Positions 1 through 47,903 of a stretch of 47,903 nt of DNA are shown piece by piece; position 1 is the stretch's first letter, and each line of letters opens with the position of its first letter. The notes under the pieces were generated by a model. The model ran no database searches. It was not told where the DNA came from and saw only the letters and a program-made list of their open reading frames with translations. The stretch comes from Metasolibacillus sp. (lineage in GTDB: Bacteria; Bacillota; Bacilli; Bacillales_A; Planococcaceae). Position numbers and translations under genes: made by a program. Location of the stretch: assembly GCF_025291715.1 (NCBI RefSeq), contig NZ_JAMBIZ010000032.1:1-47903 (forward strand), given 5' to 3'.

Positions 1-553
1 GAAAGCAACGAAAGAACATCGCGTGGTGCCGAATTTATTAAACCGCGAATTCAAACAAGATGTGGCAGGTAAAGTATTACTAACAGACATCAGCTATATT
101 CCATACAACGGAACGATGGCTTATTTATCGACCATAAAAGACGGCTCAACGAATGAAATTTTAGCGTATCATGTATCAGACCGTATTACGCTAGGTATCG
201 CCACAACAACGGTGAAAAAGCTCTTCCGTAATAAACGTGTAAAGCTCCAGCTAGATGCTTTCATCCACTCCGATCAAGGTGTTCATTATACAAGCCCTAA
301 ATTCCAAAAGCTTTTAAAGCACTACAAACTTGGTCAATCGATGTCACGTCGAGGTAACTGTTGGGATAATGCCCCACAAGAATTCTTTTTCGGACACTTA
401 AAAGACGAGGTTGATTTCAGCATGGCCAAAACGTTAGACGAGGTACGTGCTAAAATCGATCACTACATGGTCTACTACAATAATTATCGCTATCAATGGA
501 ACCTAAAAAAGATGGCTCCTGTACAATACAGAAACCATCTCTTAGCAGCCTAA
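1..553 (+). CDS. IS3-family (IS150-like) transposase, C-terminal part, cut by window edge
   Basis: This is the catalytic integrase-core part of an IS3-family orfB transposase, which cuts and joins the IS ends. The frame is open from base 2, so the GTG at 23 is not a real start and the N-terminus lies outside the window. All three acidic residues of the DDE site can be seen: the D in LLTDISY, the D in IHSDQGVHY and the E in NAPQEFFF about 35 residues later. The C-terminus (YNNYRYQWNLKKMAP) is typical of the IS150 group. The gene stops 35 bp before the likely right end of the element at about 588. I cannot tell whether the unseen left half is intact. Confidence 0.9.
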   Translation, partial: KATKEHRVVPNLLNREFKQDVAGKVLLTDISYIPYNGTMAYLSTIKDGSTNEILAYHVSDRITLGIATTTVKKLFRNKRVKLQLDAFIHSDQGVHYTSPKFQKLLKHYKLGQSMSRRGNCWDNAPQEFFFGHLKDEVDFSMAKTLDEVRAKIDHYMVYYNNYRYQWNLKKMAPVQYRNHLLAA

Positions 554-588
554 ACCCTTTTTTACATTTGTCCTTGACTAAGGGACCA
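554..588 (+). mobile_element. Right end of the IS3-family element
   Basis: After the transposase stop the sequence runs to ...CTAAGGGACCA. Read inward on the minus strand this gives TGGTCCCTTAGTCAAGGAC, which has the TG start usual for IS3 ends. The boundary at 588 is inferred; the left inverted repeat and the target duplication are outside the window, so it cannot be confirmed here. Confidence 0.6.
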
Positions 589-656
589 TATTAAACATTG
601 TTAGCCTGTCCGCTTTGCCGTAAGTTCTCCTAGCCTCCGAAGAGAGTTAATACGAT

Positions 657-840
657 AAAATAAAGGCAGGTCTCCTGGCTTGTGTATCCTAAAATCAGCA
701 CCTTCCCATCTACTAGAGGCATTTTTCCTCGTTTGACAGTGGTATTACGCTGTAGTCATTTACACTTACAGTTGCGGAAACAGCTTCGGCTTTGCACCGA
801 ATTCCCTATTAAGCTCTGTGAAAGAGCACCTTTATTCTGC
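657..840 (-). ncRNA. Cobalamin riboswitch, orphaned by the IS
   Basis: On the minus strand the B12 box (AGCCAGGAGACCTGCC, 665-680) and the aptamer core (GGTGCAAAGCCGAAG and TTTCCGCAACTGTAAG, about 768-800) stand in the right order. The outer P1 arms pair 829-836 with 657-664. This is a class I adenosylcobalamin aptamer, which normally represses B12 uptake or B12-independent isozyme genes. Transcription runs leftward into the IS3 end at 588, so no controlled gene is visible. The only ATG in the leader (598) hits a stop inside the IS after six codons. The gene was either displaced beyond the IS or lost. Confidence 0.93.
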
Positions 841-861
841 AATCATTATCCACTTGAGGAA

Positions 862-867
862 AGTATA
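862..867 (-). promoter_or_regulatory. Probable -10 box for the riboswitch transcript
   Basis: TATACT on the minus strand would start RNA about 20 bases before the aptamer. I see no convincing -35 box at the right distance, so the call rests on the -10 match and its position. Confidence 0.35.
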
Positions 868-926
868 GCACAAAGTAAGCAATTAAAAAATAAAGAAAAA
901 GAGATTTCAAGTAGAAACATAGTAAA

Positions 927-956
927 TTCACTAGAGAAGAAATTCTCGAGTATGAT
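927..956 (+). promoter_or_regulatory. Candidate kynUBA promoter with an inverted repeat in the spacer
   Basis: TTCACT (927-932), an 18-base spacer and TATGAT (951-956) give a moderate sigma-A promoter 40 bp before kynU. The spacer is filled by an imperfect inverted repeat, CTAGAGAA (931-938) and TTCTCGAG (943-950), matching at 7 of 8 positions. That is a likely operator for a kynurenine- or tryptophan-responsive repressor, but no such regulator is adjacent. Confidence 0.4.
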
Positions 957-995
957 AGTATCAAGAGGAAGACTAGTTAAAGGGGTGGCAATCGC

Positions 996-2267
996 ATGAC
1001 AACAAACACTTTAGCATATGCTAAAAATTTAGATAAGACATATGAAATTCCCTCAAAAAGAGAAGCCTTTTACATAAAGGAAGGACGTATTTATTTTGAT
1101 GGTAATTCATTAGGGCTCATGTCAAAGCGTGCAGAGGAAACATTGCATAGCTTGATTGATTCATGGAAGGAATACGGCATTGATGGCTGGACACAGGGGG
1201 AGCATGCTTGGTTTTTCCTTGCTGAAAAGCTTGGTGTACAAATGGCACAAATTGTTGGAGCAAATAACAATGAAGTAATCGTAACAGGGTCTACAACCAG
1301 CAATTTGCATCAGCTTGTTGCAACGTTTTATAAACCTGAAGGAAAGAGAACGAAAATTTTAGCGGATGAGCTGAATTTCCCCTCTGATATTTATGCATTG
1401 AAATCACAATTAGCATTGAAGGGCTATGATGAATCGCATTTAATTCGCGTTGCTTCACGTGACGGGCAAACGCTTTCAGAGGAAGATATTATTGCAGCGA
1501 TGACAGAGGAAGTTGCATTAATCGTTTTACCTGGCGTGCTTTATCGTAGTGGGCAAATTTTAAATATGGAAAAATTAACGAAGGCAGCGCATGAGCGTGG
1601 TATTATAATTGGCTTTGATTTGTGTCATTCAGTTGGCTCTGTTGTGCATCATTTGCATGCTTGGGATGTTGATTTTGCATTTTGGTGCACGTATAAGCAT
1701 TTGAATGGGGGACCTGGCAGTACAGGAGCTCTTTTTGTCCATGAAAAGCATTTTGGTACAGCACCAGGCTTAGCCGGTTGGTTTGGCTCAAACAAGGAAA
1801 AGCAATTTACGATGAGCCATACATTTGAGCCAGCAGCCGAGGTTGGGGCTTTCCAAATTGGTACGCCAAATGTGTTAAGTATGGCACCACTTTTAGGGGC
1901 ACTTGAATTATTTAATGAAATGGGCATTGAAAATATTCGCAAACGTTCGCTAGCGTTATCGGATTACATGCTGCAATGTGTGGAGGATATGTTGAGTGAA
2001 TATGACTTTAAAGTATGTAGTCCAGTGGCACACCAAGAGCGTGGTGGTCATATTTATTTAGAGCACAAGGATGCTGCGCGTATTTGCAAAGCATTAAAGG
2101 AACGAGGCATCATTCCAGATTTCCGAGCACCACAAGGCATCCGCTTGGCTGCGGTGGCAATGTATAATACATTTGAGGAAGTGTATACATGCTTTGAGAT
2201 ATTAAAGGATATTATGGAAACGAAAGCATATGAGAAGTTTAGCAATGAAAGAGAGATTGTTGCGTAA
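996..2267 (+). CDS. kynU: Kynureninase
   Basis: KynU is a PLP-dependent fold-type I hydrolase that splits L-kynurenine into anthranilate and alanine (or 3-hydroxykynurenine into 3-hydroxyanthranilate). It has 423 residues, normal for the family. Early FDGNSLG, the cofactor-binding region GFDLCHSVG, and the PLP lysine K234 in [13 protein letters not shown] are all present. The ATG at 996 follows the ribosome site AAAGGGGTGG. It is the first gene of a three-gene operon; its stop overlaps the kynB start (TAATG). Bacterial enzymes of this operon type usually act on kynurenine and so make anthranilate; I cannot judge activity on the 3-hydroxy substrate from sequence. Confidence 0.95.
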
Positions 2268-2887
2268 TGGGATGGATTGATATAACACAGCCGTTAAATC
2301 AAAATATTGCGACATGGTCAGGCGATACAAAATTTCGCTATGAAACAGTAGCGACAAAGGAGCAAACAGGCTCGGTTAATGTTGGCATGCTCCAAATGAG
2401 CCTTCACTCAGGTACACATATGGATGCGCCATTCCATTTTGATAACGATGGACGCACATTTGAGCAGTTAGATTTAGAGCGCTGTATTGGCAAAGTGGTC
2501 GTTGTGGAGTGCTTAGATAATGATTTTATTGAAGTGACCCAAGTAAGAGGAAAGCTGACAGGGGTAAAGGCTGTCTTTTTTAAAACGAAGGCAATCGCCA
2601 ACGCACATATTTTTCCTGAGGAAGTACCAACATTAACTTTAGAAACGGTAGCCTATTTAAAGGAATGTGGCATTCAATTGATTGGTGTTGATGTGCCATC
2701 CGTTGATAAGGTTGCATCAAAGGAGCTACCAATCCATCACGCATTAGCAAAAAGCGATATTTATATAGTAGAAAATTTATTGCTAGAGCACATCAAGGCG
2801 GGGCGCTATGACATGATTGTTTTACCGCTGTTAATTGAAGGTGCGGACGGTAGCCCTGTCAGAGCAGTCATCAAGGAGGAACAATGA
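2267..2887 (+). CDS. kynB: Kynurenine formamidase (arylformamidase)
   Basis: This metal-dependent cyclase-family enzyme hydrolyses N-formylkynurenine to kynurenine and formate, the second step of tryptophan breakdown. It has 206 residues, as expected for bacterial KynB. The metal-binding signature [12 protein letters not shown] occupies residues 47-58, with His47, His51, Asp53 and His57 as ligands by family analogy. The C-terminus ([16 protein letters not shown]) is also typical. Its ATG overlaps the kynU stop by one base, and its own TGA overlaps the kynA start (ATGA), so the three proteins are probably made by coupled translation. Confidence 0.94.
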
Positions 2888-3729
2888 TGTCAAATAATTA
2901 TAAGCCATTCGAGGATGAGAAAAAAATCGTCACAGATTTTAAAGACCGTATGACATATACGGATTATTTACATTTAAATGAAGTACTAGCTTGCCAACAG
3001 CCGTTGACAGAGGAGCATGATGAAATGCTTTTTATTACGGTGCATCATGTGAGTGAGCTGTGGATGAAGCAAATTTTACATGAAGTCAAATCGGCTACGG
3101 TAGATATCCACAATGGACGCTTACCTGAGTCATTTAAAAAGCTAGCACGTGTTTCACAGGTGCAAAATCAGTTGAAAAATGTGTGGGATGTGCTGGCAAC
3201 ATTGACGCCTGCGGATTATTTGCAATTTCGTGACTCACTTGGTAATTCATCGGGCTTTCAATCGTATCAAAATCGCTTGCTAGAATTTTATTTTGGCTAT
3301 AAAACGCCACATATTTTGAAAATTTATGCACATGATGAAAAAATATTAGCGATGCTACAAGAGGCTTATCATGCGCCAAGCTTGTATGATGAAGCAATTC
3401 GTACATTAGCGAAGCGTGGCTTTGTGATTGATGAGGAAATATTACAGCGCGATGTGACAGCAAAGTATGAAGCAAATGACAGTGTCAAAGAAGCTTGGAA
3501 GGCTGTGTATCGTGAGCCTGAAAAATACTTTGATTTGTATGAGCTAGCAGAGGAGCTTGTCGATATTGAGGATTTATTCCAGCAATGGCGCTTCCGTCAT
3601 ATGAAAACAGTGGAGCGCATTATCGGCTTTAAAATGGGAACAGGTGGCTCTGGTGGTGTTAGCTATTTGAAAAAAGTGTTAGACCAATATTTCTTCCCAG
3701 AGCTGTGGCAGCTACGTACAGAGCTGTAA
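2884..3729 (+). CDS. kynA: Tryptophan 2,3-dioxygenase
   Basis: KynA is the haem enzyme that opens the indole ring of L-tryptophan to N-formylkynurenine, the first and committed step. It has 281 residues. Family motifs include [18 protein letters not shown] near the N-terminus, the [14 protein letters not shown] region, and [13 protein letters not shown] with the likely haem-ligand His, followed by [18 protein letters not shown] lies 5 to 8 bases before the ATG at 2884; the next ATG (2887) is also possible. Being last in the operon although first in the pathway is a known arrangement. A strong terminator follows. Confidence 0.95.
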
Positions 3730-3740
3730 TTTTACTTATT

Positions 3741-3779
3741 AAGAGTGTATCTGAGAAACTTTCAGATGCGCTCTTTTTT
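3741..3779 (+). terminator. Terminator of kynUBA
   Basis: AAGAGTGTATCTGA pairs with TCAGATGCGCTCTT across a short GAAACTT loop, followed by six Ts. It ends exactly where the mcrB remnant begins. Confidence 0.9.
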
Positions 3780-3781
3780 AA

Positions 3782-4306
3782 TATGATAGAGGAAATATTA
3801 GTAAAATATTTGGTGAGCTATTGATGCTAATAGAGGCTGACAAGCGTGGACCAGAATATGCGATGTCACTGACTTATTCAGAAAAGGGAGAGACTTTTTA
3901 TATTCCTAAAAATCTTTATATTATTGGTTTAATGAATACAGCGGATCGCTCATTGGCGGTAGTAGATTATGCTTTGAGAAGGCGCTTTGCTTTTATTTCT
4001 ATGGAGCCAATATTCGATGACAAGTTCATTCATTTTTTAGAGCAAAAAGGCATTGAACAATCATTTGCGCAATTTATAGTTAATGCTATAACACAATTAA
4101 ATCGAGTAATTGAGCATGACCCTCATTTAGGGAAAGGATTTTTAATTGGGCATAGCTATTTTTCAACAGCTATTCAATCGAAGCAGCCCATTGCTTGGTA
4201 TAACCAAATCATTCGTTATGAAATTGGCCCAATGCTAGAAGCGTATTGGTATGATGATATGGAACAAGCACATAGAGAAACAGAAAAGCTGATTTTTAAG
4301 GAGTAA
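3782..4306 (+). pseudogene. mcrB: mcrB, C-terminal remnant of the GTP-dependent restriction AAA+ motor
   Basis: McrB is the GTP-driven AAA+ motor of the McrBC modified-cytosine restriction system. Only the C-terminal part of the motor survives. Translation from 3782 reads YDRGNISKIFGELLMLIE and matches the family's INRGN-KIFGEL motif. The sensor motif IGLMNTADRSLAVVDYALRRRF and the helical tail follow. Missing are the N-terminal DNA-reading domain, Walker A and Walker B. A TAA stands in frame at 3779 and the break falls at the edge of the kyn terminator, so the gene was cut by a join with the kyn operon. A TTG at 3821 would give at most 161 residues, which could not bind nucleotide alone. Confidence 0.88.
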
Positions 4307-4311
4307 ATACG

Positions 4312-5349
4312 ATGGCAAATAATATTCCTATTCATAACATTTATTATATGCTGAGCTATTGTGCGGGGATATTGCCAGAGGTAGGGGAAACGCAAGTAAC
4401 AAATATTGATGAAACGGAATTAGTTGAGCTATTTGCAGGAGCATTTGTAAGGCGATTGAATGGCTTTATTAAAAGAGGCTTTTATAAGGAATATGTAGTA
4501 CAGCAAGAAAGCTCATCAGCAATACGAGGAAAGATTCTATTTAAGGAAAGCGTTGCGACAGCCGCCCTAACAAATGCGAAGCTAGTATGTCAATACGATG
4601 TGTTTTCAGAAAATATTGTACATAATCAAATTTTGAAGGCGACGATTCATACGTTAATAAAGCATCCTACATTAAAAAAGCCGCTAAAGCTATCTTTGAA
4701 AAAAATGTATCCATATTTTCAGCATGTCACACTTATACAGCTAGAACGCCAACATTTTCATCAAATCCAGCTGCATAAGCAAAATCAAAACTACCATCTT
4801 ATGCTAGAAATTTGTCGCATTATATATGAGCATTATTTAATCGATGAGGAAAGTGGCAAATTAACATTTGTAGATTTTATGCGAGAAGGTAGGATGCATT
4901 ATGTGTTTGAGGGCTTTGTGCGCAATTTTTACAGGCTGGAGCAACGACAATATAAAGTGTATCGTGAAACATTAAGCTGGCAGGTTGGAGAGGTTTTAGC
5001 AGGTGAGCAAGGGTTAATTCCAAAAATGCAGACTGATATTTGCTTATCTGATTCAACAACGAAAATAATTATTGATACGAAATTTCATAATCAGCCACTT
5101 GCTCGTAATTATTATGAGGAGGAAAAAATTAAATCTGAAAACTTGTATCAAATCTACAGCTACTTAAGCAATTCACTACAGTATGACAAAATGGTTGGCA
5201 TACTGTTATATCCTCAAATTGATAAAGAGGTTCATCAAGTGTTTGAAATGAATAATTATCTAATTAAAGTGGTGACAGTGGATTTAGCACAAAGCTGGCA
5301 ATATATTAAGGAGCGACTATTAGGAATTATTAATGATGCTGTCGAATGA
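4312..5349 (+). CDS. mcrC: McrC-family restriction endonuclease subunit
   Basis: McrC is the nuclease partner that McrB recruits to cut modified DNA. This copy has 345 residues, close to E. coli McrC. The N-terminus IPIHNIYYMLSYCAGIL is the family signature. A PD-(D/E)xK nuclease core is visible near the C-terminus: Asp242 (MQTDICLS), Asp255 and Lys257 (IIIDTKFH). It starts 5 bp after the mcrB remnant, behind a weak AAGGAG site. The frame is undamaged, but without a whole McrB in the window it is probably not active as a restriction system unless another McrB supplies the motor. Confidence 0.88.
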   Translation: MANNIPIHNIYYMLSYCAGILPEVGETQVTNIDETELVELFAGAFVRRLNGFIKRGFYKEYVVQQESSSAIRGKILFKESVATAALTNAKLVCQYDVFSENIVHNQILKATIHTLIKHPTLKKPLKLSLKKMYPYFQHVTLIQLERQHFHQIQLHKQNQNYHLMLEICRIIYEHYLIDEESGKLTFVDFMREGRMHYVFEGFVRNFYRLEQRQYKVYRETLSWQVGEVLAGEQGLIPKMQTDICLSDSTTKIIIDTKFHNQPLARNYYEEEKIKSENLYQIYSYLSNSLQYDKMVGILLYPQIDKEVHQVFEMNNYLIKVVTVDLAQSWQYIKERLLGIINDAVE

Positions 5350-5675
5350 GGGCGTCGAAAGGGACTATTTTCTCGCTTTTTTATGGCGTTTTTTGCGATA
5401 TTACAAATAAAAATAGTCTATATGTAACGCTTTCTATTTAACTAATAAAAACTAAAATCCTGTTTTTTGTAAAAAAATAAATTATTCTTATTATTCTAGG
5501 TAAACCTTTTGTATACTAGTAGTATTCTGTTAATCGAGGGATTTGTTACATTTTCAATAATCAACATAAAAGTGACATCGTTAGACATTATTCTAATGTT
5601 TAAGAAATACATAATGTTTTGTAGCCCTTTCTACTCGGGGATGGAATAAATTATAGTTGGGAAAGGTGAAGAAAG
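5350..5675 (+). other. Intergenic stretch before the exporter operon
   Basis: This 326-bp AT-rich gap holds no open frame of note. TATACT at 5512-5517 could be a -10 box for the next operon, but I find no matching -35. I see no clear terminator for mcrC. The ribosome site GGAAAGGTGAAG precedes the start at 5676. Confidence 0.5.
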
Positions 5676-7586
5676 ATGGAAAATCAAGAACAACAACAGC
5701 CGAATACAGCCTCTAAAAAGAAATGGTTTATCGGCGGTGGTATAGCTGCGCTTGTTTTAGCTGGAGGTATTGGCGCAGCGGCGATATTTATGAAATCCCC
5801 GAAAGCCGCTTATTTGGCAGCAGAGGCTGAAACGGCTAGCGAAATGGTGGATTTCTTTGAGGAGAAGTATAAAGAGGAGCTAGCTTGGTCTGAGTTAGCA
5901 CAAACATCTGTTATTCAAAGTGATTTTAAAATTACTGGGGATATTCAAAGTGAAGGAATGGAAGACCCAATTTTTGATGTTATTAATTCCGCAGCGATTA
6001 ACTTATCAACTACGACAGATGTGAAAAATAAGCAGTATGCATTTGGCATCGGTGGAGAAATTGCGGATGTGAAAGTCGATAACTTTGAGCTATTTGTTAC
6101 ATCAGAGCAATTTGTATTGAATGCCCCGTTTTTATCTGAAGCGATTGGCGTTTCAATGGAAAAACTAAATGACTTTACGGATGGGGAACTAAGCTGTAGT
6201 AAAGATATTTTATCGCAAACAGAGCTTGTAACGAAGGCACAGCAGGAGTATTTAACGAAAAATTTAGGCAAAACAATTTATGAAGAATTACCAGATGAAG
6301 CCTTTACAAAAGAGAAAAACAAAATTGTGATGGACTTATCTAAGGCAGATGTCAAAAAAGTAGCAGCTGCACTTGCGAAGAAAATGGAAACTGATCCAGA
6401 GCTTGAGCTGATTTTAAAGCAGGCGATGGCAACGCAAGGCATTTGTGATGATGACACAGTGAAAGAGATGAAACAACAAATCGTTGATGCTTTAGGTGAA
6501 ATTGAGTTTGGTGTTGTCTCAACAATTTGGGTGGAAAAAGGCAAAATCATTGAGCGTGAATTAAAGTTCAAAGAAGCTGAGGATTTCGTCATTACAGGTA
6601 AGCAATCATTCGGCAAAGAGCTAACATTTAATTATGAATTGAAGGATGATATCGACACAGTTTCAATCGAAGGTGTTTTCCAACAAGGGAAAAAAGCCTC
6701 TGATCGCGTGCAATTTGCAGTTGAAGGTGTAGAGGTTGCCTATGAATCTGAGGAAAGCAAGGAGAAAGATACAAAGAGCTTTGAGCGCAAATTTATTGTA
6801 GATGCTGAAGGGCAGCAAATTACGCTAAATTGGGATGGCTCAACACAATATAAAGCAGATAGCGTTACTGGCGAGCATGTTGTATATATTGATATGCCTG
6901 AGCTTGGAAAAGCTTCTTTAACAATTGAACATGATGGTAAAAAAATTAAAGCACTTGAGCTACCAGCAAAAATTAAAGATATTAGTAATCTAACAGACGA
7001 TGAGCTGTCAGAATATATGATAACAGTTGCGGAAGAGGCAATGGCTTGGGCAGAGAATTTTATGGCTGAAACAGGCTTTGATGAATATTTCGCTAACGAT
7101 GATTACTATTATGATGAAGATTATGATATGAGCTTTGAGGATTATGATTATAATGAAATCATCGGCTATCCAGCGCCTGATTTTGAGCTCGTTGACTTAA
7201 ATGGCAAGACGCATCGTTTAGCTGATTATGAAGGAAAAGGCGTACTGCTATACTTCTGGGGCACTGGCATTGCGTCAAGTGAAGAGGAGCTACAGGCAAT
7301 TAATCGTCAATACCAATTATACCGAGAGCAAGATGTTGAAGTATTAGCGATTAATTATGCGGAACCTGATGCTGAAGTACAAAGCTTCATTTCTGATTTA
7401 GCGCTAGATTTCCCTGTAGCGATTGATAAGACAATCAGCGTGACAAGCGATTATAATATAGGGGAAGAATTGCCTGCCACTGTTTTAATATCACCGGATG
7501 GCTATGTGGATGATGTGATTTATGGTGAAATAACAGAGGATGATATTTATTGGTTTATGGAATTTGTTAAACCATACGAAGAATAA
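5676..7586 (+). CDS. Membrane-anchored protein with a C-terminal thioredoxin-like domain lacking both redox cysteines
   Basis: I do not recognise the main body of this 636-residue protein; it may belong to a DUF family found in related spore formers. Residues 1-16 are polar and 17-39 form one membrane helix (WFIGGGIAALVLAGG), with the rest probably outside the cell. Residues 60-460 form a large hydrophilic region. An acidic Tyr/Asp-rich linker follows at about 468-495 (DDYYYDEDYD). Residues 497-636 match the TlpA/ResA fold (GYPAPDFELVDLNGK, LLYFWGT). Where ResA has WCxxC this protein has GIASS (531-535), so both catalytic cysteines are gone (Ile532, Ser535). It cannot be a thiol oxidoreductase and may bind a ligand or partner. 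Three ABC exporter genes follow within 31 bp, which suggests a shared role. Confidence 0.75.
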   Translation: MENQEQQQPNTASKKKWFIGGGIAALVLAGGIGAAAIFMKSPKAAYLAAEAETASEMVDFFEEKYKEELAWSELAQTSVIQSDFKITGDIQSEGMEDPIFDVINSAAINLSTTTDVKNKQYAFGIGGEIADVKVDNFELFVTSEQFVLNAPFLSEAIGVSMEKLNDFTDGELSCSKDILSQTELVTKAQQEYLTKNLGKTIYEELPDEAFTKEKNKIVMDLSKADVKKVAAALAKKMETDPELELILKQAMATQGICDDDTVKEMKQQIVDALGEIEFGVVSTIWVEKGKIIERELKFKEAEDFVITGKQSFGKELTFNYELKDDIDTVSIEGVFQQGKKASDRVQFAVEGVEVAYESEESKEKDTKSFERKFIVDAEGQQITLNWDGSTQYKADSVTGEHVVYIDMPELGKASLTIEHDGKKIKALELPAKIKDISNLTDDELSEYMITVAEEAMAWAENFMAETGFDEYFANDDYYYDEDYDMSFEDYDYNEIIGYPAPDFELVDLNGKTHRLADYEGKGVLLYFWGTGIASSEEELQAINRQYQLYREQDVEVLAINYAEPDAEVQSFISDLALDFPVAIDKTISVTSDYNIGEELPATVLISPDGYVDDVIYGEITEDDIYWFMEFVKPYEE

Positions 7587-7617
7587 AACAGATTTATTGC
7601 ATTAGTGAGGGATATGT

Positions 7618-8838
7618 ATGAAAGCATTGAAAAATATACTCTTTTTTACAACGCAAAACGCTCACTATTTAAAGAAGAAGTGGTTCTCACTTCTTCTTCT
7701 TTTTATAACGCCCATTTGCATGATTGGCTTATTTTTATTATTAGTGCTACAGTTTATGACACCTGATGAAAAGCAAAGGTCGACACTAGCGATTGTTGAC
7801 AATGACCGAACAGAGGAGTCAAAAATATTAACACAGTTACTCATTATGGCATTGAAGGGCAATGGTCATATCGATATTACCCGCATGTCTGACATGGAAG
7901 CACAGCAGGCGATGGAGCGGCAGCAAATCACAAGCTATGTAACTTTTCCACAAGGCTTAACAAACGATTTATATGCGGGGAGTCCAATTGAATTGCCATT
8001 AGTAGGCGATGCCAATAAATCGATTGAAAATGCGATGATTGAAAATTTGCTTAACAGTATGGCTTCCTATATTGAATCCGCACAGGCGAATATTTTAACG
8101 GTATATGAGTATGCCGAAAAAACACCAATGAGCACAGAGCGCTACAATCAATTAAAGGAAGATATCTTTATTGACTATGCTATTTACACAGTAGGGAAAA
8201 ACAATTTTTTAGTAGAAAATACAGTGAACAATACAGCAACAACTATGCCGAGCTATTATTATTCGATGTCTACGTTATTTATTTGTTTGACAATATGGTT
8301 AATCGGCTTTTATTTGCTTTTAATGAGAGAGCAGTCGCAAAGCATTCAAAATCGGCTGCGGCTTTTAGGGGTAACGATAACGCAAACGTTTATCGCAAAG
8401 TCTGTAATTTGTATTAGTGGCAGTGTTTTGTTTCTTATCGTGCTATATAGTGTCATGAATCGCTGGTTGGCATTAGCACTGTATCCGCTTGATTATTGGC
8501 GCCTTTTATTATTCGTTCTTTTCTATAGCATTTGCGTAGTTTGTTTACAAGGAATTGTAGAGCTTCTTAGCACAAATGCAAAAATGCGTATGCTTTGCTA
8601 TGTAGTAGTAACAATCATCATTATTTTAGTGAGTGGTGCTTTACTGCCAACCATTTATTTTCCACATGCTTTGCAGCAGTTACTTTTGTTTACGTTTCCT
8701 TATGAAGCCTTTGCATGGATGATTGATATTACGCTGGAAAATCGTAACTACGCAAATTATATGAGCATGCTCGTTTCGGCAAGCTTAAGCATAGCATTAT
8801 TCGGGCTACTTGCTTTGTATAAGGAAAGGAGGCTGTGA
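7618..8838 (+). CDS. ABC-2 type exporter permease, first subunit
   Basis: This 406-residue membrane subunit of an ABC exporter has the ABC2_membrane_3 layout: one N-terminal helix (about 22-46), an extracytoplasmic domain of about 170 residues, then five or six helices from about residue 218 to 400. The substrate is unknown; relatives export drugs, lantibiotics or lipids, and some act in envelope stress. It follows the degenerate-thioredoxin protein by 31 bp and its TGA overlaps the next start (TGATG), so it is co-translated with the second permease. Confidence 0.82.
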   Translation: MKALKNILFFTTQNAHYLKKKWFSLLLLFITPICMIGLFLLLVLQFMTPDEKQRSTLAIVDNDRTEESKILTQLLIMALKGNGHIDITRMSDMEAQQAMERQQITSYVTFPQGLTNDLYAGSPIELPLVGDANKSIENAMIENLLNSMASYIESAQANILTVYEYAEKTPMSTERYNQLKEDIFIDYAIYTVGKNNFLVENTVNNTATTMPSYYYSMSTLFICLTIWLIGFYLLLMREQSQSIQNRLRLLGVTITQTFIAKSVICISGSVLFLIVLYSVMNRWLALALYPLDYWRLLLFVLFYSICVVCLQGIVELLSTNAKMRMLCYVVVTIIIILVSGALLPTIYFPHALQQLLLFTFPYEAFAWMIDITLENRNYANYMSMLVSASLSIALFGLLALYKERRL

Positions 8839-9944
8839 TGAAGAGGGCAATTTATATACGGGCACTGCATTTAAAATATGAATGGAAATCCGCTGTATTT
8901 TGGCTGCTATTTCCTTTTGTCGGTACGCTATTTCTTTATCAAATCGCACTTTCTTTTATAGAGGAAAGCAAGGTGCCTATAGCTATTGTTGTGGAAGAAC
9001 AATCGCTATCAGCACTAGAAATTACTGAGCATTTACAGCAGGTGGATTATTTAAATGTGCAACAGCTTTCCAAAACAGAGGCGCTACGGCTTTTAGAGCA
9101 GCATGAGCTAGATAGCGTATTTGTGATTCGGCGTAAATATGAAGAAAATATCAAGCTAGGACGCAAAAAGCTAATTGAAGCCTATGCCTCAAATCGTTCA
9201 TATGCTTATGAGGCAGCGAAGGAATTGATGAGCTCAGCTGTGATGGCGCAAGCGTTACGTGCAAAAACGGCAAGAGATATTGAAGCGTTGCTACTCGATT
9301 ATGATATGCAGTATTTATTTGATGAGCAAGTGATTGAAGGGAAGGTACGCACACGTCAAGCTGAGGCTGACTTAATTCAAATTCCATTCTCCCTTTTTAA
9401 TGTCCAAAAAGAGACTGGAGATAAAGTACCGTATGTGTCAAAATGGGCAATTTGGTCAAGCTTAACGGTGCTCGCTACTTTCTTTTTATTCGATTGGTTA
9501 GTAAAGGAGCGCAATGCGTCTATTCGACAGCGCTGGCTACTAAGTGCGCAAACATATAGAAGCTATGCATGGACACAATTTTTTATTTATTATGTCGTGT
9601 TTTTATGTGCAGATTTGCTTGCCTTTTTGTTCTTTTCACAAGGGGTGGCCTTTTGGTCGCTTGCTGTTTTATGCATATGCCGCTTTGTGTTGAATGGCTA
9701 TGCATTTATTGTAGCTTCACTTTGCAAAAATCCACCTACGTATTATATTTTGTCTATTTTAGTGACATTGCTATTAGCGTTAACAAACGGTGGGATTGTA
9801 CCAATTCGCGACAGCGGTTATGTACATCAGTTGCTAGCTCAGTTGCATCCACTTTATGCATTATTAAAGTTGGAGCTACCAATCGCTGCATTGCTGTTTT
9901 GTAGTGTGCTAATCCTTAGCGTAGGGAGGTTGAAAAATGCTTGA
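8838..9944 (+). CDS. ABC-2 type exporter permease, second subunit
   Basis: This second permease has the same plan as the first: one helix near residues 18-38, an outer domain to about 195, then a C-terminal bundle of helices. The two probably form a heterodimer over the ATPase encoded next. The ATG at 8838 lies 5 bp after AAAGGAGG; the GTG at 8835 is too close to that site. It overlaps the ATPase gene by 8 bp. Sequence similarity to the first permease is low, so they are diverged paralogues rather than a recent duplication. Confidence 0.82.
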   Translation: MKRAIYIRALHLKYEWKSAVFWLLFPFVGTLFLYQIALSFIEESKVPIAIVVEEQSLSALEITEHLQQVDYLNVQQLSKTEALRLLEQHELDSVFVIRRKYEENIKLGRKKLIEAYASNRSYAYEAAKELMSSAVMAQALRAKTARDIEALLLDYDMQYLFDEQVIEGKVRTRQAEADLIQIPFSLFNVQKETGDKVPYVSKWAIWSSLTVLATFFLFDWLVKERNASIRQRWLLSAQTYRSYAWTQFFIYYVVFLCADLLAFLFFSQGVAFWSLAVLCICRFVLNGYAFIVASLCKNPPTYYILSILVTLLLALTNGGIVPIRDSGYVHQLLAQLHPLYALLKLELPIAALLFCSVLILSVGRLKNA

Positions 9945-10611
9945 AGTGCAGTCTATTTATAAGCGGTATCAGAAAAAAATTGTATTGGAAAATGTTTCAT
10001 TGACGATTGGACAAGGTGAAATTGTAGGACTTGTTGGAGAAAATGGTGCGGGTAAATCAACATTGCTGCAAATGCTCGCTACATTAATGAAGCCAGATAA
10101 AGGTGAAATATATTGGCAAGGTATGGCATATCATCAGCAGCAAAAAGCGATTCGACAAAAAATTGGCTTTGTGCCACAGGATTTAGCGATTTGGGAGCAT
10201 TTTTCAGTTGAAGATAATATGCGTTATTTTGAACGTTTAAGCTGGAAACGAATTGGCATCTCAGCATGTCAGCAAATTTGTCAGGATATGCAGCTGACAC
10301 AGTGGAAGGAGCCTGTTTCAAGCCTATCAGGTGGTATGAAGCGCAAATTAAATTTAGCGATTAGCTTAATTCATCAACCAGAGCTACTATTATTGGATGA
10401 GCCAACGGTTGGTATTGATATGCGCTCAAAGCAGGAAATAGGACGCTTTTTACAGCAGCTTGCGAGGTCGCAAGGTACAACGATTATTTATACGTCACAT
10501 GATATGAATGAAATTGAACAATTTACAGACCGTGTTTTGCTCATTGGCAAGGATCGTTATTACGAGGAAGTGCTTACGGCGAAAGGCATTCAAGTAGATT
10601 GCTTATCATAA
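9937..10611 (+). CDS. ABC exporter ATP-binding protein
   Basis: This 224-residue ATPase powers the exporter encoded by the two permease genes before it. Walker A is GENGAGKST at residues 34-42, the signature is LSGGMKRK near 130, Walker B is ELLLLDEPTVGID near 150, and the switch His is in YTSHDMNEIE. It groups by motif with the CcmA/DrrA-type exporters. The start follows GGGAGG. It is the last gene of the four-gene operon and is followed by a strong hairpin. Confidence 0.93.
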   Translation: MLEVQSIYKRYQKKIVLENVSLTIGQGEIVGLVGENGAGKSTLLQMLATLMKPDKGEIYWQGMAYHQQQKAIRQKIGFVPQDLAIWEHFSVEDNMRYFERLSWKRIGISACQQICQDMQLTQWKEPVSSLSGGMKRKLNLAISLIHQPELLLLDEPTVGIDMRSKQEIGRFLQQLARSQGTTIIYTSHDMNEIEQFTDRVLLIGKDRYYEEVLTAKGIQVDCLS

Positions 10612-10616
10612 AATAA

Positions 10617-10655
10617 AAGGTTGTCGGGAAGTATTTATCCCGACAACTTCTTTTA
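10617..10655. terminator. Bidirectional terminator
   Basis: AAGGTTGTCGGGA pairs with TCCCGACAACTT around an 8-base loop, with T-rich flanks on both strands. It serves the exporter operon and the SDR remnant facing it. Confidence 0.9.
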
Positions 10656-10904
10656 TATTGCTGTATAGCCACCATCTACTAATAACGTTGCACCTGTCAT
10701 AAATTCATTTTCACAAACGAATACACAAGCATGTGCGATTTCCTCTGGCTGACCTAAACGCCCGATTGGGTGGCGTGCCACTAAGCCATCATAAAAATCA
10801 CCAAGTGCCTCTTTGTTGACCATACCTGATTCTACATAGCCTGGGCAAATTGCATTTGTACGAATATTACGCGAAGAATATTCAGCCGCAAGTGATTTTG
10901 TCAT
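10653..10904 (-). pseudogene. Short-chain dehydrogenase/reductase, C-terminal remnant
   Basis: The 83 codons match the last third of a classical SDR oxidoreductase: SLAAEYSSRNIRTNAICPGY, then GRLGQPEEIAHACVFVCE and the C-terminal TGATLLVDGGY. The NAD(P)-binding TGxxxGIG motif and the catalytic YxxxK, which should lie just upstream, are absent, and a TAA stops the frame six codons before the ATG. Full-length relatives have about 250 residues, so this fragment cannot be an enzyme. Confidence 0.88.
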
Positions 10905-10968
10905 AATAATAACTTCATTTTAGTTTATCGATTGCTATCTAACAATTTCTTTCATTATACCACCTATG

Positions 10969-10982
10969 TGAAAGCGCTACCA
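10969..10982 (+). promoter_or_regulatory. Candidate CcpA catabolite (cre) site
   Basis: TGAAAGCGCTACCA fits the Gram-positive cre consensus TGNAANCGNWNNCA at every fixed position and stands 53 bp before the NRDE gene. It suggests carbon catabolite control of that gene and the genes coupled to it. A chance match is possible. Confidence 0.5.
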
Positions 10983-11035
10983 ATTGCATCTGCCTGCCAT
11001 GTATTCTATACTTTTTCAAATAAGGGGGAATGGGT

Positions 11036-11794
11036 ATGTGTATTATTGCATTTGCTTATAAAATGCATCCACAACATGACTTGATTGTTATAGCAAATCG
11101 AGATGAATTTTATAAGCGACCGACGAAAGAGCTACATCAATGGGATGATGCGTTACATATTTGGGCAGGGCGAGATTTAGAAAAAATGGGCACATGGCTT
11201 GCTGTTAGCGATAATGGGCGTTTTGCTGCTGTGACGAATTACCGCGACCCGCGTTTACCATTAGTTGGAGAGAAATCAAGAGGACAAGTGCCTGTCAACT
11301 TTATTAATAGCCAGCTTAGTGCTCATCAATTTGCGCAGCAATTACAGCAGGAACGACAGTTGTACGGGGCATTTAATGCCATTTTGTATGATGGTGAGCA
11401 TTTGGTGCATTACAATACGGTGCTAAATGAGCTAATGATTGTGCCACAAGGCATTCATTGTCTATCAAATGCGACGCTTAATACAGCTTGGCCTAAGGTG
11501 GAGCGCTTAAAAGCTAACATGTGTGAAACGATTCAAACAACAACAGAGGAAGAAGCATTATTTGCATTATTAAAGGACACAATAAGGGCAGAGGATCAAC
11601 ATTTACCAGCAACAGGTGTGCCTTTTGAAATGGAGCAAAAGCTTTCACCTATTTTTATTCATTTTGATGGCTATGGCACAAGAGCTTCTACTGTTGTAAA
11701 AAGCACAAGCAATGGCTGGGATATTGCAGAACGCAGTTTTACAGATGGGCAGTACAGCAATGACGTGCGTTTTCTAATTGAGAAAGGGAGATAA
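11036..11794 (+). CDS. NRDE/TANGO2-family protein
   Basis: This protein belongs to the NRDE family, named for the motif seen here as IANRDEF near residue 23. The bacterial function is not settled; eukaryotic TANGO2 is linked to haem and lipid handling. It has 252 residues. I place the start at 11036, because AAGGGGGAA lies 6 to 8 bp upstream while the ATG at 11030 overlaps that site. The chosen start gives Met-Cys-Ile-Ile, and family members conserve Cys2, the proposed Ntn-hydrolase nucleophile. Only 2 bp separate it from the AAA ATPase gene, so the two are translationally coupled. Confidence 0.85.
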   Translation: MCIIAFAYKMHPQHDLIVIANRDEFYKRPTKELHQWDDALHIWAGRDLEKMGTWLAVSDNGRFAAVTNYRDPRLPLVGEKSRGQVPVNFINSQLSAHQFAQQLQQERQLYGAFNAILYDGEHLVHYNTVLNELMIVPQGIHCLSNATLNTAWPKVERLKANMCETIQTTTEEEALFALLKDTIRAEDQHLPATGVPFEMEQKLSPIFIHFDGYGTRASTVVKSTSNGWDIAERSFTDGQYSNDVRFLIEKGR

Positions 11795-11796
11795 AT

Positions 11797-13104
11797 TTGG
11801 CAAAAATGATCAAGATTCAACGTGTAACAATTCGCCACTTAAAAAATGTCAAGCACGGCTCTTTTCAAACGAATACAACACAAGAGAAAGCAAATGTTGT
11901 TGGCTTTTACGGGCAAAATGGCTCAGGGAAAACCGCTGTTGTAGAAGCTTTTCATCTGTTGAAAATATTGCTACAAGCGAAAACGTTACCTGATAACGAG
12001 CAAAGACTTATTTATTTTGAGGAAAAAAGCATTGAATTACACATTGAATTTTTTATCATCAACCAATTTGGAGAATACTATGTGAAGTATTTCGTAGAGC
12101 TACAAGAAGGAATGAAAACATTAAAAGTTTGTCGTGAAGCTTTATTTTATAAAGAAAATAAGCGTGGTAAACGATATAAGGAGCTTGTAGCTAAAGATGG
12201 CAATGACATTTCCATTCGCAATAAAAAAATGCAATCATTTAGCGAAAGTCAGCGTGTGAATATAATGGTAGCTAATTATTTAGCGGAGGAAAATGCAACC
12301 TCCTTTATTTTTCGGAAAGAGCTTGTATTGTCTTGCTCTGAGGAAGAAAAGGAGCTATTACAAAATTTAAGAGTTGATTTTAATAACGACTTCCATGTAA
12401 TTGATACGATTCATTACGGCTTACTTGTTGCAAATCTTGTGATGCCACTTAGCATTCATACGGATGGAATACGAGGAAATATTCCTTATGAATTAAGGGA
12501 TACAATGCTCTTGCCAAGAGATATGTTTGCAACAATTGAAAAGGTCATTACGCAAACAAATATTGTTTTAACAACGATTATCCCAGGGCTAGTAATTAAA
12601 GTTCGAGAAATACATCGAGAGAAAATGCCGAGCGGTGAAGATGGCGTGCGCTTTGAGTTTTTATCAGTAAAAGGTGAAATTGAGCTTCCTTTGCGCAGCG
12701 AATCACAAGGTGTATTAAAAATTATTTCCATTTTAAGCACATTGATTGCCGTTTATAATAATCCGAATGCTTGTGTTGTTATTGATGAATTAGATGCTGG
12801 GATTTTTGAATATTTACTTGGAGAAATACTAGAAGTTATACATGACAATGGTAAAGGACAATTGTTTTTCACATCGCATAATTTGCGCATTTTAGAGGTG
12901 CTCCCTGTGCAAAATTTATGGTTTACGACATTGAATGAGGAGGAGCGCTATTTACAGCTAAAAGGTGTGAGAAAATTAAGCAATGCACGCGATGTCTATT
13001 TAAGGGCAATTCAACTTGGTGGACAGGAAGAGGCAATATACAACGAAACGAACCTATATGATATTAAGAAATCGTTTAGGAAAGCAGGTAAAGTAATTGA
13101 CTAA
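11797..13104 (+). CDS. AAA15/OLD-like ATPase, likely phage-defence effector component
   Basis: This 435-residue ATPase belongs to the ABC/SMC-like AAA15 group used in many defence systems (AbiL, RloA, PARIS AriA, retron ATPases). Walker A is GQNGSGKT (39-46), followed by VVEAFHLLK. The C-terminal half holds an ABC-like SESQGVLKIISIL, Walker B CVVIDELDAG with Asp330-Glu331, and a sensor FFTSHNLRILE. No coiled-coil arm or own nuclease domain is evident. The TTG start at 11797 is preferred because AAAGGGA lies 7 bp upstream; an ATG at 11806 is too far. The gene ends 8 bp inside the TOPRIM-like gene, so the two products probably work together. Confidence 0.85.
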   Translation: MAKMIKIQRVTIRHLKNVKHGSFQTNTTQEKANVVGFYGQNGSGKTAVVEAFHLLKILLQAKTLPDNEQRLIYFEEKSIELHIEFFIINQFGEYYVKYFVELQEGMKTLKVCREALFYKENKRGKRYKELVAKDGNDISIRNKKMQSFSESQRVNIMVANYLAEENATSFIFRKELVLSCSEEEKELLQNLRVDFNNDFHVIDTIHYGLLVANLVMPLSIHTDGIRGNIPYELRDTMLLPRDMFATIEKVITQTNIVLTTIIPGLVIKVREIHREKMPSGEDGVRFEFLSVKGEIELPLRSESQGVLKIISILSTLIAVYNNPNACVVIDELDAGIFEYLLGEILEVIHDNGKGQLFFTSHNLRILEVLPVQNLWFTTLNEEERYLQLKGVRKLSNARDVYLRAIQLGGQEEAIYNETNLYDIKKSFRKAGKVID

Positions 13105-13816
13105 GGCACAAAAAAAGGTTGTTATTTTGTTAGTCGAAGGTGACACGGATGAATTGTTACTGATTGAGCGTTTAAGGCAATTATTTAAGAATAAGGAAAT
13201 TCGCTTTGAGCCACAACATGGCGATATTTTTTATCAACGAGATAAAAAGGAGCAGGCAATCAAAGAGGTCATTGGTGAACGCGTAAAAGAAATATTAATG
13301 AAGCGAAAATTTAAACCATCCAATATTTTAGCAGTGCTGCATATACTTGATACAGATGGCTGCTTTATCGCACCAGCGCATGTAGCAGTCGACACAGAGC
13401 AGTCCAATTTAACACAATATAATGAAGAAAACATAACGGTCAATTCAGAGGAGCAAAAAGGACGAATTGAGGAACGCAATGAAATTCGGTCACGCAACGT
13501 GCAAATGATGAGTAGCACGCAAGCTTTGGCACAGTATGCGTACCAAGCATATTATTTTTCCCGCCATTTAGAGCATGTTGTATTTGATGAAATGAATCCT
13601 TGTCGAGAGGAGAAAGTAGAAAAGATAGAGAATTTTTTAGAGGAGCTTACTATACCAATTGAGCAATTTTTAGCACAGTATATGCCTGTAGGACAAGATG
13701 AGGGGTATGCGACGATGCATCAGGAGAGCTGGGAATTTATAATGGAAAATATCCATTCATTGCAGCGCTACACGAATGTTTCGTTAATGTTTGATTTTTT
13801 GGATCAATATTCATAA
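13097..13816 (+). CDS. TOPRIM-like protein, partner of the AAA ATPase
   Basis: The 239-residue product opens with a beta strand and acidic turn, VVILLVEGDTDE (Glu14), and has ILDTDG (Asp85, Asp87) about 70 residues on. A conserved Glu followed by a DxD pair is the signature of TOPRIM metal sites, as in OLD nucleases, RloB/AbiLii and AriB. The remainder (about 100-239) is acidic and helical, and I do not recognise it. It starts with TTG and overlaps the ATPase gene by 8 bp. The TOPRIM call is inferred from motif order and context, not from a database match. The likely role is the nuclease or toxin half of an abortive-infection pair. Confidence 0.65.
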   Translation: MTKAQKKVVILLVEGDTDELLLIERLRQLFKNKEIRFEPQHGDIFYQRDKKEQAIKEVIGERVKEILMKRKFKPSNILAVLHILDTDGCFIAPAHVAVDTEQSNLTQYNEENITVNSEEQKGRIEERNEIRSRNVQMMSSTQALAQYAYQAYYFSRHLEHVVFDEMNPCREEKVEKIENFLEELTIPIEQFLAQYMPVGQDEGYATMHQESWEFIMENIHSLQRYTNVSLMFDFLDQYS

Positions 13817-13830
13817 GGGGGATATTTATT

Positions 13831-14979
13831 ATGGGAGAAGTAGTTATTGTAGCAGCAACACGAACGGCAATTGGCAGACGTAAAGGGGCCTTGAGTCAAA
13901 TACGCGCAGATGATTTAGCAGCAGTTGTTTTGGAGGAAGTTGTAAAGCGCGCAGGCATTGAGAAAGCTGATGTGGAAGATGTCATTTTAGGCTGCGTGAC
14001 ACAAAGTGCTGAGCAGGCAGGCAATATTGCACGCACCGCCTTATTAATTGCAGGCTTTCCAGTGCATGTACCAGGTGTAACGATTGACCGACAATGCGGC
14101 TCAAGTCAGCAGGCGCTTCACTTTGCTGCACAGGCAATTTTAGCAGGGGATATGGACATCGTCATTGCAGGTGGAGTAGAAAGCATGTCACGCATGGCGA
14201 TGGGTTCAAATTATATGGGTGTTATGCCAAGCGAGCAGCTAACAAAGCAGCACGAAATCATTCATCAAGGCATATCAGCAGAGCGCATTGCTGAAAAGTG
14301 GGGACTTAGCGCAAAGCAGCTAAATGAATATGCTGTTAGCAGCCATCAACGCGCATTAAAGGCAATAGCGGAGGGCAAATTTAAAGAAGAGATTGTTGCG
14401 CTCAAAGTAAAAAATGCTGCAGGAGAAACAGTTATTTTTGATACGGATGAAGGGCCAAGGCAGGATACGACGATGGAAACCTTAAGTAGCTTAAAGCCAG
14501 TGTTTAAAGAAGATGGGATAATTACAGCAGGCAATGCGAGCCAAATGAGCGATGGTGCTTCAGCTGTTTTACTGATGTCACGTGAACGAGCAGAGGCGCT
14601 TGGCATCAAGCCGTTAGCTCGTATTGTTACTCGTGCGGTTGTTGGCTCTGACCCAACGCTGATGCTAACAGGTCCAATTGCGGCAACAGAAAAAGTTTTA
14701 TTAAAGGCAGGGCTTTCTTTAGCAGATATTGATACATATGAGGTCAATGAAGCATTTGCTCCTGTGCCGCTTGCATGGGCAAGAGATACCGGAGCAGATA
14801 TTGCAAAATTAAACGTAGATGGTGGGGCAATTGCATTAGGACATCCACTTGGTGCAACAGGTACGAAGCTTTTAACAACGATGCTTTATCGTATGCAGCG
14901 TGAGCAACAACGTTATGGTTTACTCGCTATTTGTGAAGGTATGGGAATGGCGAATGCAACGATTATTGAACGATTATAG
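13831..14979 (+). CDS. Thiolase (acetyl-CoA C-acyltransferase)
   Basis: Thiolases join or split acyl-CoA and acetyl-CoA. This one has 382 residues. The acylated nucleophile is Cys89 in DRQCGSSQQA. The other catalytic motifs are NEAFAPVPLAW, GGAIALGHPLGATG and the second cysteine in CEGMGMAN. Motifs do not separate a biosynthetic from a degradative enzyme. It sits 14 bp after the TOPRIM-like gene with its own AAGGGGGAT site, and may share the transcript, although its metabolic role has no obvious tie to defence. Confidence 0.92.
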   Translation: MGEVVIVAATRTAIGRRKGALSQIRADDLAAVVLEEVVKRAGIEKADVEDVILGCVTQSAEQAGNIARTALLIAGFPVHVPGVTIDRQCGSSQQALHFAAQAILAGDMDIVIAGGVESMSRMAMGSNYMGVMPSEQLTKQHEIIHQGISAERIAEKWGLSAKQLNEYAVSSHQRALKAIAEGKFKEEIVALKVKNAAGETVIFDTDEGPRQDTTMETLSSLKPVFKEDGIITAGNASQMSDGASAVLLMSRERAEALGIKPLARIVTRAVVGSDPTLMLTGPIAATEKVLLKAGLSLADIDTYEVNEAFAPVPLAWARDTGADIAKLNVDGGAIALGHPLGATGTKLLTTMLYRMQREQQRYGLLAICEGMGMANATIIERL

Positions 14980-15021
14980 ATTACGAGGATTAAGGCTTTG
15001 CATTTTAAAAGATAACAAAGG

Positions 15022-15067
15022 CCATCTAGCAAGTGAACGAATATATCACTTGTTAGATGGTTTTTTA
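15022..15067 (+). terminator. Terminator after thiolase
   Basis: CCATCTAGCAAGTGA pairs with TCACTTGTTAGATGG, a 15-bp stem, followed by six Ts. Confidence 0.93.
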
Positions 15068-15079
15068 TTAAAAAATTGA

Positions 15080-15108
15080 TTGTAAAGTAGAAATTTTCAG
15101 ATTATAAT
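15080..15108 (+). promoter_or_regulatory. Strong promoter of the antiporter-argH operon with a CodY-like box
   Basis: TTGTAA (15080-15085), a 17-base spacer and a perfect TATAAT (15103-15108) make a good sigma-A promoter. AATTTTCAGATTATA (15092-15106) matches 12 of 15 positions of the CodY consensus and overlaps the spacer and the -10 box, where bound CodY would block RNA polymerase. Amino-acid-responsive repression would fit an operon that contains argH. Confidence 0.55.
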
Positions 15109-15119
15109 AAAGGATAAAT

Positions 15120-15137
15120 AAAGGGTATTTACCCTTT
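15120..15137 (+). promoter_or_regulatory. Perfect palindrome just downstream of the promoter
   Basis: AAAGGGTA, two Ts, then TACCCTTT form a perfect 8-bp inverted repeat about 12 bases after the -10 box, in an operator-like place for a roadblock repressor. The convergent regulator at 18137-19438 is one possible binder, but that is a guess. Confidence 0.5.
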
Positions 15138-15172
15138 AATAACTTTACATCATCCAAAAGGGGGATATATGT

Positions 15173-16705
15173 ATGGAAACATTCGGATTGATTTCGATTA
15201 TTCCACCAGTCGTTGCGATTGCCTTAGCGTTTATTACGAGGAACGTTATTATTTCCTTATTTTTAGGGGCTTTCACAGGGATTGTTATTTTATTGAACGG
15301 TAATATTTTCAAGGCTGTAAAATCAATTGTTGGCGATTATATTTTTGTGCAGTCGACAGATAGCTATAATGCAGCTGTTTTAGCTTTACTTGTGTTTATT
15401 GGTGGCTTTGTTGCATTAATGGAGAAGTCAGGCGGTGCAGGGGCATTTGCAGATAAAGTAGCCACATTTATTCGAACAAAGGTAAGTGCACAATTGTCTG
15501 CTTGGATTGGCGGAATTATTATTTTCTTCTCAGATTTAGGTACACCACTGATTGTAGGTCCAGTTTTTGAGCCGATTTTTGATAAATTGAAAGCATCACG
15601 TGAGAAGCTAGCATGGATTATTGACTCAACATCATCACCTGTAGCGGTAATGATTCCTTTCATCGGTTGGGGTGTTTATATTATGGGCTTAATAAGCAAA
15701 GAGTATGAACGTTTAGGTGTCAAGGAATCTGATTGGGATGCCTTTATGAACGCACTCCCATTTTATATTTACCCGATGCTAGCAGTGCTAATTGTACCGG
15801 TAATGCTATTAACAAAATCAGAATTTGGGCCAATGAGGAAGGCAGATCGACGCATTGAAAAAACGGGAGAAATTTATTGGCCGCATTCAAAGCCACTGCG
15901 TAAAACAGAGGCGATGAATGAATATTTAGAAACGAAAAGCAAAGCGAGCCTAGTATTAGTACCAATCCTTGTGCTGCTTGTTATGTTGTTTGGACAATTA
16001 ATTCCATTAGGCTTCCCATTCAAGCAAGTGGCAGGTGGGGAATTTAGGGTTGCGTTGAGTATTTCTTATTTAACAGCAGCAATTGTGCTGATGGCACTCA
16101 TGGTTGCGTATAAAGTAAAAAAAGTGATGGAAACGTTTGATATTTACGTATCCGGTATGCGTCGTATGATGGATATCGTCGTGATTCTTGTATTGGCATG
16201 GTCTTTAGGTACAGTATTAGAGCAGCTAGGAACAGCCAATTATTTAGTAAGCGTGATGGATGGAGCGATTCCAGTGATGCTTATCCCAGCGATTATTTTT
16301 ATTCTTGGTGCCATTATGTCGTTTGCATGTGGAACATCTTGGGGAACATTTGCCATTATGCTACCTTTAGCAATTCCATTAGCGTATCATCTTGATATTT
16401 CAGTATATATCGCCATTGGTGCAGTCATTTCAGGTGGTATTTTCGGTGACCATTGCTCGCCGATTTCGGACACGACGATTTTATCATCGACAGGTGCAGG
16501 CTGTGACCATGTGGACCACAATAAAACGCAAATTCCCATTGCGCTATTTAATGCATGTATTACATTGATTGCCTTTTTAGTTGCAGGGATGTATGAAAGT
16601 GTGTACACAGCAGTATTGGCGATTATTTTAATGATTATCGGTACACTTATTTTAGGGCGAATTGCAAGAAATCGAGAGAAAAAGGAAGAATTAGAGGGGG
16701 CATAA
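15173..16705 (+). CDS. NhaC-family Na+/H+ antiporter or related exchanger
   Basis: This 510-residue membrane protein has about 11 or 12 hydrophobic helices and the NhaC-family motifs: SDLGTPLIVGPVFEPIFDKL in the first half, and GTSWGTFAIMLPLAIPLAYH and GDHCSPISDTTILSSTGAG in the second. The family includes sodium/proton antiporters and also lactate/malate and amino acid exchangers. Three bp separate it from argH, so it may move a substrate or product linked to argininosuccinate or arginine instead of only sodium; this is inference. The ATG at 15173 follows AAGGGGGAT. Confidence 0.85.
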   Translation: METFGLISIIPPVVAIALAFITRNVIISLFLGAFTGIVILLNGNIFKAVKSIVGDYIFVQSTDSYNAAVLALLVFIGGFVALMEKSGGAGAFADKVATFIRTKVSAQLSAWIGGIIIFFSDLGTPLIVGPVFEPIFDKLKASREKLAWIIDSTSSPVAVMIPFIGWGVYIMGLISKEYERLGVKESDWDAFMNALPFYIYPMLAVLIVPVMLLTKSEFGPMRKADRRIEKTGEIYWPHSKPLRKTEAMNEYLETKSKASLVLVPILVLLVMLFGQLIPLGFPFKQVAGGEFRVALSISYLTAAIVLMALMVAYKVKKVMETFDIYVSGMRRMMDIVVILVLAWSLGTVLEQLGTANYLVSVMDGAIPVMLIPAIIFILGAIMSFACGTSWGTFAIMLPLAIPLAYHLDISVYIAIGAVISGGIFGDHCSPISDTTILSSTGAGCDHVDHNKTQIPIALFNACITLIAFLVAGMYESVYTAVLAIILMIIGTLILGRIARNREKKEELEGA

Positions 16706-16708
16706 CAA

Positions 16709-18025
16709 ATGAAGCTTTGGGGCGGACGTTTTCGTAATGAGGAAAATAGTTTAATGGAGGAATTTAATAGCTCACTAGAAATTGACCAGCGACTTTATTT
16801 TGAGGATATTACAGGAAGCTTGGCACATGTGAAAATGCTTGTGTGTTGCGACATACTTTCTGCCACAGAGGGTGAATTAATTACAGAGGGCTTAACAGGT
16901 ATTTTAGCGGATATCGAGAGCGGTGCACTGCTAATCGAAGGTGACTATGAGGATATTCATAGCTTTGTCGAAATGAATTTAATTAAGCGTATCGGTGATG
17001 TCGGGAAAAAGCTGCATACAGCACGTAGCCGCAATGACCAAACGGCGGTTGATACGAGAATGTATGCACGCAAAAAAGCACATGAAATGGTGGAAGTGCT
17101 TGAAGCATTTAAGCAAGTGTTAAAGGACAAGGCAGAAGAAAATCCATATATAATGCCAGGCTATACGCATTTACAGAGAGCACAGGTGGTCACATTTAAA
17201 CATCACTTAATGGCCTATTATCAAATGTTCAACCGCGACCAAAAGCGCGTGCAAAATGCACTGGAATTGTTAAACGAAAATCCGCTTGGCTGCGGAGCAC
17301 TTGCGGGGACAACACATAGCATTGACCGCACGATTACGACAAAGGAGCTTGGTTTTACAAAGCCTGTTGATAATTTTATGGACGGTGTGAGCGAGCGTGA
17401 TTATGTACTAGAGCTAACTTCTGATTTCTCAATTATTATGATGCATTTAAGCCGTATGAGTGAGGAATTGATTTTATGGTGCAGCCAAGAGTTTAAGTTT
17501 ATCGAAATTGATGATGCCTACGCAACAGGCAGCAGCATTATGCCCCAAAAGAAAAACCCCGATGCAGCGGAGCTAATTCGTGGCAAAACAGGGAAGGTGT
17601 ATGGCGCATTATTCTCAATTTTTGCGATTATGAAGGGCATACCGTTGACGTATAATAAAGATATGCAGGAGGAGAAGGAATCGTTCTTCTATGCGATTGA
17701 TACGACGCTCGCTTCCTTAAAAATTATGACGGAAATGATTCGCACATTAAAGGTCAATGAAGACAAGATGCGTGCCTCTGTGAAGCAAGGCTTTTTAAAT
17801 GCGACAGAGCTAGCGGATTATTTAGTCAAAGCAGGAACACCGTTTAGAGATGCACACAGCATTGTTGGCAAGGTCGTTATTTATTGTGAAGACCACAATA
17901 AAGGGATTGAGGATTTAACATTACAGGAGCTACAGCAGTTTAGCGATGTGATTCAGTCCGATATTTATGAATATATTGATTATGATAGCATTTTAAATAA
18001 AGGGACAAAGGTTCATTTACGATAG
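16709..18025 (+). CDS. argH: Argininosuccinate lyase
   Basis: ArgH splits argininosuccinate into arginine and fumarate. This copy has 438 residues; most bacterial ArgH have 455 to 465. The N-terminal LWGGRF, the region KLHTARSRNDQ, the catalytic TGSSIMPQKKNPD (about residues 273-285) and the mid-protein GAGALAGTT-like segment (here GCGALAGTTHSID) are present. It is not beside argG as usual but forms a two-gene operon with the NhaC-type exchanger. It may be a second, specialised copy; a related lyase acting on another substrate cannot be excluded. Confidence 0.88.
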   Translation: MKLWGGRFRNEENSLMEEFNSSLEIDQRLYFEDITGSLAHVKMLVCCDILSATEGELITEGLTGILADIESGALLIEGDYEDIHSFVEMNLIKRIGDVGKKLHTARSRNDQTAVDTRMYARKKAHEMVEVLEAFKQVLKDKAEENPYIMPGYTHLQRAQVVTFKHHLMAYYQMFNRDQKRVQNALELLNENPLGCGALAGTTHSIDRTITTKELGFTKPVDNFMDGVSERDYVLELTSDFSIIMMHLSRMSEELILWCSQEFKFIEIDDAYATGSSIMPQKKNPDAAELIRGKTGKVYGALFSIFAIMKGIPLTYNKDMQEEKESFFYAIDTTLASLKIMTEMIRTLKVNEDKMRASVKQGFLNATELADYLVKAGTPFRDAHSIVGKVVIYCEDHNKGIEDLTLQELQQFSDVIQSDIYEYIDYDSILNKGTKVHLR

Positions 18026-18032
18026 AAATAGG

Positions 18033-18068
18033 CGTGTGTTTGAAAGTAATTTCAGGCACACGTTTTTT
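18033..18068 (+). terminator. Terminator after argH
   Basis: CGTGTGTTTGAAA pairs with TTTCAGGCACACG across a 4-base loop, followed by six Ts. Confidence 0.88.
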
Positions 18069-18097
18069 AACGGGCGAATTATATCCTTTGAACTAGA

Positions 18098-18143
18098 AAG
18101 AGCTGTATGAAAAGATATTGCCTTTTCATACAGCTCTTATTTT
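18098..18143. terminator. Bidirectional terminator between argH and the regulator
   Basis: AAGAGCTGTATGAAAAG and CTTTTCATACAGCTCTT form a perfect 17-bp stem. It overlaps the stop codon of the minus-strand regulator (18137-18139). Confidence 0.88.
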
Positions 18144-19438
18144 TGTGGCACAAAGCGATAAATTTTACGTGGTCTTCCTTTAACATGGTGCGTAGATTCA
18201 CCAACACATTCAATCAGACCTGCTTTGCTTAAATTTGTAACGATGCGCCTTGCGTTGCGATTTTCCATAGCTAAATGGTTCGTTAAATCTAATGTTGTAA
18301 AATGCTCTGTGCCTAGTTTTAAAAGTAATGCTTGAATGCGATTGTATGTCCGCATGCTAATATTGGCTTCCTTCAAAGCTTCTAGCGATGGCGTATTCAA
18401 CAATTTATTCGTGTACACAAGCTCTCGATTGTGCCCGAATTGCTCAACTATTGTCCCATCCTCCTGCACAATAAATAGCTCATGCTGTTCATGGTGGCGA
18501 GAATGTTGGTTAGCTGTCGCTGCATTCATTTCGGCTGCTAAGGCGGTTTCGCCATAGCCGATTCCTGCAATAATATGCTTATTAGCTAATAGCTTAAGTT
18601 CTTGAATTTTTTGGCGCACAATTGAAAAGTTTTTTTCGATGGCGCCACGGGTACTAAAAATAATATAGCGATGCTCACCTTGCTCTGTTAAAAAACCGTC
18701 GATATGCTCGCTTAAATTAATTAATATTTCCTTTATTTGTAGCGCTAAATATTGCTGTGTGTATGGACGAATGGAGGAAATTTCCGCCTCAATTTCTTCC
18801 ATTGTAATAATACAAATACCAATTTGCGTATCTTTGAAGAACGAGGTTTTTATTTTTTCCTCTAGCACTTTACAGGCATGAAGAATTTCTGAATGGCTAA
18901 TTGAATACCAATAAACGGGAATTCCTATTTGCTGTAGCGCTGTATAAACTGCCTCGAAGCTTGTAATCGCACCACATGTTTTGCCTTCCTCCCATAGCAT
19001 TTTATGAAAGGCGACAAGCTCAGCCAACGTCGTCTTCGTATCATAAATTTTTAAATAGATATGAGAGGATGCAATATTCAGCTGTGTGAGCGCATCGTCT
19101 ACTGCCTGCTTGGATAATTCATCAATGCTTAGTTGCTGCAAAAATACATTGGAATGATGTGCAACCTCTAAAAAAGCTTTATATAAGCTTGCTTCATTAT
19201 TTTGAATTGGTATTAAATAGTCATCTGTTTGCAAATATTCCTTTGCGATGGCATAAGGCAACTGACCTGTTGGAAACCAAAAGTCAACCTCATGGTCGTG
19301 TGCCTGAATAATTTGTTTTGTTTCTTGAAAGCTTTTATAAGGCAATGCAATAAAATGTGCTTTTAGGTTTAAATTTTGTGCAAGTGAGATGACTTTATGC
19401 ACAGATGTTGTAGAGCCAATTACACCAACTGTAAACAT
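18137..19438 (-). CDS. Transcriptional regulator with a sensor N-terminus, GGDEF-like middle domain and C-terminal winged helix
   Basis: I do not recognise a named family. The 433-residue protein begins with a Rossmann-like segment (MFTVGVIGSTTSV) that resembles the PrpR_N/sensor folds. Around residues 205-320 is a degenerate GGDEF or nucleotide-cyclase-like domain (HRYIIFSTRGAIE, then IIAGIGYGETALAAEMNA), without a GGEEF active site. The last 70 residues form a winged helix ending in KGRPRKIYRF. The ATG at 19438 is 6 bp from AAAGGAGG; the GTG at 19441 is too close. It lies 17 bp after the GNAT gene in one operon and converges on argH, so it may control that operon. Confidence 0.65.
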   Translation of the reverse strand: MFTVGVIGSTTSVHKVISLAQNLNLKAHFIALPYKSFQETKQIIQAHDHEVDFWFPTGQLPYAIAKEYLQTDDYLIPIQNNEASLYKAFLEVAHHSNVFLQQLSIDELSKQAVDDALTQLNIASSHIYLKIYDTKTTLAELVAFHKMLWEEGKTCGAITSFEAVYTALQQIGIPVYWYSISHSEILHACKVLEEKIKTSFFKDTQIGICIITMEEIEAEISSIRPYTQQYLALQIKEILINLSEHIDGFLTEQGEHRYIIFSTRGAIEKNFSIVRQKIQELKLLANKHIIAGIGYGETALAAEMNAATANQHSRHHEQHELFIVQEDGTIVEQFGHNRELVYTNKLLNTPSLEALKEANISMRTYNRIQALLLKLGTEHFTTLDLTNHLAMENRNARRIVTNLSKAGLIECVGESTHHVKGRPRKIYRFVPQK

Positions 19439-19455
19439 CACATGCCTCCTTTTTC

Positions 19456-19989
19456 CTAACCTTCAAACGCATCTGAATAACGAACAGTACCTTGTACGTT
19501 TTGGAGTGCATTCGGTACTAATTCAAGCGCCATGAAAATTTCACTTGGCACTTCAAATGGGGCGAAAATATTCCATTCTCGGGCTTGACGGAAGCCGAAT
19601 TTAGGGTAGTATGCTGCATGTCCTAAAACGATGACAGATTGCTGCCCAATGTCCGCAGCTTTTTGTAATACTTCTTTAATTAATTGACTGCCAATTCCTT
19701 TGTTTTGAAATAACGGTAAAACAGATACGGGTGCAAGCGCTAAAGAATCAACCGATTTTTCGCCATCCTCAATCGTAATTTTCGATAGTAAAATATGGCC
19801 GATAATTTGATCGTCATAATCAACTGCGACTAACGAAAGCTCAGGAATAAAAGCGGAGGATTGGCGGATGCGCTGGACAAGGAAATGCTCCTTTTGGTCG
19901 CTCATATCTTCATCTAAAAAAGCTTGACGTATTACATCCTCCGTTATTTTATAATCAGCGGGACGCTCTTGTCGAATTGAAAAGTTCAT
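19456..19989 (-). CDS. GNAT-family N-acetyltransferase (YhbS-like)
   Basis: The 177-residue protein has the GNAT acetyl-CoA fold: beta strand VAVDYDDQIIGHILLSKI, the pyrophosphate loop LFQNKGIGSQLIKEVLQ (Q/RxxGxG/A) and a C-terminal VLGHAAYYPKFGFRQA. These features fit the YhbS group, whose substrates are poorly known. AAGGAGA lies 9 bp before the ATG. It is the first gene of a two-gene minus-strand operon. Confidence 0.87.
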   Translation of the reverse strand: MNFSIRQERPADYKITEDVIRQAFLDEDMSDQKEHFLVQRIRQSSAFIPELSLVAVDYDDQIIGHILLSKITIEDGEKSVDSLALAPVSVLPLFQNKGIGSQLIKEVLQKAADIGQQSVIVLGHAAYYPKFGFRQAREWNIFAPFEVPSEIFMALELVPNALQNVQGTVRYSDAFEG

Positions 19990-20531
19990 ACTATAAAATC
20001 TCCTTAATAAAATTCACTATACTAATTATGCACTATATTTGACCGTACTTCTATAATAATATACATTTTCTCATATTAAGCTGGCGAAAACAGCAAACGA
20101 TTTGTTGCTCGCGCTTTGCGTTGTGTGCGAGTTGAAAAATTGAAACAACGCACTTAACTAATAATCAATGAAACAAACTTGAAGGCTCAAAACTAAACGT
20201 TTAAAGTACAAAGTTCAAGCATCAAAGCTCTTATTTTCTAAAGCTCAATGATTAAAGCATAAAGCTCTTTCAAATCCAAGATGCAAGGTTAAGGTTATAA
20301 CAAATCATGACCGGTTGATAACCTCTTGGCAGCTATAATAGTGCAAATTCGTTCTAAAAAAGCAGTCCAAAATGGGCTGCTTTTTTAATTTGAAGCTAGA
20401 TGCAAGAAAAAGGCTACATTACGATGTTACAAAAATACGAAAAATAGCATTTATTCATTCAATGCATCTATCTTTTTTATACTTGTACGATATACTTTAT
20501 TCAAGATATTTTTTGATAGGAGCGTTATAAA
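19990..20531. other. 542-bp intergenic region with micro-repeats
   Basis: No convincing gene is present. A loose repeat of AAAGCTC occurs at about 20224-20265 (three copies), within a stretch rich in AAAG and TTCAAG. A TATAAT at about 20334-20339 lies only some 20 bp before a strong terminator at 20356. A very short RNA is possible, but no proper -35 box stands at the right distance. Confidence 0.4.
20356..20386. terminator. Orphan bidirectional terminator
   Basis: AAAAAAGCAGTCC pairs with GGGCTGCTTTTTT (one G-U pair) across a short loop, with a T tract on either strand. The GNAT gene points away from it and the next gene starts beyond it, so no gene in view ends here. Confidence 0.8.
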
Positions 20532-22160
20532 ATGGGAGCAGAAAAATACCAGCAAATGATGTATCAGCGCATGCAGACAAATTTTCTGAGGTGGAGAGAA
20601 AGGGAATCGATAAAAGAGAAGGAAGTATATGCTTTTTTGCATCAACTAAAAGGGACAGCAGGCTCAATTGGCTTACATGGTCTATCTGCTATTGCTACTG
20701 AAAAGCTGGTGAATTTAAGTGAAACGAGCGAACTGGAATGGCTGAAGGAACAATGGACAATTTATTTAAGCCCACTCATCGAGGCACTTTCCTTTTACGA
20801 GACGAATCATCATTCAGGAGAAAATGTAGAAGTTATTCAATCACTTGTCAAAAGCGATATGTCAAAAGAGTTTATATTAATTATTGATGATGATATGGTC
20901 TTTATCGCTTATTTAAAAAATGCGCTAGAGAAAAAAGGATTTTCTGTCATCGTGGCACATAATGGAAAGCGAGGGATAGAGCTTATTTATGAAGTGCAGC
21001 CTGCGCTCGTCTTTTTAGACATTGCATTGCCAGACATTGATGGCTTTTCCATTTTAAACAGCATTAAAAAAATTAAAAAGGACCGCACATTTATTGCGGT
21101 GATGAGTAGCTACCATAACAAGGAAAATCGCATTCGTGCTTATGCATTAGGCGCGATGGATTTTGTGTCAAAGCCAATTGATGAAGATATTTTATTTGCC
21201 TATGTGACAAATCGCCTTGCATATCGAAAAGAGCTGGAATATGCCATTGTCATTGATGAATTGACACAAGTTTATAATCGCAAGCATTTCGAAGGAAAAT
21301 TGAAAATACTCATTGAGCGATATAAAAAAATAGGTGAAATATTCACTGTAGCAATTATTGATTTAGATTTCTTTAAAAAGGTCAATGACACATATGGACA
21401 TTTAATTGGTGATGAAGTATTAAAAGGCTTTGCGGTGCTTGTAAAGGAATTAAAGCGTGAGCCAGATATTTTATGCCGATATGGTGGCGAAGAATTTGTG
21501 TTACTAATGCCAAATACGGAAGTGGATGAAGCGTATTTACTTATTGAAAAAATCCGCCAAGCAATGGAGCAAAAAGCATTTATAGCAAACGATGCTACGT
21601 TTCATGTCACATTTTCCTCAGGGTTAATGGGTGTTAATGAGCATTATATGCATTCGAAAAAGCTATTAGAGGCAGCTGACCAAGCGCTTTATGCGGCGAA
21701 AACGACAGGAAGAAATCGGGCGGTATGCTTTGACCTATCTATTGAGTATATGAAAAAGCAAAAGCAAATTAAAGTAATTGTGATTGATGATGTATATATT
21801 ATTCGCGATATGCTTACAAAGCATTTTGAGGAGCTTGCTCAACATGATGAAGCCATTGCAGAAGTAGCTGCATTTAACGACGGCTTCACATTTTTATATT
21901 CAGGCTGGTACGATGAAAACTATAAATACATTATTTTATTAGATTGGATGCTACCAAATATAAGCGGTATTGAGGTGCTGAAAAAGATTCGTGCAAATTA
22001 TTCATCGAAGGAAGTAATTGTGTCAATGCTGACTGGTCAAACAGGTGAAAAATATGTGCTAGAGGCATTTCAAAACGGTGCGGATGATTATATTCGTAAG
22101 CCGTTCCAAATTGCTGATGTGTCATCACGCATCCTGCGCTTAGCAGAGCGTATTTTTTAG
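20532..22160 (+). CDS. Hpt-REC-GGDEF-REC signalling protein (diguanylate cyclase)
   Basis: This 542-residue protein combines a phosphotransfer domain, two receivers and a cyclase. Residues 1-90 are Hpt, with phospho-His37 in FLHQLKGTAGS. REC1 (about 112-230) has the acidic pocket IIDDD and phospho-Asp163 in LVFLDIALPD. The GGDEF domain (about 240-405) has an intact GGEEF at 318-322 and an RxxD inhibition site (REPD) five residues before it, so it should make c-di-GMP and be limited by it. REC2 (about 412-540) has Asp471 in LLDWMLPN. It is the first of three linked genes, with a lone receiver and a hybrid kinase that could feed phosphate to it. AGGAGCG precedes the ATG. Confidence 0.92.
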   Translation: MGAEKYQQMMYQRMQTNFLRWRERESIKEKEVYAFLHQLKGTAGSIGLHGLSAIATEKLVNLSETSELEWLKEQWTIYLSPLIEALSFYETNHHSGENVEVIQSLVKSDMSKEFILIIDDDMVFIAYLKNALEKKGFSVIVAHNGKRGIELIYEVQPALVFLDIALPDIDGFSILNSIKKIKKDRTFIAVMSSYHNKENRIRAYALGAMDFVSKPIDEDILFAYVTNRLAYRKELEYAIVIDELTQVYNRKHFEGKLKILIERYKKIGEIFTVAIIDLDFFKKVNDTYGHLIGDEVLKGFAVLVKELKREPDILCRYGGEEFVLLMPNTEVDEAYLLIEKIRQAMEQKAFIANDATFHVTFSSGLMGVNEHYMHSKKLLEAADQALYAAKTTGRNRAVCFDLSIEYMKKQKQIKVIVIDDVYIIRDMLTKHFEELAQHDEAIAEVAAFNDGFTFLYSGWYDENYKYIILLDWMLPNISGIEVLKKIRANYSSKEVIVSMLTGQTGEKYVLEAFQNGADDYIRKPFQIADVSSRILRLAERIF

Positions 22161-22171
22161 GGGGTATAATT

Positions 22172-22537
22172 ATGGCAAAAATTTTAGTCGTAGATGATGA
22201 AGAAATTTTACGCATGCTAATTCGAGATACGCTAGAGGATATGGGCTATGAAATTGATGAGGCAGAGGATGGACCAAGCGCTTTGCAAAAGCTAGAGGAA
22301 GCAAGCTATGATGTAATGCTACTCGACTATATGATGCCAAACTTAACAGGTATTGAAGTCATTGATAATTTGCCATCAAATGTAAGGGAGCAGCTAATAA
22401 TCATTATGCTAACAGCAAAATCACAAGAGGCAGATAAGCAACGGGTGTTTGAAAAAGGGGTCGATTATTTTATGTCGAAGCCATTTAGTCCAATGAAGTT
22501 GGCGGAGTTAGTAGAGGAGGCTTTAAATGCCAAATGA
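22172..22537 (+). CDS. Single-domain response regulator (CheY-like)
   Basis: This is a stand-alone receiver of 121 residues with no output domain. It has the acidic pair Asp8-Asp9 (VVDDEE), phospho-Asp52 in MLLDYMMPN, the switch Thr in MLTAKS and the Lys in MSKPFS. It starts 12 bp after the diguanylate cyclase gene behind AGGGGGT and overlaps the kinase gene by 11 bp. Its place between the two suggests a shuttle in a phosphorelay (hybrid kinase to lone REC to Hpt). Confidence 0.94.
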   Translation: MAKILVVDDEEILRMLIRDTLEDMGYEIDEAEDGPSALQKLEEASYDVMLLDYMMPNLTGIEVIDNLPSNVREQLIIIMLTAKSQEADKQRVFEKGVDYFMSKPFSPMKLAELVEEALNAK

Positions 22538-25364
22538 ATCTACTATATTGAAAAAGAGCATTCGCAAGCAATTTCTTCACACTTTCTTGCTTTTAACAAG
22601 TATTTTTTTACTATTTATTTTAGTATTTTATTTTTTAACAAATGCTCGCAACCAAGCTTTGGAGGAGCAGCAGGAAGCAATGATGGAGAAGGTTATTATT
22701 ATCGATGGACTATCAGATATTTTTCATGACATTTTTTTTCGCGCTCGAGGCTACTATTCGTTTAAAAATGAGCAGGAATTACAACTGTTATATGAAGACT
22801 TAGACTTCTTAGATGAACAATTAAAAAAATATGGCAACATGGAACTGTCAGCTGATGAACGTGCTTTATATGACGAGTTGAATGAGTTTGCTGCAAATTA
22901 TCGTGCCAACATCTTGCCAACAGCGATTTCCTATGTGCAGGCAGATGATTATGAGTCGCTTCGCAATTTATCAAATAGTGGAGCTAATGATGTGGTGAAT
23001 CGGCTTGTCAGCTATACAAAATCCTATAAAGTGCAAACGAATGAGGAGTTAAATAATTTATTTCGAAAGACCATTCATAGAGTAGAAAATATCGCCTTGT
23101 TCTCTTTTTTGTTAAGTATAGGTATCATTCTATTGATTGGCTTTATTACACATCGAGTAACGAAAAAATTAATTAGCCCAATTGAACAATTGACAGCAGC
23201 AACAAATGCCTTTGCAGAAGGAAAGCCTTTCGCTGTGAAAAACTTGGAAAAAATGAATGATGAATTAGGTGTGTTAGCAAATGCCTTTATCAATATGACA
23301 AAGTCTATTCAAGATAAGGAGGAGGAGCTAACAACACAAAATGAAGAGCTATTAATGCAGCAGGACGAATTGCAGGAAAACCAATTACAGCTTCAGCGCT
23401 CATTAAATCAGCTTGAAAAATATAATCTGCTAAATCATGCTTTAACCTTTACACTGAATAAGCAGCAGCTTGTTGAGAACCTCCATAATTATTTAAATGA
23501 TGTGTATCGCTTTGATGCGAGTATTTTAATGTGGCTTGAGGGAGATGTACAGGATACAAAAGGTTTAGCAGCTAGCTATGCCGCTGAAAGAATGCACAGC
23601 TTAGATGCTAATAAGCTGACACGCCTGGAGGAGGAGAAGTCATTTATTATTAAACGTGAGGTAGATGAGCTGGCACGTGGCATAGCTCAAACTCCGTATT
23701 ATGCTTATGATATGTATGCATCCATTGTGAATGCACAAGGGAAGCTTGTAGCAGTTTTAATGGCAACTCGCGAAGGGCATAACTTTGCGGAGGATGAACA
23801 AAATGAGCTGAATGGCTTGCTGAAACGTGTATCGATTGCCTTTGATCGTATTTTAATGTATGAAGAGGTTGAGCGCTCAAGGCAGCTAAGTAAAAATATT
23901 ATTGAAACAATTAATGAAGGCTTGCACCTTGTTTCAAGTGAGGGCGATACATTATTAATTAACCATGCATTTGAACAAATAATGAGCATGCCACAAACAG
24001 AGCAGCCATTTATGAAAAAGGTATGGCTACAAAAATTTGAGCTACTTTGCAAGGAGCCACGACCATTGCTTGAGTTTTTTGAAAAGGCGATTGCGGAAAG
24101 CTTTGAGGATAAACGTACATTGCGTTACGCATTAGCATTTGAGCAAGATACGTTTGTAGAGGTGTATGCAACATGTCTATTTGAAGGTAACCAAAAAATT
24201 GGTACGATTTTTGTTCATCGCGATATTACGAAAGAATATGAAATTGACAAAATGAAATCAGAGCTTGTAAGCACAGTAAGTCACGAATTGCGTACACCAC
24301 TTTCCAGCATACTCGGTTTTACAGAGCTACTTTTAACAAAAACGTTAAAGCCTGAGCGTCAGCAAAAATATGTTGAAACGATTCATAAGGAGGCGCAGCG
24401 CCTGACGAATTTGATTAATGATTTCCTAGATTTGCAGCGAATGGAGTCGGGCAGACAGCAATATGTGATGAAGCCATTGCAGGTAAATGAAATTGCAATG
24501 GATGTAATTAATCGTTTTCAGCATGAAAAGAATCATCATATTCATTTAATTGATAAAGCACGCAATGTTATTGTAAAGGCAGATGAGGAACGATTAATTC
24601 AAGTGTTTTTAAATATTGTGAGCAATGCGATTAAATTTTCACCAAATGGTGGGGATGTGGCAATTTTACTGGAGAATAAAGAGCAAATGTTACAGGTTGC
24701 TATAAAGGATGAAGGAATCGGTATTGCAACAGCTGATTTATCCGATTTGTTCCAAAAATTTAAGCGCATTGATAATAGCGCTAGGCGGAAAATTGGTGGG
24801 ACAGGACTTGGCTTAGCGATTTGCCGTGAAATTATTTCAATGCATAATGGCGATATTTGGATTGAGTCTGTGGAAGGCAAAGGGGCAACTGTGTACTTTA
24901 CATTGCCATTAGATAATGAGTTAAGCATATTGGAGGAGCCTTCAAATTTCTCAATTTCACAAGGTGCGAATGTTATGATTGTAGAAGATGATGCTAGCTT
25001 AGCCTTACTATTATCAGAGGAATTAAAAAGCAAAGGCTTTACTGTTGTTTATCACAATAATGTGCAAAGAGCATATGAAGAAGCATTAACTACACCATTT
25101 ATCGGCATCGTTGTTGATTTAATGTTAAGCGATGAGATGAGCGGCTGGGAATTGATTCAACAGTTGAAAGAAACAGAGCAAACAAGCAAAATTCCAATTG
25201 TTATTTCCTCAGCGTTAGATGAAGTGGAGGAGTTAGTGGAGAAATATGAGGTAGCAAAATATTTAACAAAGCCATATTCGCTAGAAGAGATTTCAAAGGC
25301 ACTTGTACCATTCCTGATGTCGCAGGAAAATAAAGGCGATATTTTGTTCCCACAAGAAGATTGA
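22527..25364 (+). CDS. Hybrid sensor histidine kinase (TM-HAMP-GAF-PAS-HisKA-HATPase-REC)
   Basis: This 945-residue membrane kinase has two helices (about 14-36 and 190-212) that enclose an outer sensor region of about 150 residues, then a HAMP domain and a coiled coil rich in Gln/Glu (265-310). A GAF-like domain (about 315-450) and a PAS domain (about 455-570) follow. The phospho-acceptor is His586 in VSHELRTPL. The ATP domain has an N box (NIVSNAIKFSPNGG), DEGIGI and GGTGLGLAI. The C-terminal receiver (about 815-935) has Asp864 in VVDLMLS. It probably autophosphorylates in answer to an outer and an inner signal and passes phosphate to the two proteins encoded before it. Confidence 0.93.
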   Translation: MPNESTILKKSIRKQFLHTFLLLTSIFLLFILVFYFLTNARNQALEEQQEAMMEKVIIIDGLSDIFHDIFFRARGYYSFKNEQELQLLYEDLDFLDEQLKKYGNMELSADERALYDELNEFAANYRANILPTAISYVQADDYESLRNLSNSGANDVVNRLVSYTKSYKVQTNEELNNLFRKTIHRVENIALFSFLLSIGIILLIGFITHRVTKKLISPIEQLTAATNAFAEGKPFAVKNLEKMNDELGVLANAFINMTKSIQDKEEELTTQNEELLMQQDELQENQLQLQRSLNQLEKYNLLNHALTFTLNKQQLVENLHNYLNDVYRFDASILMWLEGDVQDTKGLAASYAAERMHSLDANKLTRLEEEKSFIIKREVDELARGIAQTPYYAYDMYASIVNAQGKLVAVLMATREGHNFAEDEQNELNGLLKRVSIAFDRILMYEEVERSRQLSKNIIETINEGLHLVSSEGDTLLINHAFEQIMSMPQTEQPFMKKVWLQKFELLCKEPRPLLEFFEKAIAESFEDKRTLRYALAFEQDTFVEVYATCLFEGNQKIGTIFVHRDITKEYEIDKMKSELVSTVSHELRTPLSSILGFTELLLTKTLKPERQQKYVETIHKEAQRLTNLINDFLDLQRMESGRQQYVMKPLQVNEIAMDVINRFQHEKNHHIHLIDKARNVIVKADEERLIQVFLNIVSNAIKFSPNGGDVAILLENKEQMLQVAIKDEGIGIATADLSDLFQKFKRIDNSARRKIGGTGLGLAICREIISMHNGDIWIESVEGKGATVYFTLPLDNELSILEEPSNFSISQGANVMIVEDDASLALLLSEELKSKGFTVVYHNNVQRAYEEALTTPFIGIVVDLMLSDEMSGWELIQQLKETEQTSKIPIVISSALDEVEELVEKYEVAKYLTKPYSLEEISKALVPFLMSQENKGDILFPQED

Positions 25365-25370
25365 TTGTAA

Positions 25371-25414
25371 GAAGGCTGTCCGGAAAGATATTATCTTTTC
25401 AGACGGCCTTTTGT
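25371..25414. terminator. Bidirectional terminator
   Basis: AAGGCTGTCCGGAAAGATA and its complement ending in GACGGCCTT form a long stem between the converging kinase and collagen-like genes. Confidence 0.88.
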
Positions 25415-26119
25415 TTAAGAAATACGGTGACATGACCACACCATCCCTGCGGAGTTTACCCCACCTAAATTTAATCCAATTGTTAATCCATTTGCTTCGT
25501 AGTATAAATCAATCGTATCCCCAGCGTTTAATAATAAATCCCCAGCAAGTGTGACAGTACCATTTCCTAAAATAGCACGTAAAGTTAGTAAAGTGACAGA
25601 CACGTTTAATAAAGGAAATAGCCCGCTAATAACATTTGTTGAAGTGTTACGTCGCATATAAAATGCAGGGTTAATGCCACTACCTAACGATAAACTAATG
25701 GTAGCAACTGTAGAATAGTTTAACGTTGCTGCAAATGAATAGCGTCCTGTTACAGGCACAGTGAATACACCTGTTGTTGGATTGAATCCGCCTGTTGAAT
25801 AGTATGGAGCTGTGACAGTCCAGTTCGTAATAGCCGTTGAGCTATTTGTCACTAAGGAGCTTTTAAAAGCAGAAAAACCTTCTGTGAAAGCAGGACCTGT
25901 TGCACCAGTGGTTCCTGTAGCCCCAGTAGGACCTGTTGCACCAGTGGCTCCTGTAGCTCCAGTAGGACCTGTTGCACCAGTGGCTCCTGTAGCTCCAGTA
26001 GGACCTGTTGCACCAGTGGCTCCCGTAGCTCCAGTAGGCCCCGTATTTCCTTTACATCCTAATGCCCGATTACAATTGCAATTTTTAGAAGCGCATTTTT
26101 TGCAATTTTGTATATCCAC
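25415..26119 (-). CDS. Collagen-like exosporium protein (BclA-type)
   Basis: The 234-residue product is a trimeric spore-surface fibre protein by family analogy. It has a Cys-rich N-terminus ([13 protein letters not shown]), then 18 Gly-X-Y triplets (residues 24-77), mostly GPT and GAT, then a C-terminal beta-rich domain of the C1q/TNF-like BclA-C type ([28 protein letters not shown]). The N-terminus lacks the classical BclA exosporium-targeting motif, so anchoring may use the cysteines. The start is GTG behind GGAGGAGGAATTGAG. Thr-rich triplets are usual sites of O-glycosylation, and a GT2 enzyme is encoded 1.2 kb away. Confidence 0.9.
25889..26050 (-). repeat. 36-bp tandem repeats encoding the collagen triplets
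   Basis: Four 36-bp units, each coding [12 protein letters not shown] (the last has GTT for one GAT), lie in nearly identical sequence. Such arrays change copy number by slippage, so the stalk length probably differs between strains. Confidence 0.9.
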
Positions 26120-26203
26120 CTCAATTCCTCCTCCCTCGTTATGTCGTTTAAATTAACTTATTCGCATGATTTAACAAGGAGGCGGACAAAGAAACTATAT
26201 TTG

Positions 26204-26212
26204 TTAAAAAGC
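26204..26212 (+). promoter_or_regulatory. Possible sigma-K -10 element before the Ena-related gene
   Basis: The approximate position holds CATAAAATA, a fit to the sigma-K -10 consensus CATANNNTA, about 55 bp before the start at 26267. I find no clear AC -35 at 16 to 17 bp. Late mother-cell control would suit a spore-surface gene. Confidence 0.3.
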
Positions 26213-26266
26213 TCTTCATAAAATAGATAACGATCGTATGTATAAAATAGGGAGGGGGGATAATTA

Positions 26267-26850
26267 ATGGATATGACCAAAATAGAAAAAGGAAAGCCAG
26301 TCATACTATTGGATGAAGAGGGTCAGCCTTTAACTGTTATAGGCTTTTCGCCACATTGCCCATTTATTTCGCATTTTTTTCACTTATAGCTGTTGCTGAA
26401 GACGGTCAGTGTGCCATACTTGAAATCCTTTTTCCATGTTGCTGTAAGAAAAAGCTAATTCATACGAAACAAAAAATTATTGTGGATCTAGCTTGCTTTT
26501 GCTGTGTAACAATTTGCCAGCCAATTGATGATAACTACGTATGTCATACGATGATACGTGAGAAAATATGTACGACAATTTCGGGTAGCTCTGATAGAAG
26601 TCCAAGATTTATATGGCTAAATAATATGCCTGATGTAGAAAATGTAGTGACAGTGAATGTATGTACAACGCAGCCCTTCACGATGAAAATTTATGAACAA
26701 GAAGGCATCTTTTCAACTATAGCGGTTGATGAAATATGTAAAGCGTTCACAATGCATAATATTTTATTAATAGAAATTCAATCCCATGCTAATAGTACAG
26801 TGGAATTGACGATTACATGGAAGAAAATAAAGAACATTGAGCTTGCATAG
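26267..26850 (+). pseudogene. Ena-related (DUF3992-like) Cys-rich spore protein, split by a frameshift in a T7 run
   Basis: A very strong site (GGGAGGGGGGAT) precedes ATG 26267, which opens MDMTKIEKGKPVILLDEE and runs 40 codons to TAG at 26387-26389. A second frame then covers the rest to 26850 (EILFPCCCKKK, DLACFCCVTICQP, and a C-terminal beta region ending VELTITWKK), but has no ribosome site of its own; its first start, TTG 26356, is unsupported. The frames meet at seven Ts (26374-26380). One extra T would join them into about 194 residues. The Cys clusters and the neighbour at 26923 suggest an Ena1C-like appendage component. It may be a pseudogene, a phase-variable gene or a read error. 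Confidence 0.7.
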
Positions 26851-26881
26851 TTCGGTTGACCGATGTATCAGCATAAATAAA

Positions 26882-26890
26882 ACATACAAT
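26882..26890 (+). promoter_or_regulatory. Possible sigma-K -10 element before the Ena subunit gene
   Basis: CATACAATA matches CATANNNTA exactly, about 33 bp before the start at 26923. A -35 AC at the usual distance is not obvious. Confidence 0.35.
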
Positions 26891-26922
26891 AGCAATGACT
26901 TTTAAGCAAAGGAGGGGAAAGC

Positions 26923-27258
26923 ATGGCGAAATTAGGAAGCTGTTGCGGTAATAAAACAAGTGTACACGACTCTGTCTGTCAAGATTTAACATTAGCTGAT
27001 GAGACACCAGTAACAGTATGGGAAAATTCTACACCATTTGCGATTAACGGAACAATTTTAGTGGAAAATGCGAGCTCATCAACTGGCGATGTAACACTAT
27101 CTGTAACAAGTAATCCCGCAACACCAGCAATTGCAGCAATTGTACCAGGTAATTCTGTATCAATAACTGCTAACAATATTACTGAAATTCAATTAGCAGG
27201 TACAGCTACTGGAGTAGCTAATGTGAAAATTTCTTATTCATTGAACTATAATTTCTAG
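26923..27258 (+). CDS. S-Ena-type endospore appendage subunit (DUF3992)
   Basis: This 111-residue protein fits the Ena fibre subunits of Bacillus spores. The N-terminal connector reads L-GS-CC-(10 residues)-C (KLGSCCGNKTSVHDSVC), matching the described pattern Z-Xn-CC-Xm-C with n of 1 or 2 and m of 10 to 12; these cysteines cross-link stacked subunits. A beta-sandwich of Thr/Val/Ala strands follows, ending in KISYSLNYNF, like the terminal strand of Ena1B. AAAGGAGGGGAAAGC precedes the ATG. It lies 72 bp after the frameshifted relative. Function is inferred from the motif and fold, as overall identity to known Ena appears low. Confidence 0.78.
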   Translation: MAKLGSCCGNKTSVHDSVCQDLTLADETPVTVWENSTPFAINGTILVENASSSTGDVTLSVTSNPATPAIAAIVPGNSVSITANNITEIQLAGTATGVANVKISYSLNYNF

Positions 27259-27261
27259 TAT

Positions 27262-27297
27262 GAAGCTGTGTGGAGTCTACTTCCACACAGCCTTTTG
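27262..27297. terminator. Bidirectional terminator
   Basis: AAGCTGTGTGGA pairs with TCCACACAGCCTT across seven bases, between the Ena gene and the converging glycosyltransferase. Confidence 0.88.
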
Positions 27298-27306
27298 AAT
27301 TCAGCA

Positions 27307-28362
27307 CTAGTTATCGCTGCTAAACAACTGTTGAAAATACTGTTCATTATGCAATATTTGAGGATGCTGAGGAGAAAAGTTTTTTGCTTGCTTATGATGC
27401 TCGTAAGCAAGCGCATATTGTTGTAAACGATCGTAGAGTACACATAGCTGTAAATGAGGTAGCCATGTGGTAAAGGTCAAATTGCGAAATGCTGCATGTG
27501 TAGATTCTGTAATGGATAAAGCTTGTTTATACCAATAAATTGCCTGCTGATTTTTGTGCTGTTCCATAAAATAAAAGCCTAAACGACAGCATGCTTCAGG
27601 GCGTGGGGAATCAAATGTAAGGCTTCTCACAACAGCTCTAATAGCATTTGCTTCATTTTGTAATGCGTGATGACAATCCGCCAATTTAAAGCAAGCATGT
27701 ATGCAGTCCTCAAGCCAGCCTTGCTCTGTTGCTAAAAATTTCTCATAGTAGTCAACAGCTTCCGCATATTTCGCATGATCTTTTAATTCATTGGCATAAT
27801 AATAAAGGTCGCGTGGTGAAAATGCTTCGCCAGCTTCAAGTAATCGCTCATAAATCGCGATATTGCGCGCAGCATCATGGCTTAGTGGTCGATGACAAAT
27901 TGCAATATCACTATTGATAATGGCACCATCTACCGCTAAGTATTCATGAACAGCACCGATCCATTGGAATTGACGTTGTCTTTTCACAAGACGATTTCGT
28001 CTCAAAGAATGAATAACTTTTTCTTGCTCATCGAAATCGAGATGATAATCCATTGATACAGCATCAACCGCAGTCGATAATGTTGATTTTAGCTGCTGTA
28101 ATTTTGTTTGATTGTCAATTGTTAAGATATCATCTGCATCAAGCCATAAAATATAATCCTTTGTTGCTTGTTGAAAAGAGAAATTACGTGCAGCGGCAAA
28201 ATGATGAATCCATGGAAAGTCGAAAATTCTTGAAGTATACTGAGCCGCAATGCTTTTTGTGGCATCCGTTGACCCAGTATCCACGATATTAATTTCATCC
28301 ACAACCTGTTGAATAGAATCGAGACATCTGGCAAGTACTGCCTCTTCATTTTTTACAATCAT
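27307..28362 (-). CDS. GT2 glycosyltransferase with C-terminal TPR-like repeats
   Basis: This GT-A-fold sugar transferase has MIVKNEEAVLARCLDSI, the nucleotide-sugar motif DTGSTDAT, and the metal-binding LWLDADD. About residues 170-345 form TPR-like helices (YYEKFLATEQ, YWYKQALSI), as in SunS-type protein glycosyltransferases. It may decorate the collagen-like or Ena proteins nearby. The start is unclear: frame codons upstream of the ATG (28362) read ITISLC, the expected first beta strand, but the only codon able to start there is ATT at 28380, 12 bp from AAAGGAG. The coordinates use the first ATG; the true product may be six residues longer. Confidence 0.85.
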   Translation of the reverse strand: MIVKNEEAVLARCLDSIQQVVDEINIVDTGSTDATKSIAAQYTSRIFDFPWIHHFAAARNFSFQQATKDYILWLDADDILTIDNQTKLQQLKSTLSTAVDAVSMDYHLDFDEQEKVIHSLRRNRLVKRQRQFQWIGAVHEYLAVDGAIINSDIAICHRPLSHDAARNIAIYERLLEAGEAFSPRDLYYYANELKDHAKYAEAVDYYEKFLATEQGWLEDCIHACFKLADCHHALQNEANAIRAVVRSLTFDSPRPEACCRLGFYFMEQHKNQQAIYWYKQALSITESTHAAFRNLTFTTWLPHLQLCVLYDRLQQYALAYEHHKQAKNFSPQHPQILHNEQYFQQLFSSDN

Positions 28363-28517
28363 ACATAAGCTAATCGTAATGCAGGCACGTCACTCCTTTT
28401 AGGAATTTGGAAGAAAAGCGGAGAATATGTCATTTTTTTAAGAAAAATGTTTATTTTCATTTATATGCGGTAACACTAGTTGAAAATTCATTGCATCCAT
28501 AAAGGAGGAGCATTATT

Positions 28518-29222
28518 TTGAAAACTAAACTAGTGATCATGAGCTTGGTGATGTCGTTTTTGTTGCATATAACAGCAATTTATCCAATGGCGGCAATTCC
28601 GCTGCCTCTCAGCGGTGATTTACCTATCGACTATAGCATTCATATGTGGGATGCGTTAAGCATGGAAGACTCGCAAGAAACAGGGCCAACGATTTATACT
28701 GTAGAAGAAGGGGATAATTTATATCGTATTGCCTTAACACATGGTGTACCACTTCAGTCGTTAATGGCTTGGAATGATATATCGAATACGTTAATTTTCC
28801 CTGGTGATGAGTTGACGATTTATAGCGATGGGGACGAGCCTATTATAGCTGAAGAAGAAAAGGTCGTAGCAGTTGTACCACCAAGTAACAAAACGAAAGA
28901 GGAAACTGTCGAAGTATACGAACAGCAGCAAGGTGATGAAATGGTTGTTACAGCAACTGCCTATACGGCTTATTGTGAAGGCTGTTCAGGTACGACTGCC
29001 TACGGTATCGATTTGCGAGCAAATCCAAATCAAAAGGTTATTGCTGTTGACCCAAGAGTGATTCCACTTGGAACAAAGGTATGGGTAGAAGGCTATGGAG
29101 AAGCAATTGCAGGTGATACTGGTGGTGCGATTAAAGGGCATAAAATTGATGTCTTCATTCCAGAGTATGAAAATGCGATGCAATGGGGTGTCAAAACAGT
29201 CAAAATAAAAGTTTTAAATTAA
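28518..29222 (+). CDS. Secreted LysM and 3D-domain cell wall protein
   Basis: This 234-residue secreted protein has a signal peptide (MKTKLVIMSLVMSFLLHITA), one LysM peptidoglycan-binding module (TVEEGDNLYRIALTHGVPL, about 60-105), a linker, and a C-terminal 3D domain (about 144-234) with TATAYTAYCEGC and the DxD-type VIAVDPRVIPLG, AIAGDTGGAIKGHKIDVF. 3D domains have the MltA-like barrel of lytic transglycosylases, as in YocH. The likely role is wall remodelling in growth or germination. The start is TTG, 7 bp from AAAGGAGGAG. Confidence 0.92.
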   Translation: MKTKLVIMSLVMSFLLHITAIYPMAAIPLPLSGDLPIDYSIHMWDALSMEDSQETGPTIYTVEEGDNLYRIALTHGVPLQSLMAWNDISNTLIFPGDELTIYSDGDEPIIAEEEKVVAVVPPSNKTKEETVEVYEQQQGDEMVVTATAYTAYCEGCSGTTAYGIDLRANPNQKVIAVDPRVIPLGTKVWVEGYGEAIAGDTGGAIKGHKIDVFIPEYENAMQWGVKTVKIKVLN

Positions 29223-29232
29223 TCCATATAAC

Positions 29233-29271
29233 AATTAGGGTGTTGAGGAAACTCAACACCCTAATTTGTTT
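29233..29271. terminator. Bidirectional terminator
   Basis: AATTAGGGTGTTGAG and CTCAACACCCTAATT make a perfect 15-bp stem with a GAAA loop, between the wall protein and the ger operon. Confidence 0.93.
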
Positions 29272-29279
29272 TGATTTTG

Positions 29280-30371
29280 TTATTTTAAGGTCCCCATACT
29301 AACGATAATTGTCCTCACTTGCACATCTACTTCTAGTTTGTCTAACACATCCTCTGTCATAGCTCGCGTCCATTTTCCCCTTGTATGCTTACGGAAGTTT
29401 TCGCTTAAACCAATTGGATCAATTTGCTGTTCATTTAATGTTTTTATAAATGCTTCGATGTTTTTTGCTAGCTGTTCATTAACTAAGTGTTCGATTTGAT
29501 TGATTTCTTTCCAGCTGTTTATTTTAGCGGTATGCTCAATATTATATTCACTTAAGGTGGCTTTAATTAGCAAATGGATAGTGAGCTTTGGCTGCTGATT
29601 ATCTTTATTGCTGTCTATTTTACATTTACTTTTAACGAGATTCAGTAATACTTTTGCTTCATTACGTATGTCAACAACAAGTGGTGCAAGATTTTCTCTA
29701 CAAAGTAATGCTTGAACATAAACTGCTTCATTAGGTGGAATGACATCTACCATCGTATCCTCTTTAAACAAGGCAAAGCCTGAAATTTCAACGCTATCAC
29801 CATGCAATTCAAGATATGGAACGATAGCATCTCTTGTAGGGGTTGTTGTCGCATAAATAAAGTCGTGAATGTTAGTGTTAGGATTAAACGCTGTGTTTAC
29901 GCTAGGAAGTAGCAGATCATTTAAATAAAAATTAATATTCGGCTTATCAGGGTATTCAGCATATAGAAGATTTGCTGCTTGATCTTTAACAACCGCAATA
30001 AATGCTTTATTTCCTACTTCGGCATTACGATAAATATGTTCGATTATTTTTCTCGGCTGCCCTTTGCGAGCGAATTCCTCGCTAATTAAAATAACACGTA
30101 ATTGGTTCAATACGACCTTTCGATCAGATTGTGCCTCTATTTTGACAATACCTTGTGATACCAAATCTGTTTCTACAGAAAATACTTTCGTATCCTTTTC
30201 TGCTTCCTGTGAATATTGCGGAATAGCTACAGTTAGTTTTGTGACATTTTCATCAATATAATCAAATGCCATAATCCCAATCATATCGACTTCCTCTATT
30301 GGAATTTTCCGTTCTTCAGAGCAGCCAGCGACAAATAATAGAAGAAAAATAATCAATAATTTACTATTCAT
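29280..30371 (-). CDS. Ger(x)C-family spore germination lipoprotein (GerAC type)
   Basis: This is the C subunit of a gerA-type germinant receptor, a lipoprotein on the outer face of the inner spore membrane. The 363-residue product starts at ATG 30371 (MNSKLLIIFLLLF), giving a lipobox VAGC with Cys17 after a short signal. The start is fixed by AGGTG 6 bp upstream and by a 4-bp overlap (ATGA) with the permease gene; a longer frame upstream lies inside that gene. The rest has the GerAC pattern (VDMIGIMAFDYI, then EISGFALFKEDTMV and a C-terminal helical domain with TRGKWTRAMTEDVLDKL). Confidence 0.9.
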   Translation of the reverse strand: MNSKLLIIFLLLFVAGCSEERKIPIEEVDMIGIMAFDYIDENVTKLTVAIPQYSQEAEKDTKVFSVETDLVSQGIVKIEAQSDRKVVLNQLRVILISEEFARKGQPRKIIEHIYRNAEVGNKAFIAVVKDQAANLLYAEYPDKPNINFYLNDLLLPSVNTAFNPNTNIHDFIYATTTPTRDAIVPYLELHGDSVEISGFALFKEDTMVDVIPPNEAVYVQALLCRENLAPLVVDIRNEAKVLLNLVKSKCKIDSNKDNQQPKLTIHLLIKATLSEYNIEHTAKINSWKEINQIEHLVNEQLAKNIEAFIKTLNEQQIDPIGLSENFRKHTRGKWTRAMTEDVLDKLEVDVQVRTIIVSMGTLK

Positions 30372-31447
30372 TGATGCACCTGCTTTTTTCGAAATAAATA
30401 AATGATAAATAAAAAAATAGGCCAAAGAAGGAATAAATAAAATATATAGTTATTGATCGTAAAGATTTTTTCTTTCAAATGCTGAGAAAGAGGTAAAATG
30501 AGTAGGATAAAAATAATTGCAATTAAACTATATAAAGGAATATGTGACTTCGGTAAAATGAGTGTTTTGAAGCCCTCGTTTGCCGCCCACAAATATAAAG
30601 CGACAGTAGAATAAACTAAGAAAACCCATAGCGTCATTCCGATAATATCAGCACGTTCAATAAAGGAATACTCACCAGCCTTAAAAATATTTAGAACAGC
30701 AAATTCCACATTGCTTAACTGCCATTCGGAAAAATACATAACACTTACACTTGTAGTAATTAACATTAAAAAACCAGATATCCAAATGCCTATCGTTGCA
30801 TATTTGAAGGCGCTTTTTTGCTGAATAATAAAAGGAAAATAAAATAGGATAAGTTCATATCCTAAAAAAGATACGTAGCCTTTTTTTGTGGCCTCATAAA
30901 ATTCTGGAAATGTAAAATTGAATATAGGGAAAAAATGACTAAACTCTCCTTTTTGAATTGCCCATTTTATCAGCAATAACATCGGTAATGTAATAAAAAA
31001 TGTCATAATTGAAAAGCGTGCAATATTAAAAATACCACCTTTAACTAAATAAATAAGTAATATTAAAAAAAAGATAACAGGGAGAGGGATTGTCTGTTCA
31101 GGCAATGCCGTACTTTGAATGAGTAGCATATAGCTATTAATAGCATCCACGCAAATTATTACAAATATAATAATGAGTAGAATATTAAAGAACTTTCCAA
31201 GCACCTTTCCTAATAATATTTCATTTATTTGAAATAAATTATAATTAGGAAATTTAGAGCTAAGCTTTACCATTGGCCATAAAGTGATTGTGGCAATACA
31301 AGCGAAAAAAAGTGGCATAAACGCTTGACTATAGCCCATGGAACTTAATTTCTGGGGGAGCTGTAAAATGCCTGTTCCAATTAAACAGCTCTGTGCTAAA
31401 AATAATACATGCACTTTCGTTAATACTTTCTTTTGGGTTATTTTCAT
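30368..31447 (-). CDS. Spore germination permease (GerAB type)
   Basis: This 359-residue integral membrane subunit belongs to the spore germination group of the APC superfamily and has about ten helices. GerAB proteins bind the amino acid or sugar germinant. Family features are the N-terminal GTGILQLPQKL and the second-half segment YSFIERADIIGMTLWVF. Germinant specificity cannot be read from sequence. It lies between the A and C subunit genes: 30 bp after gerAA and overlapping gerAC by 4 bp. Confidence 0.91.
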   Translation of the reverse strand: MKITQKKVLTKVHVLFLAQSCLIGTGILQLPQKLSSMGYSQAFMPLFFACIATITLWPMVKLSSKFPNYNLFQINEILLGKVLGKFFNILLIIIFVIICVDAINSYMLLIQSTALPEQTIPLPVIFFLILLIYLVKGGIFNIARFSIMTFFITLPMLLLIKWAIQKGEFSHFFPIFNFTFPEFYEATKKGYVSFLGYELILFYFPFIIQQKSAFKYATIGIWISGFLMLITTSVSVMYFSEWQLSNVEFAVLNIFKAGEYSFIERADIIGMTLWVFLVYSTVALYLWAANEGFKTLILPKSHIPLYSLIAIIFILLILPLSQHLKEKIFTINNYIFYLFLLWPIFLFIIYLFRKKQVHQ

Positions 31448-31477
31448 GTTTTATTCATCCTCATTTTAGCAAGTGCA

Positions 31478-32938
31478 TTAGCTTTTTTGACTTTTAGAAA
31501 TACCCATTCGATTTTTTAAAAAATTCATTGGAAAGCGAACCACACTATTGAATAAATCTGTCCATTTACGTGGAATAAAGGGCGCTATATAAGGCTCTCC
31601 TAAGGAGCGAAGGCTTAACAAATGGATGATAAGCCATGCAAATGCTAACATTTGTCCAAACAAGCCGAATAAGCCTGCTGCAATAATAAAAAAATAACGA
31701 ACTAATCTACTTGTATTACTCATTAAAAAAGTAGGTGGTAAAAAAGATAGCAGTGCAGATGTTGCCACAAGTACAATTAAAATATTACTAATTAACCCTG
31801 CTTCAACAGCCGCTGTACCAATTACGATACCACCAACAATACCAATCGTTTGACCAACCTTTGCAGGCATTCGTGATCCTGCCTCGCGTAATACTTCAAT
31901 AATTAACTCAATAAATAATACTTCAAACAATGGCGGAAAAGGCACCTGACTTCGAGATTCCTGTAGATTCAACAATAGCTCATACGGCAATAATTCAGGA
32001 TGAAAGGTCAGTGTTGATATATACATCGGTGTAATCATAATCGTTAAAAAAAAGCCAAAAAATCGTAGGGAGCGTAACAATGTAGCGGTTGTCCAGCGAT
32101 TGTAATAATCCTCAATCGTAGTAAACATTTCGAAAAAAGACGTCGGACATATAATGACTGTTGGACTATTATCCATTAATAAAGCAATTCGGCCATCTAA
32201 TAAATAGTGTGTAATGGTATCAGGTCTTACACTTATATAATATTGAGGAAAAGGAGAAAGAGGGTTATCCTCAATCAGCTGTTTTAACACCGTAATATCT
32301 AATAATGGCGGTACCTCAATTTGCTGAAGGCGTTTTCTCAGCCTTTTCAACAACTTTTTATTGACGATATTGTCCATATACATAATCGAAATTTGATATT
32401 GGTTTTGAGAGCCGAGGCAAATGCTCTCGTTTTTCAAGGAATGCTCTTGAATACGTCTTCGTATCAATGAAATATTTGTTGTTAATGACTCTGTAAAGGC
32501 ATCTTGCGGACCGATGACAGTGGATTCAACCTCTGTTTCTGCAATAGCACGAACCGGTGCACTATATGTGTCGAGTGCTAAAAACTGCTTTGTTTCATGA
32601 AAATATAAAATTGTATAGCCTGCATTAATTTTATTTTCAAGCTTAGCAATTTGGTTATACGCTAGTTGCTCAGCAGTTTGCTGAATTTGATATATAGAGT
32701 GAGTTAACGGTGCAAGCACAACTGCTTGTAAAGTCATTTTTTCAATAAGTGAGCTTGAAAATATAATTGTTACAGGCCCTTCACTCGTTAATTTTCTTTG
32801 AAAAACGATATCGCTAGAATGATCTGAGAGGAGCTGTAAAAGCTGTAATGTATATTGCGCATTGCTGCTATATTTTGTATTGATTTTTTTACGCAACTTA
32901 CCAGATGAAGTTCGAATTATTATTTTCAATAATACCAT
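31478..32938 (-). CDS. Spore germination receptor subunit A (GerAA type)
   Basis: The 486-residue product is the A subunit of a germinant receptor, which relatives use as a ligand-gated ion channel with the B subunit. The hydrophilic N-terminal domain (1-270) contains DIVFQRKLTSEGPVTIIF and DGRIALLMDNSPTVIICP, and four to six membrane helices follow, including the family motif PFPPLFEVLFIELIIEVLREAG. AAGGAAAGG precedes the ATG. It is first of the A-B-C operon, read leftward. It would be expected to be under sigma-G; I found no clear sigma-G promoter in the 97 bp upstream. Confidence 0.93.
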   Translation of the reverse strand: MVLLKIIIRTSSGKLRKKINTKYSSNAQYTLQLLQLLSDHSSDIVFQRKLTSEGPVTIIFSSSLIEKMTLQAVVLAPLTHSIYQIQQTAEQLAYNQIAKLENKINAGYTILYFHETKQFLALDTYSAPVRAIAETEVESTVIGPQDAFTESLTTNISLIRRRIQEHSLKNESICLGSQNQYQISIMYMDNIVNKKLLKRLRKRLQQIEVPPLLDITVLKQLIEDNPLSPFPQYYISVRPDTITHYLLDGRIALLMDNSPTVIICPTSFFEMFTTIEDYYNRWTTATLLRSLRFFGFFLTIMITPMYISTLTFHPELLPYELLLNLQESRSQVPFPPLFEVLFIELIIEVLREAGSRMPAKVGQTIGIVGGIVIGTAAVEAGLISNILIVLVATSALLSFLPPTFLMSNTSRLVRYFFIIAAGLFGLFGQMLAFAWLIIHLLSLRSLGEPYIAPFIPRKWTDLFNSVVRFPMNFLKNRMGISKSQKS

Positions 32939-33080
32939 TGCCTTTCCTTCTTGATTATCATAGTTTAGACTGTTTATAGAAGTTGTATACGATAATAATT
33001 AGAGAAAATACTGTTGAAATAACATAGCACCAGTATTGAAAGGCAATAATTTAGGAATAAAGTTGTGGAGAGATGGAAAA

Positions 33081-33833
33081 ATGGAAAAGGTGTTTGTCAT
33101 AGCAGATATACACGGTCACTATAGTCAGCTAGAGAAATTGTTAACACAATGGCGACCAGAGGAAGAGCAGCTGATATTTTTAGGAGATTATATCGATCGA
33201 GGGCAGGAGAGCTTAGCAGTTTTACAGAAAGTTAAATCACTAACAGAACAAGGTGCTATTGCATTAACAGGCAATCATGAGCAGTTATTTTTAAGGTGGC
33301 TAGCTGATGTTGAGTATACGCATTACCTAGGAAATAATATCGGTGGAACCGCGACGATTACTAGCTTCCAGCAACCCGAATGGACGGCAAATACACCTGA
33401 GGAAACAGCGCAAAACATTACACAACATTATTCTGAGCTAGTACAATGGATGAAAGCTTTGCCACTATTTTATCGCTGGAATCAATATTTCTTTGTGCAT
33501 GGTGGCATTGACCCTGAAAAAGAGGATGCAGCACAAACAGAGCCACGCGATTTAATATGGATTCGCGATAAATTTCACCATACACCGCATGTTGCAAAGG
33601 AAACCGTTATATTTGGGCATACACCAACACCTTATTTAAATGAAGATGGCACAGGAAAGCTATGGATTTCTCCTTGTGGAAAAAAGATAGGCCTTGATGG
33701 CGGTGTCATTATGCAAGGTGGTCAATTAAACGGCATTGTATTAACACAAGGAACGAATGAAATCATTGTGCACTCTGTTATGGGAGATCGCTTAACAACG
33801 GTAACTAAAATGCTTTCAGCAACGTCTTGTTAA
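33081..33833 (+). CDS. Serine/threonine protein phosphatase (PPP metallophosphatase)
   Basis: This bacterial PPP-family phosphatase has the four metal-site motifs: DIHGHY, GDYIDRG, GNHE and HGG(I)D, with GHTP and a Gly-Gly near the end. It has 250 residues from ATG 33081 (MEKVFVIADIHG), which has GGAGAG about 9 bp upstream; a TTG start 15 codons earlier is unlikely because family members begin here. Such enzymes act on phosphoproteins or dinucleotides. The gene stands 18 bp before osmC and may be co-transcribed with it. Confidence 0.9.
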   Translation: MEKVFVIADIHGHYSQLEKLLTQWRPEEEQLIFLGDYIDRGQESLAVLQKVKSLTEQGAIALTGNHEQLFLRWLADVEYTHYLGNNIGGTATITSFQQPEWTANTPEETAQNITQHYSELVQWMKALPLFYRWNQYFFVHGGIDPEKEDAAQTEPRDLIWIRDKFHHTPHVAKETVIFGHTPTPYLNEDGTGKLWISPCGKKIGLDGGVIMQGGQLNGIVLTQGTNEIIVHSVMGDRLTTVTKMLSATSC

Positions 33834-33851
33834 TAATAGGAGGGATTAGCT

Positions 33852-34283
33852 ATGCAACATACATTTGTTTTGCAGACGAAGTGGGATGGTGGAAGGAATG
33901 CGGTAGGTGATTTGCAGGCACAGCGTTTACAGACGCAAATATCCATTCCACCTGAAATGGATGGCCCAGGCATTGGAACAAACCCAGATGAAATGCTGCT
34001 AGGTGCAGCAGCAACATGCTATATTATTTCGCTTGCAGCGATGCTAGAAAGAGCAAATATCAAGGCAACACTCGACATGCAGTCAGATGGTATTGTCGAT
34101 GTAACGAATGGCGTTTTTACATATCAACAAATTATTCATAAGTTAACGCTCAAGCTTGCTGAGCGCACAGAGAAAAATGAAAAAATGGCAGAGCGACTGG
34201 CATTTAAGGCAGAATCTACTTGCATGATTAGCAAGGCATTAAAAGGCAATGTAGAGGTATTAGTGAAATTAACGATAGAGTAA
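33852..34283 (+). CDS. OsmC-family peroxide-resistance protein
   Basis: OsmC proteins reduce organic hydroperoxides with a pair of cysteines. This one has 143 residues and both cysteines: GAAATCY near residue 57 and AESTCMISKAL near residue 125. The pattern matches the small SACOL1771-like subgroup rather than Ohr. AATAGGAGGG precedes the ATG. It lies between the phosphatase and UbiB-like genes, 12 bp before the latter, and is likely in the same operon. Confidence 0.9.
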   Translation: MQHTFVLQTKWDGGRNAVGDLQAQRLQTQISIPPEMDGPGIGTNPDEMLLGAAATCYIISLAAMLERANIKATLDMQSDGIVDVTNGVFTYQQIIHKLTLKLAERTEKNEKMAERLAFKAESTCMISKALKGNVEVLVKLTIE

Positions 34284-34295
34284 GGAGAGAAGAAG

Positions 34296-36293
34296 ATGAG
34301 TGGCTTACATTTTGTTATACAAGTTGTGTTATTTTCCATCGTCATCTTTTTTCTGAGCGGACGTTTAATTGGTTCACAAGTTAATTTATTACGAAGAATT
34401 TTATCCGTTGTTTTAAGTGTTGCATTAACGACATTTGTTTTTTGGTACACATATGTACGAGGGACGGATTATTGGACAGGCGATATGGTGCAAAATGTCA
34501 TCAATGTCGCAACATTGCTATGGGTCGGTAGTATGCTGTTGATTTCAATGCTATTTTATTTATTATTTGAGCTATTTGACCCGATTGCGATTGACGAAAA
34601 TGGCGTACGCATCAAAGGAAGAAAATCCTTGATTATGCGTGTTATACAGCAATGGCGTAGGCAAAAGCGGCTACGACAAGTTGTCCAAATTGCCGTAACA
34701 AACGGCATTACACGTACTGTGAAATATGCGCGCAATCGAGATAACGACCGTGAATTAGCGATTGCCCTACGCGATACACTAGAGCAATGTGGAGGTATTT
34801 TTATTAAATTTGGGCAAGTATTATCAACACGTAAGGAATTATTTTCACCTGTCTTTATTGACGAGCTTAAAAAGCTACAGCAAAATGTTAAGCCTTTAAC
34901 AGAGGAGCAAGTCAACGCTGTATTACAAGCCAACTTAGCACAGCCAATGGAAGAGGTATTTTCATACTTTAGTCAAGAGCCTATTGCAGCTGCGTCCATT
35001 GGGCAAGTCCACAAAGCGGTATTGCGTGCTACAAATGAGCAAGTAGCTGTAAAGCTGCTGCGCCCTGATGTGAAGGAAATTATGCGAGATGATTTAAGCA
35101 TTTTAGTAGAATTTGCACAATGGGTATCAAGCAAATCGATGTGGGCTGAAAATTTAGGCTTCCGCGATTTAGCGGTTGGCTTTGCCTCCTCATTAATGGA
35201 GGAAATTGATTTTCAAATTGAAGCACGCAATACGCAGCAAGTTGCGAATGTACTGCGAGGAAGCGAGTATAAAGTTTATATTCCTAAAATTTATACACAA
35301 TATAGCAATTCCAATATTTTAGTGATGGAATATATAGATGGGAAATCAGTTGCACAGGCAGAGACATTATATGAGCATTTTCAAATTGACCGTCATTTGC
35401 TAGCGAAAAATTTATTTCATAGCTTTTTAGAGCAAGCTTTAGTGTCAGGCATTTTCCATGCAGACCCGCATCCAGGAAATATTTATATCACAAGCCGTAC
35501 AGGGATGCTGACGATGCTTGATTTTGGTGCAGTTGGACGCCTTGCAGAAAAGCAGCAGGATGGCTTAAAGCAATTTTTAATTGGTATTGCCTTGAATGAT
35601 GCCAACGTAGTTTATGAGGGAATTACGGAATTGGTAGATAATGCGATGGAAGTGAATGAGGAAGAGGTGGAGCAGGCAATAGGGCAAGTGTTGCTGAAAA
35701 TTTCCTATGCAGAGAATGTGCAAACAGATGAGCTAATCTATTCCATCTTCTCAATTGTCCGCGAGTTTGGCTTGCACTTTTATCCGTCTGTTAGTACTGC
35801 ATTGCGTGCGCTTGTTACATTGGATGGGACGTTAAGCATAATCGATCCGAAGTTTGCCATTTTCCAAGAGGCAAGAGAGTTTTCAAGCCATTATATTGAA
35901 GCGAGCATGAAGCGCCCATTTAAAGAGCCCTTAGCGACAAAAAATCGCTTAGAGGAAGAGCTAGCACTCATTTTGCCAATGGTGAGAAAAATACCGCGCC
36001 GTATGAATAGAATGTTTAAAAAGATGGAGAGCGGTAAAATCATTTTGCATCATGATGTATTTTCGGATAAGCATAATGCGATGTTCGTGACCCAATTATT
36101 TTCACGCTTTGTTTTGCTTTTTGTTGGTATTACATTCGGTATTATTTCAGTTGCACTGCTCGCCATTTCGCAATTTATGCATACAGCCTATGCTATTTAT
36201 TTAAATACGATTGCTTATGTTGGGTTATTTTTATGTGCGATTTTACTTGTGCGTTTATCGATTCAAGCGATTCGTGATATGAAGAGAACATAG
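34296..36293 (+). CDS. ABC1/UbiB-family atypical kinase
   Basis: UbiB/ABC1 proteins are kinase-like ATPases that help extract or process quinones and other lipids. The 665-residue protein begins with two or three membrane helices (1-85), then has the KxGQ motif (FIKFGQVLSTR), the Ala-rich loop AAASIGQVHKA, the Lys in VAVKLLRP, the catalytic HADPHPGN, the metal motif LDFGAVG, and a C-terminal helical hairpin (about 600-660). Firmicutes make menaquinone rather than ubiquinone, so the role here is unknown. AAGGAGAGAAG precedes the ATG. Confidence 0.92.
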   Translation: MSGLHFVIQVVLFSIVIFFLSGRLIGSQVNLLRRILSVVLSVALTTFVFWYTYVRGTDYWTGDMVQNVINVATLLWVGSMLLISMLFYLLFELFDPIAIDENGVRIKGRKSLIMRVIQQWRRQKRLRQVVQIAVTNGITRTVKYARNRDNDRELAIALRDTLEQCGGIFIKFGQVLSTRKELFSPVFIDELKKLQQNVKPLTEEQVNAVLQANLAQPMEEVFSYFSQEPIAAASIGQVHKAVLRATNEQVAVKLLRPDVKEIMRDDLSILVEFAQWVSSKSMWAENLGFRDLAVGFASSLMEEIDFQIEARNTQQVANVLRGSEYKVYIPKIYTQYSNSNILVMEYIDGKSVAQAETLYEHFQIDRHLLAKNLFHSFLEQALVSGIFHADPHPGNIYITSRTGMLTMLDFGAVGRLAEKQQDGLKQFLIGIALNDANVVYEGITELVDNAMEVNEEEVEQAIGQVLLKISYAENVQTDELIYSIFSIVREFGLHFYPSVSTALRALVTLDGTLSIIDPKFAIFQEAREFSSHYIEASMKRPFKEPLATKNRLEEELALILPMVRKIPRRMNRMFKKMESGKIILHHDVFSDKHNAMFVTQLFSRFVLLFVGITFGIISVALLAISQFMHTAYAIYLNTIAYVGLFLCAILLVRLSIQAIRDMKRT

Positions 36294-36304
36294 GTCAGTA
36301 ACAA

Positions 36305-36338
36305 AAAACAAGGGGGCGAAGTAAGCCCCCTTGTTTTA
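36305..36338. terminator. Bidirectional terminator
   Basis: AACAAGGGGGC and GCCCCCTTGTT form an 11-bp GC-rich stem, with A and T tracts on both sides, shared by the UbiB-like and SPFH genes. Confidence 0.92.
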
Positions 36339-37616
36339 TACGTGGTCGTTCGCATCAATCACATCGCCACACTCCGGACAGAATTTTGGTACTGTCCCAT
36401 CGGCTTGCCAGCCACATTTATCACATTTAATATTTGCAGGCTTTGCTGCGCCACATTCTTTACAAAACTTACCTTCATTTTGTGTGCCACATGAGCAAGT
36501 CCAGCTAGTCGCTTGAGGCTGTGGCTTTCCACATTCCGAGCAGAATTTACCTGTATTCGTTGCACCGCATGAGCAAGTCCAGCCTGCTGTTGCATTTTGT
36601 GTAGGCTGCTGTTGCCCCATTTTAAATAAATCCTGTGCATTGACACCGCCAGCCTGTGCCGCCATATTCATTCCAGCAAAGCCAACGAAGGCACCTGCGT
36701 CGTTTTGTGCCGCCATTTTCATCGCATCGCTTTGTGCCCCAATCATTGTAGCGGCAGCCATATTTGGATTACGCAATACGGCATTTTTTTGTAAATCCTT
36801 CATCATTTTTTCGTCTTCTTCAGAGGCTTTTACTGTATTGACACCAAACGAAATAATTTGGATACCGCGTAATTTACCCCATTTTTCAGACAAGACATCA
36901 TTTAATGCTTGTGCTAGCTCCATTGTACGTCCTGGTAAAGAGCTGTAGCGAATGCCCATTTCTGAAATTTTTGCAAAGGCAGGCTGCAATGCCGTTAATA
37001 ATTCCGAGCGTAATTGGCTCTCAATTTCCTCGCGACGAAATTCCGATTGCACGTTGCCTGAGACGTTTGTATAGAAAAGAATAGGGTCCATAATCTTAAA
37101 GGAATACTCCCCATTACAGCGAATGGAAATATCGATATCTAGCCCAATATTTGTATCAATGACACGGAATGGAACAGGTGTCGGTGTGCCATATTTGTTT
37201 CCTGGAATTTCCTTTGTGTTAAAGAAGTAAACGCGTTGATCCTTTGGCGCTGCGCCACCAAACGCGACACGCTTACCAAATTGCTTAAATGATTCAATAA
37301 TATTTTCTTTTAAATCTCCATAGAAAATACTTGGCTCTGTCGATGTATCATAAACAAATTCACCAGCTTCAGCACAAAACTCAACGATTTGTCCTTGGTC
37401 CACGATAATCATCGCTTGTCCTTCATTAATCGCAATAATTGAGCCATTGCTTATAATATTGTCGCTACCTTTAAAGTTAAAGCCGCGTTTTCCACGTTTA
37501 TTAACACCTTTTGTAATTAACACATCTGCTGGGATTGACTCACAATAAAAATATTCTCTCCACTGATCTGCTAAAACACCTGTTGCTGCTCCAATACCTG
37601 CTTTTAATAAACCCAT
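36336..37616 (-). CDS. SPFH-domain protein with C-terminal zinc ribbons (YdjI-like)
   Basis: The 426-residue protein has a virion-core/SPFH-like domain (about 20-290) and three C-terminal Cys4 zinc ribbons: CSCG...FCSECG, CSCG...FCKECG and CDKCG...FCPECG (about 345-420). The middle (290-340) is Ala/Met/Gln-rich. B. subtilis YdjI is a known relative, encoded with a PspA-family protein and linked to envelope stress; here it stands alone. The start is the ATG at 37616 behind AGAGGAGTT. Confidence 0.88.
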   Translation of the reverse strand: MGLLKAGIGAATGVLADQWREYFYCESIPADVLITKGVNKRGKRGFNFKGSDNIISNGSIIAINEGQAMIIVDQGQIVEFCAEAGEFVYDTSTEPSIFYGDLKENIIESFKQFGKRVAFGGAAPKDQRVYFFNTKEIPGNKYGTPTPVPFRVIDTNIGLDIDISIRCNGEYSFKIMDPILFYTNVSGNVQSEFRREEIESQLRSELLTALQPAFAKISEMGIRYSSLPGRTMELAQALNDVLSEKWGKLRGIQIISFGVNTVKASEEDEKMMKDLQKNAVLRNPNMAAATMIGAQSDAMKMAAQNDAGAFVGFAGMNMAAQAGGVNAQDLFKMGQQQPTQNATAGWTCSCGATNTGKFCSECGKPQPQATSWTCSCGTQNEGKFCKECGAAKPANIKCDKCGWQADGTVPKFCPECGDVIDANDHV

Positions 37617-37930
37617 AAAAAAACTCCTCTCTTATATCTACTTATCAATAGTATACTGTCTTTTTTGAAAAAAAGATTCATTTGTTTTTATTGTCAGTAG
37701 AAAAATATCGCTCTGCTTTAGTAGACCATCAAAGGTTATAGGTACAGACAATCGCCTTTTTAGTTTTTTTGAAAATAGGATAAAAAAACAGAGTGATTAT
37801 AATTATATTGAAATATTAAATTACTTTTTTGCTCTATTGCAGTAAAGGAATTTGCTGAAAAAATGACTAGAAAAATATTATTTTTTAGCTAATAATATGA
37901 GGAGAGAAACAAATTAAAGGGGATGGCAAT
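37617..37930. other. Divergent intergenic region before hutH
   Basis: This 314-bp AT-rich region must hold the promoters for the SPFH gene (leftward) and hutH (rightward), but I find no clear -35/-10 pair and no HutP-type hairpin. AAAGGGGATGG precedes hutH. Confidence 0.4.
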
Positions 37931-39409
37931 ATGATACTTTTAAATGGTAGTGATTTAACAATTGAACAAATGAAAGCGATTTTATATAAAGGTGAAACGA
38001 TAGCGATTGATGAGGCAGCAAAGCAACGCGTTTTAAAAAGCCGGGAGCATGTAGAGCGCATCGTACGCGATGATAAAACGGTGTATGGTATTAATACTGG
38101 CTTTGGGAAATTTAGCGACGTAAAAATTGAAGAGGCAGAAGTTGGCGCATTACAAATTAATTTAATCCGCTCACATGCTTGTGGCTTTGGTGAATTATTC
38201 CCAGAAGTGGTGACACGAGCGATGACAGTGCTACGTTTAAATGCCTTGTTAAAAGGGTTTTCAGGCATTCGCTATGAGGTATTAGAGCGCCTTGCAATGA
38301 TGGTTAATGAAAAAATTCATCCAGCAATTCCGCAACAGGGCTCGCTTGGTGCATCAGGTGACCTAGCGCCATTATCTCATTTAGTCTTAACATTAATCGG
38401 TGAGGGCGAAGTGTTGCGCGATGGTCAAGTGCTGGCAGCTAAGGATGTGTGGAGCAAATACGATGTTGCCCCAATCGTTTTACAGGCAAAGGAAGGTCTT
38501 GCCTTAATTAATGGTACACAAGCAATGACAGCACAAGGCGTTGTCAATTATATTGAAGCAGAAAAGCTAGCATATGCGAGTGAATGGATTAGCGGCTTAA
38601 CATTGGAAAGCTTGCGTGGAATTAAAGATGCATTCCACCCAGCTGTACATGAGGTGCGTGGCTTTAAAGAGCAAAGCGATGTAGCAGCACGTATGCGCGA
38701 GTGGTTTGAAGGTAGTGAGCTAATGACAGCACAAGGTGAACTACGCGTTCAAGATCCATATTCATTACGCTGTATTCCACAAATTCATGGAGCAAGCTGG
38801 CAAGTATTAAATTACGTGAAAGAAAAGCTAGAAATCGAAATGAATGCAGCAACGGACAACCCATTAATTTTCGATGAAGAGGATATCGTCATTTCAGGCG
38901 GTAACTTCCACGGACAGCCAATTGCCTTTGCGATGGATTTCTTAAAAATCGGCGTATCGGAATTAGCAAATGTATCAGAGCGTCGCATTGAGCGTTTAGT
39001 AAACCCAGCATTAAGTGAGGGGCTACCAGCATTTTTAAGTGCACATCAAGGTTTGCAATCAGGTGCAATGATTTTACAATATGCGGCAGCTAGCCTTGTA
39101 TCAGAAAATAAAACATTAGCACATCCAGCCTCTGTCGACTCGATTCCGTCTTCTGCTAACCAAGAGGATCATGTCAGCATGGGAACAACAGGCGCACGTC
39201 ATGCCTATAATATTATTGCGAATACGCGCCGTGTACTAGCAATTGAAGCATTTTGCGCAGCGACAGCTGTTGAGTATCGAGGTGTGGAAAAAATGGCACC
39301 AAAGCTACATGAAAAATGGCAGGAAATTCGTGAGATTGCAGCGGGTATTACAGAGGACCGTGTTTTCAATAAAGATGTCGAGAAAATTGCGCAATATTTA
39401 ATGCCTTAA
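37931..39409 (+). CDS. hutH: Histidine ammonia-lyase
   Basis: HutH removes ammonia from L-histidine to give urocanate, the first step of histidine use. The 492-residue protein has the self-made MIO cofactor triad Ala141-Ser142-Gly143 in [12 protein letters not shown], active-site INTGFGKF and [16 protein letters not shown], and [14 protein letters not shown]. The SH pair in RSHA points to histidine rather than tyrosine or phenylalanine. The gene is alone: hutU, hutI and hutG are not adjacent, so urocanate must be handled by genes elsewhere. Confidence 0.94.
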
Positions 39410-39419
39410 TTATTTAGGA

Positions 39420-39456
39420 AGAAGCTGTTCGCAAAGGAGACGAGCAGCTTTTTTTA
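39420..39456 (+). terminator. Terminator after hutH
   Basis: AAGCTGTTCG pairs with CGAGCAGCTT (one bulge), followed by a T tract. Confidence 0.85.
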
Positions 39457-39499
39457 GATTTATTCCATGTTATACTAGTAAGTGACTGGAGGAATACAT

Positions 39500-40378
39500 A
39501 TGGAAAAACCACATTTACTCATTGTTGATGGTATGGCATTATTGTTTCGCTCATTTTTCGCCTCTGCGGCAATGAACCAATATATTCGCTTAGATGATGG
39601 CACGCCAACAAACGGTGTACAAGGCTTTGCACGCCATGTGCTGACAGCGCAAAATTTAATGCAGCCGACACATGTCGCCGTATGCTGGGATATGGGGATG
39701 CATACATTCCGCAATGATTTATTCGATGGCTATAAGGCGAACCGACCTGCTCCACCTGAGGAAATGTTACCGCAATTCGATATGGCAAAGGATGTATCAC
39801 AGTTGATTGGCTGGAAAAACTTCGGCATTAGTGGCTTAGAGGCGGATGATTTAATCGGCTCAATGATTGAAAAATGGAAGGGCGATGCGAATATTACGGT
39901 CATCAGTGGTGATCGCGATCTATTGCAATTGCTCAATCCTGCGACAACTTTAGCTTTTACGAAAAAAGGCTATACTGAATATGATACGTATACAGAGCAG
40001 CGCTTCCGTGAGGAATACGGCATCGCACCAAAGCAATTTGCAGAGGTAAAGGCATTTATGGGTGATACGAGCGATGGTTATCCGGGTGTCAAAGGCATTG
40101 GCCCGAAAACGGCTTTGCAGCTTATTCAAACATATCACTCAATTGAAGGAGTATTAGCAGCAATCGATGAATTGAAGCCTGCACAGCGCACGAAAATTAA
40201 TGATAATATGGATATGCTAAAGCTATCGCATCAACTGGCAACAATTCAATGCGATGCAGCAATTGAAGCAGAGCTACATGAGTTAGCTGTGCCAGCATTT
40301 AGTGACTCAGTTGTATCGCAATTGGAAAATCGCGGCTTGCGCTTAATTACGCGCCATGCAAGATCTTTAGGATTATAG
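39500..40378 (+). CDS. 5'-3' exonuclease (PolA N-terminal type, YpcP-like)
   Basis: This 292-residue stand-alone flap/RNA-primer exonuclease has the metal-binding acidic clusters of the PolA 5' nuclease domain: LIVDGMALLFR, FDGYKANRP, GLEADDLIGS, ISGDRDLLQL and MGDTSDGYPGVKGIGPKTA (with the helix-hairpin-helix). ATG 39500 lies 8 bp from GGAGG; the upstream ATG at 39482 would precede that site. It sits between two terminators, the second being part of the TPP leader, and appears monocistronic. Confidence 0.93.
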   Translation: MEKPHLLIVDGMALLFRSFFASAAMNQYIRLDDGTPTNGVQGFARHVLTAQNLMQPTHVAVCWDMGMHTFRNDLFDGYKANRPAPPEEMLPQFDMAKDVSQLIGWKNFGISGLEADDLIGSMIEKWKGDANITVISGDRDLLQLLNPATTLAFTKKGYTEYDTYTEQRFREEYGIAPKQFAEVKAFMGDTSDGYPGVKGIGPKTALQLIQTYHSIEGVLAAIDELKPAQRTKINDNMDMLKLSHQLATIQCDAAIEAELHELAVPAFSDSVVSQLENRGLRLITRHARSLGL

Positions 40379-40423
40379 TATTGACGCCAGATAAAAATTT
40401 CGTAATAATAGAATAAAATTGCT

Positions 40424-40522
40424 TGCACCACTAGGGGAGCCTTTGAGAGAGGCTGAGATGTATCTGTGCGATATAGACCCTTTGAACCTGATCTAGCTTA
40501 CACTAGCGTAGGAAAGTGGCGA
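40424..40522 (+). ncRNA. TPP riboswitch (THI element)
   Basis: The conserved pieces occur in order: CTAGGGGAGCC, GGCTGAGAT, GACCCTTTGAACCTGATCTAG and CTAGCGTAGGAAAGTGG. Outer arms CACCACT and GTGG close P1. Thiamine pyrophosphate would favour the terminator at 40547 and stop thiW expression. Confidence 0.96.
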
Positions 40523-40546
40523 CATTAAATGATACATGCTCATTTT

Positions 40547-40585
40547 ATGCCGTCTCCCTGTATTTTAGTGGGTGCGGCATTTTTT
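40547..40585 (+). terminator. Riboswitch-controlled terminator
   Basis: ATGCCGTCTCCC pairs with GGGTGCGGCAT across an 11-base loop, followed by five Ts. It lies 25 bp after the aptamer, as expected for the expression platform. Confidence 0.9.
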
Positions 40586-40600
40586 CATTGGGAGAGGGCG

Positions 40601-40684
40601 AAGCGCCAATAGATTCATGAAAAGCGCCAATAGAATTGCTCTAAGCGCCAATAGAAGCGTCCAAACCGCCAATAAAATAAAAAT
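40601..40684 (+). repeat. Four 21-bp tandem repeats in the thiW leader
   Basis: The core AAGCGCCAATAG recurs at 40601, 40622 and 40643, and a decayed copy AACCGCCAATAA at 40664, at an exact 21-bp period; the 9 bases between cores vary. All lie between the riboswitch terminator and the thiW start. Read in the thiW frame they encode SANR heptads, but they precede the real ribosome site and are probably not translated. Confidence 0.9.
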
Positions 40685-40700
40685 TAAAGAGGTGTTGTTG

Positions 40701-41195
40701 ATGTCAGTTCGTAAATTAACGCTGATGGCGTTATTTGTTGCTATCGCAGTAGCAGGTTCTATGTTTGTAGCAATTCCTACAGGGATAGCCCGTGCCTATC
40801 CAATTCAGCATGCGGTCAATGTTGTAAGTGCTATTTTTTTAGGGCCAGTGCCAGCAGTAATTATAGCTTTTGTTACAGCTTTAGTACGTATTTTTACAGG
40901 GACAGGCTCATTGCTGGCGATTCCTGGTAGTGTTATAGGAGCCTTTTTAGCTGCAATGGCTTATAAATACAGTCATAAAGCATGGTTAGCTGGTGTCGGT
41001 GAAGTTATTGGCACAGGTATTATTGCGTCATTAGTTGCTGTTCCATATGCCAAAATACTAATGGGTACATCTGTCGCAGCGTTTGCTTTTATGCCAGCCT
41101 TTTTCATCTCGAGTGCAATCGGTGCGATATTAGGTGTAATTATTGCGGCGAGCTTACGCAATACAGTGTTAGCAAAACATTTTCAAACAATATAA
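40701..41195 (+). CDS. thiW: ThiW, thiazole-uptake ECF transporter substrate subunit
   Basis: ThiW is the predicted S component that takes up the thiazole precursor of thiamine with the shared ECF energy module. The 164-residue protein has about five helices and starts MSVRKLTLMALFVAIAVAG, with the family segment IPTGIARAYPIQHAVNVVSA. ATG 40701 follows AAAGAGGTG by 6 bp; the frame stays open to 40572 only because the repeat units carry no stop. The TPP riboswitch upstream supports the assignment. Thiamine phosphate synthase genes are not adjacent. Confidence 0.93.
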   Translation: MSVRKLTLMALFVAIAVAGSMFVAIPTGIARAYPIQHAVNVVSAIFLGPVPAVIIAFVTALVRIFTGTGSLLAIPGSVIGAFLAAMAYKYSHKAWLAGVGEVIGTGIIASLVAVPYAKILMGTSVAAFAFMPAFFISSAIGAILGVIIAASLRNTVLAKHFQTI

Positions 41196-41196
41196 T

Positions 41197-41242
41197 AGAG
41201 AAGGGCTGTCAGGAAAAACATTATCTGATAGCCCTTCTCTCA
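41197..41242. terminator. Bidirectional terminator
   Basis: AGAGAAGGGCTGTCAGG and CTGATAGCCCTTCTCT pair across about 11 bases, between thiW and the LVIVD remnant. Confidence 0.88.
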
Positions 41243-41245
41243 TAA

Positions 41246-42193
41246 TTAAAGGTCTTGCTCCTTCTCTTCCTCTTCTTTTGGTAGTCCGATGATTGGCTCA
41301 CCTAGTAATGGGGAGGACAGGACGTACATGCCGTGATTAGAAAATGCCCAAATTAAATTGCGATCCCATTCAACGAAAATGCCATGTACTGGGTTGGAAT
41401 GGTCGCTTGGACGCGTCGTTTCTCCATCTTCATTTGGAATATCTCCAGACATTTTTGGTACGAAATATGCTTCAATTGTTGGGTTTTCAGGATCGGCTAA
41501 ATCAAATACTTGAACACCCGCATTATAGAATGCATAAGGCATAAAGCGCTGACTTGGTTCTCCAGGATTGATTGTTGCATAGCCACTGCGTTTTGGACCA
41601 AAGCTACCACGACGCTGACAATAGTCAGTAAATGGTGCTGACTCAGGTGGTGTTGGACGTTCAAGAGTCGTGACGATTTTTGGGTTATAAGGATCTTTTA
41701 CATCAATTGCATAAATATCTTTATAAGGCTCATGACAATCTTCTCCTAATGGATAACCGCTAAAGTAAACCATACCCGTTGTTTCGACCTTTGTTACATC
41801 AATATTGTCACCCTCTGTACCACTAACACTCATCGGCATATCAATATGAGAAACCGCTTTCATATTGGCTGGATCAGATATGTCGATGACCCAGAAACCA
41901 AATCCGCCCATTGCTGCATAGCCATATTTTCCGCCTTCTTCAACAGGCTTAGGGATAAATAATGGCATTCTGGAACCCATCCAGCTTGTTTTGTTACCAG
42001 CGCGAGGGTTTTTGTTGTAGTCAGCTTCTTCTCCTACACGTTGACCCGGAACCCACCAAGTAGATAAAAGCTTAGGATTTGTTGGATCTGAGACATCATA
42101 AGCTAACTGAGCGCCTGAATACAGGTAGCTTTTATACTCTGTATTACTAAAGCTGTCATTCGGTGCGCCTGCTACGAATAAATACTTATCGCC
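41246..42193 (-). pseudogene. LVIVD-repeat beta-propeller protein, N-terminally truncated
   Basis: The coding frame runs on upstream of the ATG at 41980 without a stop to about 42193 (GDKYLFVAGAPNDS, then LAYDVSDPTNPKLLSTWWVPGQ), then meets TGA at 42194-42196. Repeats of the LVIVD type recur: FWVIDISDPANMK, IYAIDVKDPYNPKI, VQVFDLADPENPTI. These build a propeller in secreted or surface proteins of unknown function. The frame lacks a start with a ribosome site and the first propeller blades and signal peptide are gone, cut at the scar with the permease remnant. Confidence 0.85.
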
Positions 42194-42390
42194 TCAGAAT
42201 GATCTGCTACCCGTATTTAACGATTTTTGGAGCGCTTTTACTTGCTACCGTTGTACTCTCTACATGGTTTTCACCCGATTTTAGAGCGACGTTAACACTA
42301 GGGTTCCCATGGTTAATCTTTATTACAATCTGCTACTTCCTTTGGAAAAAGGCTAACGGAAAAAAGATTGTAAGTGACAAGGAGCAGTAG
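42194..42390 (+). pseudogene. Amino acid permease (APC family), C-terminal remnant
   Basis: From about 42194 the plus strand encodes LRMICYPYLTIFGALLLATV, then STWFSPDFRATLTLGFPWLIF and a basic tail, which matches the last two helices of amino acid permeases like GabP/AnsP (about 450-480 residues when whole). The frame's only upstream start, GTG 42163, lies inside the antisense of the LVIVD remnant and has no ribosome site. The remnant joins the other broken gene base for base. Confidence 0.8.
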
Positions 42391-42453
42391 TTTTAAAAAT
42401 CGTACAACTAGCTTTCGGTTTGAAATGAAAAAATGATAAGTAGGTGGGTTCTG

Positions 42454-43206
42454 ATGATTATTGAATCTGTAAAAAAAGCTTGTCAAATCATTAGCTGTTT
42501 TTCAAATGAAGAGCCTGTGCTTGGGGTTGGAGAAATTGCTGATAAGCTCAATATGAATATTAGCACAGCCCATCATTTAGTTACTACGCTTTGCCATGAA
42601 GGCGTTTTGATTAAAGATAATAGAAAGAAATATCGCCTTGGCTGGAGATTGCTAGAATGGAATAATCATGTGATGTTTCAGCAAGATGTCTACGATAAAG
42701 CGATGCCATTAGTTAAGGAATTAATACAGTGCTATAGAGGAACTGTTCATATTGCTATGTTTGATAAAGGAACTGTCGTGTTTGTGTTAAGAATGACATC
42801 AGAGGAGTCCGTGCCTATTCAAACATATGTTGGCTCAAGGAAACCAGCCTATGCAACTAGCGCTGGCAAAGTATTACTTGCCTATAATTCAAGGTATTTT
42901 AAAGAAACCATTACTGAGGGGCTGTCGAGTGAGGCGCCAAATACGATTACAGATATTCGAAAGTTAAAGGAAGAATTGCAAGGTGTACGGACAAAAGGGT
43001 ATTCCGTCAGCAATAATGAAAACTCAGATAGAATGTACGGGGTTGCAGCACCTATTTTTTCTTATGCGGGTGAAATTATTGCGGCAGTGAATTTAGTAGG
43101 ACCAATCTCGTATATGCAAGGCAATGATCGCAACAGAATGATTCAAAGTGTAATGAATACAGCAAAGTCTATTTCAAGAAAGCTAGGCTATATTGATTTA
43201 TCATGA
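42454..43206 (+). CDS. IclR-family transcriptional regulator
   Basis: The 250-residue protein has an N-terminal winged helix (VGEIADKLNMNISTAHHLVTTLCHEGVL, about 30-60) and an IclR effector domain (about 75-250) with YATSAGKVLLAYN and the conserved GYSVSNNENSDRMYGVAAPIF. I prefer ATG 42454 (MIIESVKKAC), 5 to 6 bp after TAGGTGGG; ATG 42433 lacks a site. It reads toward the 3-hydroxyanthranilate operon and probably controls it, binding an aromatic or a ring-cleavage product. The IclR family includes both activators and repressors of aromatic breakdown. Confidence 0.9.
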   Translation: MIIESVKKACQIISCFSNEEPVLGVGEIADKLNMNISTAHHLVTTLCHEGVLIKDNRKKYRLGWRLLEWNNHVMFQQDVYDKAMPLVKELIQCYRGTVHIAMFDKGTVVFVLRMTSEESVPIQTYVGSRKPAYATSAGKVLLAYNSRYFKETITEGLSSEAPNTITDIRKLKEELQGVRTKGYSVSNNENSDRMYGVAAPIFSYAGEIIAAVNLVGPISYMQGNDRNRMIQSVMNTAKSISRKLGYIDLS

Positions 43207-43221
43207 TTCAGTAGAAAACGC

Positions 43222-43342
43222 CCACCTCTTTAGGTGGTGCGACGCAATTACGCCAAGGCGTAATTGATAAGGTGAAGCTTCAATCAAGAGGGGTTTCTTG
43301 ATCTCTATGGATTGATAGCTTGTACCCAACTATCCTTGTTTA
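43222..43342 (+). other. Cluster of three or four adjacent hairpins, possible IS200/IS605-type end or structured RNA
   Basis: Hairpin 1: CCACCT/AGGTGG (43222-43237). Hairpin 2: CAATTACG/CGTAATTG (43245-43266), perfect. Hairpin 3: ATCAAGA/TCTTGAT (43283-43302), perfect. A weak fourth: GATAG/CTATC (about 43315-43335). None has a T tract, so they are not ordinary terminators. Small CCACCTCTTTAGGTGG hairpins resemble ends of IS200/IS605 elements or their TnpB guide RNAs, but no TnpA or TnpB gene is near. Confidence 0.4.
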
Positions 43343-43363
43343 TTAATGTGGAATAAAAATAGC

Positions 43364-43412
43364 AAAGTGTAGACAAAGCAAATGACAAGATGCTTTGCCT
43401 GCACTTTTTTAG
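43364..43412 (+). terminator. Terminator after the IclR gene
   Basis: AAAGTGTAGACAAAGCA pairs with TGCTTTGCCTGCACTTT (two G-U or A-C exceptions), followed by Ts. It lies about 160 bp after the IclR stop. Confidence 0.82.
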
Positions 43413-43625
43413 TTGTTGATTATTTCAAAAAAATAATAAGAATATTTCGCTAATTTCAGCATGTGAAATAATCGGATTTTAGCTTAAAGGCAATTTGATT
43501 ATAGTAGTCGTAGAGCTCAAGTATGACAAGTAAAAGGGGGAAACATCTTACATTTTCTTGATTTTTATAAAAGTCGATTGTTCGTAGAGGAAGTATCATC
43601 GAAACAATAAAAAATTGGAGGTTTT
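43413..43625 (+). promoter_or_regulatory. Leader of the 3-hydroxyanthranilate operon
   Basis: Promoter elements must lie here but I see no strong -35/-10 pair. ATTGTTCG (43577-43584) and CGAAACAAT (43600-43608) form an imperfect inverted repeat close to the start codon, a possible IclR operator. TTGGAGG (43614-43620) is the ribosome site. Confidence 0.35.
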
Positions 43626-44183
43626 ATGATTATGACAGAAACAACAATGAATACATTGAAGGCTTTTAATTTATTAAAGTGGATTGAGGAAAATAAAGAT
43701 GTACTACAGCCACCTGTTAATAATAAGGTGCTTTGGGAGGATTCTGAATTTATTTGCATGATGATTGGTGGACCAAATCGTCGCCGAGAGTTTCATGTTG
43801 ACCCTTCAGATGAATTTTTCTACCAAGTGAAAGGTGATTGCTTTGTAGAAATTATTAATCATGAAGGAAAGCGTGAAGTCATCACAATTAAGGAAGGGGA
43901 AGTATTCATGTTGCCAGCGATGGTGCCACATTCCCCGCATCGTATTGCAGATACGTATGGCTTAGTGATTGAGCGTAAACGAGATCACGGAGAGCTAGAG
44001 GATTTCGTTTGGTTCTGTGATGCTTGCAATCATGAAATGCATCGCAACCGTGTGCAATTAACGGATATTGAAACACAAGTAAAAGGTGGTATTGAGCAGT
44101 TTAACAGCAGCTTAGAATTGTGCACATGTAAAAATTGTGGTCATATCATGCCAGAAGAAGTAGGTTTATGGCAATGCGAGTAG
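43626..44183 (+). CDS. 3-Hydroxyanthranilate 3,4-dioxygenase
   Basis: This cupin iron enzyme opens the ring of 3-hydroxyanthranilate to 2-amino-3-carboxymuconate semialdehyde. It has 185 residues. By alignment with the Cupriavidus enzyme the iron ligands are His57, Glu63 and His102, with Arg53 and Arg106 for the substrate carboxylate. A second, rubredoxin-like site is formed by Cys131, Cys134, Cys168 and Cys171, with the same 3-34-3 spacing as in the Cupriavidus protein and typical of bacterial forms. Names in use are nbaC or kynC. ATG 43626 follows TTGGAGG by 5 bp. The gene overlaps the next by 16 bp. Confidence 0.94.
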   Translation: MIMTETTMNTLKAFNLLKWIEENKDVLQPPVNNKVLWEDSEFICMMIGGPNRRREFHVDPSDEFFYQVKGDCFVEIINHEGKREVITIKEGEVFMLPAMVPHSPHRIADTYGLVIERKRDHGELEDFVWFCDACNHEMHRNRVQLTDIETQVKGGIEQFNSSLELCTCKNCGHIMPEEVGLWQCE

Positions 44184-45184
44184 ATTTTCATACACATATT
44201 ATTCCAGAGGATATACCTAATTTTATCGAGAGATTTGATGGCGAGCGCTGGCCTGTATTGGAAAAAACCTGTTCCTGTGGAGCGAATATTATGGTTGCGG
44301 GTAAGGTTTTTCGTGAAGTAACAGATCAAGTGTGGAGTCCACAAAAAAGAATTCAGGATATGGATGCAGAAGGTGTGGATATACAAGTATTATCTCCTAT
44401 TCCAGTGACGTTTTCTTATTGGGCGGAGCCAATAGCCGCGGAGGAAATGTCAAAAGTTCAAAATGACTTTATAGCCGATACAGTGAAGCAATATCCTAAT
44501 CGATTTATTGGACTAGGTACTGTCCCGCTCCAGAATGTGGAGGTATCTATACGAGAAATGCAACGCTGTATACAGGAGCTAGGGTTAAAAGGGATTGAAA
44601 TTGGAACAAATATTAATGGAAAAAACTTAGATGATCCTGCCTTTACGAAATTTTTCGAAATGGCTGAGCGCTGGGAAGTACCATTGTTTATTCATCCATG
44701 GGAAACATTAGGCACAGAACGAATGCCACGTCATAATTTTATGTACACTGTGGGAATGCCAAGTGAGACAGCCTTGGCTGCTGCGAGTTTAATTCTTGGT
44801 GGTGTGATGGAGCGATTCCCTAAGCTAAAGATTTGCTTTGCGCATGGTGGTGGATCATTTCCTTCTATCCTTCCACGTTTAGATCAAGGGTGGCATGTAT
44901 GGCCTCATTTACGGCAAACAACAAAGCCACCTAGTTATTACGCGAAAAGTTTCTATTTTGACTCACTTAATTATGATGCATTGAATTTGAAGCTTTTAAT
45001 TGATCGTTTTGGCTTTGAAAAAGTAGTAATGGGATCAGACTATCCATTTTTATTAAGAGAAATCCCACCAGGAAAAGTAGTGGATGAGACGCTAGAGCTG
45101 ACTGATGAACAAAAAAAGGCAATTTTAGGTGAAAATGCACTGACTTTCTTAAATATAAAAATAGGAGAGGGGCTAGAGTCATGA
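44168..45184 (+). CDS. 2-Amino-3-carboxymuconate-6-semialdehyde decarboxylase (ACMSD)
   Basis: This zinc amidohydrolase-fold enzyme removes CO2 from the ring-cleavage product to give 2-aminomuconate semialdehyde and so prevents quinolinate formation. The 338-residue protein starts MAMRVDFHTH, giving the metal ligands of the HxH pair at once; the frame extends 11 codons further up but those lie inside the dioxygenase gene and are not family-like. FIHPW and CFAHGGG carry further His ligands, and GSDYPF the Asp. ACMSD family features WSPQKRIQDMDAEGVDIQVLS are clear. The end overlaps the next start (ATGA). Confidence 0.93.
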   Translation: MAMRVDFHTHIIPEDIPNFIERFDGERWPVLEKTCSCGANIMVAGKVFREVTDQVWSPQKRIQDMDAEGVDIQVLSPIPVTFSYWAEPIAAEEMSKVQNDFIADTVKQYPNRFIGLGTVPLQNVEVSIREMQRCIQELGLKGIEIGTNINGKNLDDPAFTKFFEMAERWEVPLFIHPWETLGTERMPRHNFMYTVGMPSETALAAASLILGGVMERFPKLKICFAHGGGSFPSILPRLDQGWHVWPHLRQTTKPPSYYAKSFYFDSLNYDALNLKLLIDRFGFEKVVMGSDYPFLLREIPPGKVVDETLELTDEQKKAILGENALTFLNIKIGEGLES

Positions 45185-45630
45185 GCACACCAGAGCAAAA
45201 GTTAAAAGAACTAGGGCTTGAATTGCCTGCATTAAGACCTGCATGGGGAGATTATGTGAGATGTGTTAGAACTGGAAATTTATTGTTTACAGCTGGTCAA
45301 GGTGTCGATGAATACCACGGTAAATTAGGAAGAGATTTAACAGTGGAGGAAGGCTATTTAGCAGCACAGCAAGTAATGCTTAACTTATTTAGTGTTGTGA
45401 AAGCGGAAATTGGTGAGCTAAGTAAAGTAAAGCAATTTGTAAAAATACTAGGAATGGTAAATAGTACAGAAGATTTTATCGAACATCCGCAAGTAATGAA
45501 TGGCGCATCTGATTTAATTAACAAAGTGTTTGGTGAAAGAGGGAGGCATGGTCGTTCATCAGTTGGAATGGCACAGCTACCAAACAACACGGCAATTGAA
45601 ATTGAAATCATTGTTGAAATAGAGGACTAG
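45181..45630 (+). CDS. RidA-family 2-aminomuconate deaminase
   Basis: This 149-residue RidA/YjgF-fold protein should turn 2-aminomuconate into 4-oxalocrotonate plus ammonia, as NbaF and AmnD do. Ordinary RidA proteins act on enamines; the long N-terminus (KLKELGLELPALRPAWGDYV) and the C-terminal ...GRSSVGMAQLPNNTAIEIE, with its conserved Arg for the carboxylate, match the deaminase subgroup, as does the gene's position between ACMSD and the dehydrogenase. It overlaps the ACMSD stop by 4 bp and precedes the dehydrogenase gene by 11 bp. Confidence 0.88.
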   Translation: MSTPEQKLKELGLELPALRPAWGDYVRCVRTGNLLFTAGQGVDEYHGKLGRDLTVEEGYLAAQQVMLNLFSVVKAEIGELSKVKQFVKILGMVNSTEDFIEHPQVMNGASDLINKVFGERGRHGRSSVGMAQLPNNTAIEIEIIVEIED

Positions 45631-45641
45631 GAGGGAAGCGG

Positions 45642-47111
45642 ATGACACAAGAAATTGTAGCTGAAAAGATAACCGTCCAAAATGCAAAGCTTTTTATTGA
45701 TGGTGAATATGTCGATGCGCTTTCTGGCGAAACCTTTGATTCAATCAATCCAGCAACAAATAAAAAGTTAGCTAGCGTCGCAAATGGTGGGGAAGCGGAT
45801 GTAAAGCGTGCCATTGAAGTAGCGCAGCGTACATTTGCTAGTGGACGATGGAGTGCAATGCCTGTCGAAGAAAGAGCCCGGATTTTATGCAAAATGGCAG
45901 ACTTAATTCTGGAGAAGGTAGAGCAACTAGCGCTTGTTGAAACATTAGATGTAGGGAAGCCGATTAAGGAAAGCCGCGGATTTGATATTCCGCGTGCTGC
46001 TGCTAATTTTCGCTTTTTTGCTGAAATGGCAAAGTACATGGTGCATGAGCATTATGATATGCCAAACCATATGTCCTATGTTCAGTATGCACCAGCAGGT
46101 GTCACAAGCCTAATCATTCCATGGAATTTACCGTTTATGCAAATGACATGGAAAGTTTCAGCTGCTTTAGCGGCAGGCAATACCGTTGTTGTAAAACCTG
46201 CTTCCTACACGCCATTAAGTGCGGTAATGTTAGGGCAAATTGCGAATGAGGCTGGGTTGCCACCAGGCGTATTAAATATTATAACAGGGCCAGGTCATAC
46301 CGTAGGAACGGTTATGGCAACACATCCATTCGTGCGCAGAATTTCCTTTGTTGGCGAATCCAATACAGGAAAAACCGTTATGCGTAATGCGGCTGAACAG
46401 TTAATTCCCGTTTCCTTAGAGCTTGGTGGGAAGTCAGCGAATATTATTTTTGATGATGCTGATTTAGATGAAGCAGTTGCTGGCTCAATTGAAGCAATTT
46501 ATCGAAACCAAGGTGAGATTTGTTTAGCAGGCTCTCGTATTGTTGTACAGCAAGGCGTATATGACCAATTTTTAGAGAAATTTACGGCAGCTGTGAGGCA
46601 AATAAAAGTTGGCAATCCATTGGAGGAGTCAACAGATATGGGCGCATTAGTTTCCAAAAATCATATGCAAACGGTTGATGATTATGTGCAAATTGGGCTT
46701 GCTGAAGGAGCAAAGCTAGCATATGGAGGCAAAGCAGTGGCAGGGATGGAACAAGGAAACTTCTATGAGCCAACCATTCTTTATGATGTTGATAATAAAA
46801 TGCGTGTGGCACAAGAAGAGATTTTTGGACCTGTGCCTGTAATGATTCCATTTAAAACAGAGGATGAGGCTGTTCAAATTGCGAATGATTCGATATATGG
46901 CTTAGCCGGGGTCGTATGGACGAATGATTTGAGACGAGCACAGCGTGTAACATCGCGTATCCACAGCGGTTTACTTTGGGTTAATTGCTGGTATGTACGC
47001 GATTTACGAACACCATTTGGGGGAGCAAAGGCAAGTGGCATTGGTCGAGAAGGTGGGCGTCATAGCTTTGATTTTTATACAGAAGCCAAAACCATTACGA
47101 TTAAAAAATAA
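45642..47111 (+). CDS. 2-Aminomuconate semialdehyde dehydrogenase (ALDH family)
   Basis: This NAD-dependent aldehyde dehydrogenase oxidises 2-aminomuconate semialdehyde to 2-aminomuconate. The 489-residue protein has PWNLPFMQMTWKVSAALAAGN (with the catalytic Asn), FVGESNTGKTVM, the general-base Glu in LELGGKSANIIF, and the catalytic Cys in NQGEICLAGSRI. The family also contains 2-hydroxymuconate semialdehyde dehydrogenases, and context decides the name here. AGGAGGGAAGCGG precedes the ATG. Confidence 0.92.
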   Translation: MTQEIVAEKITVQNAKLFIDGEYVDALSGETFDSINPATNKKLASVANGGEADVKRAIEVAQRTFASGRWSAMPVEERARILCKMADLILEKVEQLALVETLDVGKPIKESRGFDIPRAAANFRFFAEMAKYMVHEHYDMPNHMSYVQYAPAGVTSLIIPWNLPFMQMTWKVSAALAAGNTVVVKPASYTPLSAVMLGQIANEAGLPPGVLNIITGPGHTVGTVMATHPFVRRISFVGESNTGKTVMRNAAEQLIPVSLELGGKSANIIFDDADLDEAVAGSIEAIYRNQGEICLAGSRIVVQQGVYDQFLEKFTAAVRQIKVGNPLEESTDMGALVSKNHMQTVDDYVQIGLAEGAKLAYGGKAVAGMEQGNFYEPTILYDVDNKMRVAQEEIFGPVPVMIPFKTEDEAVQIANDSIYGLAGVVWTNDLRRAQRVTSRIHSGLLWVNCWYVRDLRTPFGGAKASGIGREGGRHSFDFYTEAKTITIKK

Positions 47112-47116
47112 TAACA

Positions 47117-47148
47117 GCGAAAGGTGACAGTGTTGCTCACCTTTTGCT
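47117..47148 (+). other. Intercistronic hairpin
   Basis: GCGAAAGGTGA pairs with TCACCTTTTGC across eight bases, with only four Ts. It may weakly attenuate transcription or protect the 3' end of the upstream message; it is not a full terminator. Confidence 0.5.
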
Positions 47149-47173
47149 TATGTGAGAAGCGGGAGGGTTTTTA

Positions 47174-47833
47174 GTGCAAGTTAAAAATAGGCAATTGGCA
47201 AAGGAATTACTAGCTGCAGAGAAATTGTGTCAAGGGGTAGCGCCTTTAAGTGAGCGTGATGGTGAATTAACGGTAGAGGATGCTTATCAAATTCAGCTAG
47301 AAATGGTGCAAATGAAGCTTGCAGAAGGTAGAAAAATCATTGGGAAAAAGGTAGGACTCACAAGTGTCGCCATGCAAAAAATGCTAAATGTCGATGAACC
47401 AGATTATGGGCATTTATTTGATGATATGGAGCTTAAAGACGGTGCGCTCGTGTCAGTAAATTCCATGCTTTCCCCAAAGGTCGAAGCAGAAATCGGCTTT
47501 ATACTTGCAGAAGATTTAGTAGGACCAAATATTACGTATGTAGACGTTTTGCTCGCAACGAAATACATCGTACCCACAATTGAGATCATTGATAGTCGTG
47601 TGAAAGATTGGCAAATAAAACTAGTAGACACAGTAGCGGATAATGGTTCATCTGCAAAGGTCGTTATGGGCGATAGCATGCTCACAATCAATCAAGTCGA
47701 TTTGCGCACAACGAGCATGGCACTTTATAAAAATGACGAGCTTATCGCAACTGGTGCGGGAGCTGCTGCGCTTGGTCATCCAGCACATGCAATTGCCTGG
47801 CTTGCTAATAAATTATATGAATATGGTCACTAG
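47174..47833 (+). CDS. 2-Keto-4-pentenoate hydratase / 4-oxalocrotonate decarboxylase family, C-terminus short
   Basis: This FAH-superfamily enzyme would either decarboxylate 4-oxalocrotonate or hydrate 2-oxopent-4-enoate, the next steps after the deaminase. It shows IGKKVGLTS, PDYGHLFDDM, the metal ligands in KVEAEIGFIL, and DNGSSAKVVMG. It has 219 residues, while relatives have about 260: the frame stops just after AWLANKLYEYGH, without the usual closing GE-LSG segment, and no other frame after the stop restores it. It may be truncated by a rearrangement. The start is GTG behind GGGAGGG. The two enzyme types cannot be told apart by eye. Confidence 0.82.
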   Translation: MQVKNRQLAKELLAAEKLCQGVAPLSERDGELTVEDAYQIQLEMVQMKLAEGRKIIGKKVGLTSVAMQKMLNVDEPDYGHLFDDMELKDGALVSVNSMLSPKVEAEIGFILAEDLVGPNITYVDVLLATKYIVPTIEIIDSRVKDWQIKLVDTVADNGSSAKVVMGDSMLTINQVDLRTTSMALYKNDELIATGAGAAALGHPAHAIAWLANKLYEYGH

Positions 47834-47903
47834 CGTCGCATTAAAATAATTCAACGCATCGTATTAAACTGAATTTTCTGTAATATAATCCAAGCATAAA
47901 AAA
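47834..47903. other. AT-rich right edge
   Basis: The last 70 bases hold no gene start that I can support. A TAATATAAT-like stretch at about 47880-47890 could be a promoter for something outside the window. Confidence 0.3.

Follow-up and report, generated by a model that had tools for sequence, protein, structure and literature searches.

A split ABC ATPase and predicted TOPRIM-type nuclease pair that is near-core in two bacterial genera

In PARIS, a two-gene defence system, AriA sequesters AriB, a tRNase, until the system is triggered, according to the available part of one account (PMC12409363). Toxicity neutralisation in E. coli has likewise served to test AAA proteins as the antitoxins to TOPRIM_OLD toxins (PMC10440598). 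For Cran1, vertical inheritance led to the discovery of an essential cell-cycle role, not of defence, in the section of that study available (PMC12796447). Split ABC ATPase/TOPRIM pairs such as AbiL and PARIS are patchy in their occurrence, whereas the pair described here is kept in every, or nearly every, sampled genome of two genera. Given this core-like distribution, the pair may serve resident immunity or may have been diverted to some other cellular task. It thus becomes testable in culturable bacteria whether immune effectors can turn into permanent, inherited immunity or, alternatively, whether OLD-type machines have been absorbed into ordinary bacterial cell biology.

Gene layout and the two encoded proteins

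The pair lies in a 47,903-nt stretch of DNA from Metasolibacillus sp. (the window, by which we mean the whole stretch analysed), which belongs to a 3.83-Mb genome in 83 contigs. An earlier note on this DNA had described two TTG-started genes that overlap by 8 bp, and both the genes and the overlap were confirmed (Table 1). Translational coupling of the two genes through the overlap is possible. The stop codon of a TANGO2-family gene lies 2 nt before the TTG of the ATPase gene, and the pair is followed, after 14 nt, by a thiolase gene; judging from the spacing, the pair and the TANGO2-family gene may share one transcript. Farther out are ABC-2 transporter genes upstream and a Na+/H+ antiporter-type gene downstream. 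Because these neighbours are all ordinary genes, we find no defence island around the pair within the window. On the minus strand of the window, at 10653-10904, there is an 83-aa ORF that may be a remnant, its translation resembling the last part of a short-chain dehydrogenase.

Table 1. Features of the pair in the window, and the mobile loci that carry relatives
Feature	Position	Strand	Basis or conservation
AGGGAG, ribosome-binding-like, 6 nt 5' of the ATPase TTG	11785..11790	+	sequence reading
ABC/SMC-type ATPase, 435 aa, TTG start, AbiLi/AriA-like	11797..13104	+	profile and structure matches
Walker A GQNGSGKT, residues 39-46	11911..11934	+	G39, Q40, N41, G42, K45 invariant in 54/54
ABC-signature-like stretch, residues 302-308	12700..12720	+	E302, S303, G305, K308 invariant in 54/54
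Walker B IDELDAG, residues 329-335	12781..12801	+	D330, E331, D333 invariant in 54/54
8-bp overlap of ATPase and nuclease genes	13097..13104	+	ORF coordinates
TOPRIM-like two-metal nuclease (predicted), 239 aa, TTG start	13097..13816	+	motifs, conservation, model
E14 to D18, TOPRIM glutamate and acidic residue at +4	13136..13150	+	conservation, 60 sequences
DxD motif, D85 and D87	13349..13357	+	60/60 each
E159, proposed second-metal ligand	13571..13573	+	60 sequences: 57 E, 3 D
Mobile loci: plasmids L031, L032, L225; phage L033			

The product of the first gene is an SMC/Rad50-like ABC ATPase. The Walker A and Walker B motifs that the earlier note had named were found, starting at residues 39 and 329, and H361 is also invariant in the alignment of 54 members, which comprises 53 of the 76 genome-contig loci and the window; the ABC-signature-like status of residues 302-308 is our own reading. 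Among PADLOC profiles, the window ATPase matched AbiLi (2.9e-28), AriA (1.7e-15) and HEC-01A (7.9e-12), with the AriA match confined to a short stretch (residues 274-366) and weaker than that to AbiLi; among Pfam families, AAA_21 (6.5e-13) and AAA_15 (6.6e-8) were both above cut-off. The AbiLi profile matched all 54 ATPases scanned at E <= 1e-10 and the AriA profile 49 of the 54 at the same threshold, and 27 of the 54 matched HEC-01A. A structural model of the ATPase (pLDDT 89.8, pTM 0.89) gave 185 Foldseek matches at E <= 0.001, the best of which was Rad50 (E 6.1e-14), followed by chains of the retron protein PtuA.

The second protein is probably a metal-dependent nuclease of an uncharacterised family, and we commit to reading it as a putative two-metal nuclease effector on the basis of its conserved residues. 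In an alignment of 60 nucleases (59 of the 76 genome-contig loci and the window), the five positions E14, D18, D85, D87 and E159 are acidic in all 60 members: E14 is invariant and position 18 is D in 37 sequences and E in 23. The residues invariant across the alignment are E14, G15, D43, D85, D87, G88, H160, K173, W212 and S221. Glu14 and the pair Asp85/Asp87 lie, as noted earlier for this DNA, in the motifs LLVEGD and ILDTDG, which start at residues 11 and 83. The metal-site residues of one class 2 OLD nuclease are given as E400, E404, D455, D457 and E508 in PMC6755086, and the five positions found here parallel them in order and spacing; going by that source, the acidic site also resembles that of RNase M5. 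The C-terminal 140 residues had been called acidic and without a match to anything. The first part is borne out by 25 D+E versus 10 K+R in residues 100-239; the second holds in that this region has no library matches, but it contains E159 as well as the invariant H160, K173, W212 and S221, and these conserved C-terminal residues are probably catalytic.

The predicted structure of the nuclease (pLDDT 93.4, pTM 0.90) first alternates strands 7-13, 33-39 and 77-85 with helices 16-29 and 55-70; after an insert rich in strands come helix 118-139, strand 147-154, helix 158-163 and a helical C-terminus. This order is TOPRIM-like, with the Glu past strand 1, the DxD past strand 3 and an acidic helix residue past strand 4; E159 sits in helix 158-163, after the fourth core strand of the model. 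A Foldseek search of the model against the PDB gave 1167 matches at E <= 10 and none at E <= 0.001; the top match, itself weak, was 8ux9_A, a 306-residue chain of a PARIS complex (E 7.8e-3, probability 0.41, TM 0.23). The TOPRIM core that the earlier note would lead one to expect is thus indicated by element order and residue placement only, and because all PDB matches lie above E 0.001 we infer the fold. The single match that Foldseek gave to viral models (E 7.1e-4, TM 0.28) was uninterpretable, and a PDB sequence search with the 60-sequence profile returned an integrin and other chance matches only (best E 0.013).

At the level of families, PADLOC gave no match at E <= 1 for the window nuclease, and neither Pfam nor NCBIfam gave one above cut-off. 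The sole relevant weak match was to OLD-like_TOPRIM, at 14 bits versus a cut-off of 23.2; Pfam matches to Pneumo_M2 and RNase_PH, under their cut-offs, were dismissed as chance. When all 60 nucleases were compared with Pfam, DUF4276 was matched by 21 (best 4e-5), OLD-like_TOPRIM by 14 and Toprim by 3, among the best 25 of 43 families; in PADLOC, HEC-01B was matched by 15 (best 2.4e-5), mad4 by 5 and AbiLii by 1 (0.029). Profile-profile alignment with hhalign gave a probability of 32% for DUF4276 (7 sequences, E 4.9e-4, motif 1 only), 7.4% for RloB (7 sequences, E 0.0048, columns 5-163, low power) and 0.8% for DUF4435 (4 close sequences, low power). With sets of this size (7, 7 and 4), the comparison places the nuclease outside these families and leaves a separate origin unproven. 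The suggestion that the second protein is new in type agrees with its position outside the PADLOC, Pfam and NCBIfam models searched.

Co-occurrence, distribution and inheritance

We retrieved 79 loci, namely 76 on genome contigs, two on plasmids and one in a phage. The genome-contig loci are mostly from Bacillota, with a few metagenome-assembled genomes from Desulfobacterales, Spirochaetaceae, Collinsella and Candidatus Tenebribacter; the two plasmids and a Clostridioides phage record were added by tblastn, and a Ruminococcus plasmid locus was found with a divergent query. Mobile copies are thus carried by the plasmids pFN9A, pY5S7-1 and pRUMAL01 and by one phage record. Among 51 pattern matches in viral contigs, none encoded a relative. 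The closest named relatives of the window nuclease are from Bacillus ndiopicus (82%) and Metasolibacillus meyeri (80%).

The adjacency on which the earlier note had staked its pairing was found in 78 of the 79 loci, where an ATPase sequence lies immediately upstream of the nuclease; the exception is L068, and L086, L093 and L107 are interrupted by contig ends. In 75 of 76 loci, including the window, 20-36 nt separate the ATPase stop from the catalytic Glu codon, the remaining value being an artefact of a stray motif picked up in L095. The distance matrices of the two proteins are correlated (r 0.905, 53 loci, 0 of 2000 permutations). Because the pair recurs in 79 loci and its Walker and acidic positions vary little or not at all, the association is more than chance. 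The proposal of an ABC ATPase/TOPRIM-type pair of the AbiL/PARIS kind is upheld as regards layout, with AbiLi and AriA profile matches on the ATPase side.

The pair is near-core in two genera and patchy elsewhere. The nuclease is present as one copy in 32/32 genomes of the Lysinibacillus genus (including Lysinibacillus sphaericus) and in 23/25 of the Lacrimispora genus (including Lacrimispora xylanisolvens), in 56 of 261 genomes of the window's family and in at least 5 genomes of its own genus. In the phylum sample it was found in 6/199 genomes, the window's own included, and 3 of these 6 are partial matches. The corresponding frequencies are 9/149 for DUF4276, 8/149 for RloB, 5/199 for HEC-01B and 6/199 for DUF4435 (5 above cut-off), and of the 32 Lysinibacillus-genus genomes that all have the pair, 11 encode OLD-like_TOPRIM proteins. 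Compared with these OLD-type controls, the core-like distribution is unusual.

The sites occupied by the pair are largely genus-specific. A LysM/GH18 gene is downstream or nearby in 17 of 18 Lysinibacillus-type loci (L050-L067), the stretch of the remaining one, L055, ending before the expected position; in two genomes of another genus (G059 and G061) the pair is likewise flanked by groEL and a LysM/GH18 gene. In 13 Lacrimispora-type loci, pnp and rpsO lie just past the pair (for example, L070:11464-14110), and neither is shown at L078, L098 or L104. The Metasolibacillus, Sporosarcina and Viridibacillus loci are at other sites, mostly common within each genus. We also observed that a giant gene of the DUF5724/DUF4132/DUF7737 type follows the pair in nine Lysinibacillus-type loci, encoding 1706 aa on the opposite strand at L050:9774-14891.

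Within the Lysinibacillus genus, the pair was compared with gyrA in 30 of the 32 genomes, and then in 29 after exclusion of G043, whose pair belongs to a distinct lineage and sits elsewhere, without the common flanks. In the 29 genomes, 12 of 26 splits were common to the pair tree and the gyrA tree, compared with a mean of 0.19 and a maximum of 2 in 500 label shuffles; 9 of 12 well-supported gyrA splits recurred in the pair tree, and conflict was seen in 7 of 204 comparisons between well-supported splits. Mantel correlations with gyrA were 0.657 for the ATPase and 0.555 for the nuclease (0 of 2000 permutations each), and with G043 included they were 0.603 (0/2000) and 0.528 (26/2000), respectively. 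Because the gyrA splits largely recur, yet the G043 lineage differs and some splits conflict, the pair has for the most part, though not entirely, been passed on vertically in this genus. In the window's genus, the pair is subject to purifying selection: compared with four Metasolibacillus relatives, the ATPase had a dN/dS of 0.078-0.115 and the nuclease one of 0.073-0.142, similar to the neighbouring TANGO2-family gene (0.087-0.168) and above the thiolase (0.041-0.132), several of the dS values being above 1 and therefore rough. A LexA-type box, with the consensus taken as CGAACNNNNGTTCG and up to 2 mismatches allowed, was absent from the 200 bp 5' of the ATPase gene in 76/76 loci.

In four loci (L143, L220, L222 and L223), an uninterrupted ATPase gene accompanies a broken or absent nuclease. 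The L143 nuclease is in two pieces with nothing past residue 145, that of L220 aligns up to residue 127 in a 155-codon frame, and no nuclease was found beside the L223 ATPase. On plasmid pART37 (L222:3778-3948), the first 57 residues of the nuclease are all that is left beside an open ATPase gene, at a site otherwise 88-96% identical to that of pY5S7-1 (flanks 94-96%). No intact nuclease without an intact ATPase was seen, save where contig ends cut the locus (L086 and L093), and this although nuclease-based searches would favour finding nuclease-only loci. Outside this count are L221 (both genes broken), L219 (the stretch ends early), L068 (truncated nuclease, no ATPase in 8.4 kb) and L224. 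Such one-sided decay fits an effector that depends on its partner, four cases being few and lacking a background estimate.

For the 36 loci without a common site, 148 of 189 neighbouring ORFs were scanned, which yields descriptive figures and not an enrichment, there being no background rate for comparison. PADLOC matches at E <= 1e-15 fell into 37 families, and the Recombinase family was matched by 6 of the 148 ORFs (among the best 25 of 162 Pfam families); a large serine recombinase lies upstream of the pair in L037. Testing ten large neighbour proteins individually identified, in L072, a type I restriction subunit, in L091 a UG5-type reverse transcriptase and in L102 an IetA-like protein. 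The neighbours that matched mad3 and AriA, among the best 25 of the 37 PADLOC families, are possibly no more than common ABC ATPases; we left them out of the defence genes. An interrupted second ATPase copy lies upstream of the intact pair in L072 (3109-4364 and 7659-9711), with 3 stops in aligned pieces that are 75-89% identical and no nuclease piece beside it. On a Cetobacterium plasmid (L224:2037-3850), a distant relative of the ATPase (~26%) accompanies HepT-like and nucleotidyltransferase genes, with cas13c close by; no relative of the nuclease was found near it, and an exchange of partner at this locus is possible.

Proposed resident immunity and its rivals

Starting from the observed gene layout, co-occurrence, active-site residues, purifying selection in the window's genus and core-like distribution in two genera, the best explanation of the pair, and one that we hold to be somewhat better than an even bet, is a split, ATPase-restrained nuclease that acts as resident immunity. 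The two genes would encode a split OLD-type machine in which the AbiLi/AriA-like ATPase, the proposed sensor and restrainer, complexes with the TOPRIM nuclease, the proposed effector, and keeps it inactive. Release would come with a trigger, for which an infection signal is the likeliest candidate; the freed nuclease would then cut nucleic acid (tRNA or DNA) via two metals at E14, D18, D85, D87 and E159. This cleavage would halt phage multiplication and would probably be costly for the host cell. From the model of AriA and AriB and the neutralisation of TOPRIM_OLD toxins by AAA proteins, we infer the release of an ATPase-restrained nuclease; complex formation, the trigger, the substrate and a part in defence are likewise proposals. 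The one-sided decay and the existence of mobile relatives, with recombinases or defence genes beside some loci, also speak for this explanation. In Lysinibacillus, Lacrimispora and probably the window's genus, the pair would be a resident, mainly vertically inherited immunity and not a gene of mobile islands, and resident immunity appears, by a small balance of probability, to be its main benefit. Literature searches, some of whose queries were swamped by unrelated words, found no description of the family and no phage, toxicity or nuclease experiment on it.

Presence in 32/32 and 23/25 genomes is unusual for a defence system (OLD-like TOPRIM proteins are in 11 of those 32) and counts against the phage-defence role that the earlier note proposed, as do the ordinary genes around the pair in the window and at the genus-fixed sites. 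The same single-copy presence, in genera of different classes, would fit a pair domesticated for housekeeping work in DNA processing, the cell cycle or RNA turnover where it is core, and this reading draws further on the shared groEL-side neighbourhood in G059 and G061, on the agreement with gyrA (12/26 splits, against a chance mean of 0.19 and a maximum of 2) and on the proximity of pnp and rpsO in 13 loci. It is a serious rival because the Cran1 study used the same sign, vertical inheritance, and so offers a precedent (PMC12796447). Nevertheless, we consider it unlikely on balance: the pair is patchy across the phylum (6/199, its own genome included), has copies on plasmids and in a phage, is broken or partly lost in G174 and pART37, is represented in G043 by a different lineage elsewhere, and lacks a LexA-type box upstream in 76 loci, and its ATPase is nearest to defence models. 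Equally tentative is the idea that the pair was independently domesticated in Bacilli and Clostridia as a core machine, a counterpart of Cran1, with kin on plasmids and phages still serving as defence or stability modules.

The one-sided decay bears on another reading, in which the pair is a toxin-antitoxin-like stability module that persists mainly because the cell is harmed if the ATPase is lost before the nuclease, the host itself gaining little. The four loci that keep the ATPase with a broken or absent nuclease, the reverse never being seen, agree with it, as does the validation of AAA/TOPRIM_OLD pairs by toxicity neutralisation in E. coli (PMC10440598, as far as the source was available). 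However, long retention throughout whole genera under constraint like that of neighbouring genes suggests a benefit, and since nuclease-first loss is possible and seen, addiction alone would not hold the pair intact; we regard this reading as improbable. Still less credible, indeed very unlikely, is that the second protein is another Rossmann-like enzyme or a regulator of the ATPase and not a nuclease. Such a protein would account for the lack of a significant PDB fold match and for the weak, mixed library matches, but not for invariant E14, D85 and D87 and always acidic positions 18 and 159, in the order and spacing of a two-metal TOPRIM site; the best leads from the structure and profile searches, weak as they are, also point to TOPRIM proteins. 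We retain the restrained nuclease acting in resident immunity as our preferred explanation.

Relation to described ATPase-nuclease systems

The closest described systems share the build of the pair and differ in the partner. AbiL (AbiLi/AbiLii, of Lactococcus) and RloA/RloB have the same two-gene build with a TOPRIM-type partner, and the ATPase is AbiLi-like in 54/54 members; however, AbiLii was matched by 1 of 60 nucleases (E 0.029) and not by the window nuclease at E <= 1. PARIS (AriA/AriB), which has been called class 4 OLD, is the same split of an ABC ATPase and a TOPRIM effector, whereas the window nuclease has no DUF4435 match at E <= 1 and the present pair is near-core in two genera. 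HEC-01 and mad3/mad4 of MADS are matched on the ATPase side; on the nuclease side, these models and DUF4276 are matched in some relatives only, the window nuclease matching none of them in PADLOC at E <= 1 or in Pfam.

Among broader surveys, the NetFlax pairs AAA D29 : TOPRIM_OLD also have separate AAA and TOPRIM_OLD genes, with the AAA protein as antitoxin, as PMC10440598 reports, and the NetFlax nodes D60 or M70 could be the same family as the window pair. Cran1 resembles the pair in its OLD-type ATPase and nuclease and its vertical inheritance but is an OLD-family enzyme of Sulfolobales archaea, whereas the window pair consists of two bacterial genes with no known phenotype (PMC12796447 for Cran1). 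The class 4 OLD layout, described there as separate adjacent genes for ATPase and nuclease, is that of 78/79 loci. Because the ATPase is AbiLi/AriA-like but the nuclease falls under the cut-offs of PADLOC, Pfam and NCBIfam, the pair is, judged by profile comparison, an AbiL/PARIS-like split layout with a different predicted TOPRIM family. The layout is already known; to it the nuclease appears to add a TOPRIM family that is unnamed in the profile libraries searched.
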